Assembly (NCBI RefSeq): GCF_028993575.1
Contig: NZ_CP118615.1
Location: forward strand, 5,485,001 to 5,549,000
Source of the DNA: Micromonospora cathayae
GTDB lineage: Bacteria > Actinomycetota > Actinomycetes > Mycobacteriales > Micromonosporaceae
Length of the DNA stretch: 64,000 nt
Direction: 5' to 3'
Each line of letters starts with the position of its first letter. Position 1 is the stretch's first letter. A program made the translations under genes and the position numbers. Shown piece after piece: positions 1 through 64,000 of this stretch. Under the pieces are notes generated by a model that did no database searches, had not been told where the DNA came from, and was given only the letters and a program-made list of their open reading frames with translations.

Positions 1-3000
1 CCCCGAGGGGGTCCGGACCGGATCGGTCACCGCGACCGGCACCGGCCCGGCCGGCGTGGCGGGCTGCTCGGGTCCACCCGGTTCGTCCCCGGGAACGGCG
101 GACGCGACCTCGGAAGCGACGGCAGTGACCTCGGGGGACGTGACCCCGGAACCGGGGGACGTGACCTCGGGAGCGAGGGACGCGACCAGCCCGGTCAGCT
201 CGCGGCAGTCCCGGGCCTGGAGAATCTCCACCGGGCTCACCACCGCCCCGAACTGTTCCTGGATCTCGGCGGCGACCATGGTCGCCAGCATCGAGTCGAT
301 GCCGGTGGCCGCGAGCGAACCGGTGGCGGTGACCTCCGGGTCCCGCAGGACGCCCCGGACCAGGGCGACGACCGCCGACTCCGACACGGCCGTCCGGGCG
401 GCGGGACGCGCCACAGCGGCACCGTCGCCGCTGCCGCCGCTGACGGTGCCGGGGGCCGGGACCGGCCGGTAGACCACGTCGGTCAGGGTGACCAGCGGTC
501 GGCCGTCGGCGTCCAGCAGGACGGCGTCGGCCCGGCGGTTCCCGTCCGGGTCCTGCTCGGTGAGTCGCAGGTGGACGTACGCGGTGCCGGACGGATCGTG
601 CCAGCGCACCGCCCGGCCGACGGACACCGGCAGGTAGGTCAGCGTGGAGGCGGTCGGGTCGGCCAGGGTCAGCACCGCCATGGCCTGGAAGGCCGCGTCG
701 AGAGCGGCCACCACCCGGACGCCCGGATCCCGATCGTCGACGGCGATCCCGGCGAACACGCTCGTCGGGCCGTACCCGATGTCGGTGAGCACCCGCAGCG
801 TCGGCCCGAAGTCGACCCGCTTGGCGGCGAACCAGGCGTACAGACCGGCCGGTTCGATGCTGCGCGGGTGGTCGGCCCGGACCCGGTCCACGGCCAGCGG
901 GTCCGGCTCGGTGGGCCGGGCGCCGCCCAGCGAGAGCTGACCGACGGGCTGGTCGGCGTACCGGAACGTCACCGCGCGTCCGGCGGACTCGTCGCTGGTG
1001 AGCTGGTGCCGGCCGGTCGCCCGGGCGGTGAAGGCGAGCCGGTCCAGGACGGCCGACCGGGCGAAGCCGCTGGCGACCAGGAACGCCGCCGGCACGGTCG
1101 GCTCGCCGAAGACCCGGTGCGCGTCGAGCAGCCGGGTCAACGCCTCCGCGTCGGGAGCGACCGGCCGGAGCGCCTCCGCCGACGCGCCGGGGCCTCCGCG
1201 AAGGCCGCCCGGACGCGCGGCCGGGGGCAGGTCGGTCCGGTCCCGGAACGGGTACGGCGGCAGGGTACGGCGGGTGCCGCGCCCGGCGTCGTGGACCCGC
1301 CGCCAGTCGACGGCGCGGCCGGCGACGTAGAGCAGGGCCAGCCCGGTGAGCAGCCGGTCGTCGGGGGTACGCAGCTCGGCCGCGATCCGGTCCACGGTGA
1401 GCGGCGCGTACAGGGCGAGCTGTTCGGCCAGTTCCCGGCTGACCGGCGCACCGTCGGGGAGCACCGTGCCACCGCGCAACGCCAGACCGGGCAGCTGGTC
1501 CGGACCGGCGTCGAGCGCCCGACGCAGACCGGCCGCCAGCTCGTCGGTGTCCGTGGCGAGCACCGCCACCCGGTACGCCAGGTGGCTGCGCCCGACCGCC
1601 GCGGAGAAGCACAGGTCGGCCAGGTCGACCGGGGTGTCCTCGGTGATCAGCCGGGACACGTCCGCCACCCGGCGGGCCAGCAGGTCCGGGGTGTGCGCGG
1701 AGAGCACGAGCAGGTGCTCGCCGTCCGACCGGTCCGCGCCGGCGCGGCCGGCGGTGGGCGTACCGACGTACTCCTCGACCACCACGTGCGCGTTGGTCCC
1801 GCCCATCCCGAAGGCGCTGATCCCGGCCCGGCGGGGGCCGGCGGAACGCCACGGTCGGGGCGCGGTCGGGATGGCGAGCAGGTCGGCGGGCAGGTTGATG
1901 TGGGCACCGAGCCGCTCGAACCCGGCCACCGGGGGGATCTCCCCGTGCTGGAGGCAGAGCAGCACCTTGACCAGACCGGCCAGGCCGCTCGCCGGCTCCA
2001 GGTGGCCGAGGTTCGCCTTGACCGAGCCCAACTGGCACGGTTCGGGTCGGTCACCGGCCGCGCCGAACACCTCGGCGAGGGCGGCGATCTCGATGGGGTC
2101 ACCGAGCCGGGTGGCGGTGCCGTGCGTCTCCACCAGGGAGATGTCGGCGGGGTCGAGCCCGGCGTCGGCGAGGGCGGCCCGGATCACCGCGACCTGTGCC
2201 TCGCTGCGCGGCACCGGCAGGGCGCTGCCCCGGCCGCCGTGGTTCACCGCCGCGCCGCGCACCACCGCCCAGATCCGGTCCCGGTCGCGTTCGGCGTCCG
2301 CGAGGGGCTTGAGCATGACCGCGACCGCACCCTCACCGGGCACGAACCCGTCGGCCCGGTCGTCGAACGGCCGGGGCCGGGACGGCGAGAGCGCGCCGAG
2401 CTGGCTGAGGCTGCGGTAGTACCACGGGGTCAGGCCGACGTGGCAGGCGGCGACGATGGCCGCCCCGCACTGACCGGTACGCAGACTCACCACCGCCTGC
2501 TGGAGCGCCACCAGCGACGACGAGCAGAGCGTGTCCACGGTCTGCGACGGCCCGGTCAGGTCCAGCGCGTACGAGATGCGGTTGGCCAGGACGGCGTTCA
2601 TCGAGCCGAGCGCGGTGTGCGGGCCGACCGCGTCCAGCCCGTTGGCGTCCCGGTGGTGGGTGTAGGTGGCCCCGACGAAGACACCGATGTCGCGCCGGCC
2701 GGTGAGGCCGCTGTCGTCCACCACCGACCAGGCGTGCTCCAGCAGCAGCTTCTGCTGCGGGTCCATCTCCTCGGCCTCACGGACCGCCATCCCGAAGAAC
2801 TTCGGGTCGAACCGGTCGATGCCGGCGACGAACGCGCCGGTACGGCAGTAGGTGCCGGTCAGGTTCGGGCCGCGCCGCTGGTAGTGCTCGTCGATGTTCC
2901 AGCGGTCGGCGGGGATCTCGGTGAAGGCGTCCGCGCCGGCGCGGAGCATCGCCCACAGGCCGGTCAGGTCACCGGCGCCGGGCAGGTCACCGGAGACGGC

Positions 3001-5928
3001 GACGATCGCGATCTCGTCCCCGCGCCGCTCGACGGCCGACCCGGCCGGCGCGACGCGGTCCACGACGGACGGCGCGACGGAGGGGAGGACGGACGGCGCG
3101 GTGGTGACGACCGGCGCGGCGGTCGGCCCGGCCGGCTCCGGCGCGGGTCCGGCCAGCGGACCCGGCTCAGGCATACGGTTCGGCTCGGGCGTGCCGGTCG
3201 ACTCAGGGGTGTTGGTCGGCTCGGGCGCGGGTCCGGTCGCTGTGTCCGGCTCGGACGTGCCGGTCGGCTCGGGTCCGGGTCCGGTCGCTGCGTCCGGCTC
3301 GGGCGCGGGCGGGGCGGCCCGGTAGCGGGTGACCAGCGCGTCCGCGAGCTCGGCGAAGTCCCCGTACTCGAGGAACAGGGTCGCCGGGAGGGTGGCCTGC
3401 CAGCGGCGGGACAGCTCCTCGGCCAACTCGACGCTGACGATCGAGTTGATGCCGTAGTCGGTCAGCGGGGCGGTCGGGTCGAAGTCGACCAGGTCCAGTC
3501 GTTCGGCGAGGAACGCGCCGAGCGCGTCGGCGGTCCGCTCGGCGTCCGCCGCGTCATCGGTACGGCCCGCGTCGACCCCGCCGGCCCGGTCGCCGGAGCC
3601 GGTCGTGACGGCGGAACCGGTCGTGGTGGCGGGACCGGTCGTGGTGGTGCCGGACCGGCCGGCCGGCGGGCTGCCGGTGGCGGCCGACGACGTTCCGCGA
3701 GCCGTCGGGGCCGGCGGGGCGGCGGAGGCGTCCGGATGCGCGATGACGACCTGACGTACGTCGTCACGCAGCGCGGTCATCATCGCGTCCAGCGCCTCGA
3801 CCGTGCCCAACGGCCGTACGCCCCGGCGACGGAGCTGCTCGGCGACGGCGGTACCCATGCCGACCTCGCCCCACAGCCCCCAGTCGACGCTGGTCCACGG
3901 GTTGCCCCGGGCGTGCGCGAAGGCGTCCAGGTAGGCGTTGGCGGCGGCGTACCCGCCCTGGCCGAGGTTGCCGAAGGTGCCGGAGACCGAAGCGAACAGG
4001 ACGGCGAAGTCGAGGTCCACCCCGTCGACGGCCTCGGCCAGCGCGTGCACCCCGTCCACCTTGGGCCGCAGCACCTCGGCCACGTCTTCGACGGTGGCGC
4101 TGCGCAGCAGCCCGTCCTTGAGCGTGCCGGCGGCGTGCACCACGCCGTGCAGGTCGCCGTACCGTTCCCGGATCTGCGCGACGGTGCCGGCCAGCGCGCC
4201 CGGCACGCCGACGTCCGAGGCGTACGAGACGACCCGGCAGCCGTACGCCTCGATGGCCGCCACCGCGTCCGGGTCGACGTTGCGGCCACCGGAACGGCTG
4301 ACCAGGGCGACCAGGCCGGCTCCCTCGGCGGCGAACCGGCGGGCCACCACCAGGCCGAGCCCGCCGTGCCCGCCCAGGATCAGGTACCGGCCGCCGGGCC
4401 GGACCGGGGGCCGCCCGGCGTCGAACGCCGGCAGCGGTACCCGGCTGGGCTCGTGGCGTACGCCGGCGCGGTAGCCGGTCTCGACCGGGCCGGCGGCGGT
4501 CAGTTCGGCGGCGAGGGCCTCGGCGGACGCCGGGTCGAGGTCGACCAGGCGGGGCTTGAGCCCGGGGTACTCGATGGCGGCGGTGCGGACCAGTCCCCAC
4601 AGCGCGGCGCGGGCCGGGACCGGCCGGTCCGCCGGCAGCAGCGGCTGGGCGTGTTCGGTGGCGACCACGAACCGGCCGGTGCGCTGCCGCTGGCCGAGCG
4701 TCCTGATGGCGTGCAGCACCGCGTAGAGACCGTCCCGCAGTTCCGCCGTCTCCGGGCGGGCCTGGCCGGTGTTCCACAGGTGCACCACGCCCGCCACGGG
4801 CTCGTCGATGTCCGCCCAGAGCTGCTGGAAGGCCGGTTCGTCCGGCTCCGGCATGATCCGCTGGTCGGGACCGGGGGTGCTCGTCGGCCCGGGCAGCACC
4901 TCGACCACCCGGGCGCCGTCGGCACGCAGGCTCCGGACCACCGCCGGGCCCACGCCGTCCGGCAGGCCCGGGTGCAGTACCACCCAGGTTCCGGTCGCGG
5001 GGGTGCGCCCGGCGGTCGCCCCGGCGGGGTGCCAGTCGATCCGGGTGAGCAGTGGATCGGCCGTCGCGGCACTGGCCGGTGTGGCGCTGGCCGCACTGGT
5101 GCCGGCCGTCGTGGCGCTGGCCGGTGTGGCGCTGGCCGCGGTGGTGGGCAGCCGCCGCATCCGGACCCCGCCGAGTTCGGCGACCACCTGACCGGCGGGG
5201 TCGAGCAGGATGGCGTCCGCCTCCGACCAGGCGTCCCGCACGGCGGTACGACGGACCCGGACGGTCACCCCGGCGGTCAGCCGGGACAGTTGAGCGTGCA
5301 GGGTGAACCGGGTGACCCCGATGGGCAGCATCGGCCGTGGGCCGGCACCCCCGGTGAGGTCCTGGAGGGCACAGCTCACCACCTGGAACACCCCGTCGAC
5401 CAGCAGCGGGTGCGCGTACCAGGGCAGCGGCTGGGCCACCGTCTCCAGGGTCGCCTCGGCAGTGCCGTCCCCGACGGCGAGGGCACGTACGGTCCGGAAG
5501 TCCGGCCCGTACTCCAGGCTGGCCTCCGACCAACTCCGGTAGAGCAGCTCGGGGGCGACCGGTACCGGGCAGGTGACCGTCCACGCGGCAGGTGGACGGA
5601 CCTCGGCGGCCACGGTCCGGCCCGACCCGGTCGAGATGGTCTTCCGACCGTCCGGGGTGACCGCGCTCAGCTCGAACCGGATCGGTTCGCCGATGGTCGC
5701 GTCCAACCGGGCGGTGACCCGCTCGCCGTCGCCCACGGTGAACGGCCGGACGAAGGAGACGTCGGCGAGTTCGAGTGGGGTGAAGCTCCGGCGCTGGGCG
5801 ACACCCAGCAGGGCCATCTCCAGTTGCACGGAGGCGGGCAGGATGCCGGTGCCGTGCGAGCGGTGCTGGGCGATGAACGGTTCGTGCCCCGCGAAGGTCT
5901 TCTCGTAGGTCTCAACCCGGTACGTCAC
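1..5928 (-). CDS. Type I PKS, DH-KR-ACP-KS-DH-ACP, 3' end outside window
   Basis: This is the second PKS of the minus-strand operon. It starts at GTG 5928, preceded by GAGGG and 11 bp after the stop of the upstream PKS; 1,976 codons are open to the left edge. Domains in order are DH (about 10-260; HxxxGxxxxP as His22, Gly26, Pro31; DxxxQ near 178), KR (about 505-690; GGHGGLG nucleotide motif, active-site Tyr near 660, LKDG suggesting B-type), ACP (GINS near 825), KS (about 970-1380; DTLCSSS near 1130, both His motifs intact), a second DH (HxxxGxxxxP near 1605, DxxxQ near 1745) and ACP (GIDS near 1880). There is no AT after the KS, so that module needs an AT in trans. The first half-module lacks a KS because the KS-AT lies at the end of the previous protein. 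Proline/alanine-rich linkers separate the domains. The product remains ACP-bound in the visible part. Confidence 0.9.
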   Translation of the reverse strand, partial: MTYRVETYEKTFAGHEPFIAQHRSHGTGILPASVQLEMALLGVAQRRSFTPLELADVSFVRPFTVGDGERVTARLDATIGEPIRFELSAVTPDGRKTISTGSGRTVAAEVRPPAAWTVTCPVPVAPELLYRSWSEASLEYGPDFRTVRALAVGDGTAEATLETVAQPLPWYAHPLLVDGVFQVVSCALQDLTGGAGPRPMLPIGVTRFTLHAQLSRLTAGVTVRVRRTAVRDAWSEADAILLDPAGQVVAELGGVRMRRLPTTAASATPASATTAGTSAASATPASAATADPLLTRIDWHPAGATAGRTPATGTWVVLHPGLPDGVGPAVVRSLRADGARVVEVLPGPTSTPGPDQRIMPEPDEPAFQQLWADIDEPVAGVVHLWNTGQARPETAELRDGLYAVLHAIRTLGQRQRTGRFVVATEHAQPLLPADRPVPARAALWGLVRTAAIEYPGLKPRLVDLDPASAEALAAELTAAGPVETGYRAGVRHEPSRVPLPAFDAGRPPVRPGGRYLILGGHGGLGLVVARRFAAEGAGLVALVSRSGGRNVDPDAVAAIEAYGCRVVSYASDVGVPGALAGTVAQIRERYGDLHGVVHAAGTLKDGLLRSATVEDVAEVLRPKVDGVHALAEAVDGVDLDFAVLFASVSGTFGNLGQGGYAAANAYLDAFAHARGNPWTSVDWGLWGEVGMGTAVAEQLRRRGVRPLGTVEALDAMMTALRDDVRQVVIAHPDASAAPPAPTARGTSSAATGSPPAGRSGTTTTGPATTTGSAVTTGSGDRAGGVDAGRTDDAADAERTADALGAFLAERLDLVDFDPTAPLTDYGINSIVSVELAEELSRRWQATLPATLFLEYGDFAELADALVTRYRAAPPAPEPDAATGPGPEPTGTSEPDTATGPAPEPTNTPESTGTPEPNRMPEPGPLAGPAPEPAGPTAAPVVTTAPSVLPSVAPSVVDRVAPAGSAVERRGDEIAIVAVSGDLPGAGDLTGLWAMLRAGADAFTEIPADRWNIDEHYQRRGPNLTGTYCRTGAFVAGIDRFDPKFFGMAVREAEEMDPQQKLLLEHAWSVVDDSGLTGRRDIGVFVGATYTHHRDANGLDAVGPHTALGSMNAVLANRISYALDLTGPSQTVDTLCSSSLVALQQAVVSLRTGQCGAAIVAACHVGLTPWYYRSLSQLGALSPSRPRPFDDRADGFVPGEGAVAVMLKPLADAERDRDRIWAVVRGAAVNHGGRGSALPVPRSEAQVAVIRAALADAGLDPADISLVETHGTATRLGDPIEIAALAEVFGAAGDRPEPCQLGSVKANLGHLEPASGLAGLVKVLLCLQHGEIPPVAGFERLGAHINLPADLLAIPTAPRPWRSAGPRRAGISAFGMGGTNAHVVVEEYVGTPTAGRAGADRSDGEHLLVLSAHTPDLLARRVADVSRLITEDTPVDLADLCFSAAVGRSHLAYRVAVLATDTDELAAGLRRALDAGPDQLPGLALRGGTVLPDGAPVSRELAEQLALYAPLTVDRIAAELRTPDDRLLTGLALLYVAGRAVDWRRVHDAGRGTRRTLPPYPFRDRTDLPPAARPGGLRGGPGASAEALRPVAPDAEALTRLLDAHRVFGEPTVPAAFLVASGFARSAVLDRLAFTARATGRHQLTSDESAGRAVTFRYADQPVGQLSLGGARPTEPDPLAVDRVRADHPRSIEPAGLYAWFAAKRVDFGPTLRVLTDIGYGPTSVFAGIAVDDRDPGVRVVAALDAAFQAMAVLTLADPTASTLTYLPVSVGRAVRWHDPSGTAYVHLRLTEQDPDGNRRADAVLLDADGRPLVTLTDVVYRPVPAPGTVSGGSGDGAAVARPAARTAVSESAVVALVRGVLRDPEVTATGSLAATGIDSMLATMVAAEIQEQFGAVVSPVEILQARDCRELTGLVASLAPEVTSPGSGVTSPEVTAVASEVASAVPGDEPGGPEQPATPAGPVPVAVTDPVRTPSG

Positions 5929-5939
5929 GGTCCCTCGCT

Positions 5940-15718
<9,779 letters not shown>

Positions 15719-15722
<4 letters not shown>

Positions 15723-16882
15723 GCCTCGGTCTCGGCCGGGTCGGCGGTCTCCTGGGCGACCCAGGCGTCGATCTGGGAGACGACCTCCTCGTCCAGCGAC
15801 AGCTGGCCGGGGGTCCACCTCGGGTTGGACAGGCCGCGGTGGGTGCGCTCGCACAGCTCCCAGTCCTCGTAGTTGGCCTTGTCCCAGAGGGCGAAGACGG
15901 CTTCGTGGGAGAAGTCCTTCTTGGCCGTCTCGTTGGGGTGGAACAGCCAGAAGTGCCGCACGTAGCAGGTGCCGGGGCTCTCCGGCCAGACCCACTGCAT
16001 GAACACGTAGTCGGCGGTGAAGCCGAACAGCAGGTTCGGCAGGATGGTGATCCAGTTGATCTTGCGACGGTCGGCCTCGGGCACCAGCGGCATCGGATCG
16101 CGGGTGCTCCGACCGGTCATCGAGACCGAGTTGAAGCTCTCCCGGATCACCTGCCAGGCGCCGATGATGTTGTCGCCCTTGAGCTCGTAGGTGCCGGCGT
16201 CGTCGAAGTCGGTGATCCGGTGCAGGTCCTTGTGGGCGGTCGGGAAGTGCAGGCTCTCGTTGACGTTGTGCGCGACCAGCTTCCAGTTGCAGGCGACCGG
16301 GTAGTCCTTGGCCTGCACGCACTGGAGGTTCTCCAGCTCGTACACCCGGGCGAACTCCCCGAACTCGCCCAGCGAGACGTCCAGGTCGGGGGCGTCCTCG
16401 GAGAAGGTGATGAAGACGACCCCGAACCGGATCTCGGTGCGTACCGGCAGCAGACCGTTCTTCTCCTTGTCGAAGAAGTGGTCGAAGTAGGTGCCGTTGA
16501 AGCTCTTGAGCTTGCCGTTGCGGTCGTACACCCAGCAGTGGTAGATGCACACCAGGCTCTGCCGCTTGCCGGTGGCCTCCTCCACCAGCCGGTAGCCCCG
16601 GTGCCGGCAGTAGTTGTGGTACGCCTGGATGCCGTCGTCACCGTGGATGATCAGCACCGAGCCGGTGCCGATGGTGAGGGTGGCGTAGGAGCCCTTCTCC
16701 TTGAACCGGGAGACGTGGTCCACGGGCAGCCAGTGCCGCCCGTAGATCCGCTCCATCTCCCGCTGGTACTGCTCCTGTCCGGTGTAGAACTCGTGGCTGC
16801 GGCCCCGGCCTCCGGTGTCGAAGTAGGGCCGCTGCTCATCCTGCTCGCTGATCAGGTCGAACATGCTGGACGCGGCGGTCAT
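15719..16882 (-). CDS. Rieske non-heme iron oxygenase
   Basis: A 387-residue ring-hydroxylating-type oxygenase alpha subunit. The Rieske [2Fe-2S] site is visible as CRH ... CIYH around residues 90-115. The mononuclear iron site follows as NESLHFPTAH (Asn/Glu and two His) around 200-215. The length fits single-component Rieske oxygenases acting in natural-product tailoring. It lies between the FAD oxidoreductase (133 bp upstream) and the formyltransferase-PKS, whose ATG overlaps its stop as ATGA, so translational coupling is likely. The likely role is oxidation of the PKS product; the substrate cannot be read from sequence. No ferredoxin or reductase partner is seen in the window. Confidence 0.92.
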
Positions 16883-16970
16883 CTGGTGGCTCCTCCAGAG
16901 ATCAAGTGCAGGGTTGACCGGCGGAGGACCCCAGATGCCTTCGCCGTCGGGGCCGCGCTCGTCCCGCGCG

Positions 16971-17029
16971 GCGCAGCTAGCGGGTCACGCCCACTCGTGG
17001 GGCGCGGCTAGCGGGTCACGCCCACTCGT
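16971..17029. repeat. Tandem 28-bp direct repeat at an operon gene end
   Basis: Positions 16971-16998 and 17002-17029 match over 28 bp with one mismatch (16975 versus 17006), at a 31-bp period. The right copy contains the last codons and stop of the FAD oxidoreductase gene. The left copy is a duplicate of that 3' end in the intergenic gap, consistent with slippage duplication. Confidence 0.85.
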
Positions 17030-18251
17030 AGAGGCGCTCGTCCTCGGGCACACCGGTGTCGTTGTAGAGGCGCTCGAGGGCGTCCGGCGCGAAGATCTCG
17101 CCGCCGTCCACGCCACCGGCGATCATCCCGAGCATCTTGGTCGTCCACGCGTCGCTCTTGCTGATCGCCGAGAGCACCGTCTCCAGGAACGGAGGGAGGT
17201 GGAACTCGGCCATGGTGGTGGTGAAGTCGTAGACCGGCGCGCTCTCCTCGTCGCGCAGCTTGGCGTACTCGGCCAACGCGTCGTCCATGGTCCGCAGTCC
17301 GGAGAGCGCCTCGTTGATCTTGTCGGCGAGCAGCTCACCGTGGAGGAACGCGTCCGTCATGCCCCAGCCGGTGATCGGGTCCTTGTGGTAGCCGGCGTCG
17401 CCGACCAGCGCCCAGCCCGGTCCGTGCGACTTGCGGTAGTAGTTGTCCGGGTAGCGCATCGGCCGCAGCGGCTCCTCCCGCCGGCCCAGCTCGCGAAGCT
17501 GCTGGCCCTTCTCCGGCTCGACGTCGTCGAAGACGGCGAGGAAGCGGCGCTCCGGGTCCTGCCGGAACTCCTTGAGCTGCCGGCGGCTGCAGATCACCGC
17601 GACCATGTGCTGGTCGAAGTTGGTCGGCCAGGCACCGAACCACTGCTCGTGGAAGCCGGTCTTGTGCTGCATCTCCCAGTCGAGACCGCTGTAGTACGAG
17701 TAGTAGATGAACCCCGAGGCGGGGCGTACGTTGTACAGCTCGGCGTTGACCTTGCGGGCCACGGTGGAGTGGAAGCCGTCCGCACCCACCACCACGCTGG
17801 ACCGGAACTCCTGCTCCGGCCCGTCGCCCTCGCGGCCCCGGATGCCCACCACGCGTCCCTCGTCGAAGACCAGGTCGGTCATGGTGAACTGCTCGATCAC
17901 CTCGACGCCGGCCCGGCGGGCGGCGTTGACCAGGATCTCGTCGAGCACGACCCGACGCGGGCAGTAGACCGCGTCGATGCCGTCGATGGGGTCGGCCCAG
18001 CCGACCAGCGGGATACCGGTGTAGGAGAAGTTCATCTTGCGGACGGCCGGCGTTCCGGCGGCGATCACCTCGTCGAGGAGTCCCCAGTCCTGGAGGCGGG
18101 ACAGCCCGGCCTGGTGGATGTAATGGGTCGACACCGTGTCACTGGGGAATGACGAACGGTCGACCATCAATACCCGATGACCGCGCCGCGCCAACAGCAT
18201 TGCCACCGGCGAACCCGCGCAGCGCGCACCGACAACGATTACATCGAACAT
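17016..18251 (-). CDS. FAD-dependent oxidoreductase/monooxygenase
   Basis: This 411-residue flavoprotein has an N-terminal Rossmann FAD site beginning FDVIVVGARCAG and the second FAD motif VVGADGFHS near 150. The VGDAGYHKDPITGWGM loop near 280 is typical of the geranylgeranyl-reductase/PHBH-like superfamily. I chose ATG 18251 over the upstream in-frame GTG because GGAG lies about 8 bp before it and the FAD fold begins at once. It is the first gene of the minus operon leading to Rieske oxygenase and PKS, so hydroxylation, epoxidation or dehydrogenation of the polyketide is the natural inference. The halogenase motif WxWxIP is not seen. Confidence 0.88.
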   Translation of the reverse strand: MFDVIVVGARCAGSPVAMLLARRGHRVLMVDRSSFPSDTVSTHYIHQAGLSRLQDWGLLDEVIAAGTPAVRKMNFSYTGIPLVGWADPIDGIDAVYCPRRVVLDEILVNAARRAGVEVIEQFTMTDLVFDEGRVVGIRGREGDGPEQEFRSSVVVGADGFHSTVARKVNAELYNVRPASGFIYYSYYSGLDWEMQHKTGFHEQWFGAWPTNFDQHMVAVICSRRQLKEFRQDPERRFLAVFDDVEPEKGQQLRELGRREEPLRPMRYPDNYYRKSHGPGWALVGDAGYHKDPITGWGMTDAFLHGELLADKINEALSGLRTMDDALAEYAKLRDEESAPVYDFTTTMAEFHLPPFLETVLSAISKSDAWTTKMLGMIAGGVDGGEIFAPDALERLYNDTGVPEDERLYEWA

Positions 18252-20343
18252 GGGCCTGCTCCGATCAGTCGTCAGCCCGAATAGCACCCGTCCAATGCGG
18301 ATCTCGGTGGCCCAGAAGGTAATAGATCAAGTCCCGCACGGTCAATGCACGAACTTCGACGCAGAATGGTCGCCCCAAGCAACCAACCGGATGGTGGGAG
18401 CGTTAAATCACCTGCATGTCGCGCATCCGGGAAAAGCCGACAGCGACGCAGGTGTGACCTGGATCACGTCCGATATGCCGTGTTCCGCCCGCCAAACCCA
18501 CCATTCGTCGGACCGGTCGGATTACACCCGACATCAGCACCGACAGAGAGGTGAATTACCGACCGAATGCCACGAGACATCCACCATGACCGCCATCAGT
18601 CAACGAAGCACAACGGAACGCAACCGTTGCCCACGAAGATACTTCAGAGGCTTCAATCGATCCCTCACCCGGCCAGAACCCAGCCAAGGTATCCGGAGTA
18701 TATCGACCGTCGCCTGCACACCCAGATCGCCTCAACTCGGACATCACCCGCTCTGAGCTGGGAAGATGCAGCGGTTAACACCGGGCAACGGCCAGTCGAC
18801 GACACGCTGGACGACCGACGGGCAATAGTTGTCGGCGGGCAACCTTCAGTGGCCACGGTATGCGGCACCAAGCAGCCGGCGGACGCCCGTCCTCCGCACC
18901 GGAACTCCGACCCGACCGAGGCAGATGGAGCAGCCGCAAGCGGCCCGGACAGCTCCAGCCGCAGACACCCGGGCAATCGGACGATCCGAAACGACAACAG
19001 GAGAATGGTGGACTGAAACGGAAAGGCATTTCCGGGCCGGAAACCACGACCGCCGACCGGGTCGACAACGAGCCGACCGATGTTCGATTCCATTCGCAGC
19101 GGAACGCCGCCCGCCACGGGCGTCTTTCGGCGACGACTCCTGTCGCCGGCAAAGACCGGACCCGACATCACCCTTACGCGTCGGACCGGCCACCCGACGG
19201 CCCTTCGCCGTTGTCGCCGATTCCGCACGGCGGCCGATCCGGCCGGTAAACCGGAAACCGCACCCCCCGGTCGGCGGCCATCGGGACCTACCGAACCGAC
19301 CGGTCGCGGCGTCACCAGCCCGGCCCACACGTCGTCCGTGATCGTCGGCGCCAGCCGGTCACACCACCGTCGAAGCGACCACCAGGCAACGACAGTCATC
19401 AATCAGAAGCGGATCGGGTCGGGGCCGGACAGCCCCCTCAGGGACCGGAGCAGCGGAGCCGGGCTCCGACCCACCCACCTTCCATCACATTCGACCAGCA
19501 TCGATGGAGTCAGGCCAAGATCGCTGGTCCGGCCCCTCCTCGACGGTCCGATCGCCTCCCCAACCGAGCCTCGCACCCCGCGCCGGCGACACTCCATCCA
19601 ACTGAGACCGGGGCGGGGCCACGCTGCCATCCGCCGCCCGGTACACTGCCCAACCCCGTCCTGATAAAAGTTTTCAGAATCGCCGGCGTCCACCTGCCAC
19701 CGAACGCATCGACGCCGCCGGCACACCGACTGGAAGCCGGACATCTTGCGGCGGAATTCCGGGTCGGCCGCAACACCGCCGCACGACGAGGGTCCGCACC
19801 GGACAGCCCGCCGCACCCGGACGCCAGCGCCCATCGGGCGATGTTCGTTACATCCAGGCTCAGCAATGTCTCGATGTTCGGTCGAGAGCGCGGCACGGAA
19901 CATCGACATGCGTACCACCTCCGGGTGGAACCGAAGCCGGCCGGGGCAACGGCGCACATCGACGGAGGGCCACACGATTCGTAGACAGATGTCTGACAAC
20001 TGGGACCGAACCGGTTCAGGTCTTGGGGTCGCCGGACCAGCCCGACCGGGCCAGCAGCCGCGCGGAAAAATCGGGCGGGGTAGCGTCGAAACCGGCCTAC
20101 GCTGCGGAATCCGTCGCCTGAGGACGGCCGTCCGTCGGAGATGGCCGGAGAAGCGGCCCCCACACCACCGACCACCGACCACCGACCGCCCGGCCGGGCC
20201 GGCAACTCCCGACCGCGGGCCGACCGGCCGTTGCCCGGCCGGATCCCCACCGCCGCCCGGTCCGGTCTCCGGACCCACCGACCACCGCCCGGCCCGACCG
20301 GTCGCGACAGCGGCCGGCACCCCGATGACAGGAGCCACCGGCG
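18252..20343. other. 2.1-kb region without a credible gene
   Basis: Short open frames exist on both strands, but their products are arginine/proline-rich without recognisable domains, and none has a convincing ribosome site with matching third-position GC. GC content is visibly lower in the left part. It must contain the promoter of the FAD/Rieske/PKS operon near 18252-18400. The octamer CGATGTTC occurs at 19078, 19839 and 19872, with the inverted form GAACATCG at 19898-19905. A short ACCACCG heptamer run lies at about 20163-20188. No tRNA, rRNA or mobile element is seen. Confidence 0.6.
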
Positions 20344-22629
20344 ATGACGCTCGTCCACCTGCGCCGTGCCCGGACCAGCCTGGTACTCGACGCCCGTGGC
20401 CCGGGGCTGCCCCGGGTCGTGTACTGGGGTACCGACCTGGGACCGCTGTCCGCCGCCGACCTGCCCGCCCTGGTCGACGCCACGGTCGCCCCGCTGGTGC
20501 CGAGCAGCTTCGACGTCCCGGCCGTCCTGTCCCTGCTGCCGGAGGCGGGCGCCGGCTGGAGCGGTCGCCCCGGGCTGGCCGGGCACCGCGCCGGTTCCGC
20601 CTGGACCACCGCGTTCCAGCTGACCGCCGTCGACGTCCACGACGCGGACACCGTCCCCGGCGCTTCCCCCGGGCGGCCGCACCCCGAGCCGGGCCAGGAC
20701 CCGGGCCCCGGGGACGGGTGGGCGCGGGTGACCGTCCGGGCCGCCGATCCGGACGGGGCGCTCACCCTGACCGTCGAGATCGAACTGGACCCGGCCGGAC
20801 TGCTCCGAATGCGCCACCGGCTACGCAACGACGGCGACCGCCCGTACGACCTGCACGGACTGACCCCGGTGCTGCCGGTCCCGGCGGTCGCCACCGAGCT
20901 GCTCGACCTCACCGGACGCTGGTGCCGGGAACGGGTCCCGCAACGGCACCCGTGGCCGATGGGTACCTGGGTACGGGAGGGCCGGCACGGGCGGACCGGA
21001 CACGACGCCACCCTGCTGCTGGTGGCCGGGACCCCGGGCTTCGGCTTCCGGCACGGCGAGGTGTGGGCGGTGCACACCGCCTGGAGCGGCGACCACGTCA
21101 CGTACGCCGAACGCCTGCCGACCGGCGCGGCCGTCCTGGGCGGCGGTGAGCTGCTCGTTCCCGGTGAGATCAGGCTCGCGCCCGGCGCGGAGTACGCCAC
21201 TCCCCTGCTGTACGCCGTGCACTCCACCGACGGGCTGGACGGGATCAGCGACGTGCTGCACACCCATCTGCGCGCCCGTCCGGAGCATCCGCGTACGCCC
21301 CGGCCGGTGACTCTCAACGTGTGGGAGGCGGTCTACTTCGACCACGACCTGGGGCGGCTGCGCGCCCTCGCCGACCGGGCCGCCGAGGTGGGCGTGGAAC
21401 GTTTCGTGCTCGACGACGGCTGGTTCCGGGGCCGCCGGCACGACCGGGCCGGCCTGGGCGACTGGTCCGTCGACCCCGACGTCTGGCCGGACGGCTTGGG
21501 ACCGCTGGTGGACCACGTGCGTGGGCACGGCATGCAGTTCGGGCTCTGGGTGGAACCGGAGATGGTCAGCCCGGACTCCGACCTGTACCGGGCCCACCCC
21601 GACTGGGTGCTCCGACCGACGGACCGGCTTCCGCTGCCATGGCGGCACCAGCAGGTGCTCGACCTCGCCCACCCCGACGCGTACGCCCACCTGCTGTCCC
21701 GGCTGGACGCGCTACTCACCGGACATCCGGGCATCGCATACCTCAAGTGGGACCACAACCGGGACCTGACCGAAGCCGGGCACCGGGGCCGGCCGGGGGT
21801 GCACGCGCAGACCGTCGCGGTCTACCGGCTGCTCGACGAGCTGCGGGCCCGGCACCCCGGCGTGGAGATCGAGAGCTGCTCGTCCGGCGGGGGCCGGGTG
21901 GACCTGGAGATCCTGCGCCGCACCGACCGGGTCTGGCCCAGCGACTGCAACGACGCCCTGGAGCGGGTCGCCATCCAGCGCTGGACCGGGCTGCTGCTCC
22001 CACCCGAGCTGATCGGCGCGCACATCGGCCCGCACCGGTCGCACAGCACCGGCCGGGTGCACGACCTGGCCTTCCGCGCGGTCACCGCGATCTTCGGCCA
22101 CCACGGCATCGAGTGGGACATCAGCGCGGTCTCCGCCGGGGAACGGGCCGAACTGGCCGCCTGGGTAGCCGCGCACAAACGCCTCCGACCGCTGCTGCAC
22201 TCCGGTCGGGTGGTCCGGGTCGACCACCCCGACCCGGCCGTCGAGGCACACGGCGTGGTCGCCGGGGACCGCTCCCGGGCGGTGTACGCGATCTCCCAGC
22301 TCGGGACGTCGGTGGCCCAGGTCCCCGGCCCGGTGCGGCTACCGGGTCTGGCACCGGGGCGGCGGTACGCGGTACGACCGGCGGCCGGCGTGCCGCAGCC
22401 GGCGGTGCTCCAGGTGACCGCGCCCGGGTGGCTGGCCGCCGGCGGAGTGACCCTCACCGGGCGGGTGCTCGGCGCGGTCGGGGTGCAGCTACCGGCGCTC
22501 CGCCCCGAACAGGCGCTGCTGCTGGAGGTCACCGCCGTCGACCGCGGTGCCGGGCCGCCTGCCGCGGGGGTGGACGGCGCGGACGTCGGCGGGCCGGTCA
22601 CCGGCCGCGACGCGAGCCGCGGCCGGTGA
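20344..22629 (+). CDS. GH36 alpha-galactosidase
   Basis: A 761-residue glycoside hydrolase hydrolysing terminal alpha-galactosides. The catalytic (beta/alpha)8 domain occupies about 320-650. The nucleophile Asp lies in YLKWDHNR (about 470) and the acid/base Asp in PSDCND (about 535). N-terminal beta-sandwich and C-terminal beta domains complete the usual length. There is no signal peptide, so it is probably cytoplasmic. AGGAG lies 9 bp upstream of the ATG. It sits between the type I and type II PKS blocks, with no sugar transporter beside it. A stretch of its C-terminal coding sequence (22233-22326) recurs as a fragment at 34492-34585. Whether it belongs to either pathway is unclear. Confidence 0.93.
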   Translation: MTLVHLRRARTSLVLDARGPGLPRVVYWGTDLGPLSAADLPALVDATVAPLVPSSFDVPAVLSLLPEAGAGWSGRPGLAGHRAGSAWTTAFQLTAVDVHDADTVPGASPGRPHPEPGQDPGPGDGWARVTVRAADPDGALTLTVEIELDPAGLLRMRHRLRNDGDRPYDLHGLTPVLPVPAVATELLDLTGRWCRERVPQRHPWPMGTWVREGRHGRTGHDATLLLVAGTPGFGFRHGEVWAVHTAWSGDHVTYAERLPTGAAVLGGGELLVPGEIRLAPGAEYATPLLYAVHSTDGLDGISDVLHTHLRARPEHPRTPRPVTLNVWEAVYFDHDLGRLRALADRAAEVGVERFVLDDGWFRGRRHDRAGLGDWSVDPDVWPDGLGPLVDHVRGHGMQFGLWVEPEMVSPDSDLYRAHPDWVLRPTDRLPLPWRHQQVLDLAHPDAYAHLLSRLDALLTGHPGIAYLKWDHNRDLTEAGHRGRPGVHAQTVAVYRLLDELRARHPGVEIESCSSGGGRVDLEILRRTDRVWPSDCNDALERVAIQRWTGLLLPPELIGAHIGPHRSHSTGRVHDLAFRAVTAIFGHHGIEWDISAVSAGERAELAAWVAAHKRLRPLLHSGRVVRVDHPDPAVEAHGVVAGDRSRAVYAISQLGTSVAQVPGPVRLPGLAPGRRYAVRPAAGVPQPAVLQVTAPGWLAAGGVTLTGRVLGAVGVQLPALRPEQALLLEVTAVDRGAGPPAAGVDGADVGGPVTGRDASRGR

Positions 22630-22630
22630 C
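22597..22630 (+). terminator. Hairpin overlapping the GH36 stop codon
   Basis: Perfect 13-bp inverted repeat (22597-22609 with 22618-22630) and an 8-nt loop. It spans the TGA stop of the alpha-galactosidase gene. No U-tract follows, as is common in high-GC actinomycetes. Confidence 0.6.
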
Positions 22631-23118
22631 GGAGTCGGCCCCGAGGGCTGATTCAGGGGTGTTTCGACAAACCGTGCCATGGGCATGGCACCGCTGTGCT
22701 GCGGAATTGAACCTCGCTCGCCATGATCAGTTTTCGGAGGAAGCACAACAACAGAAGAATGACGCTGGGCAACACCCCGCGAAGGCTATGGATTCACCAC
22801 AAGCTATGGACATCGGTCCATGGATGTGGAAGAGTCACTTTCAGCGATGAAGCGACCACGCCCAGCCAGGACAGTCTCGACATGCACAAAGGATATCTGT
22901 ACCCCCATGTCGCTCGCGGCCCTCCGGGAGCACAGCGGCACTGGCACGGGAACACGCTGTCGCGGCCCGGTGCATGGGGAAAGCGCATCGTCGCGTCGAT
23001 CCGTCCGGACCCGGCCACCGCCTTCGGGAAATCCTTTCATCGGCCGCCTTTCGGGAGCGGGAGCACGCCGGGACGGACCCGCTTTGCCCGCTGACCGTCC
23101 ACAGCGAACGGGGAGCGC
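22631..23118. promoter_or_regulatory. Intergenic region upstream of the SARP regulator
   Basis: About 490 bp with lower GC and no credible gene. GCTATGGA occurs twice in direct orientation (22785-22792 and 22803-22810), with a related CCATGGA nearby. It presumably holds the promoter and control sites of the SARP gene; no -35/-10 pair could be fixed by eye. Confidence 0.4.
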
Positions 23119-23922
23119 ATGAAAATAGACCTTTTCGGCCCTGTCCGGGTGCGGGGAAACAACAGCGTGGCGCAACCCACCGCACCGAAGCAACGCCAAC
23201 TGGCGGCGCTTCTCGCGCTTCGCCCGAACAAGCTGGTCACCAAGGACCTGATCATATCCGAACTGTGGCAACACAGCCCTCCACCGAGCATGACGACGAC
23301 CGCGCAGACGTACATCTACAAGTTACGCAAGTTGCTCGCCGAACACTCGGAAGCAAGGTCCGGGAAGGAACTGATCAAAACTCACGACCCGGGCTACATT
23401 CTCACGGTCGACGAGTCGCAGATCGATGTCTTTCGCTTTCGCGTCCTGGCTAGGCGGGCTCGCGAGCTGAGCCGAGAACGACCCGAGACGGCAGCCGTGG
23501 TGCTACGGGAGGCGCTCGGGCACCTGACCGAGCCGCCGCTGGTCGACGTACCGCTGGGTCCCGTCCTCCAGATCGACGCCGCCCAGCTCGCCGAAGAGGC
23601 GATCAGCATGGTCGAGCTGCGGATCGAGTTGGACATGCGGCTCGGCCGCCACCAGGAGCTGGTCAGCGAGCTGCGCTCGCTGGTGGCGCGGCATCCGCTC
23701 CGTGAGTGGTTCCACTACCACCTGATCCTCGCGTTGGCCCGCTCCGGTCGGCGCAGCGAGGCATTGCAGGCGTACGACCGGCTCCGCCGCACCATGCGCG
23801 AGGAGCTCGGCATCGACCCGCAGCCGCTCGCCGAGCGGTTGCAGCGGGTGGTGCTGGACGGCAACGACGAGTTGCTGGACCCCCGGCTCGTCCCGCACGC
23901 GCTGGTCGGCGCGGACCGGTAG
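23119..23922 (+). CDS. SARP-family pathway activator
   Basis: A 267-residue Streptomyces antibiotic regulatory protein. An OmpR-type winged-helix DNA-binding domain occupies about 1-95 and the bacterial transcriptional activation (BTAD) helical domain about 100-250. It is the small form without NB-ARC or TPR extensions. The ATG follows GGGGAG. SARPs activate biosynthetic operons by binding 11-bp-spaced heptamer repeats. Such repeats are visible at 30282-30323, between the divergent type II PKS operons 6-7 kb away, so this gene is the obvious candidate activator of that set. A hairpin immediately follows its stop. Confidence 0.93.
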   Translation: MKIDLFGPVRVRGNNSVAQPTAPKQRQLAALLALRPNKLVTKDLIISELWQHSPPPSMTTTAQTYIYKLRKLLAEHSEARSGKELIKTHDPGYILTVDESQIDVFRFRVLARRARELSRERPETAAVVLREALGHLTEPPLVDVPLGPVLQIDAAQLAEEAISMVELRIELDMRLGRHQELVSELRSLVARHPLREWFHYHLILALARSGRRSEALQAYDRLRRTMREELGIDPQPLAERLQRVVLDGNDELLDPRLVPHALVGADR

Positions 23923-23928
23923 CCGCCC

Positions 23929-23958
23929 GGGTGGTCGCCGCGCGGCCGGCGACCACCC
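23929..23958 (+). terminator. Hairpin after the SARP gene
   Basis: Perfect 12-bp stem (23929-23940 with 23947-23958) and 6-nt loop, 6 bp after the stop codon. It probably limits read-through into the flavin monooxygenase gene, though a partial attenuator is possible. Confidence 0.6.
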
Positions 23959-24039
23959 CGCCCCGATCCGGTCCGCTCCCGCCGACGACCGGCCGGAGCC
24001 GTTCCGGTTCCCCCTCCCGCAGGAAAGGACGACCGTACC

Positions 24040-25197
24040 GTGCCCGTTGAATTCGTCGGCATCGGCGCCACCAATGACGGATCCGAACTCCAGGCGAGAT
24101 CCGGCCCGGCGTTCGACCGGGAACACACCCTGAAACTGGCCCGGGCGCACGAGGCCCACGGCTGGGACCGGGTGCTGTATCTCTACGGCTCCGGCGCACC
24201 CGACCCGGCAATGGTGGCGTCATACGTCGCAGCGCACACCGAAACCCTCGGTCTACTGGTGGCGCACCGACCGAACGTGTCGTATCCCACCTTCGCCGCG
24301 AAAACCTTCGCCACTCTCGACCAGATCTGCGACGGCCGGCTCGCCGTGCACTTCATCACCGGCGGGAACGATCGGGAACAACGGCGGGAAGGCGACACCC
24401 TGAGCAAGGACGAACGGTACGCGCGCACCCGGGAGTACATCAGCGTCGTCAAACGGATCTGGACCAGCGAAGAACCGTTCGACCATCACGGGAAGTACTA
24501 CTCCTTCGAGAATTTCGTCAGTGACATCAGGCCCGCGCGGCAACCCCGCCCAATCGTCTCGTTCGGCGGTTCGTCTCCGGCCGCCTACGCTGCGGGCGGC
24601 GCGGAGGCGGACATCTACTGTCTACTCGGCGAGCCGCTCGAACACACCCGGGAACAGATCGCCTCGGTCCGTGCCGCGGCGCGGGCGGCGGGCCGCGCGG
24701 ATCTGCCGCGCATCCAGGTCGGTTTCCGTCCGATCATCGCCCCGACCGAGGAAAAGGCATGGGACCGGGCCCGGGAGATTCTCCGCAGAATAGAGGACAA
24801 CACGTCCGCCGGAGGCGCTCTGCGGTACGCGGTGACCCGACCGGAGAACACCGGATCGCAACGCCTGCTGGCGATCGCCGAGAAGGCCGAACGGTACGGC
24901 AGGACGCTGTGGACGCCGACCGCCACCGCGACCGGCGCGATCGGCAACTCCATGGCCCTGGTCGGCACCCCGGAGACCGTGGCCGCCGCCCTGCTCGACT
25001 ACTACGACCTGGGGGTGACCGTGCTGAACACCAACGGCTACCACATCCTCGAGGACGCTGTCGACTTCGGCCGGGAGGTCATTCCCCTGGTCCGGGCGGA
25101 GGTCGCCCGGCGGGACGCGGAACAGGCGGTGGCCGACCGGGCCGTACCGCACGACGGCCCGGACCTGCCGGCCTACCGGGGCAGCACCACCTCGTGA
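24040..25197 (+). CDS. LLM-class flavin-dependent monooxygenase
   Basis: A 385-residue luciferase-like (SsuD/alkanesulfonate monooxygenase-type) TIM-barrel oxidoreductase using FMNH2 or F420. Typical signatures are the N-terminal barrel strands with HTLKLARAHEAHGWD, FITGGNDREQ near 108-118 and VSFGGSSPAAYAAG near 170-185. The start is GTG 24040 with AGGAAAGGA upstream. It follows the SARP gene on the same strand and converges on the discrete AT gene, overlapping it by 25 bp. The inferred role is oxidation (for example Baeyer-Villiger-like or N-oxidation) in one of the flanking pathways; sequence does not decide which. Confidence 0.88.
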   Translation: MPVEFVGIGATNDGSELQARSGPAFDREHTLKLARAHEAHGWDRVLYLYGSGAPDPAMVASYVAAHTETLGLLVAHRPNVSYPTFAAKTFATLDQICDGRLAVHFITGGNDREQRREGDTLSKDERYARTREYISVVKRIWTSEEPFDHHGKYYSFENFVSDIRPARQPRPIVSFGGSSPAAYAAGGAEADIYCLLGEPLEHTREQIASVRAAARAAGRADLPRIQVGFRPIIAPTEEKAWDRAREILRRIEDNTSAGGALRYAVTRPENTGSQRLLAIAEKAERYGRTLWTPTATATGAIGNSMALVGTPETVAAALLDYYDLGVTVLNTNGYHILEDAVDFGREVIPLVRAEVARRDAEQAVADRAVPHDGPDLPAYRGSTTS

Positions 25198-26189
25198 GCG
25201 AGCTGCGCCTCGACCGCGATGCGCCGCGCCGCCAGGCGCAGCGCGTCGCGGTCGTCGTCCGGGCCACCCGGCCGCGCCGGGAGCATCGCCACCACCGCGC
25301 TGGCCCCCGAGGCGACCGCCCGGTGCCGGCTGGCCAGCGCCGTCAGACCCCGGCCCGGCCCGGCTTCGACCAGCAGCACGTCGCCGGCGGCGAGCAGCCG
25401 GTCCAGGGTGGGCCCGAACAGCACCGGGTCGACCGGCTGCCGGGCCCAGAACCGCGGGTCGCAGGCGTGCGCGGCGGTCAGCACGTCCCCCAGGTACGCC
25501 GAGTAGACGGTCCGGCGGGGCGGACGCAGCCGGGTGAGCCGCCACTGTTCCAGCGAACTCTCCGCCGCCGCGGTCATCGCCGGACTGTGGAAGGGCTGCC
25601 GGGACCGGACCGGGAGACAGGCCCGGCCCTCGGCACGCAACGCCCGCTCGGCCGCGGCGAGCGGCGCGGCGGGTCCGGCGAGCAGGAGCTGTCGGGGCGC
25701 GTTGACGGCGGCGACGGCCACCCCGTCGCCCAGATGGGCGGCGACCTCGTCCGGGGTGGCGGCCACCGCCAGCATCCCGCCCGGGGGTGCCAGCCGGCAG
25801 CTCGCCACCCGGTCCCGGATCAGCCGTACGCCGTCGGCGAAGTCCAGCACCCCGGCCAGGGTGGCCGCGGCCAGCTCGCCGACGCTGTGTCCGAGCAGGG
25901 CGACCGGCCGGACGCCCCAGCTCAGCACCGTACGGCCCAGCGCGTAGTCAACCGCGTACAGCAGCGGCTGCGCCCGGGTGGCGTCGTCGAGCAGGTCCGG
26001 TGGTCCGTCGGCCAGCCAGTCCCGCCGGATCGCCGGCCCCTCCGGGCCGAGCAGCGCGAAGGCCCGGTCCAGGACCGAGGTGAACACCTCCTCCCAGCCG
26101 TACAGTCCGGCGGCCATCCGGACGTGCTGCGCGCCCTGGCCGGGAAACATCAGCGCCACCGCCCGGGGCCGACTCGTCGTGGTGACCAT
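25173..26189 (-). CDS. Discrete acyltransferase (malonyl-type AT)
   Basis: A 338-residue stand-alone acyltransferase. FPGQGAQ is at the N-terminus, the nucleophile elbow GHSVGE near 110, and QPFHSPAM in the specificity loop, resembling HAFH malonyl-type enzymes. ATG 26189 follows AAGGGAG. It is the last gene of the KS-alpha/CLF/ACP operon, so charging the type II ACP with malonyl is one role. The type I PKS to the left has two KS modules without an AT, so it could also load those in trans. A dedicated AT in an aromatic type II operon is uncommon because such systems usually borrow the fatty-acid FabD enzyme. Confidence 0.92.
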   Translation of the reverse strand: MVTTTSRPRAVALMFPGQGAQHVRMAAGLYGWEEVFTSVLDRAFALLGPEGPAIRRDWLADGPPDLLDDATRAQPLLYAVDYALGRTVLSWGVRPVALLGHSVGELAAATLAGVLDFADGVRLIRDRVASCRLAPPGGMLAVAATPDEVAAHLGDGVAVAAVNAPRQLLLAGPAAPLAAAERALRAEGRACLPVRSRQPFHSPAMTAAAESSLEQWRLTRLRPPRRTVYSAYLGDVLTAAHACDPRFWARQPVDPVLFGPTLDRLLAAGDVLLVEAGPGRGLTALASRHRAVASGASAVVAMLPARPGGPDDDRDALRLAARRIAVEAQLAHEVVLPR

Positions 26190-26201
26190 CTCGCTCCCTT
26201 C

Positions 26202-26966
26202 TCAGCGCGCCGCGGCGGGCGACGCCTCGGGCAGCGGGGGGAACGGGAACGGTTGCAGCACCCCCGGGCGGAGCACCCACGCCTGCCCGCTGCCGGGACT
26301 GTCGAGGACGGTCCCGAAGGCGTCGGCCACCTGGTCGGGGGTGAGGACCGGCAGCCCCCGGTCCCGTAGGCCGGCCCGCGCCTCGTCGATGAACGGGGTG
26401 TCGACGAAGGTCGGACAGAGCGCGTTGATCCGGATTCCGTCCGGTGCCAGGGCCGGCGCCAGACACCGGACCAGGCCGATCACGGCGTGCTTGGTGGTCG
26501 CGTAGACCGGGTCGAAGGCGGACCCGACCAGGCCGGCCAGGCTGCCGGTGACCACGATCGTGCCGCCCCGGCCGCGCAGCCGGGGCAGCGCCGCGTGCAC
26601 TCCGAACACCACCCCGTTGAGGTTGACCGACAGCGCCCGCAGGTAACGGTCCGGCGCGAACTCGTCGCCGAACCCGCAGCCGCCGCTCACCCCCGCGTTC
26701 AGGTGCACCACGTCGAGCCGGCCCAGCCGGGCCGCCGCCGCGACCACCGCCCGGTTGTCGTCGAGGCTGGTCACGTCGGTACGGACGAAGACACCGCCGA
26801 TCTCGGCCGCCAGTGCCTCACCCGCGGGCACCGCCAGGTCGGCGACGACCACCCGACGCCCTGAGGCAGCCAGCCGCCGGGCCACCGCGGCGCCGATCCC
26901 ACCGGCGCCGCCGGTGACCAGCGCGACCCGGTCGCAGGGGGTCCGGTCGCGAGCGTCGTCAGCCAC
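26202..26966 (-). CDS. SDR-family oxidoreductase
   Basis: A 254-residue short-chain dehydrogenase. The NAD(P) motif TGGAGGIGAA lies near 20. LNAGVSGG replaces the usual NNAG. The catalytic Ser is in TGSLAG and Tyr/Lys in YATTKH. GTG 26966 was chosen because the Rossmann fold follows within 15 residues, and it overlaps the stop of the SnoaL-like gene by 8 bp. It belongs to the KS-alpha to AT operon and probably acts on the aromatic polyketide as a post-PKS ketoreductase. The dedicated early KR is more likely the gene at 33006. Confidence 0.87.
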   Translation of the reverse strand: MADDARDRTPCDRVALVTGGAGGIGAAVARRLAASGRRVVVADLAVPAGEALAAEIGGVFVRTDVTSLDDNRAVVAAAARLGRLDVVHLNAGVSGGCGFGDEFAPDRYLRALSVNLNGVVFGVHAALPRLRGRGGTIVVTGSLAGLVGSAFDPVYATTKHAVIGLVRCLAPALAPDGIRINALCPTFVDTPFIDEARAGLRDRGLPVLTPDQVADAFGTVLDSPGSGQAWVLRPGVLQPFPFPPLPEASPAAAR

Positions 26967-27417
26967 GGGACGCCCCGGCGAGCTGGACGACCCGGCTCTG
27001 GTCGTGGTCGATCCGGCGGGACCGGACGTACAGCCGACCCTCCACGCGGTGCAGCACGTCGTGGACGAGACAACTGGTGGGGATGATCGGTTGCACACCG
27101 GGCCGGGTGGCGACGACCAGGGCGTAGTAGTCGGCGCGGATCGAACCGTCGTCGTCCGGGGCGACACAGAGCATGTTGAACCAGTGCCGCCGCACGACCG
27201 GGTCGTCCCGGTACCGCTCGTCGAACTGCCGGATGGCCGCGACGATGTCGGCCCGGCCGTACGCGGGTGGCTTGTCCGGTGACGGCTGGTGCGAGCCGTC
27301 CGGGGTGAAGGTTCCGGCGAACTCGTCGAGCCGGCCGGCGTCGAGCAGGTGCATCTGGCGGGCGTAGAACTGCTGGACCTCGACGTACAGCTCGGCCGGG
27401 GCGGGTCGGGGGGTCAT
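26959..27417 (-). CDS. SnoaL/NTF2-like protein
   Basis: A 152-residue alpha+beta-barrel protein of the NTF2 superfamily that includes SnoaL-type cyclases and small ring-hydroxylase beta subunits. The sequence shows the N-terminal helix ELYVEVQQFYARQMHLLD, then DEFAGTFTPDG and the strand pattern HWFNMLCVAP. The ATG is preceded by GGAG at 7 bp. In aromatic type II clusters such proteins close the last ring or assist hydroxylation. Its place between ACP and SDR genes supports a cyclase or tailoring role. The exact reaction cannot be called. Confidence 0.8.
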   Translation of the reverse strand: MTPRPAPAELYVEVQQFYARQMHLLDAGRLDEFAGTFTPDGSHQPSPDKPPAYGRADIVAAIRQFDERYRDDPVVRRHWFNMLCVAPDDDGSIRADYYALVVATRPGVQPIIPTSCLVHDVLHRVEGRLYVRSRRIDHDQSRVVQLAGASRG

Positions 27418-27470
27418 CGGCAACTCCAGGGGTCTCGGGGCACGGGGGGGTGCGGTGGTCCGGTGGATCG

Positions 27471-27725
27471 TCAGCGCGCCGCCACGGCGGCGTCGACGAA
27501 GTCGAGCAGCTTCCTCGGGGTGTCCAGCTCGGTCACCTGCTCGTCCGGGATCTCCACCCCGTACCGGCGGCGGAGCCGGGCGGCGGTCTCGATCAGGGCG
27601 AGCGAGTCGTAGCCGAGGTCCCGGAACGGGGTGTCCAGGATGTCGCCGTCGAGTCCGGTGGACTCGTCCGCGCCCGCGGCTTCGACGAGGATGTCGCGCA
27701 GCGTGTCCAGGGTGATGCCGGTCAT
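27471..27725 (-). CDS. Type II PKS acyl carrier protein
   Basis: An 84-residue ACP. The phosphopantetheine attachment Ser is in GYDSLALIE near 41, flanked by the usual four-helix pattern, ending DFVDAAVAAR. It lies directly after the CLF gene in the classic KS-alpha, CLF, ACP order, forming the minimal PKS. Confidence 0.94.
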   Translation of the reverse strand: MTGITLDTLRDILVEAAGADESTGLDGDILDTPFRDLGYDSLALIETAARLRRRYGVEIPDEQVTELDTPRKLLDFVDAAVAAR

Positions 27726-27778
27726 CGGTCGCCTCACTTTCGTCGGTTCGGTTCGGTCCGGTCGGTCGGGAGGTCCGG

Positions 27779-28993
27779 TCAGTCGGGGGTCGGCGCCTGG
27801 AGCACGACGGCGGAGTTGTAGCCGCCGACACCCCGGGCGAGGACCAGGGCCGCGTCGATCCGCTGTGCCCGTGGCTCGTCGCGTACCAGGTCGATCCGGT
27901 GTTCGGGCAGCACGTCGGTGGACTGGACGGTGGGCGGGACCAGGCTGTCCCGGATGGCCAGCAACGCCCAGGCCAGGTCCAGCGGCGCGCCGCCGCCCAG
28001 CAGACGACCGGTCATGGTCTTCGGCGCGGTGACCGGTACGCCGTACGGGCCGAACAGCTCCCGCAGCGCCGCCGCCTCGACCTCGTCCAGGGCGGGCAGT
28101 GCCGCCGCGTCGGCGAACACCACGTCGATGTCGGCGGGGGTCAGTCCGGCGTCCCGTACGGCCGACTCCGCCGCCCGGAACAGGCCCGGTCGCCGCCCCG
28201 AGCCGGGTGGCGGGTCGAACGTGGCCGCGTACCCGGTGATCCGGCCGTAGCAGGGCCGGCCGTCGAGTCGGGCGGCGTCCTCCACCACCAGGATGGCGCC
28301 GCCCTCGCCGGGCACGTGCCCGTCGGCGTTGACGTCGAACGGCAGGTACGACCGTCGCGGGTCGGTCTGCCAACTCAGCCGGTGCGACGCCATGTGTGCC
28401 ACCCAGCCCCACGGGTCGAGGGAGGACTCCACCCCGCCGGTGAGCACCAGCGGCGTGCCGCGGCGCACCGTACGGCGGGCGTGCCCGACCACGTCGAGCC
28501 CGCCGGCCTGCTCGGTGACCAGCACCGTGCTCGGCCCGCGCAGGTCGTTGCGGATGGAGATCTGGCCCGTGTTGGCGGCGTAGAACCAGGCGAACGACTC
28601 GTAGACGCTGACGAACTCCGGGCCTTCGGTCCAGAGTTTGCGCATCTCGGTGTGGGTGAACTCGAACCCGCCCGACGCGTTGGTGGTCACCACGCCCATC
28701 CCGCCGGGTGGCAGCGCGGCGGTGTCCACGCCGGCGTCGGCCAGGGCCCAGTCGGCGGCTACCAGCGCCAACCGGGTGACCCGGTCGGTCTGCGGCAGCA
28801 GCCGGTTCGGCAGGTGCTCGGCGGCGTCGAAGTCGTCGATCAGCCCGGCGAACCGGCTCCGGTAGCCCGACGGGTCGTACCGGTCCAGCCGGCCGATCCC
28901 CGACTTGCCGGCCAGGGTCGCGGCCCAGCACCGTTCCACCCCGAGACCGTTCGGGGCCACCACGCCCAGCCCGGTCACCACCACGTCGGTCAT
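27779..28993 (-). CDS. Type II PKS chain length factor (KS-beta)
   Basis: A 404-residue ketosynthase homologue. The active-site Cys is replaced by Gln in TEQAGGLD (about 162), the hallmark of chain length factors. It starts at ATG 28993, in an ATGA overlap with the KS-alpha stop, so the two subunits are translationally coupled for 1:1 assembly. It sets polyketide length in the heterodimer. Chain length cannot be predicted confidently by eye. Confidence 0.95.
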   Translation of the reverse strand: MTDVVVTGLGVVAPNGLGVERCWAATLAGKSGIGRLDRYDPSGYRSRFAGLIDDFDAAEHLPNRLLPQTDRVTRLALVAADWALADAGVDTAALPPGGMGVVTTNASGGFEFTHTEMRKLWTEGPEFVSVYESFAWFYAANTGQISIRNDLRGPSTVLVTEQAGGLDVVGHARRTVRRGTPLVLTGGVESSLDPWGWVAHMASHRLSWQTDPRRSYLPFDVNADGHVPGEGGAILVVEDAARLDGRPCYGRITGYAATFDPPPGSGRRPGLFRAAESAVRDAGLTPADIDVVFADAAALPALDEVEAAALRELFGPYGVPVTAPKTMTGRLLGGGAPLDLAWALLAIRDSLVPPTVQSTDVLPEHRIDLVRDEPRAQRIDAALVLARGVGGYNSAVVLQAPTPD

Positions 28994-30258
28994 CGCGCCA
29001 CCACCGTCGGGTCGCGCAGGACCAGGGCGCTCTGGAACCCACCGAAACCGCTGCCCACGGTCAGCGCGGTGGACACCCGGTGCTCCCGGGCCACCAGCGG
29101 CACGTAGTCCAGGTCGCACTCCGGGTCCGGTTCGCGCAGGTTCGCGGTCGGCGGCACCACGTCGTGCCGGATCGCCAGCGCGCAGGCGGCGATCTCGATC
29201 GAGCCGATCGCGCCGAGCGAGTGCCCGACCATCGACTTGATCGAGCTCATCGGGGTGCGGTAGACGTCCGCGCCGAGGCTGCGTTTGACCGCCGCCGTCT
29301 CGTGGATGTCGTTCTGCCGGGTGCCGGAGCCGTGCGCGTTGACGTAGTCGACCGGGGCGGCTCCCAGGTCGGACTGCTTCAGCGCGTCGTTGATCGCCTC
29401 GGTCATCTCCCGACCGTCGGGACGCAGACCGGTCATGTGGTACGCGTTGCACCGGGTGGCGTACCCGGTGATCTCCGCGTACACCGTCGCGCCGCGACGT
29501 TCCGCGTGCCCCCGTTCCTCCAGTACGAGCATGGCCGCTCCCTCGGCGAGCGCGAAACCGTTGCGGGTCCGGTCGAACGGCCGGCAGGCGCCGGCCGGGT
29601 CGTCGTTGCGGGGCGTGGTGGCCTTGATGGCGTCGAAGCAGGCGACGGTGATCGGCGTGATCGGGGCCTCGGTGCCCCCGGCGAGCACCACCTCCGCGCT
29701 GCCCTCCTGCACCAGCTGGTAGGCGTGGCCGATCGCGTCGAGACCGGAGGTGCAGCCGGAGGAGAGGATGGTGACCGGCCCCTCCGCGCCCACCGACCGG
29801 GCCACCTCCGCGGAGATCGCGCTGGGCACGAAGTAGTCGAAGAGGCCGGCCGACTGGTAGTCCGCGTCGACCACCCACTGTCTCCCCGAGTCGGACAGCA
29901 CCAGGTACTCGCGCTCCAGGCTGGTGGCCGAACCGGTCGCGGTCCCCACCACCACCGCCAGCCGCTCCGGCGGAAGGCTGGCCAGGTCGATTCCGCTGTC
30001 CCCGACGGCCGCGCGGGCACACACCACCCCGAACTGGCTGGCCCGGTCCATCCGGCGGATCTCCCGGGGGGTGAACCCGTGCGCCGCCGGGTCGAAGTCG
30101 CACTCCCCCGCGACGCGCGAGCGGTACGGGCTGGGATCGAAGGTGGAGATGAGGCGGGTGGCGCTGCGCCCGGCGACGATCATGTCCCAGAACGCCCCGG
30201 TGTCGCCGCCACCGGGCGCGAGAACGCCCAACCCGGTGATCACTACCCTTCTGTTCAT
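28990..30258 (-). CDS. Type II PKS ketosynthase alpha
   Basis: A 422-residue KS-alpha with the active-site Cys in SSGCTSGLD (about 170), the His motifs VNAHGSGT and MVGHSLGAIGS, and the aromatic-PKS signature VLSDSGRQWVVD. It catalyses iterative decarboxylative malonyl condensation with the CLF. ATG 30258 is the first codon of the minus-strand operon (KS-alpha, CLF, ACP, SnoaL-like, SDR, AT). Its promoter lies in the 132-bp divergent region carrying SARP-type boxes. Confidence 0.96.
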   Translation of the reverse strand: MNRRVVITGLGVLAPGGGDTGAFWDMIVAGRSATRLISTFDPSPYRSRVAGECDFDPAAHGFTPREIRRMDRASQFGVVCARAAVGDSGIDLASLPPERLAVVVGTATGSATSLEREYLVLSDSGRQWVVDADYQSAGLFDYFVPSAISAEVARSVGAEGPVTILSSGCTSGLDAIGHAYQLVQEGSAEVVLAGGTEAPITPITVACFDAIKATTPRNDDPAGACRPFDRTRNGFALAEGAAMLVLEERGHAERRGATVYAEITGYATRCNAYHMTGLRPDGREMTEAINDALKQSDLGAAPVDYVNAHGSGTRQNDIHETAAVKRSLGADVYRTPMSSIKSMVGHSLGAIGSIEIAACALAIRHDVVPPTANLREPDPECDLDYVPLVAREHRVSTALTVGSGFGGFQSALVLRDPTVVAR

Positions 30259-30281
30259 GGGGGCAGTCTGTTCCCGGCGCC

Positions 30282-30323
30282 TTGAGCGGTCCTCGAGCGA
30301 AGTTCGTCTCGACAATCCGTCGA
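30282..30323. promoter_or_regulatory. SARP-type heptamer repeats on both strands
   Basis: On the plus strand TTGAGCG (30282-30288) and TCGAGCG (30293-30299) are 11 bp apart, with a 4-bp spacer. On the minus strand TCGACGG (30323-30317) and TCGAGAC (30312-30306) show the same 11-bp spacing. This matches the arrangement known for SARP activators such as ActII-ORF4. The site lies between KS-alpha (start 30258) and the aromatase/cyclase (start 30391), so one region could activate both operons. Confidence 0.7.
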
Positions 30324-30390
30324 GTTTCGCTCCAAACCGACCCGCACCATCGGCTGTGGCAATGTCTCCGAGCCGAGGGGAACCACAGGG

Positions 30391-31320
30391 ATGGGCGACA
30401 GTGGAGACCACGTCGTCGAACGGCAGACCGTCGTGGACGCGCCGCCACAGGCACTGGTCGACCTGCTGGACGACGTTCCCGCCTGGCCACGGTTCGATCC
30501 GGAGGGCGTCCACGCCCACCGCCTCACCGACGGCGGTGGCGGCCGGTACCGCTACTGGACGCTGGCGGGCGACACGGCGGTACGCGTCTGGCGGCTCGGC
30601 TGCCGGACGGACCGGGCGGACGGACGGATCACCTTCGAGGCGGTGCCCGAGGACGGTGGCCCACCCGTGTCCGGGCACTGGTGGCTGCGGGAACGGGGGG
30701 CCGGCACGCTCGTCCGGCTGCGGTTGACCTCGGCGGGCGGGACGGACGTGGCGACGCTGGACCGGGCCGCCGGCGCCCAGCTCGACACGCTCCGGCGGGC
30801 GTACCGGCACCGGACGGAGGCGACGCCGACGGTGGTGACCACCGACGACTCGGTCCTCGTCGCCGGCTCCCCGCACCGGGCCTACGACTACCTGTACGAC
30901 GTACGGAGCTGGCCGCACCGACTGCCGCACGTCTCCCGGCTGACCCTCACCGAGCAGCCCCGCAACGTGCAGTTCTTCGAGATGGACGCCGTCCTGCCGG
31001 ACGGCACCCGGCACACCACCCGCAGCGTCCGGCTGTGCTTTCCGACCCGGCTCATCGTCTACAAGCAGCTCACCCCGGCGGCGCTGATGGAGGGGCAACT
31101 CGGCCGGTGGCGGTGTGAGCCGACGCCGGAGGGGACGCGGCTGACCGCGCAGCACACGCTCATCCTGAAACCCGGCTCGCTCGCCACGCTCGGTATCGCA
31201 CCCGGCGCGCCGGACGCCCGACAGCGACTGCGGGACCTCTTCTCGACCAACAGCCGGACCAGCCTGCGGCTGGCGAAGTCCTGGGTCGAGCAGCCCACCG
31301 ATGCCGCCCGCCCCGGCTGA
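30391..31320 (+). CDS. Didomain aromatase/cyclase
   Basis: A 309-residue protein with two tandem START/Bet v1-like domains (about 1-150 and 155-305), each with the W/P-rich start (VPAWPRFDPEG; VRSWPHRLPHV). Didomain ARO/CYCs cyclise and aromatise the first ring of C9-reduced aromatic polyketides, in line with the ketoreductase gene at 33006. It is the first gene of the plus operon, divergent from KS-alpha. ATG 30391 follows GAGGGGAACCACAGGG. Confidence 0.9.
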   Translation: MGDSGDHVVERQTVVDAPPQALVDLLDDVPAWPRFDPEGVHAHRLTDGGGGRYRYWTLAGDTAVRVWRLGCRTDRADGRITFEAVPEDGGPPVSGHWWLRERGAGTLVRLRLTSAGGTDVATLDRAAGAQLDTLRRAYRHRTEATPTVVTTDDSVLVAGSPHRAYDYLYDVRSWPHRLPHVSRLTLTEQPRNVQFFEMDAVLPDGTRHTTRSVRLCFPTRLIVYKQLTPAALMEGQLGRWRCEPTPEGTRLTAQHTLILKPGSLATLGIAPGAPDARQRLRDLFSTNSRTSLRLAKSWVEQPTDAARPG

Positions 31321-31462
31321 CCCGGCACGTCGGCCGTCCCACGTCCGCAGTCGGCCGGCGGGAGCGATCCGTCCCGGCCGGACGGCCGGCCCACCAGGTT
31401 CCGGCGACCGCCGTGACCAACCGCGGCACCCGGTGCCGCCCTCTTCCGATGGGAGCCCCACA

Positions 31463-33001
31463 ATGACCTCGACCGCCCTCACCCCGGTGGCGGAGTTCAC
31501 CGACGCCCCCGGCGACGCCGTCGAATCCAGCTACCGGAAGCTGGTACGCGGACTGTGGGACGACGGACGGCTCACCGAGGCCGCCCTACCCACGGTGCCC
31601 GAGCTGGTGCGCGCGCTCGGCACGGTCGGCCGGGACCGCCGGGGCCACCTCGCGGTGCTGCTCGGCCTGCTCGCCGAGGTCGAGCCCGAGCAGGACGCCC
31701 GTCCGGTGCACGAGGCGGTACGCGCCGGCCTGGCCGGCTACCTCGACCAGCTCGCCGCCGCCACCGACGACTACCCGTTCCGGCTCGCCCTGCTCTACCT
31801 GCTCGCCCACTTCCCGGCGGACGCGGCGGCGATCCGGCCGGTGGTCGCCGGACTCCGGCTCGACGAGGACGACCTGACCCGGTTGGAGCGGTGCCTGCAA
31901 CAGCTCGACCCGGACGCGCCGGACCTGGGGCGGGTCTGGCCCGCCCCCTCCGCGTGGAGCCTCACCGAGGCCGAGCGGGCCCTGGACCGGAAGTGGATCA
32001 GCCAGTTGACCCCGGAACAGGTGCGGATCACCTGGCGCAACGACACCGACTCGCTGCTGGGCTACGCCGGGGCGAAGGCCCGCTGGGCGGTCGGCAACGG
32101 TGACCCCGTCCAGCTGCCCGGTACCGTCGACACCGTGCCCGCCGGCCCGGCCGCCCCGGCGGGGGCACCCCGGCACCTCGCCGTCCTCCGGTGCCCGGTG
32201 TGCCGCTCGGGCGGGCTCACCGCCGACACCGGCACCGACACCGGCACCGTCCGGTGTACGGACTGCGCGACCCGGTACGGGATGCGCAACGGCTGCCTCG
32301 ACCTGTCCGCCGGGATCGACGAGAAGACCACCACCGTGGTCGCGGACGTGTTGCAGGAGTCCGCGGTGCTGGAGAACATCGCCATCTCCTACGAGAGCCG
32401 CATCCGCCCGGCCTTCCTCCGGGTGATGGGTGGCAACTGGTCCGGCGGGGTGACGCCGGTCGACGAGGACCGCTACCTCGACGACCACGTCCGGCCGGTG
32501 GACGGCCCCGTCCTCGACCTGGCCGCCGGTTCGGGACGGTGGACCGAGGTGCTCGCCCGCCGGTTCGGTGCCGACCGGGTGATCGGCCTGGACGTCAACA
32601 TGTCCATGCTGAGTTGCCTGCGCCGCCGGCTGCCGGACGTGTTGGCGGTGCGGGCCAGCGCGTTGGCGCTGCCCTTCGCCGACGCCAGCCTCGGCGCGGT
32701 GAACTGCTGGAACGCCCTCCAGGCGTTGCCCGACGCGGCGGAGGCGATCGCCGAGGTCGGCCGGTGCCTGCGGCCCGGGGGGACGTTCACGGTGATGACC
32801 TTCCGGCCGTCCGAGGACCCGGTCTACGCGCACTTCCAGATGCTGCACCGCTTCCCCAGCCGGCCACAGCAGTTGCTGCTGTTCCCGCCGGAGCTGATCG
32901 AGGGTTGGCTGGCGGCGGCGGGCCTGACCGTACGGCACCGCGGCGGGTCGGGAACGTTCGTGTTCCTCACCGCCGTACGCGGCGCGGACCGGGGGGAGTA
33001 G
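31463..33001 (+). CDS. SAM methyltransferase with helical N-domain and zinc ribbon
   Basis: 512 residues. The N-terminal 150 or so are helical and Leu/Ala-rich without a clear match. A CPVCRSGG ... CTDC zinc-ribbon (Trm112-like) sits near 235-260. A class I methyltransferase domain follows, with motif I VLDLAAGSGRW near 350, an acidic end of strand 2 (IGLDVNM) and a post-I stretch through 500. ATG 31463 has GGGAG at 7 bp. It lies between the aromatase/cyclase and ketoreductase genes, so O- or C-methylation of the aromatic product is the expected role. The two extra N-terminal parts are unusual for such a tailoring enzyme. Confidence 0.85.
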   Translation: MTSTALTPVAEFTDAPGDAVESSYRKLVRGLWDDGRLTEAALPTVPELVRALGTVGRDRRGHLAVLLGLLAEVEPEQDARPVHEAVRAGLAGYLDQLAAATDDYPFRLALLYLLAHFPADAAAIRPVVAGLRLDEDDLTRLERCLQQLDPDAPDLGRVWPAPSAWSLTEAERALDRKWISQLTPEQVRITWRNDTDSLLGYAGAKARWAVGNGDPVQLPGTVDTVPAGPAAPAGAPRHLAVLRCPVCRSGGLTADTGTDTGTVRCTDCATRYGMRNGCLDLSAGIDEKTTTVVADVLQESAVLENIAISYESRIRPAFLRVMGGNWSGGVTPVDEDRYLDDHVRPVDGPVLDLAAGSGRWTEVLARRFGADRVIGLDVNMSMLSCLRRRLPDVLAVRASALALPFADASLGAVNCWNALQALPDAAEAIAEVGRCLRPGGTFTVMTFRPSEDPVYAHFQMLHRFPSRPQQLLLFPPELIEGWLAAAGLTVRHRGGSGTFVFLTAVRGADRGE

Positions 33002-33005
33002 TCCG

Positions 33006-33779
33006 ATGGCGGCGAGGACCGCAGCGGTGACCGGGGGGACGAGCGGGATCGGACTGGCCGTCGCCCGCACCCTGGCGGAACAGGGACTGACGGTGTTCAT
33101 CTGCGGTCGGGACCGGGCCCGGGTCGAGGACACCGTGCGCGCGTTGCGCGCGGACGGCCTCCCGGTCGACGGCCGGGTGTGCGACGTGCGGTCCCGGTCG
33201 GACGTACGGGCGTTCATGCGGGCGGTGGCGACGGCCGGCGGGGTGGACGTCCTGGTCAACAACGCCGGTCGTAGTGGTGGCGGCCCCACCGCCCAGCTCT
33301 CCCCCGACCTGTGGACCGATCTCGTCGACACCAACCTGACCAGCGTGTTCACCGTGACGCAGGAGGCGTTGACCACCGGCGGAATGCTGTCCCGCGACTG
33401 GGGCCGGGTGATCAACATCGCGTCGACCGCCGGCAAGCAGGGGGTGCCGCTCGGCGCGGCGTACTCGGCGTCGAAGGGCGGGGTGATCGCCTTCAGCAAG
33501 GCGCTCGCCAAGGAACTCGCGCAGCACGGCATCACCGTCAACGCGGTGTGTCCCGGCTACGTCGACACCCCGATGGCCGACCTGGTCCTGGACGCGTACG
33601 CCGAGCTGAACGGCAGCACCGTCGAGACGGTACGCCGCCAGTTCGAGGCGAAGATCCCGCTCGGCCGGTACAGCACCCCGGAGGAGGTCGCCGCCCTGGT
33701 CGGGCACCTGGTCCGGCCGGAGGCCAACTCGATCACCGGGCAGGCCGTGAACGTCTGCGGCGGCCTGGGCAGCTACTGA
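33006..33779 (+). CDS. Type II PKS C9-type ketoreductase
   Basis: A 257-residue SDR of the ActIII type. It has TGGTSGIGLA near the N-terminus, NNAGRSGGGPTAQL near 82-95, Ser in NIASTAGKQG, Tyr/Lys in YSASKGG, and CPGYVDTPMA near 185. The close match to antibiotic C9-ketoreductases and the nearby didomain ARO/CYC indicate a reduced aromatic polyketide. It starts 4 bp after the methyltransferase stop, with GGGGGGAG upstream. Confidence 0.93.
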   Translation: MAARTAAVTGGTSGIGLAVARTLAEQGLTVFICGRDRARVEDTVRALRADGLPVDGRVCDVRSRSDVRAFMRAVATAGGVDVLVNNAGRSGGGPTAQLSPDLWTDLVDTNLTSVFTVTQEALTTGGMLSRDWGRVINIASTAGKQGVPLGAAYSASKGGVIAFSKALAKELAQHGITVNAVCPGYVDTPMADLVLDAYAELNGSTVETVRRQFEAKIPLGRYSTPEEVAALVGHLVRPEANSITGQAVNVCGGLGSY

Positions 33780-33799
33780 GATCCCGTGAGGAGGGTCGC

Positions 33800-34471
33800 G
33801 TGACCACCAAGGTTCCCAAGGGCCACCCGGCGTACGCCGGCTCGGCCCCGTACAATCCCGCCCAGTTGCGTTTCTACGACCCGGTCGTGCTCCGGTTCGC
33901 CAACCGGTTCCTGTGGCGGTGCCCCACCGACCGGATCGTCGACCTGTACAGCCGGAACGTCTCCGGCCGGCACCTCGAACTGGGCCCCGGCACCGGCTAC
34001 TTCCTGGACCGGTGTCAGTTCCCCGTGCCCGATCCGGAGATCACCCTGGTCGACCTGAACTCCAACCCGCTGGCTCACACCGCGCGCCGGATCGCCCGGT
34101 ACCGGCCGCGGACCCTCCAGGCCGACCTCCTGGAGCCGTTGGACCTGCCGCCCGGCGGTTTCCACTCGGTGGGGATCAACTACGTCCTGCACTGCCTGCC
34201 CGGCCGGATCGAGACCAAGGCGGCCGTGCTCGGCAACCTGCGACCGCTGCTGGCCCCCGGCGCCGTCGTGTTCGGTGGGACGATCCTCGGCGACGGCGTA
34301 CGGCACACCCGCCTCTCCCGGCGGATGATCGAGCTGTACAACCGGATCGGCGCGTTCACGAATCTGGCCGACGACCGCGACACCCTGGACCGGGTGCTCG
34401 GCGAGCGGTTCACCCACCACCGGATCGACGTGTGCGGGGCGGTCGCCCTGTTCGTCGCCCGAACCGACTGA
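33800..34471 (+). CDS. Class I SAM-dependent methyltransferase
   Basis: 223 residues, starting at GTG 33800 after GAGG. Motif I is HLELGPGTGYFLD near 55, followed by ITLVDLNSNPL and the post-motif INYVLHCLPG near 118. The compact size and Rossmann core fit small-molecule methyltransferases. Last gene of the plus-strand type II operon; probably an O-methyltransferase for the aromatic product. Confidence 0.88.
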   Translation: MTTKVPKGHPAYAGSAPYNPAQLRFYDPVVLRFANRFLWRCPTDRIVDLYSRNVSGRHLELGPGTGYFLDRCQFPVPDPEITLVDLNSNPLAHTARRIARYRPRTLQADLLEPLDLPPGGFHSVGINYVLHCLPGRIETKAAVLGNLRPLLAPGAVVFGGTILGDGVRHTRLSRRMIELYNRIGAFTNLADDRDTLDRVLGERFTHHRIDVCGAVALFVARTD

Positions 34472-35614
34472 CTACCGGGCCAGGGGCGGATCCCGGCCGT
34501 CGAGGCACCCGGCGTGATCGCCGGGGACCGCTCCGGTGCCGGGTACGCGCTCTCCCGGTCGGGGGCCTCGGTAGCCCAGGTCCCCGCCGTCGACCGACCC
34601 GTTCGCGACGGGACCGGCCGGGACGGGGACCGGGCGGTCGGGGCCCCGGACCCGGAAGGTGCGGCGGTACGCCGACGGGGCGACGCCGACCTGCTGGTGC
34701 AGGCGCTGGCGCAGCGCGGCAGCGGTGCCGAAACCGGACCGCCGGGCCACCTGCTCGACGGCGAGGTCGGTGGTCTCCAGCAGCAGCCGGGCATGGTCGG
34801 TGCGTTGCCGCAGCAGCCACTGTGCGGGACTGAGTCCGGTCTCCGACCGGAAGTGCCGGGTGAACGTGCGGACGCTCATCCGGGCGTGTGCGGCCAGCTC
34901 GCGCAGGGTCACCGGCTCGGCCAGCCGCTGCCGGGCCCACTCCCGGGTGGCGGAGGTGCCGTTGTCCGGTTCCCGGGGCACCGGTCGTTCGATGTACTGC
35001 GCCTGTCCACCGTCGCGCCAGGGTGGCACCACGCACCGCCGGGCCGCCCGACCGGCCACCTCGCTGCCGTGGTCGGTCCGCACCACGTGCAGGCACAGGT
35101 CGAGGCCGGCGGCGACCCCGGCCGAGGTCAGCACGTCACCGCCGTCGACGAACAGCACGTCCGGGTCCAGGTCGACGTCCGGGTGCAGCCGGCGGAACCG
35201 GTCCACGTACGCCCAGTGGGTGGTGGCCCGGCGGCCGGTGAGCAGGCCGGCGGCGGCGAGCACGAACGCGCCGGTGCAGATCGCCATCACCCGGGCCCCC
35301 CGGGCGTGGGCCGCCCGCAACGCCGCCCCGACCACCGGGTCGACCGTGCCGCTGTCCAGCGCAGGACCGCCCTGCACCCCGGGCACCACCACCGTGTCGG
35401 CGGCGGTGAGCAGGTCCGGCCCGTGCTCGGGCAGCACCCGGAAGCCGTTGCTGCTGCGCACCGGACCACCGTCCGGGGTGCAGATCCCGACCGCGTAGCG
35501 GTCGGTGCCGTCGCGGTCCCGGGCGGCCCCGAAGACCTGGGTGGGCATGCCGAGGTCGAGACCCACCACCTCGTCGAGGGCGAGCACGGCGACCCGGTGC
35601 GGAGCACTCGTCAT
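34472..35614 (-). CDS. GlxA-family AraC regulator with chimeric C-terminus
   Basis: 380 residues. A DJ-1/PfpI-like domain occupies about 1-175 (AICTGAFVLAAAGLL elbow). The AraC double helix-turn-helix lies at about 220-310 (LRELAAHARMSVRTFTRHFRSETG; SGFGTAAALRQRL). ATG 35614 is chosen because VAVLALDEVVGLD begins directly after it. About 50 residues follow the AraC domain, and some 30 of them are read antisense through the GH36 remnant at 34492-34585, so the native C-terminus seems replaced. It is divergent from the MFS transporter at 35686 (72-bp gap) and is the likely regulator of that gene. Confidence 0.88.
   Translation of the reverse strand: MTSAPHRVAVLALDEVVGLDLGMPTQVFGAARDRDGTDRYAVGICTPDGGPVRSSNGFRVLPEHGPDLLTAADTVVVPGVQGGPALDSGTVDPVVGAALRAAHARGARVMAICTGAFVLAAAGLLTGRRATTHWAYVDRFRRLHPDVDLDPDVLFVDGGDVLTSAGVAAGLDLCLHVVRTDHGSEVAGRAARRCVVPPWRDGGQAQYIERPVPREPDNGTSATREWARQRLAEPVTLRELAAHARMSVRTFTRHFRSETGLSPAQWLLRQRTDHARLLLETTDLAVEQVARRSGFGTAAALRQRLHQQVGVAPSAYRRTFRVRGPDRPVPVPAGPVANGSVDGGDLGYRGPRPGERVPGTGAVPGDHAGCLDGRDPPLAR
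34492..34585 (+). pseudogene. GH36 alpha-galactosidase remnant
   Basis: An ungapped 94-bp match to 22233-22326 inside the intact GH36 gene, with about 80 identical positions by my count (roughly 85%). In the GH36 frame it still reads AVEAPGVIAGDRSGAGYALS, then SGASVAQVP. Neither end of the gene is present. It has the same orientation as the intact gene and lies antisense within the 3' part of the GlxA-type regulator ORF. Confidence 0.85.
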
Positions 35615-35685
35615 GGCCCGATTCTTGCGTATGGTGGCCGTCCGGCCACTCGTCGGGTCCACGGACCGGCCTCCAGACTCGGTAC

Positions 35686-37056
35686 GTGTTCCGTACCCGC
35701 CGGGTCCACCCGGCTTGGATCGTGGCCGCTGTCGCCTTCGTGGCGCTGGTCGGGGCCGCCGGCTTCCGCGCCGCGCCGTCGGTGCTGCTGAACCCGCTGC
35801 ACGAGGAGTTCGGCTGGCCGCTGGCCACCATCTCCGCCGCCGTCTCGGTCAACCTGCTGCTCTACGGCCTCACCGCGCCGTTCGCCGCCGCCCTGATGGA
35901 CCGGTTCGGCGTCCGGCGGGTGGCGTCCGCGGCCCTGCTGCTGGTGGCGCTGGGCAGCGGCCTGAGCGTGTTCGTCACCGCGAGCTGGCAGTTGCTGCTG
36001 TGCTGGGGGGTGCTGGTCGGGCTGGGCACCGGGTCGATGGCGCTGGCCTTCGTGGCGACGGTGACCGGGCGCTGGTTCGTCCGCCGCCGGGGCCTGGTGA
36101 CCGGGGTGCTGACCGCCGGCGGGGCCGCCGGTCAACTGGTCTTCCTGCCGCTGGTCGCCGTCCTGGCCCGCGACCACGGCTGGCGGGTGGCGATCCTCGT
36201 CGTCGCCGGGACGGCGCTGGCGGTCGTCCCGCTGGTCGGGTGGCTGCTGCGGGAGCACCCGGCCGATCTGGGTCGGCCGGCGTACGGGGCGGCCGAGGTG
36301 AGCCGTCCCGCGCCGCCGACCGGGAACGCGGCGGCGCGCGCGGTGGGCGCGTTGACCGCCGCCGCCCGGACCCGACCGTTCTGGGTGCTCGCCGGCGGGT
36401 TCGCGATCTGCGGCGCGACCACCAACGGCCTGGTCGGCACACATTTCGTACCGGCCGCCCACGACCACGGGATGCCGCAGACCACCGCCGCGTCCCTGCT
36501 GGCCCTGGTGGGTCTGTTCGACATCGTCGGCACGGTCGCCTCCGGCTGGCTCACCGACCGGGTGGACAGCCGGCTGCTGCTGGCCGCCTACTACGCGCTG
36601 CGCGGGCTGTCCCTGCTGCTCCTGCCCGGTCTCTTCGCCGCCACCGCCGAGCCGAGCATGCTGGTCTTCGTGGTCTTCTACGGCCTGGACTGGGTGGCGA
36701 CCGTGCCGCCCACGGTGGCCCTGTGCCGGCAGTACTTCGGCGCGTCCGCCCCGGTGGTCTTCGGCTGGGTCTTCGCCGCCCACCAGGTGGGCGCGGCGGT
36801 CGCCGCCACCGGGGCCGGTCTGGTGCGGGACGGGTTCGGTGACTACACCCTCGCCTGGTACGTCGCCGGGGCGCTGGCGCTCGGCGCGGCCGGGCTGTCC
36901 CTGCTGCTCGGCCGGCCGCACCCGGTCGCCGCACCGCCACCGGTCACCGCACCGCCACCGGCACCGGCACCGGCACCGGCACCGGCACCGGCACCGGTCA
37001 CGGCACCACCGACGGTGCCGACCACCGGTGGCCGACCGGCCATCGACGACCGATAA
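35686..37056 (+). CDS. MFS transporter
   Basis: A 456-residue membrane protein with about 12 hydrophobic helices between residues 10 and 415. Loop motifs include MDRFGVRR after TM2 and TDRVDSRL between the halves. The monocarboxylate/OFA-like pattern ([16 protein letters not shown]) suggests an organic-acid or drug-type exporter. The start is GTG 35686. A cytoplasmic tail of Pro/Ala/Thr repeats follows the last helix and is encoded by a CACCGG hexamer array. It is divergent from the GlxA-type regulator and may serve efflux of a neighbouring product. Confidence 0.87.
36955..36998 (+). repeat. CACCGG hexanucleotide microsatellite
   Basis: About seven tandem copies of CACCGG, in frame, encode alternating Pro-Ala at the C-terminal tail of the MFS transporter. 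Hexamer slippage would change tail length without a frameshift. Confidence 0.85.
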
Positions 37057-37070
37057 CGGTGGAGGTGCGC

Positions 37071-38009
37071 GTGACGACGGTGGGCTTCGTCGGCCTGGGG
37101 ATCATGGGACAGCCGATGGCGCTGAACCTGGCCCGGGCCGGAGTGCCGCTGGTGGTGTGGAACCGGACGGCGTCCCGGGCCGGCCCGGTGCTGGCGGCCG
37201 GCGCGGAGTGGGCCGACGGCCCGGCCGAGGTGTTCGCCCGCGCGGAGGTGGTGCTGCTGATGCTCGCCGACGAGACCGCGGTCGACGCGGTGCTGGCGCG
37301 CGGCACCGGCGGGTTCGCCGACCGGGTCCGGGACCGCACGGTGGTGCAGATGGGCACGGTCGCCCCCGGGTACTCCCGGGACCTGGCCGACGAGGTGACC
37401 GCCGCCGGCGGCGGCTACCTGGAGGCGCCGGTCTCCGGTTCGCGGGGCCCCGCCGAGGCGGGCCGCCTGGTGGCGATGGTGGCCGGGGACCCGGCCCGGG
37501 TCGCGCGCTGCCGTCCGCTGCTGGCACCACTGTGCGCCGAGGTGTTCGACTGCGGGCCGGTGCCCTCGGCGCTGGTCATGAAGTTCGCGGTGAACGTCTT
37601 CCTGATCACCATGGTCACCGGTCTGGCGGAGTCCGTGCACTTCGCCGAGGAGCACGGGGCCGACCCGGCGCTGCTGGCCCGGATCCTCGACGCCGGGCCG
37701 ATGGCCTCCACGGTCTCCCGGACCAAGGTCGACAAGCTGGTCCGGGGCGACTTCTCCGCGCAGGCGGCCATCGCCGACGTGCTGAAGAACAACCGGCTGA
37801 TCACCGACGCCGCCCGCCGCCGGGGCACCGCCGCGCCGCTGCTGGACGCCTGCCACGCCCTGTACGCCGAGACCGTGGGGCTGGGCCACGCCGACGCGGA
37901 CATGGCGGCCGTGGTGCACGCGCTGCGGAACCGGACCCGGACGGTCGGTCGGACCCCGGAGGCCGGCGGACCGCTGCCCGCTACGCCCCCGGCGCGGCCG
38001 GTCGGATGA
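37071..38009 (+). CDS. NAD(P)-dependent beta-hydroxyacid dehydrogenase-like reductase
   Basis: A 312-residue member of the 6-phosphogluconate/3-hydroxyisobutyrate dehydrogenase family. The Rossmann motif is [12 protein letters not shown]. The substrate-binding [13 protein letters not shown] lies near 120-132 and the catalytic Lys in VMKFAVN near 170. GTG 37071 has GGTGGAGG at 5 bp and is preferred over the upstream GTG at 37059. It starts 15 bp after the MFS stop, so likely an operon. Its 3' end overlaps the convergent VOC gene by 29 bp. It may act on small hydroxyacids or as an imine reductase. Confidence 0.88.
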
Positions 38010-38727
38010 CGGTGAACACCGCGCCGGCCGGGTCGGCGAGCGCGGCGACCCGGCCGGTCGGCACGTCGCGCGGCGGCACCAGCAGCCGCCCGCCGAGCCG
38101 GTCCGCCCGCTCGGCGGCCCGGTCCGGGTCGGCCACCGCGAAGTACACCATCCAGCCGGTCGGTAGCAGCTCGGCCAGCGGGGCGGGCAGCGTCAGCCGG
38201 CCGGCGACCGGTCGACCGGCGGCGCTGAGCAGGACGTACGAGTCGTCCGGCGCGCCCGGCGGCGGGTCGGCCCGCAGGCCGAGGGTGTCGTGGTGGAACC
38301 GGTCGACCTCGGCGGGGGTGACCGTCATGTACTCGTACCAGCAGGGCCGGCCGGGGCCGGGTGGGGCGGCGGTCGCCCCGGCGCGGACCCGGAACCCGCC
38401 ACCGAACGGGTCGTGCACGTCCTCGCCGTCCAGCCGCGCGCCAGCCCGGACCGCGGTGGCACACACCTCGTCGGCGTCCGGCGCGGCGAACACCGGCCAC
38501 CAGCGGGCGGGGGCCGCGCCGGCCCGCAGCGACGCGGCCGGAGCGCCGTCGGCGTACGCGGTGGCACCGTCGCCGGTCTCGGTGTAGCTCCAGCCGAACA
38601 GGTCACGGTAGAAGAGCCGAACAGCGTCGAGATCGGAGGTGACCAGTTCGACGCGGTCGGGTACCGCCGGGGTGGCTGCTTCGTTCACCTGGGGCTCCAG
38701 ACGGGACGGTGCGACTTCAGTGATCAT
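37981..38727 (-). CDS. Tandem VOC (glyoxalase-like) protein
   Basis: A 248-residue protein with two vicinal-oxygen-chelate domains (about 20-130 and 140-248), each with the [20 protein letters not shown] or [24 protein letters not shown] opening and a closing [18 protein letters not shown] strand. Such proteins serve as bleomycin-type resistance, dioxygenases or isomerases. ATG 38727 overlaps the end of the GGDEF-EAL gene by 11 bp, suggesting coupled translation. Confidence 0.82.
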
Positions 38728-40750
38728 GATGACGTACCGCGACGGTGGGCGCGGTAGGCCGTTCGTCCCTGATCCGGCGCAAAAGGATGTCCAGCGGCAC
38801 CGGACGACCCAGGTGGTACCCCTGGCCGGCGTCCACACCCAACCCACGCAGGGCGGGCACCAGCCCGGCGTGCTCGACCGACTCGGCGACGGTCCGCATG
38901 CCGAGCCCGTGCGCGGCACGGACCACCGCGTCGATCAGCACCGGGTCGGCCCCGCCCCGGTCGGCCTGGCGGACGAAGTCACCGGCGATCTTCACGGTGC
39001 TGAACGGCAGGTGCTTGAGGTAGGCGAACGAGCCGAAACCGGCGCCGAAGTCGTCCAGGCTCAGCCGGCAGCCCACGTCGCGCAGGGTACCGGCCAGGTT
39101 CCGCACGGCCGCCACGTTGGTGATGGCCGCGGTCTCGGTGACCTCCAGCCCCAGCCGGCCGGGGGCCACACCGACGGCCCGCAGCCGTTCCACCACCCAG
39201 TCACCGAACCCGGGCGACTCCATGGAGCGGGCCGAGATGTTGACGTCGAAGCACACCCCGGCGGCGACGGCCGACGGTTCGGCCAGCGCGGACGTGGCGG
39301 TCGCCACCACCCACCGGTCGATCTCGCCGATCAGGTCGTCCCGTTCCACGGTGGGCAGGAAGTCCACCGGCGACAGCGGTGGCTGCCGGCCGTCCCGCAG
39401 CCGGATGAGCAGTTCGTGGCTGACCACCTCACCGGACAGCAGGTCGATGATGGGCTGGGCGTCGAGGTGCATCCGCTGCTCGTCCAGGGCGGTACGGACC
39501 CGGGTCGTCACGTTGACCCGCTGCACCGCGTGCCGGTACTGCTCGGGCAGGTACAGCCGGGCCCGGTTGCGGCCGGCGTTCTTCGCCTCGTACAGCGCCA
39601 GGTCGGCGTGGGCGAGCACCGCGTCCCGGGTGTCGCCGGGCTCCACCGAGGCGGCCCCGATGCTGAGGGTGACCCGCAGCCCGCCGCCGGCCACCGGCAC
39701 CGGGGTACGCACCGCGACGTTGCACAGGCTCTCGGCGACGGCGAGGGCGTCACCGGCGGCGGCGTCGGGCAGCACCACGGCGAACTCGTCACCGCCCAGC
39801 CGGCCCAGCACCGTCCCGGTCGGCAGGTGCCGGACGAGCAGTCGGGCCAGCACCCGCAGCACGTCGTCGCCGACCGCGTGACCGTGTACGTCGTTGATGT
39901 CCTTGAAGTTGTCGATGTCGATCAGCAGCAGCGCCCCGGACGGGACGCCGGACGGGGCGAGCAGGTCGTCCAGGCGCGCGAGCAGGGCCCGCCGGTTCGG
40001 CAGGTCGGTCAGCGGGTCCCGTTCGGCCAGGTGGGTCAGCTCCTCCTGGACGCGGCGCATGGCGGTGATGTCGTGGGCGGTGCCCAGGACGCGCACCGGC
40101 GCGCCGGACGGGTCGGTGAAGACCTCGCCGTAGCACTCGAAGACGCGCAGCGTGGTGCGGTCCGCGAGGTACATGCGGTGGGTGTAGGAGAACGGTCCGC
40201 CGGTGCCCAGCGCGGTGGCGAGGGTCTGCTCGATCAGCCCCACGTCCTCGGGGTGCAGCAGCTCCCGGTAGGACGGGTAGTCCAGCTCGGTGCCCGGTGG
40301 GTACCCGAACATCTGCAACAGCACGTCGGACCAGATCACCGTGTCGGTGGCGATGTCCCACTCCCAGGTGCCCACCTTGGCGAGCTGTTCGATGTGGGCC
40401 AACCGCCACCGGTAGTTGCGGCCCAGTTCCCGTTCGACACGCTCGTCGGTGACGTCGCGCAGTTCGTACAGGCGGCCGGGCCGGCCGTCGTGTTCCAGCG
40501 GGTGGCAGCACGCCTGGATCCAGCGGGTGCTGCCGTCGGGAGCCGACCAGGGCAGCTCGACGGCGTCACCGCCCGGTTCGATCCGCTCCAGCGGCAGTTC
40601 CTCCGGCCGGACGCCCAGCCGTCGCGCCGCCGCGTTCGACCAGACCGGCCGGCCGTCGGCCGCGAGCACCGTCATGGCGGTGGAGGCGACGTCGGCCACG
40701 ACTGCCGGCAGAGTGCTCACCTGCGGGTCACCCATCCCTTCGCCGATCAC
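38717..40750 (-). CDS. PAS-PAS-GGDEF-EAL cyclic-di-GMP protein
   Basis: 677 residues: two PAS domains (about 10-105 and 115-230), GGDEF (about 245-400) and EAL (about 415-665). The cyclase motif LGGDEF near 320 is intact, so diguanylate cyclase activity is plausible. In EAL, the signature reads HELLIRL with the Glu kept. DDFG, AESVE and GQGY are present. The KIDG motif is VKIAGDFV, so one metal-binding Asp is replaced by Ala, which predicts weak or no phosphodiesterase activity. No membrane segment is seen; the PAS domains probably sense a cytoplasmic cue. M1 or M6 could be the start. Confidence 0.9.
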   Translation of the reverse strand: MIGEGMGDPQVSTLPAVVADVASTAMTVLAADGRPVWSNAAARRLGVRPEELPLERIEPGGDAVELPWSAPDGSTRWIQACCHPLEHDGRPGRLYELRDVTDERVERELGRNYRWRLAHIEQLAKVGTWEWDIATDTVIWSDVLLQMFGYPPGTELDYPSYRELLHPEDVGLIEQTLATALGTGGPFSYTHRMYLADRTTLRVFECYGEVFTDPSGAPVRVLGTAHDITAMRRVQEELTHLAERDPLTDLPNRRALLARLDDLLAPSGVPSGALLLIDIDNFKDINDVHGHAVGDDVLRVLARLLVRHLPTGTVLGRLGGDEFAVVLPDAAAGDALAVAESLCNVAVRTPVPVAGGGLRVTLSIGAASVEPGDTRDAVLAHADLALYEAKNAGRNRARLYLPEQYRHAVQRVNVTTRVRTALDEQRMHLDAQPIIDLLSGEVVSHELLIRLRDGRQPPLSPVDFLPTVERDDLIGEIDRWVVATATSALAEPSAVAAGVCFDVNISARSMESPGFGDWVVERLRAVGVAPGRLGLEVTETAAITNVAAVRNLAGTLRDVGCRLSLDDFGAGFGSFAYLKHLPFSTVKIAGDFVRQADRGGADPVLIDAVVRAAHGLGMRTVAESVEHAGLVPALRGLGVDAGQGYHLGRPVPLDILLRRIRDERPTAPTVAVRHHDH

Positions 40751-41005
40751 GACGGCCCGCCGCGGTCACCGACACACGGTCGTCCCGTCGCGACGCGGAG
40801 TCTACCCACGGACCAGCCGCGTCGGCGGTCCGATGGTGGTGGCGTCGACGCGCGGCGGGTGCCCTGGTGGGTGGGTGGGCGGGCGGCCGGGCCGCCCGCC
40901 GGCTGCTCTTCGTGGTCAGGACCGGGCGCGGCGCGACGCCCCGGCGGGCGGCCGGCCGGAGGGGGTCGGGTGGGCGGCGGGGCAGGGTCGGGCGGCACGC
41001 GCCGG

Positions 41006-41647
41006 TCAGACCGGGGCGACCCCGTTGACCCGGGCGCTGACCGTCAGCGTCCGGGTCTGTTTGCCGTGAGCGTTGGTCACGGTGAGCTGGTACGTGTGCT
41101 TCTGGGTGCTTCCCTCCGGCCCGGAGCAGGGGAAGTTCAGGGTCTCGGTGCCGGTCGGCGCGTAGCTGTCGCCGTAGATGCCCGGCCCGTCGACGGAGAG
41201 CGCCACCCGGTCGACGTTGGTGGCCTCCCACTCCAGGACGACCGGGTTGCCGGCGATCGGGTTGACGTTGGTGCCGGCCGGGCAGGACGGCTGCTGCCGT
41301 ACCCGGAACTGGACGATCTGCGGGCCGTTCGCCGCGGCCTTCGTCGTGGTGGAGGTCGCGGGCTTCGTGGTCGGGTTCCCGCCACCGGTGGAGCCGCCGC
41401 CCGTGGAGCCGCCGGTGGAGCCGCTGCTGCTCCCGCCGCCGGTCGCACCGCCGTCGTCCTTGCTGCCGCCGCCGTCGGTCGGCGCGGATCCCGGCCCGTC
41501 GCCGGTCGACCCGGCGGTGTCCGTCGCCGGGTCCGCGCCGGACGCCTTGGACCTGCCGGACGGGTCCACCGTGACCGAGCAGCCGGTGACCGCCACCGTG
41601 GCGGTCAGCGCGGCCACGACGAGTCGGGAAAGGTTCGAGCTACGCAT
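41006..41647 (-). CDS. Secreted lipoprotein, function unknown
   Basis: 213 residues from ATG 41647, with GAGGAG at 7 bp. The signal peptide RSSNLSRLVVAALTATVA ends at the lipobox VTGC. About 80 residues rich in Gly, Ser, Thr and Asp follow, a flexible wall-spanning linker. The C-terminal 110 or so residues form a beta-rich, Ig-like domain with two Cys (QQPSCPAG and NFPCSGPEG) that could form a disulfide. It lies downstream of the JmjC gene on the same strand but after a hairpin terminator, so co-transcription is uncertain. Confidence 0.8.
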   Translation of the reverse strand: MRSSNLSRLVVAALTATVAVTGCSVTVDPSGRSKASGADPATDTAGSTGDGPGSAPTDGGGSKDDGGATGGGSSSGSTGGSTGGGSTGGGNPTTKPATSTTTKAAANGPQIVQFRVRQQPSCPAGTNVNPIAGNPVVLEWEATNVDRVALSVDGPGIYGDSYAPTGTETLNFPCSGPEGSTQKHTYQLTVTNAHGKQTRTLTVSARVNGVAPV

Positions 41648-41739
41648 CGGCGCTCCTCGGGAAGGACGCCGGTGTCGGGGCGTCCGGCTGACTGATGTCT
41701 GCACGGTAGGGACGCCAGTCAAGCCACCCGGCCGGTCGG

Positions 41740-41771
41740 GGTCCCGCCCCGTCCGGGAACGGGGCGGGACC
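41740..41771 (-). terminator. Hairpin just downstream of the JmjC gene
   Basis: Perfect 13-bp stem (41740-41752 with 41759-41771) and a 6-nt loop, 2 bp after the JmjC stop codon. It probably ends the peptide-hydroxylase transcript. Confidence 0.7.
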
Positions 41772-41773
41772 GG

Positions 41774-42787
41774 TCAGTCCGCCTGACCGGCGGCCGGTGG
41801 TGTCGCCATCTTGTGGTTCTGTCCCGGCACCTGGAAGTGGTGGAACGTGACGGTGGCGCTGACGTCCAACGCCGCCACCCAGTGCCACCAGCCGACCGGG
41901 ACGAGCAGCATCTGGCCCGGTTCCAGGACGGTCTCCAGCACGGTCGCCTCAGCGAAGCGCGGGTGCCGGGCGAGGTCCGGCTCGGCCGCGTCGACCGCGC
42001 TGAACGTGCCGCCGCGCGGGTAGACCAGGTGCCGCTCGTACGACGGGACGAGCCGCACGTGCTTGCGCCCGAACACCTGGCACAGCAGCACCGAACTGTT
42101 GTCCACGTGCAGGGGCGTCACCGTACCGGCCGGCCCGAGCAGCAGGTGCCCGAGCGCCGACGGGTCGACGATCCCGGCCGGCGGTCGGACGTCGGCGGCG
42201 AGCGGCCGGAGCGGACCGGACCAGTTCTCGTTGCGCGGCACCATGTAGTAGTCGTTGGTGCGGGCGCCGGAGCCGAGCAGCGCCAGGTAGTCGCGGAACG
42301 GCATGGTGGTGCGGTGCCGGTCGTACTGCCAGGCGTGGTCGGGGTTGGTGTCCCGGCCGGTCATCACCTCGACCTCGGCGTCGCCGCACCGCCGCGCCAG
42401 CGTGTCCAGGGTCCAGTCCAGTGCGGGCCAGTCCGCCATCAGGCCGTCCAGCACGACCGGACGGTGGCCGAAGTAGTACCGGCTGAAGAACTCGTCGGCC
42501 GTGACGCCCGTCCGGTGTTCCAGGGTGCGGCCCCCGTCGCTGTTGCGCAGCGCCCGGTACGTGTCCAGGACGGACTCCATCCAGTCGTACCGCAACGCCA
42601 GCCGACGGCACACCGCGAAGTACGGGTGCGCGGTGAGTTCCCGGAGTTCCGCGTCGACGGCGTCCGGGTCGCCGCACCCGGCGACGGCGGCGGCCCGCAC
42701 CTGGTCGACCGGGGCGCCCATGGCGAGGTTCTCCACCAGCCACTCCCGCCAGTCGGCGGCGAGCCGGGACAGGGTGGGCACGGTCAT
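41774..42787 (-). CDS. JmjC/cupin-8 Fe(II)/2-oxoglutarate hydroxylase
   Basis: 337 residues. An N-terminal helical part (about 1-100) precedes a JmjC-type double-stranded beta-helix (about 105-325). The iron facial triad is His227-x-Asp229 and His302. Lys242 (FGRKHVRLV) is placed to bind 2-oxoglutarate. The family hydroxylates protein or peptide side chains (Asn, Asp, His, Arg, Lys). ATG 42787 overlaps the stop of the repeat-peptide gene as ATGA, so the two are translationally coupled. The natural inference is that the repeat peptide is its substrate. The in-frame extension up to 43102 only reads antisense-frame through the peptide gene and was rejected. Confidence 0.9.
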   Translation of the reverse strand: MTVPTLSRLAADWREWLVENLAMGAPVDQVRAAAVAGCGDPDAVDAELRELTAHPYFAVCRRLALRYDWMESVLDTYRALRNSDGGRTLEHRTGVTADEFFSRYYFGHRPVVLDGLMADWPALDWTLDTLARRCGDAEVEVMTGRDTNPDHAWQYDRHRTTMPFRDYLALLGSGARTNDYYMVPRNENWSGPLRPLAADVRPPAGIVDPSALGHLLLGPAGTVTPLHVDNSSVLLCQVFGRKHVRLVPSYERHLVYPRGGTFSAVDAAEPDLARHPRFAEATVLETVLEPGQMLLVPVGWWHWVAALDVSATVTFHHFQVPGQNHKMATPPAAGQAD

Positions 42788-43068
42788 GCGCCGGTGCCCG
42801 GGACGACGGTGAGCCGGGCCGCGCGGGCGTAGTGCTCGCAGTTGACGTAGGAGCCCTTGACGTGCGTCGGGAAGTGCTCGGCCGCCGGCGGCGGACTGAG
42901 CCGGGCGGTGCGGGCGTACTCCTGGCAGTTGACGTAGGAGTTCTTGACGTGCGCCGGGAAGTGGTCGGCCGCCGGCGGCGGGCCGAGCCGGGCGGCGCGG
43001 ACGGACTCGCCGCAGGTGGGGTAGGAGTTCTTCACGTGCGCCGGGATGTGGTCCGGGGAAGAGGTCAT
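42784..43068 (-). CDS. Three-repeat peptide, candidate RiPP precursor
   Basis: 94 residues from ATG 43068 (a TTG at 43080 is the alternative; no strong ribosome site is visible). After five residues the protein is three tandem 29-residue repeats at 6-34, 35-63 and 64-92. Each begins Asp/Glu-His-Phe/Ile-Pro, then HVKxSYxxC, then R(A/T)ARL. The first two end PPPAA; the last ends VVPGTGA. Each repeat has one Cys (19, 48, 77), two His and one or two Tyr. There is no signal peptide, lipobox or known domain. The coupled JmjC hydroxylase makes a multi-core modified peptide plausible. Alternatively it could be a small repeat protein hydroxylated for regulation. I do not recognise the family. Confidence 0.8.
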   Translation of the reverse strand: MTSSPDHIPAHVKNSYPTCGESVRAARLGPPPAADHFPAHVKNSYVNCQEYARTARLSPPPAAEHFPTHVKGSYVNCEHYARAARLTVVPGTGA

Positions 43069-43088
43069 GGCCGCAGTCAACCGGCCGG

Positions 43089-43134
43089 GGTGTCCCGGTC
43101 ACCAGTGACCGGTGTCCCGCCCGGGACGGGACAC
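43089..43134. promoter_or_regulatory. Palindrome-rich divergent control region
   Basis: A perfect palindrome CCGGTCAC-CA-GTGACCGG spans 43095-43112. An adjacent inverted repeat pairs GTGTCCCG (43112-43119) with CGGGACAC (43127-43134). GGTGTCCCG is also directly repeated at 43089 and 43111. The region lies between the repeat-peptide/JmjC operon (start 43068) and the sensor kinase gene (start 43216). It could be the operator of the response regulator; part could instead act as an RNA hairpin. Confidence 0.6.
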
Positions 43135-43215
43135 GCCGGTCCCCCGAACGGCCGGTGGGTCGGCCCCCGGAGGCGGCTGGATCACCGTCGCGCCGGCTGA
43201 CAGAGTGGACCCGCC

Positions 43216-45153
43216 ATGCCGACCTCCCCCACCGCCGGCCGGATCGCCGCCCGGCTGGTCCTCGCCGTCACCGCCGTGTTCACCACCGCCGCCGTCGCCG
43301 CCTGGTGTGTCGCCCTGCCGGCGTTCACCGTCACCCAGCTGTACTCGCTGGTGGACCTGATGGACGGGATCGTCTACGGCGGCGTCGCGTGGCTCGTGCT
43401 GGGCCGGCGACGCACCGGTGGGCGGCTCGCCGGGTGGATCACCGCCGCCGCCGCGGTGGGTGGCTCGGTGTCCGCCTTCGCCGCCCAGTGGGGGCTGCTG
43501 TCCACCGGGCCGTACTGGTTGCTGTCCGCCCACCACTGGGCCTGGATCCCCGGCCTGTACGCGCTGGTCGTGGTGATGCCGTGGCTGCTGCCCGAACGCC
43601 GGCCCCGGCCGGTCGAGCGGATCGCGGTCGCGGTCGGGCTCGGCTACGTGGCGCTGGCCTGGGTGGCGGTGCTCACCGCGCCCGCGCCACGCGGGCTGGT
43701 CCCGCTGGGGCCCGCGGCGGTGGAGTTGCGCGCCGGGCTGGTCCGCCCCCTGCCGTACCTGCTGGTGCTGCTCGGCCTGGCCGCCGCGGTCGGGGCCGGT
43801 TGGCGCTGGCGGCGCGGCCCCCGGGACGGTCGGCACGGCATGGGCTGGGCGACCGCCGGCAGTGCGCTGCTCACCCTGGCGTTCCTCACCACCATGCTGC
43901 CGCCGTTGCTGCCCGCCACCGTGCCCGCCCTGCTGATGCTGGCCTCGCAGGCGTTCTTCCCGGCGGCCGTCGCGGTCGTCGTGCTGCGCCAGCAGATGTG
44001 GGGACTGCGGCTGGTGGTCCGGCGCACGCTGGTGTGGTACCTGATGACGGCCGGGGTGATCGCCGCCTACAGCGCCGCGGTCACCGTGCTGGACCGGCTG
44101 CTGCCCGACTCGTCGTCCGCGCCCCGGATCGTGGTCACCGCGGCCATCGCGGCCGCCTTCCAGCCGGTACGGCAGGCGGTGCAGCGGGCCGTGGACCGGC
44201 TCGTGCACGGCGACAGCCCGGAACCGTTGATGCGCCGGGTCGCCGACAGCCTGCGCAGTTCAGCCGAGATCGGCCCGGCCGTCGCCGCCGCGCTCCGCCT
44301 GGCCGGCGTCACGGTCACCGATGGTCCCGGGCCGCCGCCCGACGCCGGGGGCCGGTCGGTGACCGTACCGTTGACCAGCGGGGACCGTACCGTCGGCTAT
44401 CTGCACGCCTGGCCGCGGCCCGGTGAGCTGCTCGGCAGCCGGGCCACCGGGGCGCTCACCGAACTCGCCCCGGTGGTCGCCGCCGTGGTGGACCTGGCCC
44501 GCACCAACGAGGAGTTGACCCGGTCCCGGCGACGCCTCGCCGAGGCCCGGGACGAGGAACGACGGGCGCTGCGCCGGGACCTGCACGACGGGCTCGGCCC
44601 CGCGTTGAGCGGCATCGGGCTCGGTCTCGCCGCCACCCGCAACCTGCTGCACCGGGACCCGGCCCGCGCGGACGAACTGCTGGACCGGCTGATCGCCGAA
44701 CTCACCACCCGCGCCGACGACGTCCGGGACCTGGCGCACGGGCTGCTGCCGCCGATCCTCGCCGACGGCGGCCTGGAGCCGGCGGTGGACACCCTGCGGC
44801 ACCGGTTCGCCCGGGACGGCCTGGCGGTGACCGTCCACGTCCCGGTGCCGCTCGAACCGCTGCCCGGCTCGGTCGCCACCGCCGCGTACGGGGTGGCCGC
44901 CGAGGCGGTCCGCAACGTGCACCGGCACGCCGGGGTGCGGCACTGCACGGTACGGCTGGACCGGCTGCCGCACCTGCTGCGGATCAGCGTCACCGACCAC
45001 GGTCGGGGTCTGCCGGCCGCCGGGCCGGCCCCGGGTGTCGGCCTGCACGCGATGCGGGAACGGGCCGACGGCGTGGGCGGCACGCTGACCGTCGGGCCGG
45101 CCGAACCCCGGGGCACCACGGTGTGCCTGAGCATCCCGCTGGAGGCGGCGTGA
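43216..45153 (+). CDS. Membrane sensor histidine kinase (NarL-type partner)
   Basis: 645 residues. About eight hydrophobic helices fill residues 10-300. A linker/GAF-like part (about 330-430) precedes HisKA_3 with the phospho-acceptor His in RRDLHDGLG near 457. The ATPase domain has N-box AAEAVRNVHRHAG and G-box DHGRGLP ... GVGLHAMRER. The many-helix sensor suggests detection of a membrane-associated or amphipathic ligand. It is divergent from the repeat peptide and overlaps its response regulator as GTGA. Confidence 0.92.
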   Translation: MPTSPTAGRIAARLVLAVTAVFTTAAVAAWCVALPAFTVTQLYSLVDLMDGIVYGGVAWLVLGRRRTGGRLAGWITAAAAVGGSVSAFAAQWGLLSTGPYWLLSAHHWAWIPGLYALVVVMPWLLPERRPRPVERIAVAVGLGYVALAWVAVLTAPAPRGLVPLGPAAVELRAGLVRPLPYLLVLLGLAAAVGAGWRWRRGPRDGRHGMGWATAGSALLTLAFLTTMLPPLLPATVPALLMLASQAFFPAAVAVVVLRQQMWGLRLVVRRTLVWYLMTAGVIAAYSAAVTVLDRLLPDSSSAPRIVVTAAIAAAFQPVRQAVQRAVDRLVHGDSPEPLMRRVADSLRSSAEIGPAVAAALRLAGVTVTDGPGPPPDAGGRSVTVPLTSGDRTVGYLHAWPRPGELLGSRATGALTELAPVVAAVVDLARTNEELTRSRRRLAEARDEERRALRRDLHDGLGPALSGIGLGLAATRNLLHRDPARADELLDRLIAELTTRADDVRDLAHGLLPPILADGGLEPAVDTLRHRFARDGLAVTVHVPVPLEPLPGSVATAAYGVAAEAVRNVHRHAGVRHCTVRLDRLPHLLRISVTDHGRGLPAAGPAPGVGLHAMRERADGVGGTLTVGPAEPRGTTVCLSIPLEAA

Positions 45154-45806
45154 CCGGACCGATCACGGTCGTCGTGGTGGACGACCATCCGGTGTTCCGG
45201 CTCGGGATGGTCGCCCTGCTGTCCACGCTCGACGGCATCGAGTGTGTGGGCGAGGCGGCCGACGTACCGGCCGCGCTGGACACGGTGGCCCGGACCCGGC
45301 CGGCGGTGGTGCTGATGGACCTGCACTTCGAGCGGGGGTCGGGCATCGAGGCCACCCGGCTGCTCACCCGCGACCGGCCGGGGATCGGTGTCCTGGTCGT
45401 GACGATGCTCGACGACGACGCGTCGCTGGTCGCGGCGATGCGCGCCGGGGCGCGCGGCTACCTGCTCAAGGGGGCCACCGCGGCCGACGTGGAGCGCAGC
45501 ATCCGCGCGGTGGCCAGTGGTGACCTGGTGCTCGGTGCCGCGGTCGCCGGCCGCGCCGGGCTGCTGTTCCGCGCCGGGCCCGCCGGGCGGGTACCGTTCC
45601 CGCAGCTCACCGACCGGGAACGGGAGATTCTCGAGCTGCTCGCCCGGGGGCTGCCCAACGCGGGCATCGCGCACCGGCTCGGTCTCAGTCCGAAGACGGT
45701 CCGCAACAACGTCTCCACCATCCTGCTGAAACTGGGCGTGGGCAGCCGATCGGAGGCGATCGCCGCCGCCCGGGACGCGGGGTTCGGGGCCGCCACCGCA
45801 GGCTGA
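45150..45806 (+). CDS. NarL/FixJ-family response regulator
   Basis: 218 residues from GTG 45150, overlapping the kinase stop. The receiver domain (about 5-120) has the acidic pair in VDDHP, the phospho-acceptor Asp56 in LMDLHF and Lys in LLKGA. The LuxR-type helix-turn-helix (about 150-212) reads LTDREREILELLARGLPN ... LGLSPKTVRNNVS. It probably controls the divergent peptide operon through the palindromes at 43089-43134. Confidence 0.94.
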   Translation: MTGPITVVVVDDHPVFRLGMVALLSTLDGIECVGEAADVPAALDTVARTRPAVVLMDLHFERGSGIEATRLLTRDRPGIGVLVVTMLDDDASLVAAMRAGARGYLLKGATAADVERSIRAVASGDLVLGAAVAGRAGLLFRAGPAGRVPFPQLTDREREILELLARGLPNAGIAHRLGLSPKTVRNNVSTILLKLGVGSRSEAIAAARDAGFGAATAG

Positions 45807-45934
45807 CGTGATCCCACGTCGTCCGGCCGGGTGTCCGGGCGTTTCCGGTCGGCGGTCGGCCGCGGGTCGTGGCGCGACGCACACAGATCGATGTACGTTC
45901 CTCGGGTTCGTCACCTCGGAAAGGACGGTCGTCC

Positions 45935-46666
45935 ATGGTCGATCTGCCGGTTGTCGCACGGGACGAGTGGCTCACCGCCCGCAGGGAGCTGCTCGACCAG
46001 GAGAAGGAACTCACCCGGCTGCGGGACCGGGTGACCGCGTCGCGGCGGCAACTGCCGGCGGTCGCCGTCGACAAGGAGTACACCCTCACCGGCCCGGACG
46101 GCCCGGTGCGGTTGGCCGACCTGTTCGAGGGCCGGCGGCAGCTCATCGTCTACCACTTCATGTTCGATCCGGCGTGGACCGAGGGGTGCAGCAGCTGCTC
46201 CCTGCTGGTCGACAACGTCGGCCACCTGGCGCACCTGCGGGCCAGCGACACCACCTTCGCCGTCGTCTCCCGCGCGCCGCTGTCGTCGATCACGCCGTTC
46301 CGGGACCGGATGGGCTGGACGTTCCCCTGGTACTCGTCGCACGGCAGCGACTTCAACTACGACTTCCACGTGACCAACGACCCCGACGTGGCCCCCGTCG
46401 AGTACAACTACAAGGACGCCGCCACGCTGGAGCAGGAGGGACTCACCCCCTTCCTGCGGGGTGAGGCGCACGGGCTGAGCGTCTTCGTCCGGAGCGACGA
46501 CGGCCGGGTCCTGCACACCTACTCGACGTACGGGCGGGGGCTCGATCCGCTGCTCAACACCTACAACTACCTGGACCTGACCCCGCTGGGCCGGCAACGG
46601 TACGTCAACGAGTTCCCGCACCACGACACCTACGACACCCCGTCCACCGGCGGGCACTGCCACTGA
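45935..46666 (+). CDS. DUF899 thioredoxin-like protein
   Basis: 243 residues. An N-terminal helix (DEWLTARRELLDQEKELTRL) is followed by the thioredoxin-fold core with LADLFEGRRQLIVYHFMF and the Cys pair in EGCSSCS near 88-91, then FPWYSSHGSDFNYDF. This matches the DUF899 family, whose function is not established. ATG 45935 has GGAAAGGA upstream. It lies downstream of the two-component system; whether the Cys pair assists peptide maturation there is speculation. Confidence 0.88.
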   Translation: MVDLPVVARDEWLTARRELLDQEKELTRLRDRVTASRRQLPAVAVDKEYTLTGPDGPVRLADLFEGRRQLIVYHFMFDPAWTEGCSSCSLLVDNVGHLAHLRASDTTFAVVSRAPLSSITPFRDRMGWTFPWYSSHGSDFNYDFHVTNDPDVAPVEYNYKDAATLEQEGLTPFLRGEAHGLSVFVRSDDGRVLHTYSTYGRGLDPLLNTYNYLDLTPLGRQRYVNEFPHHDTYDTPSTGGHCH

Positions 46667-46672
46667 CGTCCG

Positions 46673-46711
46673 CCCCGCCGACCGGCCCCACGGCCGGGCC
46701 GGTCGGCGGGG
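46673..46711. terminator. Strong bidirectional hairpin terminator
   Basis: Perfect 16-bp stem (46673-46688 with 46696-46711) and a 7-nt loop, between the convergent DUF899 and condensation-like genes. It divides the peptide/two-component locus from the NRPS locus. Confidence 0.8.
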
Positions 46712-46780
46712 GTGAGCCGGTAGACGCCGGGAGGGCTCAGCGGGTCGACGTCGGCGGGCAGCCGGCCGGCGTTCGGAGGG

Positions 46781-48166
46781 TCAGCCGGCCAGGGCCGCCT
46801 CGACCAGTCGTGCCTCGACGTCGCGCAGCAGCCGCTCCGCCCGCTGCGGCGGCAGGTAGACGCTGTCGACGGTGACCACCAGTTCCACCGCGCCGGGCGC
46901 GTCGACCACCTGGATCCGGCACCGCCAGGCGAACCGTTCCAGCTCCTCCAGCCAACGGAACGGGCTGGCGTCCCGGGCCGCCCGCAGGGTGGCCGCGTCC
47001 GGGGCGGTGACCCCGGCCGGTACCTCCTGGGGCAGCCGGATGTCGTTGAAGAAACAGAACGGCGCGAGCGCGGTGCCGTAGTCGATGCCGTGCCCGGCGA
47101 AGGCCGCCGCCATGGCGAGCGGGTCGTAGTAGGCGTGCCGGTACCCGTCCAGTGACGCCTGCTTGGTCCGGGTGAGCAGGTCGGCGAAGTCCGGCCGACC
47201 GGTCAGGTCGATCCGGCACAGTCCGAGCTGGTTCAGTTTGCTGATCGCGGTGTCGTACTCGGGCTGGAACCGGTTGTTGCCCATGGTGAAGATGCCCCGG
47301 GCGTCCGCCCCGTCGCCGGGGAGCACGTCGGCGACGGCGGCCAGCAGCACGGTGGCGTTGCTGACCCGGTACCGGGCGGCGAGCAGCCGGGCCGCGTGGT
47401 AGGCCGCCGTCGAGGTCAGTGCGCCCCGGCGGTACCGGGGGGTCGTCCCGGCCCCGGCCACGTGGAAGGTGCCGACCGGCAGGGCCCGGAACTGGCGCAG
47501 CCAGTACGCCACCGCCCGGTCCGACCGGCGTCGCTCGACCTGCCGTTCCCGCTCCGCCACGTCCAGCGACTGCAGGCCCGGCGGGTGGGGTGCGGTGCCC
47601 CGGACCAGCAGCATCCGCAGGTCCCGCAGCACGGTCTCGGTGGCGTGGAAGTCGACGGTGGAGTGACTGAAGACCACCACCACCTGCCGGACCAGACCGT
47701 CGACCACCACGACGGCGGCCCGCAGCGGCCACTCGGTGGCGTGGTCGAACCGCGGGTCACCCAGCCGTACGGCGAGCGACCGGGCCGCCTCCTGCCCGAC
47801 CGGGTCCGCCCCGGCCGTGGGCACGGTGTGCACCAGCACCGGCAACCGGCCCTCGGCGGCGGCCTCCTGACGCAGCTCACCGCCGGCCGGACGGACCCGG
47901 GTCCGCAGTGACTCGTGCCGGTCGACCAGTGCGGCGAGCGCCCGCACCGCCCGCTGCGGCGACACGTCCGCCCGGGGCGAGACGGCCAGGACACGGCGCA
48001 GGTTCAGGAAGCTGTGCTGGGCGGACTCGAACTCGGTCACCGCCCGCCACATGGCCCGTTGGCCCCAGGTGAGCGGTCCGGTGGCGACCCGGCCGCCGTG
48101 GAAGTCCGCGTACGCCAGTTCCTCGGTCGACGCGGCGACCTGGTTCATGAACGGGGAAGTGAGCAC
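46781..48166 (-). CDS. Stand-alone condensation-like acyltransferase 1
   Basis: A 461-residue protein with the two-lobed chloramphenicol-acetyltransferase/condensation fold. The active-site motif is SHSTVD near 190, keeping the second His and the Asp of HHxxxDG but with Ser for the first His. Other family landmarks are TWGQRAMWRAV near the N-terminus and MGNNRFQPEYDT near 310. The start is GTG 48166 or ATG 48148; no clear ribosome site. It forms a tandem pair with the homologous gene 21 bp upstream, divergent from the NRPS. It may form an ester or amide bond in trans on a carrier-bound intermediate. Confidence 0.8.
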   Translation of the reverse strand: MLTSPFMNQVAASTEELAYADFHGGRVATGPLTWGQRAMWRAVTEFESAQHSFLNLRRVLAVSPRADVSPQRAVRALAALVDRHESLRTRVRPAGGELRQEAAAEGRLPVLVHTVPTAGADPVGQEAARSLAVRLGDPRFDHATEWPLRAAVVVVDGLVRQVVVVFSHSTVDFHATETVLRDLRMLLVRGTAPHPPGLQSLDVAERERQVERRRSDRAVAYWLRQFRALPVGTFHVAGAGTTPRYRRGALTSTAAYHAARLLAARYRVSNATVLLAAVADVLPGDGADARGIFTMGNNRFQPEYDTAISKLNQLGLCRIDLTGRPDFADLLTRTKQASLDGYRHAYYDPLAMAAAFAGHGIDYGTALAPFCFFNDIRLPQEVPAGVTAPDAATLRAARDASPFRWLEELERFAWRCRIQVVDAPGAVELVVTVDSVYLPPQRAERLLRDVEARLVEAALAG

Positions 48167-48187
48167 GCCTGGAGGTTACCGTCCACG

Positions 48188-49600
48188 TCAGCCCAGCAGC
48201 GCCCGCGACGAGGGCGTCCACGGCCAGTCGACCTCCCGGAAGGCCGCCGTGACCAGCAGGTCCTCCAGGTCCCGCAGGAACGGCTCGATCGATTCGGCGG
48301 GCCGGAACCGGGTGTCGACGCTGAGCGTGACGCCGACCGCGTCCGGTTCGTCGACGACGTGGGTCAGCAGGTGCCAGGCGGTCCGGGTCAGGCCGTCGAC
48401 CGGCTGGAAGGTGCTCTCCGCCATGGCCGCCCGCAGCTCGTTCTCGCTGGCGGTGGGGACCGGCTGCGCGCCGCCACCGGCGAGCCGTACGTCGTTGAAG
48501 TAGTAGTACGGCAGGAAGGCGGTGTCCGTGTCGTAGTCGGCGGCCAGGAAACGTTCCCGCAGCCCCTTCGGGTCGTAGTAGGCGTGCCGGTAGCCCTCCA
48601 GCGCGGCCCGCCAGATCCGGGGCAGCAGCTCGGTGAAGGAGGGACGGTCGGCCACGTCCACCACACTCATGCCGATCTGCCCGATGTTCGCCACCGCGTG
48701 CGTGTACTCGGCGCGGAACCGGTTGTGCGCCATGGTGAACAGGCCGCACCGCTGCTGGCCGCCCCCGCCGGCGGCCAGCGCGGTCGTCCCGGCGAGCAGC
48801 ACCGAGGAGACGCTGACCCGGTGCCGGGCGGCGATGATCCGGGCCGCCCGGTCCACCGCCGACGACACCAGGGTGCCGCGCTGCACCAGTGGCGTGCCGG
48901 CCGGGTGCTCCGGTGTCAGCGGCGACCGGGGCAGCCGGCCGAACTCCCGCATCCAGTGGTCCAGCGCCCGGGTCGAGCGGGCCTGGTCCACCCCGTTCTG
49001 GTCCCGGGCCACCTGCACCGACTGCGGGCCGGGCGGGGTGGTCAGCTCACCGCGCAGCAGGATGAGCCGCAGGTCACGCAGCACCACCTCGGCCGCGTAG
49101 GCGTCCACCGTCGAGTGGCTGAAGACCACCACCACCTGGCGTACCAGGTCGTCGACGGTGACCACGGCGACCCGCAGCGGCCACTCGGCGCCGTGGTCGA
49201 ACGCCACGTCGGCGAGTCGGTCGGCCGCCGCGCGGGCCGCCGCAGCGCCGTCCGCCTCGCCGGACACCACCAGCACCGGCAGCTGGCCGCCGGCGGCGGC
49301 CTCCTGGCGCAGCTCACCGTCGACCGACCGGACCCGGGTCCGCAGCGCGCTGTGCCGGCCGACCAGCAGGCCGAGCGCCCGGGTCGCCCGGGGCAGGTCG
49401 GCGCGGACCCGCGCGGAGACCGGCACGGTACGACGGAGGTTCATGAACCGGTGGTTGGAGCCGGACCGCTCGGCGGCCCGCCACATCACCCGCTGCGCCC
49501 AGGTCGGCGGGGCGGTCTCGGTACGGCCACCGCCGAACTCGGCCAGGACCATCGGTTGGTCGGCCCACTCCGCGGGCACGGTGGCATCAGCGAATCGCAT
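48188..49600 (-). CDS. Stand-alone condensation-like acyltransferase 2
   Basis: 470 residues, homologous along its whole length to the next gene downstream (shared TWAQRVMWRA, QVVVVFSHSTVD, HRHAYYDP-type and YYYFNDVRL blocks). The motif near 190 is again SHSTVD rather than HHxxxDG. The C-terminus extends about 10 residues further. It starts at ATG 49600, 162 bp from the divergent NRPS start. The tandem arrangement suggests duplication followed by specialisation. Whether they form a heterodimer or act on two substrates is open. Confidence 0.8.
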   Translation of the reverse strand: MRFADATVPAEWADQPMVLAEFGGGRTETAPPTWAQRVMWRAAERSGSNHRFMNLRRTVPVSARVRADLPRATRALGLLVGRHSALRTRVRSVDGELRQEAAAGGQLPVLVVSGEADGAAAARAAADRLADVAFDHGAEWPLRVAVVTVDDLVRQVVVVFSHSTVDAYAAEVVLRDLRLILLRGELTTPPGPQSVQVARDQNGVDQARSTRALDHWMREFGRLPRSPLTPEHPAGTPLVQRGTLVSSAVDRAARIIAARHRVSVSSVLLAGTTALAAGGGGQQRCGLFTMAHNRFRAEYTHAVANIGQIGMSVVDVADRPSFTELLPRIWRAALEGYRHAYYDPKGLRERFLAADYDTDTAFLPYYYFNDVRLAGGGAQPVPTASENELRAAMAESTFQPVDGLTRTAWHLLTHVVDEPDAVGVTLSVDTRFRPAESIEPFLRDLEDLLVTAAFREVDWPWTPSSRALLG

Positions 49601-49762
49601 TCCTGACCGTAGGCCGGCCACCGGGCCGCCGGATCGATCGTTCGGGTTTTCCACAGTGCACCGGACAGGCGCTTCGTACTGCGCCGAACAGTTGATTACA
49701 TGCGTCGGTTGCATTCGGCAGACTGCTTGCCTCGCCCGCCATCGACCTGAGAAGGCCTCCCC

Positions 49763-52700
49763 GTGACCAATGTAGACCTTCCGGCCCGGGCTGTCCGTCC
49801 CGTCACGAGCGGGATTTCCGGCCCGGCCGGGGCGGGACCGGTGCTGTCGTTCGGGCAGGAACGGATCTGGTTCACCGAACAGCTCACCCCCGGCACGGCC
49901 GGGTACCTCGTCTACGCGACGCTGCGGCTGACCGGCCCGCTCGACCCGGGCCTGCTCGCCACCGCCATCGACGCCACCGTCGGTCGGCACGACAGCCTGC
50001 GGATGCGGTTCACCGAGAACGACCTCGGCGAGCCGGTGGTCGAGGTGGTGCCCGCGGTGCAGGTGCCGGTCACCGTCACCGGCGTCACCGACGAGGCGCA
50101 GGCCCGCGCCCTGGTGGCCGAGTCGGCGTCCACCCCGTTCGACCTGGCCGCCGCTCCCCTGCTCCGCGCGCTGGTGATCAGGCTGGGGGCCGACGACCAC
50201 GTCCTGCACCTGGCGATGCACCACATCATCAGCGACGGCTGGTCGCTGGACCTGCTGCTCACCGAGATCGCCACGATCTACGGCGCGTTGCGTGACGCCG
50301 GCCCGGTGCCGGCCCCGCCGACGCTGTCGTACCTCGACTACGCCGCCTGGCAGCGGGAGCGGGTGGACGGTCCGGGGGCCGGCGCGGAGCTGACCTGGTG
50401 GACCGAGGCGCTGGCCGGGGTGCCCGCGCTGGAACTGCCCACCGACCGGCCCCGCCCGGCCGTGCAGACGTACGCCGGGGCCACCCACCGGTTCCGGATC
50501 GACGCCGAGCTGACCGACGGGCTGCGGCGGCTGGCCCGCAGTCACCGGGCCACCCTGTACATGACGCTGCTGTCCGGGTTGCAGGCGCTGCTGTTCCGGC
50601 ACAGCGGGCAGCGGGACTTCGCCATCGGTTCCCCGGTCGCCGGGCGGGTGGTGCCCGAGCTGGAGAACCTGATCGGCCTGTTCGTCAACACGCTCGCCCT
50701 GCGCGCCGACCTGTCGACCACCGGCGGCACCGCCGACTCCCCGGGTGCGGAGCCCAGCTTCGGGATGCTGCTGCGGCGGAACCGGACGACCGTGGTGAAG
50801 GCGCTGGCCCGGCAGGAGATCCCGTTCGAGCGGCTGGTCAAAGAGCTGAACGTGACCCGGGACGTGAGCCGCTCCCCGGTGTTCCAGGTGCTGTTCACGC
50901 TCCAGAACTACGCCCGTACCGGGGGCGGCCGGTGGCCGGACGGGCTGCGCACCGAGGGCTTCGGCGCGGACGGCAACGCCGCCCGGTTCGACCTGTCGCT
51001 CTACCTGAGCGAGGTCGGCGACGGGTTGCGCGGCATGTTCGTCTACAACACCGACCTGTTCGACGCGGACACGGTGGCCCGGCTGACCGACCGGTTCAGC
51101 ACGCTGCTGCGGGCGGCGGTGGCCGACCCGGACCGGCCGATCGTGGACCTGGACCTGCTCGCCGACGGGGAACGGGACCGGGTGCTGGCGTTCAGCGCGC
51201 CGGACGAGCCGGTCGGGCCGGTCAGCGCGGCGTCGGAGGTCGCTGCGGTGACCGGCCCGGCCACCACCCTGGCGGAGCTGCTCGTTCCGCACGTGGCGGC
51301 CACCCCGGACGCGCCGGCCGTGGTGTGCGGCGCGGACACCCTGACCTACCGGGAGCTGGACCGGCGGGCCAACCGGCTGGCGCACTGGCTGCGTACCGTC
51401 GGGGTCGGCCCGGACGCGCTGGTCGGGGTGCTGCTGGACCAGTCGGTGGAGTTGGCCGTGGCGCTGCTCGGGGTGCTGCGCGCCGGTGGGGCGTACCTGC
51501 CACTGGACCCGGAGCAGCCGCCGAACCGGTTGGCGACCATGCTCGCCGACGCCCGCCCGGCGGTGGTGCTGACCAGCAGCGACCTGCGGGACCGGCTCAC
51601 CCCGACCGATCCGACGATCGTGGTCCCGGTGACCCCCACCTGTCTGGACACGATCACCGCCGAGGTGGCCGCCCAGCCGGACACCGTCCCGCCGTCCGGC
51701 ACCCGACCGGACAACCTGGCGTACGTGATCTACACGTCCGGTTCGACCGGCGTCCCGAAGGGGGTGGCGGTGCCGCACCGGCAGGTGCTGCGCTACCTCG
51801 ACGGGGTGGCCGCCCGGTTCGACGTCGTGCCCGCCGGCCGGTACGCGCTGCTCCAGTCGATGTCGTTCGACTTCAGCGTGACCATCTTCTACCTGGCGTT
51901 GGCCACCGGCGGGGTGGTGCACCTGCTGCCCCGCCGGGGCACCGGGGCCGAGCTGGCCGAACAGCTCCGCACCCACCGGATCGACTATCTGAAGATCACC
52001 CCGTCGCACCTGGCCGCGTTGACCGCCGACGCCGAGCCGGCCGAGCTGCTGCCGGCCCGCGCCCTGATCCTCGGCGGTGAGGCGTCCGACCTGGAGCGGA
52101 TCCGACCGCTCGCGGCCGTCGGGGCGACCCGGGTGTTCAACCACTACGGGCCGACCGAGGCGACCGTCGGCATCGCCACGTACGAGGTGACCGCCGACGC
52201 CGCCGGGACAGGTCCGGTGCCGACCGGCCGGCCGCTGCCGTACGCCCGGGTGCACGTGCTCGACGAGCGGATGCGGCCGGTGCCGGTGGGCGTACCCGGG
52301 GAGATCTACCTGGGCGGGGACCGGCTGGCCCGGGGCTACCTGGACCGGCCCGCGCTGACCGCCGAGCGGTTCGTGCCCGACCCGTACGGCCCGCCCGGCG
52401 CGCGCCTCTACCGCACCGGTGACCTGGGGCGGTGGCGGGCCGACGGGCAGCTGGTGTTCCTCGGCCGGGCCGACCACCAGGTCAAGATCCGGGGGTACCG
52501 GGTCGAGCTGGGCGAGGTGGAGGCGGCGCTGCGCGACTGCCCGCCGGTGCACCAGGCGGTGGTGGTGCTGCGCGACGACCGGCTGGTCGCCTACCTGGAG
52601 TCCACGCCCGGGGCGGACCGGCCGGAGTCGGCGGCGCTGCGGCGCGTCCTCGGCGACCGGCTGCCCGACCACATGGTCCCGCAGCGGTTCGTCTGGCTGG

Positions 52701-55444
52701 ACCAGCTGCCGTTGCAGCAGCACGGCAAGGTGGACCGCAGGGCGCTGCCGGAACCCACCGCCGAGACGCCGACCGGGGAACGGCTCGCCCCGGTCGGCCC
52801 GGTGGAGACCCTGATCGCCGGGATCTGGCAGGAGGTGCTGGGCCTGCCGGAGGTCGGCGTCACCGACGACTTCTTCGACATCGGCGGGCACTCGCTGCTG
52901 GCCACGCAGGTGGTGGCCCGGATGCGCCGGGAGTTGCCGGCCGACGCCGACGGCAACCCGCCCCGGGTCAGCGTGATGGACCTGTTCCGGCACCGGACGG
53001 TCCGTGAGCTGGCCGAACGGGTCGGCACGACCGACACCGGGCCGGCCCTCCTGCTGCACGAGCTGACCCCGCCGGTGCCGGCCGCCGAGCGGGTCGCCAC
53101 CCTGGTCTGCGTCCCGTACGGCGGTGGCAGCGCGGTGGTGTACCAACCCCTTGCCGACGCGCTGCCGGCCGGGTACCGGCTGTTCTCGGTCTCCATGCCC
53201 GGCCACGACATCGGGCTGGCCGACGACCCGGCCCCGATCGACGAGGTCGCCGGGGACGTGGTCGCGGAGATCCTGACCCGGGTGGACGGTCCGCTGGTGC
53301 TGTACGGGCACTGCGGTCCGGGTGGGGCGCTCGCGGTGGAGGTGGCCCGGCGGCTGGAGGCGGCCGGCCGGGAGCTGGCGGCGGTGTACCTGGGCGCGGT
53401 GTTCCCGTTCGCCCGGCCGGTGGGCGGGGTGCTCGGGCCGCTGATGCGGCTGCGGCTGGCCGAGCGGATCCGCAGCGACCGGATCTACCGCACCTGGTTG
53501 CAGGCGCAGGGCACCTCGATCGGCGCGCTCGACCCGGACGAGGTGGCGTTCCTGATCCGGGCCATGCGGCACGACGCCCGGGTCTCCGAGGAGTACTTCA
53601 CCGACCTGATGCAGCAGCAGGTGACGCCGCTGCGGGCACCGATCGTGTCGGTGGTCGGCGACCGGGACCGGGGCACCGAGTACTTCGAGGAGCGGTTCCG
53701 GGAGTGGCACTTCCTCAGCGACCGGACCGCCCTGGCGGTGGTCGACGAGGGCGGGCACTACTTCCTCAAGTACCGGGCCGAGGAGCTGGCCGAGATCGTC
53801 ACCACCGTGCACCACCGGCTGGCCGAGCCGGCCGGGGTGGTGGGCACGGTCGGCGCGGACGGCCCCGATCCGGCCTGGGTGCTGGCCGCCGTCTCGGACC
53901 GCGGCCCCGAGCCGCCCGCGCCGGTCACGGCCCCGGCCGTGCCGCCGGACCGGCCGGCCCGCCGGCCCCGCACCGGCACCGACCGCACCCCGCAGCCGAG
54001 CATGGCCCGGTTCGGTCTGGTCGCGGCCGGTCAGATCGTCTCCAGTACGGGCACCGCGCTGACCAACTTCGCGATCCCGCTGTGGATCTACCTGGAGACC
54101 GGGTCGCTGGCCCGGTTCGCCCTGTTCGCGGTGATCGGGCTGCTGCCCGGACTGCTGGTGGCCCCGCTCGCCGGGGCGCTGATCGACCGGACCAGCCGCC
54201 GCCGGGTGCTGCTGCTGGCCGGCCTGGCCGCCGGAGCGGCCAACGCGGCGTTGGCCGGGCTGGTGCTCACCGACCGGATCGAGGTCTGGCACTTCTACGT
54301 GCTGGTGGGCTGGCTGTCGGTGGCGTTGGCGTTCCAACGGTTGTCGTTCATGTCGGCGGTGCCGCAGCTGGTGCCGAAACGGTTCCTCGGGCACGCCAAC
54401 GGGCTGACCCAGACCGCCACCGGCATCACCCAGTTCATGGTGCCGCTGATCGCGGTGGCGCTGCTGGACGCGGTCGGCCTGGCCGGCATCCTGGTCCTCG
54501 ACGTGGTGTCGTACGTGTTCGCGATCGGGGTGCTGCTGGCCATCCGGTTCCCGCGCACGCTGGCCCTGCAACGCCGGGAGGGCATCGGCGAGGAGATCAT
54601 GGGCGGGCTGCGGTACTCGGTACGCCGCCGCGAGTTCCGGTCCATGCTGATCTTCTTCGCCGCGCTGAACCTGTTCCTGTTCCCGGTGCTCTACCTGCTC
54701 TCCCCGCTGGTGCTCGGCTTCGCGGAGCTGGCCCAGGTGGCGCAGATCGCGCTGACCGGTGGGCTGGGGGCCGCCGCCGGTGGGCTGGTGATGCTGGTCT
54801 GGGGCGGCCCGCGCCGGTACCGGATGCGGGCGGTGCTGCTGGGCACCCTGGGCATCGCGGTGGCCTGCCTGGTCACCGGCCTCCGCCCGAACCTGGTGGT
54901 GATCGGGGCCGGCGCGTTCGGCATGTACCTTGCGCTCGGCATCGTCAACGGCGTCTACAACACGATCATCCAGACCAAGGTGCCGCCCCGGTTCCACGGT
55001 CGGGTGTTCGCGCTGAACCAGATGGTGGCCTGGTCGACCATGCCGCTGGGCTGGGGGGTGATCGCCCCGTTCGCCTCGCAGGCGTTGGAGCCGCTGCTGA
55101 TGCCGGGCGGGGCGCTGGCCGGCACCGTCGGCGCGGTGATCGGGGTCGGCCCGGGTCGCGGCATCGCCCTGCTGTACGTGGTGTTCGGCGGGTGCATCGC
55201 GCTGACCGCGCTGGTGTCGCTGCGGACCCGGGTGCTGTCCCGGTTCGACGACGAGGTGCCCGACGCCCCGCCGGACGACCTGATCGGCATCGAGGCCCGG
55301 CAGGCCCGCGCCGCAGCGACCGGGGCATCCGGAGCGACCGGGGTATCCGGAGGGTCGACCGGGGTGGCGGTCGACGCGACGTCCGGGGTGGCGGGCGGCA
55401 CGACGGCGAGCGCGCCGGCCGAACCGGCCGGGAAGGCGGCCTGA
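49763..55444 (+). CDS. NRPS (C-A-PCP-TE) fused to an MFS exporter
   Basis: 1,893 residues. C domain (about 25-460; HHIISDG at 153), A domain (about 500-990), PCP (GGHSLL near 1041), thioesterase (about 1110-1375) and, after a Pro-rich linker, a complete 12-helix MFS domain (about 1414-1840) with a Gly/Ala/Thr-rich tail. The A pocket read against GrsA is D-F-T-K-I-G-H-V-G-K, closest to aspartate-type codes. The TE elbow reads GHCGPGG with Cys1184 as the nucleophile in place of Ser. There is no stop or frameshift between TE and MFS. It presumably adds the last residue, releases the peptide and exports it. GTG 49763; first gene of the plus operon. Confidence 0.93.
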   Translation: MTNVDLPARAVRPVTSGISGPAGAGPVLSFGQERIWFTEQLTPGTAGYLVYATLRLTGPLDPGLLATAIDATVGRHDSLRMRFTENDLGEPVVEVVPAVQVPVTVTGVTDEAQARALVAESASTPFDLAAAPLLRALVIRLGADDHVLHLAMHHIISDGWSLDLLLTEIATIYGALRDAGPVPAPPTLSYLDYAAWQRERVDGPGAGAELTWWTEALAGVPALELPTDRPRPAVQTYAGATHRFRIDAELTDGLRRLARSHRATLYMTLLSGLQALLFRHSGQRDFAIGSPVAGRVVPELENLIGLFVNTLALRADLSTTGGTADSPGAEPSFGMLLRRNRTTVVKALARQEIPFERLVKELNVTRDVSRSPVFQVLFTLQNYARTGGGRWPDGLRTEGFGADGNAARFDLSLYLSEVGDGLRGMFVYNTDLFDADTVARLTDRFSTLLRAAVADPDRPIVDLDLLADGERDRVLAFSAPDEPVGPVSAASEVAAVTGPATTLAELLVPHVAATPDAPAVVCGADTLTYRELDRRANRLAHWLRTVGVGPDALVGVLLDQSVELAVALLGVLRAGGAYLPLDPEQPPNRLATMLADARPAVVLTSSDLRDRLTPTDPTIVVPVTPTCLDTITAEVAAQPDTVPPSGTRPDNLAYVIYTSGSTGVPKGVAVPHRQVLRYLDGVAARFDVVPAGRYALLQSMSFDFSVTIFYLALATGGVVHLLPRRGTGAELAEQLRTHRIDYLKITPSHLAALTADAEPAELLPARALILGGEASDLERIRPLAAVGATRVFNHYGPTEATVGIATYEVTADAAGTGPVPTGRPLPYARVHVLDERMRPVPVGVPGEIYLGGDRLARGYLDRPALTAERFVPDPYGPPGARLYRTGDLGRWRADGQLVFLGRADHQVKIRGYRVELGEVEAALRDCPPVHQAVVVLRDDRLVAYLESTPGADRPESAALRRVLGDRLPDHMVPQRFVWLDQLPLQQHGKVDRRALPEPTAETPTGERLAPVGPVETLIAGIWQEVLGLPEVGVTDDFFDIGGHSLLATQVVARMRRELPADADGNPPRVSVMDLFRHRTVRELAERVGTTDTGPALLLHELTPPVPAAERVATLVCVPYGGGSAVVYQPLADALPAGYRLFSVSMPGHDIGLADDPAPIDEVAGDVVAEILTRVDGPLVLYGHCGPGGALAVEVARRLEAAGRELAAVYLGAVFPFARPVGGVLGPLMRLRLAERIRSDRIYRTWLQAQGTSIGALDPDEVAFLIRAMRHDARVSEEYFTDLMQQQVTPLRAPIVSVVGDRDRGTEYFEERFREWHFLSDRTALAVVDEGGHYFLKYRAEELAEIVTTVHHRLAEPAGVVGTVGADGPDPAWVLAAVSDRGPEPPAPVTAPAVPPDRPARRPRTGTDRTPQPSMARFGLVAAGQIVSSTGTALTNFAIPLWIYLETGSLARFALFAVIGLLPGLLVAPLAGALIDRTSRRRVLLLAGLAAGAANAALAGLVLTDRIEVWHFYVLVGWLSVALAFQRLSFMSAVPQLVPKRFLGHANGLTQTATGITQFMVPLIAVALLDAVGLAGILVLDVVSYVFAIGVLLAIRFPRTLALQRREGIGEEIMGGLRYSVRRREFRSMLIFFAALNLFLFPVLYLLSPLVLGFAELAQVAQIALTGGLGAAAGGLVMLVWGGPRRYRMRAVLLGTLGIAVACLVTGLRPNLVVIGAGAFGMYLALGIVNGVYNTIIQTKVPPRFHGRVFALNQMVAWSTMPLGWGVIAPFASQALEPLLMPGGALAGTVGAVIGVGPGRGIALLYVVFGGCIALTALVSLRTRVLSRFDDEVPDAPPDDLIGIEARQARAAATGASGATGVSGGSTGVAVDATSGVAGGTTASAPAEPAGKAA

Positions 55445-55445
55445 G

Positions 55446-56996
55446 GTGACCGCGACCCCGGTACGCCGGCCGGTGACGCCGGCCGCCCGGACCGTACCCG
55501 AACTGCTCGCCTGGCGGCGCGCGGTGCACCCGGACCGGGTGGCGGTCGAGGTGCACGGGGTGGCCGCGCTGACCTTCACCGCCTGGGACGACGAGGCGAC
55601 CGCGGTGGCCCGGTCGCTGCGCCGTCGCGGGGTACGCCCCGGCGACCGGGTCGGCCTGGTGTTCGGCCCCCGCGACTGGACCGGGTACGCGGTCGCGTAC
55701 TGCGGGGTGCTGCGGGCCGGGGCGGTGGCCGTACCGCTGTCGGAGCGGCTGGCCGCCGGCCAGCTCGACCACGCGTTGACGCACTGCGCGGCAGGCGCGG
55801 TGGTGCACGGCGACGACGCCGCCGCCCCGCCGGCCCCGGCCGGGGTGCCGGTGTGGCCGGTGGCCGAGCTGCGCGCCGCGCCGCAGGTGCCGGAGGCCGC
55901 GCACGCCGGGGCCGACGACGACGGGGACGTGGAGCTGCCGACGGTCCGGCCGGGTGACCTGGCGCAGATCCTCTACACCTCGGGCACCACCGGCCGACCC
56001 AAGGGGGTCGGGGCCAGCCACGCCAACCTGGTGGTCGGCGCGCCGAACCACCCCCGGCGGCTGGCGCTGGCCCACTCGGAGCGGTTCCTGCACGCCTTCG
56101 CGATCGGCACGAACGCCGGGCAGACCATGCTGTTCAACGCGCTGACCGCCAAGCCGACCGCGGTGACCCTGCCCCGGTTCACCCCGCTGCGGTTCGCCAA
56201 GCTGATCGAGACCGGCGGGGTGGGGACGGTGTTCGTGGTGCCGTCGGTCGCGATCGAGCTGCTCGAATCGGGTGCGCTGCGGGACCGGGACCTGTCCGGC
56301 GTACACCTGATCGGGTCGACCGCGGCGGCCCTCGCGCCGGCGGTGGCCGCCCGGCTGGCGGCGGTGTTCCGGCAGGCCACCATCGTCAACTACTACACCT
56401 CCACCGAGGCCGCCCCGGCCCAGACCACGATGATCTACGACCCGACACGGCGGGACGCGGTGGGTCGGCCGGTCGGCGGACAGCTCATGATCGCCGACGC
56501 CGACGGCAACCCGCTGCCGGCCGGGGCGACCGGGGACGTGTGGCTGCGTGCCCCGCACCCGCGCGCCTACTACCGGGACGAGGCCGCCAACCGGGCCACC
56601 TTCCGGGACGGCTGGGTCCGGATGGGGGACGTCGGCCGGTTGGACGCCGACGGCTACCTGTACCTCTCCGACCGGCACCAGGACGTGATCAAGTCCGGCG
56701 CGTTCAAGATCTCGTCGTTGGAGGTCGAGGCGGCACTGCACGAGCATCCCGGCGTCGCCGAGGCGGCCGTGGTGGGCGTGCCGCACCCGGTGCTCGGCGC
56801 GGCGGTGGCCGCCGTGCTGGTGCCCCGGCCCGGGACACCGCCGGACGAGGTGTCGCTGGCCGCGCTGCGCGGGTTCCTCGCCGACCGGCTCGCCGACTAC
56901 CAGCTGCCGTCAAGGGTGCGGCTGGTCGACGAGCTGCCCCGCAACGAGGGCGGCAAGGTCCTCAAACGCCAGTTGACCAGCCAGTTCGACAACTGA
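55446..56996 (+). CDS. Stand-alone acyl-adenylate ligase
   Basis: 516 residues of the ANL superfamily: P-loop YTSGTTGRPKGV near 180, YYTSTEAAPAQTT near 315, GDVGRLDADGYLYLSDR near 395 and the catalytic Lys in NEGGKVLKR near 505. It starts at GTG 55446, one base after the NRPS-MFS stop. The sequence is closer to acyl/aryl-acid ligases than to amino-acid A domains. It probably activates a carboxylic acid starter and transfers it to the free carrier protein at 60118 or to an NRPS carrier. Confidence 0.9.
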   Translation: MTATPVRRPVTPAARTVPELLAWRRAVHPDRVAVEVHGVAALTFTAWDDEATAVARSLRRRGVRPGDRVGLVFGPRDWTGYAVAYCGVLRAGAVAVPLSERLAAGQLDHALTHCAAGAVVHGDDAAAPPAPAGVPVWPVAELRAAPQVPEAAHAGADDDGDVELPTVRPGDLAQILYTSGTTGRPKGVGASHANLVVGAPNHPRRLALAHSERFLHAFAIGTNAGQTMLFNALTAKPTAVTLPRFTPLRFAKLIETGGVGTVFVVPSVAIELLESGALRDRDLSGVHLIGSTAAALAPAVAARLAAVFRQATIVNYYTSTEAAPAQTTMIYDPTRRDAVGRPVGGQLMIADADGNPLPAGATGDVWLRAPHPRAYYRDEAANRATFRDGWVRMGDVGRLDADGYLYLSDRHQDVIKSGAFKISSLEVEAALHEHPGVAEAAVVGVPHPVLGAAVAAVLVPRPGTPPDEVSLAALRGFLADRLADYQLPSRVRLVDELPRNEGGKVLKRQLTSQFDN

Positions 56997-57022
56997 CCAC
57001 CCGAAGATCGTTGGGAGAGCAC

Positions 57023-60000
57023 GTGGGCACCGCCGAGACGACATACGCGCAGCACGCCGTCTGGTTCACCGAGCAGGCCGGGGTGGCCGGCACGGCGTAC
57101 CACATGGCGCTGGGCATCCGGTTCGGCGCGGAGCTGGACCGGCGGGCGCTGGTCGAGGCGTGCGCGGCGGTGATCGCCCGGCATCCGGTCCTCGCCACCC
57201 GGGTGGTCGCCGACGACGACGGCACCCCCCGGCTGGTCCCGGCGGACGGGCGACCGGCGGTCACCTCCGGTGAGTGGACCGACGCGCGGGTCGCCGAGGA
57301 GATCGCCCGCCGCCACGACCCGGCCGTCGGGCCGCTGGCCCGGTTCGTCCTGCTCACCGCCGCCGACGGCGGTCACCTGCTGCTGGTCTGCGCGCACCAC
57401 CTGGTCTTCGACGGGATGAGCAAGGACGTGCTGGTCCGGGACCTGGCCGCCGGGTACGCCGCCGCGCGCGCCGGCGGGTCGGCCGACCTGCCGGCGCTGT
57501 CCGACGGGTACCCGGGGCACGCCGCCGCCGAACAGGACCGCATCGGCGGGCAACTGCCGGCCGCCCGGGAGTACTGGGCGGAGCACTGGTCCGGCCCCGG
57601 TGACCTGGTGCTGCCCGGCCTGCGCCGGGTGCCGACCGCCGCCGAGCCCGGGGCCACCGTCGACGTGGACCTGCCCGCCGACCTGGTGTCCGGGGTGGAG
57701 CGGACCGCCCGCTCGCTCGGGGTGACCCGGTTCGAGCTGCTGCTCGCCACGGTGCACGCGCTGCTGGCCCGGTACGGCAACACCGGCGTCCCGGTCGGGG
57801 TGGGACTCTCCACCCGTACCCCGGCCCAGGCCGACCAGATCGGCCTGTTCGTCAACGAGCTGCCGGTCCGGGTCGCCCCGGCCGACGGCGACGTCGCCGG
57901 CTACGCACGGGCGGTGCGGGCCCGGGTCCGGGAGCTGAACGCGTTCCGGGACGTGCCGCTGGCCCACGCGGTGTCCGGGCTGCGGCCGGCTCCCGCGCTG
58001 ACCCCGGTGTCGGTGGGCTACCGGCGGCGCGGCGCGGAGCCGACCTTCGACGGCGTGGCCAGCCGGGTCGAGTGGACGCTGTTCAGCGGTGCCGCCCGCA
58101 ACGCGCTGCACGTGCAGATGGTGGACGGCCCGGACGGGCTGACCGTCGGCCTCCAGTACGCTCCGGCGGCCATCGACGCGGACGCGGTGACCCGGATCGG
58201 CGGGCACCTGCGCACCATGCTGGCCGCCGTGGTCGCCGACCCCGGGCAGCCGGTGGCCGGGCTGCCGCTGCTCCCCGCCGACGAGGCCGACCTGGTACTG
58301 CGTGCCTTCAACGACACCGGCCGGGCGTACCCGGTCGGGGTGACCGTGCCGACGCTGGTCGCCGAGCGGGTCCGGGACACCCCGGACGCGGTGGCCGTGG
58401 TCGACGGCGACCGCACGTTGACGTACGCCCAGCTCGACGCGTCCGCCGCCCGGCTGGCCGGGGTGCTGGCGGACCGGGGCGTCGGGCCGGGCACCCTGGT
58501 CGCGGTGGCCCTGGACCGGTCCTGGCAGGCGGTGGTGACGCTGCTGGCGGTGCTGCGCCGCCGGGCGGCGTACCTGCCGGTCGACCCCGGTCACCCGGTG
58601 GCCCGGCAGGAGCTGATCCTGGCCGACGCCGACCCGGCGCTGGTGGTCACCGCCGCCGGCCCGCCCGCCGGGCTCGACCCGGGCCGGCCGGTGCTCGCCC
58701 TCGACGAGCTGACCGACCTGGCCGACGCGCCGCCGCAGGACGTACCGGCCGCCGCACCGCCCACCGGTGACGACCTGGCGTACGTGCTCCACACCTCCGG
58801 CTCCACCGGCCACCCGAAGGGGGTCGCGGTACGGCACGGCGAGCTGGCGAACCTGCTGCTGGCGGTCCGGGACACCCTGGACAGCGGGCCGGCGGACCGG
58901 TGGCTGCACCTGACCTCGCTGTCGTTCGACATCTCCGGGGTGGAGGTGTTCCTGCCGCTGGTCACCGGTGGTCGGGTGGTGGTCGCGTCGGCGCTCAGCG
59001 CGCTGGACGGGGCCGGGGTGCTGCGGCTGGTCCGCGAGGCCGGGGTGACCCACGTGCAGGCCACCCCGTCCGGCTGGCGGGTGCTGCTGGAGGCGGGGCT
59101 CGACCCGGCCACCGGGGCGCAGCCGCTGGTGGCGGTCACCGCCGGCGAGGCGCTGCCGGTGCCGCTGGCCCGGGAGCTGCGGGCCCGGGTGGGCCGGCTG
59201 GTCAACGGGTACGGCCCGACCGAGGCGACCATCTACGCCACCATGGCGGACATCCCGGCCGACCCGGACGAGGTGACCATCGGCCGGCCGCTGCCGAACA
59301 CCCGGGCGTACGTGCTGGACGACGCGCTGCGGCCGGTGCCGGTGGGGCTGCCCGGTGAGCTGTGCCTGGCCGGGGCCGGGCTGGCCGCCGGTTACCTGGG
59401 CCGCGACGACCTGACCGCCGAACGCTTCGTCACCGGCCCGGCCGGGACCGACGCGGGTGGCGACGCCGAGCGGATCTACCGCACCGGCGACCGGTGCCGG
59501 TGGCTGCCGGACGGCCGGATCGACTACCTCGGCCGCACCGACGACCAGGTCAAGATCCGGGGACACCGGATCGAGCTGGGCGAGATCACCGCCCGGCTGC
59601 TGGCGCACCCCGCGGTGGCCGAGGCGACGGTGGTCCTGCACACCCCGGCCGACGGGGACGACCCGAGGCTGGTCGGCTACCTGGTCACCCGGCCGGGCGT
59701 CGCGGCCCCGGAACCGGCCGAGCTGCGTGCGCACCTGGCGCTCACCCTGCCGGCGGTGATGCTGCCGGCCGACTGGGTGCTGCTGGACCGGCTGCCGCTC
59801 AGCCCGAACGGCAAGGTCGACCGGGCCGCGCTGCCCGCCCCGGCCGCGCGGGCCGCAGCGACCGCCGACGTGCCGGCGGCCGACGTCGACCCGCTGGTCG
59901 AGACGCTGCGGGAGATCTGGCAGGACGTGCTGAAGATCCCGGACATCGGCCCGCACGAGGACCTGTTCGACCTGGGTGGCCACTCGCTGACCATCACCCG

Positions 60001-60118
60001 GATCAGTGCCCGGATCGAGCAGCGGCTCGGCGTCGAGGTGCCGCTCGACGCGTTCTTCGACACCCCCACCATCGCCGAGATCGCCGAGATCATCCGGCAG
60101 TCCGGAAAGGAGTTCTGA
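57023..60118 (+). CDS. NRPS module C-A-PCP
   Basis: 1,031 residues from GTG 57023 (GGGAGAG upstream). C domain (about 1-430; HHLVFDG near 125, intact), A domain (about 445-940; HTSGSTGHPKGV, GYGPTEATIY, NGKVDR) and PCP (GGHSLT near 986). The pocket read against GrsA is D-I-V-Q-V-A-G-I-Y-K, which I cannot assign. It has no epimerase or thioesterase. It probably condenses the ligase-derived acyl starter with its amino acid and passes the product to the C domain of the NRPS-MFS protein. Confidence 0.93.
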   Translation: MGTAETTYAQHAVWFTEQAGVAGTAYHMALGIRFGAELDRRALVEACAAVIARHPVLATRVVADDDGTPRLVPADGRPAVTSGEWTDARVAEEIARRHDPAVGPLARFVLLTAADGGHLLLVCAHHLVFDGMSKDVLVRDLAAGYAAARAGGSADLPALSDGYPGHAAAEQDRIGGQLPAAREYWAEHWSGPGDLVLPGLRRVPTAAEPGATVDVDLPADLVSGVERTARSLGVTRFELLLATVHALLARYGNTGVPVGVGLSTRTPAQADQIGLFVNELPVRVAPADGDVAGYARAVRARVRELNAFRDVPLAHAVSGLRPAPALTPVSVGYRRRGAEPTFDGVASRVEWTLFSGAARNALHVQMVDGPDGLTVGLQYAPAAIDADAVTRIGGHLRTMLAAVVADPGQPVAGLPLLPADEADLVLRAFNDTGRAYPVGVTVPTLVAERVRDTPDAVAVVDGDRTLTYAQLDASAARLAGVLADRGVGPGTLVAVALDRSWQAVVTLLAVLRRRAAYLPVDPGHPVARQELILADADPALVVTAAGPPAGLDPGRPVLALDELTDLADAPPQDVPAAAPPTGDDLAYVLHTSGSTGHPKGVAVRHGELANLLLAVRDTLDSGPADRWLHLTSLSFDISGVEVFLPLVTGGRVVVASALSALDGAGVLRLVREAGVTHVQATPSGWRVLLEAGLDPATGAQPLVAVTAGEALPVPLARELRARVGRLVNGYGPTEATIYATMADIPADPDEVTIGRPLPNTRAYVLDDALRPVPVGLPGELCLAGAGLAAGYLGRDDLTAERFVTGPAGTDAGGDAERIYRTGDRCRWLPDGRIDYLGRTDDQVKIRGHRIELGEITARLLAHPAVAEATVVLHTPADGDDPRLVGYLVTRPGVAAPEPAELRAHLALTLPAVMLPADWVLLDRLPLSPNGKVDRAALPAPAARAAATADVPAADVDPLVETLREIWQDVLKIPDIGPHEDLFDLGGHSLTITRISARIEQRLGVEVPLDAFFDTPTIAEIAEIIRQSGKEF

Positions 60119-60378
60119 TGGGTACCACCGAGCTGCGGCAGCGGATCGCCGAGCTGGTCAGTGCGGCGACCGGCGGGGAGGTGACGGTGGCCGACCTGCT
60201 GGCGGGCGGCTCGATGGTCGCCCTGGGCGTGGACTCGCTGGGCCTGCTGCGGCTGGTGGACGCCATCGAGCTGGAGTACGGCGTCGAGGTCGACCTCCAG
60301 GCACCCGGCCGGGGCCTGGACACGCTGGACGACCTGGTCACCCTGGTGGCCGGGGCGCGCGCCGCGCTGACCGGCTGA
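60118..60378 (+). CDS. Free acyl/peptidyl carrier protein
   Basis: 86 residues; the ATG overlaps the NRPS stop (TGATG). The phosphopantetheine Ser is in LGVDSLGLLRL near 41, and the C-terminal half fits a four-helix carrier. It is too short for the usual gene filters but has the family pattern throughout. Probably the carrier loaded by the acyl-adenylate ligase. Confidence 0.92.
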   Translation: MGTTELRQRIAELVSAATGGEVTVADLLAGGSMVALGVDSLGLLRLVDAIELEYGVEVDLQAPGRGLDTLDDLVTLVAGARAALTG

Positions 60379-60388
60379 CGCTCCGGCG

Positions 60389-60428
60389 CGGGCCCCTCCG
60401 GCCGCCTGTCCGGCACCGGAGGGGCCCG
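60389..60428. terminator. Hairpin terminator of the NRPS operon
   Basis: Perfect 13-bp stem (60389-60401 with 60416-60428) and a 14-nt loop, 11 bp after the carrier-protein stop and before the convergent Nudix gene. Confidence 0.7.
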
Positions 60429-60453
60429 GTTCGGCTGCCGGCGGGGGCCCGGT

Positions 60454-61032
60454 TCAGGTCCCGGCGGAGGGCCGGCCGGACAGCTTGGCGCGGAACCGGC
60501 CGAAGTGCGGATCGAACCGGGCCGGGTCGGTGCCGGACAGCTCGGCCGGCGACCACCACCGGGCCGCCCGGAACTCGCCCTGCTCCGGGTCGAGTCGCTG
60601 GTCACGGCGTACCTCGACGACGTACCACAGGCTCACGTCGGTGTGCCCGGCGTCGATGCCGACGGTCCGGGTCACGGTCAGGAACGCCGGGACCTCGGCG
60701 ACGGCGTGCTCGGCCAGGACGAGACCCAGCTCCTCGTGGGCCTCGCGGCGGGCGGTGGCGGCCGGGTGTTCGTCCGGTTCGACGTGACCACCGGGCGGCA
60801 GCCACAGTCCGGCGTTGACGTGGTCGACGAGCAGGACGCCGCCGTCGTCGGGGTCCACCGGCACCACGTACGACACCAGGTGCCGGGCCGGTGTCGCCGG
60901 CCTGGCCCGGCGGAACACGTCGTCGGTGCCGGACAGCCAACGCAGGGTGTCCGCCCGGTGCTCCGCCTCCAGCGGGTCGGCCGGCACGATGTCCGCGACC
61001 AGCTCCGCCACCACCGCCACCGAGTCACGCAT
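60454..61032 (-). CDS. Nudix hydrolase
   Basis: 192 residues. The Nudix box is complete (G-x5-E-x7-REAHEELG) near 90-112, with the typical LPPGGHVEP lead-in, so it should hydrolyse a nucleoside-diphosphate-linked compound with Mg2+. ATG 61032 begins the conserved helix; an upstream GTG at 61068 is possible. Housekeeping or house-cleaning role; no sign of a link to the NRPS. Confidence 0.87.
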   Translation of the reverse strand: MRDSVAVVAELVADIVPADPLEAEHRADTLRWLSGTDDVFRRARPATPARHLVSYVVPVDPDDGGVLLVDHVNAGLWLPPGGHVEPDEHPAATARREAHEELGLVLAEHAVAEVPAFLTVTRTVGIDAGHTDVSLWYVVEVRRDQRLDPEQGEFRAARWWSPAELSGTDPARFDPHFGRFRAKLSGRPSAGT

Positions 61033-61081
61033 CCGGCCGATGATGCCAGCTCCGGCGCGGCCCTGCACCAGCCCGGTCGCC

Positions 61082-61969
61082 TCAGGGCGTACCGACGGTC
61101 TCCTGCGGCAGGTGGCGTGCGCACAGTTCCCGGCTCAGGGCGGTGACCGCCGCGATGGTCGCCGGGTCGGTGGCCCGGGGGTCGACGGCCCTGCGGCGGC
61201 CCCGGACCCCGACGATGCTGCCCGGCTCGACCTGGTCCGAGGTGGCCGCGATGATCGAACTGGACGCCGCGGTGGTGACGCTGGTCCGGTAGAGGTTGAC
61301 GTAGATCAGCGGGAAGGCCAGCTTCATCGGCCAGGGAAAACTGTCCGGGCGCATCGACCTGCCCATGTCGGTGGCCGTGCCGCCGGGGTCGGCCGAGAGG
61401 GCGGTGACCCCGGTGCCGCGCAGCCGCCGGGCCAGCCCGGTGGTGTACGCGAGGTTGGCCAGTTTGGCCCGCCCGTACGCGGTGAAACCGAAGTACCGTC
61501 CGGACACCTCGACCCGGTCGAGGGGGGTACGGTCGGCGACCCGGACGGCCCCGGAGCTGAGGTTGACGATCCGGCCGCGTCCCCGGTCGACCATGTCGCC
61601 GACCAGCAGTTCGGTGAGCAGGTAGCCGGACAGGTGGGACAGGGCGAAAGCCGCCTCTATCCCGTCGGTGGTGAGTCCGTGCCGGCGGTAGCTGCCGCCG
61701 ACGTTGTTGACCAGGACGTCGACCGGGCCGCTGGCGCGCAGCGTGGCGGCGAGGTCGCTGACCCCGGTGAGCGAGGACAGGTCGGCGCGGACGAACCGGG
61801 CCGGCGCGGGACCGGCGGCGGCGAGTTCCGCCCGGGCGGTCGCGCCGCGGCCGGGATCCCGGCCGACGATGGTGACCGCGTAGCCCTGTCCGGCGAGGCC
61901 ACGTGCGGTGGCGAGGCCGATTCCCCCGGTACCGCCGGTGACGACGGCGGTGCCTGCAACGTTCTTCAT
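61082..61969 (-). CDS. SDR-family oxidoreductase
   Basis: 295 residues of the retinol-dehydrogenase-like SDR type: TGGTGGIGLA near 12, NNVGGSYR near 88, NLSSGAV and YGRAKLAN with the catalytic Tyr and Lys near 170-175, and DPGGTATDMG near 200. It is divergent from the HxlR regulator with starts 62 bp apart, the usual arrangement of a redox-responsive HxlR regulator and its target gene. Confidence 0.88.
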   Translation of the reverse strand: MKNVAGTAVVTGGTGGIGLATARGLAGQGYAVTIVGRDPGRGATARAELAAAGPAPARFVRADLSSLTGVSDLAATLRASGPVDVLVNNVGGSYRRHGLTTDGIEAAFALSHLSGYLLTELLVGDMVDRGRGRIVNLSSGAVRVADRTPLDRVEVSGRYFGFTAYGRAKLANLAYTTGLARRLRGTGVTALSADPGGTATDMGRSMRPDSFPWPMKLAFPLIYVNLYRTSVTTAASSSIIAATSDQVEPGSIVGVRGRRRAVDPRATDPATIAAVTALSRELCARHLPQETVGTP

Positions 61970-62030
61970 GACTAAGAAAATAGTACTAGCTACGAAAAAC
62001 ACAAGAGGGTACGCGGTTAGAGTTGGCACC
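61970..62030. promoter_or_regulatory. AT-rich divergent promoter of SDR and HxlR genes
   Basis: 61 bp, far more AT-rich than its surroundings, with the 8-bp palindrome TAGTACTA at 61981-61988 and a related GTACTAGCTAC stretch. Likely promoter and HxlR operator. Confidence 0.6.
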
Positions 62031-62663
62031 GTGCCGGACGTGCCCGCCCCACCCACGCCGACGCCGGACTCCCGGACGCTGATCGACGCCGCCGGCCGGC
62101 TACGCGGCCGCTGGGCACTGCACGTCGTGCAGGCGTTGCTGGCCGGGCCCGCCGGTTTCAACGACCTGCGGCGCGCGGTACCGGGCGCGGGCCCCAGCGT
62201 CCTCACCCGCCGCCTCGCCGACCTGGAGGCCGCCGGGATCGTCAGCCGGGAGGTCATCCCACGCACTCCCCCGGCAAGCCGCTACGCGCTGACCCCGTCC
62301 GGTACGGCGCTCGGCCCGGCCATCGAGCGGATGGTGGCCTGGGCGGCGCAGTGGCGGATCGGCGATCCCCACCACGACGTCGCCGGCGCGCTGGCGATCT
62401 TCCAGGAACGCTGGATGCTGGAACTGCACTGCGCCCTGCTGGCCGGCCCCCGGCGGTTCGGGGAACTGGCCCGGACCATCGGCGTGAACGAGGCCACGCT
62501 CAGCCAGCGCCTCGGCGACCTCGAACGCCGCGGGCTGATCCACCGGCTGACCGACCAGCCCGGGTCGCCGTACGCGTTCACGCCGGCCGGTCGGGGCTTC
62601 GAGCCGGTCGGGACGGCGCTGCTGGAGTGGGCGGCCGCCGCCTCCACGCCGCCCACTCCCTGA
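62031..62663 (+). CDS. HxlR regulator with two tandem winged-helix domains
   Basis: 210 residues from GTG 62031. Two HxlR-type winged helices lie in series (about 15-105: GRWALHVVQALLAGPAGFND; and about 120-205: ERWMLELHCALLAGPRRFGE). Each has its own recognition helix and wing. Most HxlR proteins have one domain and dimerise; here the dimer appears fused. It probably represses or activates the divergent SDR. There is no Cys of the formaldehyde/quinone-sensing type. Confidence 0.88.
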   Translation: MPDVPAPPTPTPDSRTLIDAAGRLRGRWALHVVQALLAGPAGFNDLRRAVPGAGPSVLTRRLADLEAAGIVSREVIPRTPPASRYALTPSGTALGPAIERMVAWAAQWRIGDPHHDVAGALAIFQERWMLELHCALLAGPRRFGELARTIGVNEATLSQRLGDLERRGLIHRLTDQPGSPYAFTPAGRGFEPVGTALLEWAAAASTPPTP

Positions 62664-62792
62664 CGGGACGTACCGGTCGCCGGGAAGGACCACCCCCCCG
62701 AATCGACACCGGGCACCAGCGGTTTCTACTGTGGAGCACCGGGCCGGCCCACGCTGCGGGCCGGCCACCCCAGGCCACTCCATCGAGGACCG

Positions 62793-63605
62793 ATGACCGG
62801 TAACGACTCGTTGCAGCCCTTCCGACCCGACGGCCTCGTGCCACGGTCGACCGGGGTGCCCGCACGCCCCGGCCCGGCCGCACCCGTGCACCGGCCCGGG
62901 GAGGTACGGTGGTCCGACTCCCCCGCCAGCCGGGAGGAGTGCTGGCAACGCCTCAGCCCGGCGGTACGCGGCCGGGTCGACCAGCGCATCGGGCGGATGC
63001 TCGACTGGTGGGCCACCGACATCGCTGGCCGGGTCAGTGCCGCCGTGCTGGGCACCCGCGCGCTCGTCGTGGTCAACCCGACCGTCAACAGTGCCGGCCA
63101 GCCCGCGTACGAGCTGGTCACCGTGCACCTGGCCGAGGCGTCCTTCCGGTCCGCCCCGGTCCGGGGAGCCAGTCCCGAACCGACCGCCGACGCCACGGCG
63201 GGCACCACCCCGTTCGGCGCGGCACCAGGCCCGGCACCGGTCGGGTCGGCACCGGGCGGCTCCGCGCCGGGCGCACCGGGTGGGCCGGCCGGGACGCTGC
63301 CCCTCGGCCGGGACTTCACCGCCGTACTCGGGCTCCTCCCGCCCCGCGCCCAGCAACTCGTCCAGGACCCGTTCCTGGCCTCGCCGAAACCGGTGCGCGG
63401 CGACTGGTACGTCTCCTACACCGGCAACCCGGCCTCGCTGGGCGGTGCCGTCATCCGGCTGTGGTGCTACCTGACCGACGAGCGGACGCTCACCTTCTGC
63501 TCCGGTCTGGGCCACGGCTACCGGGAGGGCACCGGGGCCCGCTCGTGGGAGGTCACCTGCTGGCGTGCCACCACCCTGCCCCGGTCCGAGGCCGCGAACC
63601 GGTGA
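62793..63605 (+). CDS. Hypothetical protein upstream of a J-domain protein
   Basis: 270 residues, no recognised domain. A conserved-looking N-terminal part (ECWQRLSPAVRGRVDQRIGRMLDWW) and a C-terminal part (VRGDWYVSYTGNP ... LWCYLTDERTLTFCSGLG) flank a Gly/Pro/Ala-rich spacer at about 118-168. It overlaps the J-domain gene as GTGA, so both probably act together. Soluble; no signal peptide. Confidence 0.75.
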   Translation: MTGNDSLQPFRPDGLVPRSTGVPARPGPAAPVHRPGEVRWSDSPASREECWQRLSPAVRGRVDQRIGRMLDWWATDIAGRVSAAVLGTRALVVVNPTVNSAGQPAYELVTVHLAEASFRSAPVRGASPEPTADATAGTTPFGAAPGPAPVGSAPGGSAPGAPGGPAGTLPLGRDFTAVLGLLPPRAQQLVQDPFLASPKPVRGDWYVSYTGNPASLGGAVIRLWCYLTDERTLTFCSGLGHGYREGTGARSWEVTCWRATTLPRSEAANR

Positions 63606-64000
63606 ACCCGTCGCTGCGCGCCCTGGGCGGCCGGGATCCGTACGAGATTCTCGGCGTGCCGCGTACGGCCACCACCGGGCAGATCGTCGCCGCCCACCGC
63701 CAGCGGGTACGGACGCTGCATCCGGACTCGGGCACCGGGGACCTGCACGCCGCCACCCTGCTCAACCTGGCCCGGGACGTGCTCTGCGACCCGGCCACCC
63801 GCCGCGCCTACGACGAACGGACCGCCCCCGACGACGGGCCGACCGGCGCGGACGGCCCGGCCGCAGACGCGCCGGGCACCTCGCTCTGGGACGACCCGGA
63901 CGTCGTCACCGGCACGACCGAGTCACCCCACACCGGGTGGCGGCACCACTCGCCACCGCCGGATCCCGGGCCGGTGGTCACCGAGACCTTCCCCGACCCG
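63602..64000 (+). CDS. J-domain protein, 3' end outside window
   Basis: 133 codons visible from GTG 63602. The J-domain begins DPYEILGVPRTATTGQI and carries the essential HPD in RTLHPDSG near 40, followed by ARDVLCDPATRRAYDER. J-domains stimulate DnaK-type ATPases. A Pro/Asp/Gly-rich region follows to the edge, and no zinc-finger part is visible. Confidence 0.85.
   Translation, partial: MNPSLRALGGRDPYEILGVPRTATTGQIVAAHRQRVRTLHPDSGTGDLHAATLLNLARDVLCDPATRRAYDERTAPDDGPTGADGPAADAPGTSLWDDPDVVTGTTESPHTGWRHHSPPPDPGPVVTETFPDP

Follow-up and report, generated by a model that had tools for sequence, protein, structure and literature searches.

A gene coding for a small peptide made of three repeats and the gene of a JmjC-type oxygenase that starts within its stop codon form, in Micromonospora cathayae, a genuine pair of peptide and enzyme. 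The pair is conserved in two phyla and stands as a strong candidate for a new RiPP-like family of two genes. The explanation that we favour, and that we hold to be probable, is that the JmjC protein would oxygenate one residue in each V-[KR]-x-x-Y-x-x-C unit of the peptide, the whole being probably placed under a signalling regulator. In the RiPP systems with a JmjC enzyme that appear in the accessible text of PMC12257519 and PMC12707348, the JmjC protein is an accessory, one of several tailoring enzymes. Were our reading correct, a JmjC protein and a repeat peptide would make up the whole recurring module, in two phyla, and form a simple peptide-oxidizing system of two genes; they would also constitute a natural enzyme-substrate pair with a target motif that can be read from 104 repeats. 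The motif, together with the operator described below, would then provide handles for the genome mining of products that are probably missed by tools built on known maturases. In what follows, the window is the whole stretch of DNA that was analysed, 64,000 nucleotides of contig NZ_CP118615.1.

The gene pair in the window

The peptide gene lies at 42784..43068 on the minus strand and, read from its ATG, encodes a precursor-like product of 94 residues, with homologues in Micromonosporaceae and Myxococcota. As the preliminary description had it, this product is built of three repeats of 29 residues, which comparison of the repeats places, all on the minus strand, at 42967..43053 (repeat 1, residues 6-34), 42880..42966 (repeat 2, residues 35-63) and 42793..42879 (repeat 3, residues 64-92); 21 of the 29 positions are identical between the first two, 18 between the second and the third and 14 between the first and the third. 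This architecture is not a matter of chance, since the peptide laid over itself yields at best 39 identities, against 19 at most in 20,000 shuffles. Each repeat contains a single cysteine, again as first described, within a core box that follows the consensus of the family: H-V-K-N-S-Y-P-T-C at 43012..43038, H-V-K-N-S-Y-V-N-C at 42925..42951 and H-V-K-G-S-Y-V-N-C at 42838..42864 (minus strand). The PPPAA stretch that had been placed between the repeats does follow repeats 1 and 2, and only these, repeat 3 ending in TVVPGT.

The second gene (41774..42787, minus strand) encodes a JmjC/Cupin_8 protein of 337 residues (Pfam PF13621, 2.4e-34). Its ATG and the TGA of the peptide gene share the four bases ATGA at 42784..42787 (minus strand), an overlap that had been noticed at the outset, that is visible in the translations and that recurs in 23 of the 25 Micromonosporaceae loci scanned (offset -4); one of the two others has an offset of +10 and the other no start recognized by the script. 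Because the start of the JmjC gene overlaps the stop codon of the peptide gene, which comes first, the two are probably translated together.

A family of short peptides

A profile built from 17 single-core peptides was searched against 5.8 billion proteins, 64 of which matched at an E-value of 0.01 or better. The matches with a named source belong to Micromonosporaceae and Myxococcota, and the annotations seen on them were 'hypothetical' or 'uncharacterized', with one 'Lipoprotein'. Pfam, NCBIfam and PADLOC contain no match for the peptide; the literature searched, which left most subscription papers aside, yielded no description of a V-[KR]-x-x-Y-x-x-C peptide family and no occurrence of five core motif strings.

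Eighty unique peptides were brought together, of which the searches, with the window, supplied 71, the rest being read from loci. One copy of the core is present in 64 of them, two copies in eight and three in another eight, for a total of 104 cores. Valine, tyrosine and cysteine are found in 104 of the 104, and lysine in 103 (replaced once by arginine), an invariance that is inflated by the use of the motif itself as the counting rule, yet no peptide was left unmatched by it. The residue after the lysine is N, G, S or T, and the next one S, N, T or A. In every one of the 80 peptides there are as many cysteines as cores, and none outside them. In 70 of the 71 database peptides, among them all 63 with a single core, the core is followed by P-x-P; as the single-core peptides have nothing to space, P-x-P belongs to the conserved unit, and the earlier view of PPPAA as a mere spacer meant for protease cutting is not supported. 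Between 11 and 26 residues precede the valine of the first core in the 71 peptides, where a crude test detected no TM-like stretch. The ratio dN/dS is below 1 in all 17 pairs of peptide genes tested (range 0.06-0.91), mostly between 0.4 and 0.9 with one pair at 0.06: by this measure the peptide genes are coding, and loosely constrained outside the core.

The JmjC enzyme

The HxD...H triad, the 2OG lysine and tyrosine and the DSBH fold are all present in the JmjC protein. The iron triad H227/D229/H302, reported as intact from the window alone, is also well preserved among its relatives: in alignment A3, which has 63 rows including that of the window, both histidines are kept in 63 and the aspartate in 62. 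NCBIfam and PADLOC gave no match for this protein; in view of the lack of PADLOC and family-library matches for the peptide or the JmjC protein, a role in defence is without support.

The structure model (pLDDT 92.9) displays a fold like that of JMJD5, JMJD7 and FIH, JMJD5 being the best relative in the PDB. Sequence identity to JMJD7, a lysyl hydroxylase, and to FIH, an asparaginyl hydroxylase, is 22-25%. Comparison with JMJD5, an arginyl C-3 hydroxylase, brings out clear differences: among 38 close rows the equivalent of E238 is Met142 in all 38, that of Y243, at position 148, is Asn in 32 and Asp in 6, and the pocket residue W310 is replaced by Leu, while the protein has in addition an N-terminal region modelled as all helical (helices 11-22, 27-38, 41-53 and 55-83, with no strand before residue 90). 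Since the arginine-binding E238 and Y243 are replaced, the precedent of JMJD5 gives no clue to the residue that would be modified. The positions of the enzyme that correspond to pocket residues in JMJD5, or that lie next to ligands, set the close clade apart from more distant relatives. Three distant JmjC relatives (P0126, P0128 and P0132) also carry PF09037, and in two of them the source name is LPS sulfotransferase NodH.

Conservation of the pair within Micromonosporaceae

The JmjC protein is present, at an E-value of 1e-20 or better, in 18 of 300 genomes of the family, which amounts to 19 loci as one genome has two, and at all 19 a peptide lies directly upstream of the JmjC gene, recognized by the strict motif in 16 cases and by reading frames in three (HVRSNYVEC twice, NVKNNYVDC once). 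When the genus Micromonospora is considered, the enzyme is found in 17 of 160 genomes and the core DNA motif in 16, with none for the reversed-pattern control; all 16 are among the 17 that possess the enzyme (Fisher 4e-21, kinship being ignored), and in the 17th, G324, a variant NVKNNYIDC lies upstream of the JmjC gene. Six further loci of the genus gave six peptides upstream, so that 25 of 25 Micromonosporaceae loci examined have a peptide with one to three cores, counting two (G009 and G036) where the JmjC gene is split over two reading frames.

The DNA pattern overlooks some genuine peptides because of the residues or codons they use, as happened with G324 and with the myxobacterial genome G748. 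Spread over the phylum, a narrower pattern matched 10 of 396 genomes and its reversed form 7; the matches outside the genome of the window were set aside as chance, their letters being unlike those of the peptide family and the reversed control similar. JmjC relatives at 1e-40 or better were found in one of 345 genomes of the class, that of the window itself, in a sample that is poor in Micromonosporaceae.

Conservation of the pair in myxobacteria

A scan of GTDB contigs for JmjC relatives gave 21 loci, 12 actinobacterial and 9 myxobacterial. At one of the latter (L055, in genome G748; 62% identity), an HVKNSYPTC peptide lies on the opposite strand just ahead of the enzyme gene. Seven myxobacterial paralogues with 42-45% identity showed no peptide motif within stretches of 7-13 kb; they were left out of the count of pairs, as was L051, where the contig stops at the JmjC gene. 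The motif pattern was then applied to eight of the nine myxobacterial genomes, that of L061 being the one outside, and matched in four, the reversed control giving one match in each of the eight; there was no match in G749, G751 and G752. These four matches are counted only because all of them adjoin an additional JmjC gene, which is more closely related (about 58% identity) and divergently oriented. They sit in small ORFs that resemble the L055 peptide or the HVKNNYVDC form. The peptide is thus divergent from the enzyme in five of five inspected myxobacterial close relatives (58-62% identity). Elsewhere, in Corallococcus (L057 and L060), the 42-45% paralogue appears from the sequence to stand in tandem with one or two JmjC-like ORFs behind a porin-like ORF, the peptide being absent, an arrangement that we read as a separate JmjC system.

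The association of peptide and enzyme thus persists in another phylum and under another gene order; within the data seen, it is confined to the close enzyme clade. The search for repeat peptides beside homologous JmjC genes had been conducted as an attempt at refutation; with 25 of 25 loci in Micromonosporaceae and five of five among the inspected myxobacterial close relatives, the putative substrate peptide with its JmjC enzyme comes out of it well supported by genomics.

Promoter element, stand-alone peptides and a possible regulon

Upstream of the peptide gene lies a promoter element with GTCCC/GGGAC dyads (43092..43134, minus strand), which was seen by eye before 19 of the 19 Micromonospora peptides compared and then searched in genomes, and a TTGACT box placed right ahead of the start codon (43075..43080, minus strand) is seen in the same 19 sequences. 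The layout, with small departures, is GTCCCGG-n-CCGGGAC, GTCCCTGGTG-n-CCGGGAC, TTGACT and the start codon. Three of the 19 are stand-alone peptides with a single core, found one each in G335, G253 and G345, genomes that also have the pair; no JmjC gene lies near them within stretches of 16 kb. One of these peptides (L068, ~7513, plus strand) is located, as read from the sequence, in a cluster of genes that are aminotransferase-like, AMP-ligase-like (two of them), PPTase-like and thioesterase-like. At L070 and L071, the Micromonospora loci where the peptide is of the NVKNNY type and which stood outside the 19-sequence comparison, there is no TTGACT in the 25 upstream bases and no operator site by pattern.

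The operator pattern was searched in 27 genomes, all 17 JmjC-positive ones of the genus and 10 of the 143 others; 15 of them contained a total of 23 sites, against 2 for the control. These 15 are 14 of the 17, with none by pattern in G324, G330 and G265, and one of the 10, G107. Seventeen sites precede peptides, three a divergent gene for a secreted protein, one a kinase gene (in G183, where the peptide sits on a different contig from the kinase) and two a lipoprotein-like gene, one of these last being in G107, which is without a JmjC protein of this family at 1e-20. The dyad operator is not exclusive to peptide genes, and its sharing among peptide, secreted-protein, kinase and lipoprotein-like genes suggests one small regulon. 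The secreted-looking protein, of about 1048 residues, is encoded at L030-L033 with the pair on one side and the kinase genes on the other, and has the operator in three genomes, and the one that was scanned had no Pfam match.

Neighbouring genes

The divergent neighbour of the pair in the window (43216..45153, plus strand) encodes a histidine kinase (HisKA_3, HATPase_c) with an N-terminal half that reads as hydrophobic, a candidate sensor of the system; it is followed by the gene of its partner, a LuxR-type response regulator (Response_reg, GerE) with an ORF running from a GTG at 45123 to 45806 on the plus strand (scanned from 45153). Kinase and response regulator are present in 10 of 25 pair neighbourhoods. 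Kinase orthologues with at least 65% identity occur in 10 of 160 genomes of the genus, all JmjC-positive (that of G335 is in two pieces), in a search that scored seven candidates per genome, so that absences mean little; G308, which is without JmjC, has a split kinase match at 58 and 66% identity. We infer that this kinase and response regulator are the favoured candidates for the regulator of the peptide-JmjC system.

Among the clustered ORFs of 19 neighbourhoods, called by a simple GC3 rule that may miss genes, with some of the clusters named, what recurs is the kinase and response regulator, the synteny of the genus and a BTAD-type activator in 4 of 19 (Pfam on one); neither a protease nor a transporter nor another modifying enzyme was seen to recur there, and no recurring protease or transporter was seen in gene calls near the myxobacterial pairs. 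Two candidates for further core parts, both downstream of JmjC, were discarded as too rare at 2 of 19 loci each: an FAD-dependent oxidoreductase-like gene, read from sequence, and a ferredoxin-reductase/P450-like pair, the reductase identified by Pfam and the P450 from sequence. In myxobacteria, genes for an ECF sigma factor, a zf-HC2 anti-sigma factor and a CHAT-TPR protein adjoin the pair at five of five loci (gene calls, Pfam on the L079 proteins and tblastn in the five). Regulators are frequent neighbours of the pair, but they are of differing kinds between clades.

Comparison with known systems

In the biphenomycin pathway, as described in the accessible parts of PMC12257519 and PMC12707348, the JmjC/cupin 2OG enzymes BipG, BpmG and PbsQ hydroxylate ornithine in a precursor peptide with an FRF core, alongside an MNIO, an arginase, a B12-radical SAM enzyme and a TldD protease. 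The likeness to the present pair would reside in the association of a JmjC/cupin enzyme with a ribosomal precursor, and pbsQ likewise overlaps its neighbour gene (same sources). The difference is that the JmjC protein is here the sole recurring enzyme seen at pair loci. None of 71 peptides has an FRF or FHAF core, and the single MNIO match in the genome of the window lies about 750 kb from the pair. The available portion of an RRE survey (PMC12710340) reports RRE-fused JmjC proteins, with bacterial JmjC relatives of these in RiPP-like contexts, and gives the order of the RRE as three strands followed by three helices. The enzyme of the window differs from these fused proteins in that its model has no RRE and no strand-rich N-terminus, an RRE being not required of all RiPPs. 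A ribosomal precursor encoded with an enzyme and carrying a conserved core, as in RiPPs, is what was found at 25 of 25 and five of five loci, with 104 cores, the modification itself remaining a prediction.

Proposed mechanism and alternatives

In each repeat the oxygenase would bind V-[KR]-x-x-Y-x-x-C and oxidize a single residue, using Fe(II), 2-oxoglutarate and O2, peptides with one, two or three units ending up with one, two or three modified sites; the stand-alone peptides located elsewhere in the genome would be modified in trans. Which residue is concerned can be proposed tentatively: the almost invariant lysine, ahead of the invariant tyrosine and cysteine, may be the one, a choice to which we give somewhat less than an even chance. 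In Micromonospora a two-component signal probably turns the genes on, because the operator of most peptide genes also precedes histidine kinase genes in one genome. Two fates of the product are compatible with this: it may act as a signal or an antimicrobial after trimming by housekeeping proteases, or it may stay inside the cell as a switch that depends on oxygen. Several findings weigh against the proposed mechanism: the replaced arginine-binding residues, the lack of a recurring protease or transporter gene nearby and of an RRE in the model, the weak constraint outside the core, the stand-alone peptides with no JmjC gene in the 16 kb around them, the kinase pair seen in only 10 of 25 neighbourhoods, and the operator, which the pattern did not find in three JmjC-positive genomes of the genus and which stands once in a genome lacking the enzyme. 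A bolder version, improbable in our estimate, would make these peptides a new RiPP-like class: a single stand-alone JmjC protein would act on this core in actinomycetes and myxobacteria, possibly beyond plain hydroxylation (for example by an oxidative Tyr-Cys link), and a two-component or sigma-factor circuit would have the modified peptide of one to three units as its output.

The idea of a switch inside the cell can be taken further, in analogy with FIH and HIF. A small protein hydroxylated within the cell would then bind a regulator differently, so that oxygen or 2-oxoglutarate is sensed and no product is secreted; this reading shares the enzyme-substrate step with the explanation that we prefer and differs in the role of the product. 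We see this as rather unlikely. The regulators that often adjoin the pair (kinase and response regulator at 10/25, BTAD-type cluster at 4/19, ECF sigma/zf-HC2/CHAT-TPR at 5/5 myxobacterial loci) speak for it, as does the lack of a recurring exporter or protease and of TM-like stretches in the 71 peptides; these regulators are of different families in each clade, however, as expected of simple transcriptional control, and one of the three stand-alone peptides lies among biosynthesis genes that look NRPS-type. It has also to be considered that the peptide might be a partner of the JmjC protein (subunit, inhibitor or chaperone) or its regulator, the true substrate being elsewhere. Overlapping genes and strict co-occurrence would suit a subunit just as well, but a copy number of the unit that goes from one to three, a gene order that varies by phylum and stand-alone copies away from the enzyme are substrate-like features, unusual for subunits, and we deem this quite improbable. 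Finally, Esi of Sorangium is a cupin-like repressor that, according to the accessible text of PMC5442856, binds an inverted GGGA repeat; given the TCCC/GGGA dyads of the operator, the cupin protein could be conceived as mainly a DNA-binding repressor of its own promoter, modulated by the peptide. This idea is scarcely credible when it is confronted with the conserved catalytic triad and 2OG residues, with the operator found before a lipoprotein-like gene in G107, a genome JmjC-negative for this family at 1e-20, and with the all-helical N-terminus of the model, as the N-terminal domain of Esi is described there as made of beta sheets and helices (a comparison by description, not by sequence).

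Other genes in the window

Farther from the pair, an ORF of 1893 residues (49763-55444, plus strand) carries condensation, adenylation, carrier and thioesterase domains and, fused to them at the C-terminus, an MFS transporter; such an NRPS-transporter fusion looks unusual. Beside this NRPS gene, two adjacent stand-alone proteins encoded on the minus strand (46781-48166 and 48188 to ~49600) have weak matches to condensation domains (~1e-10).
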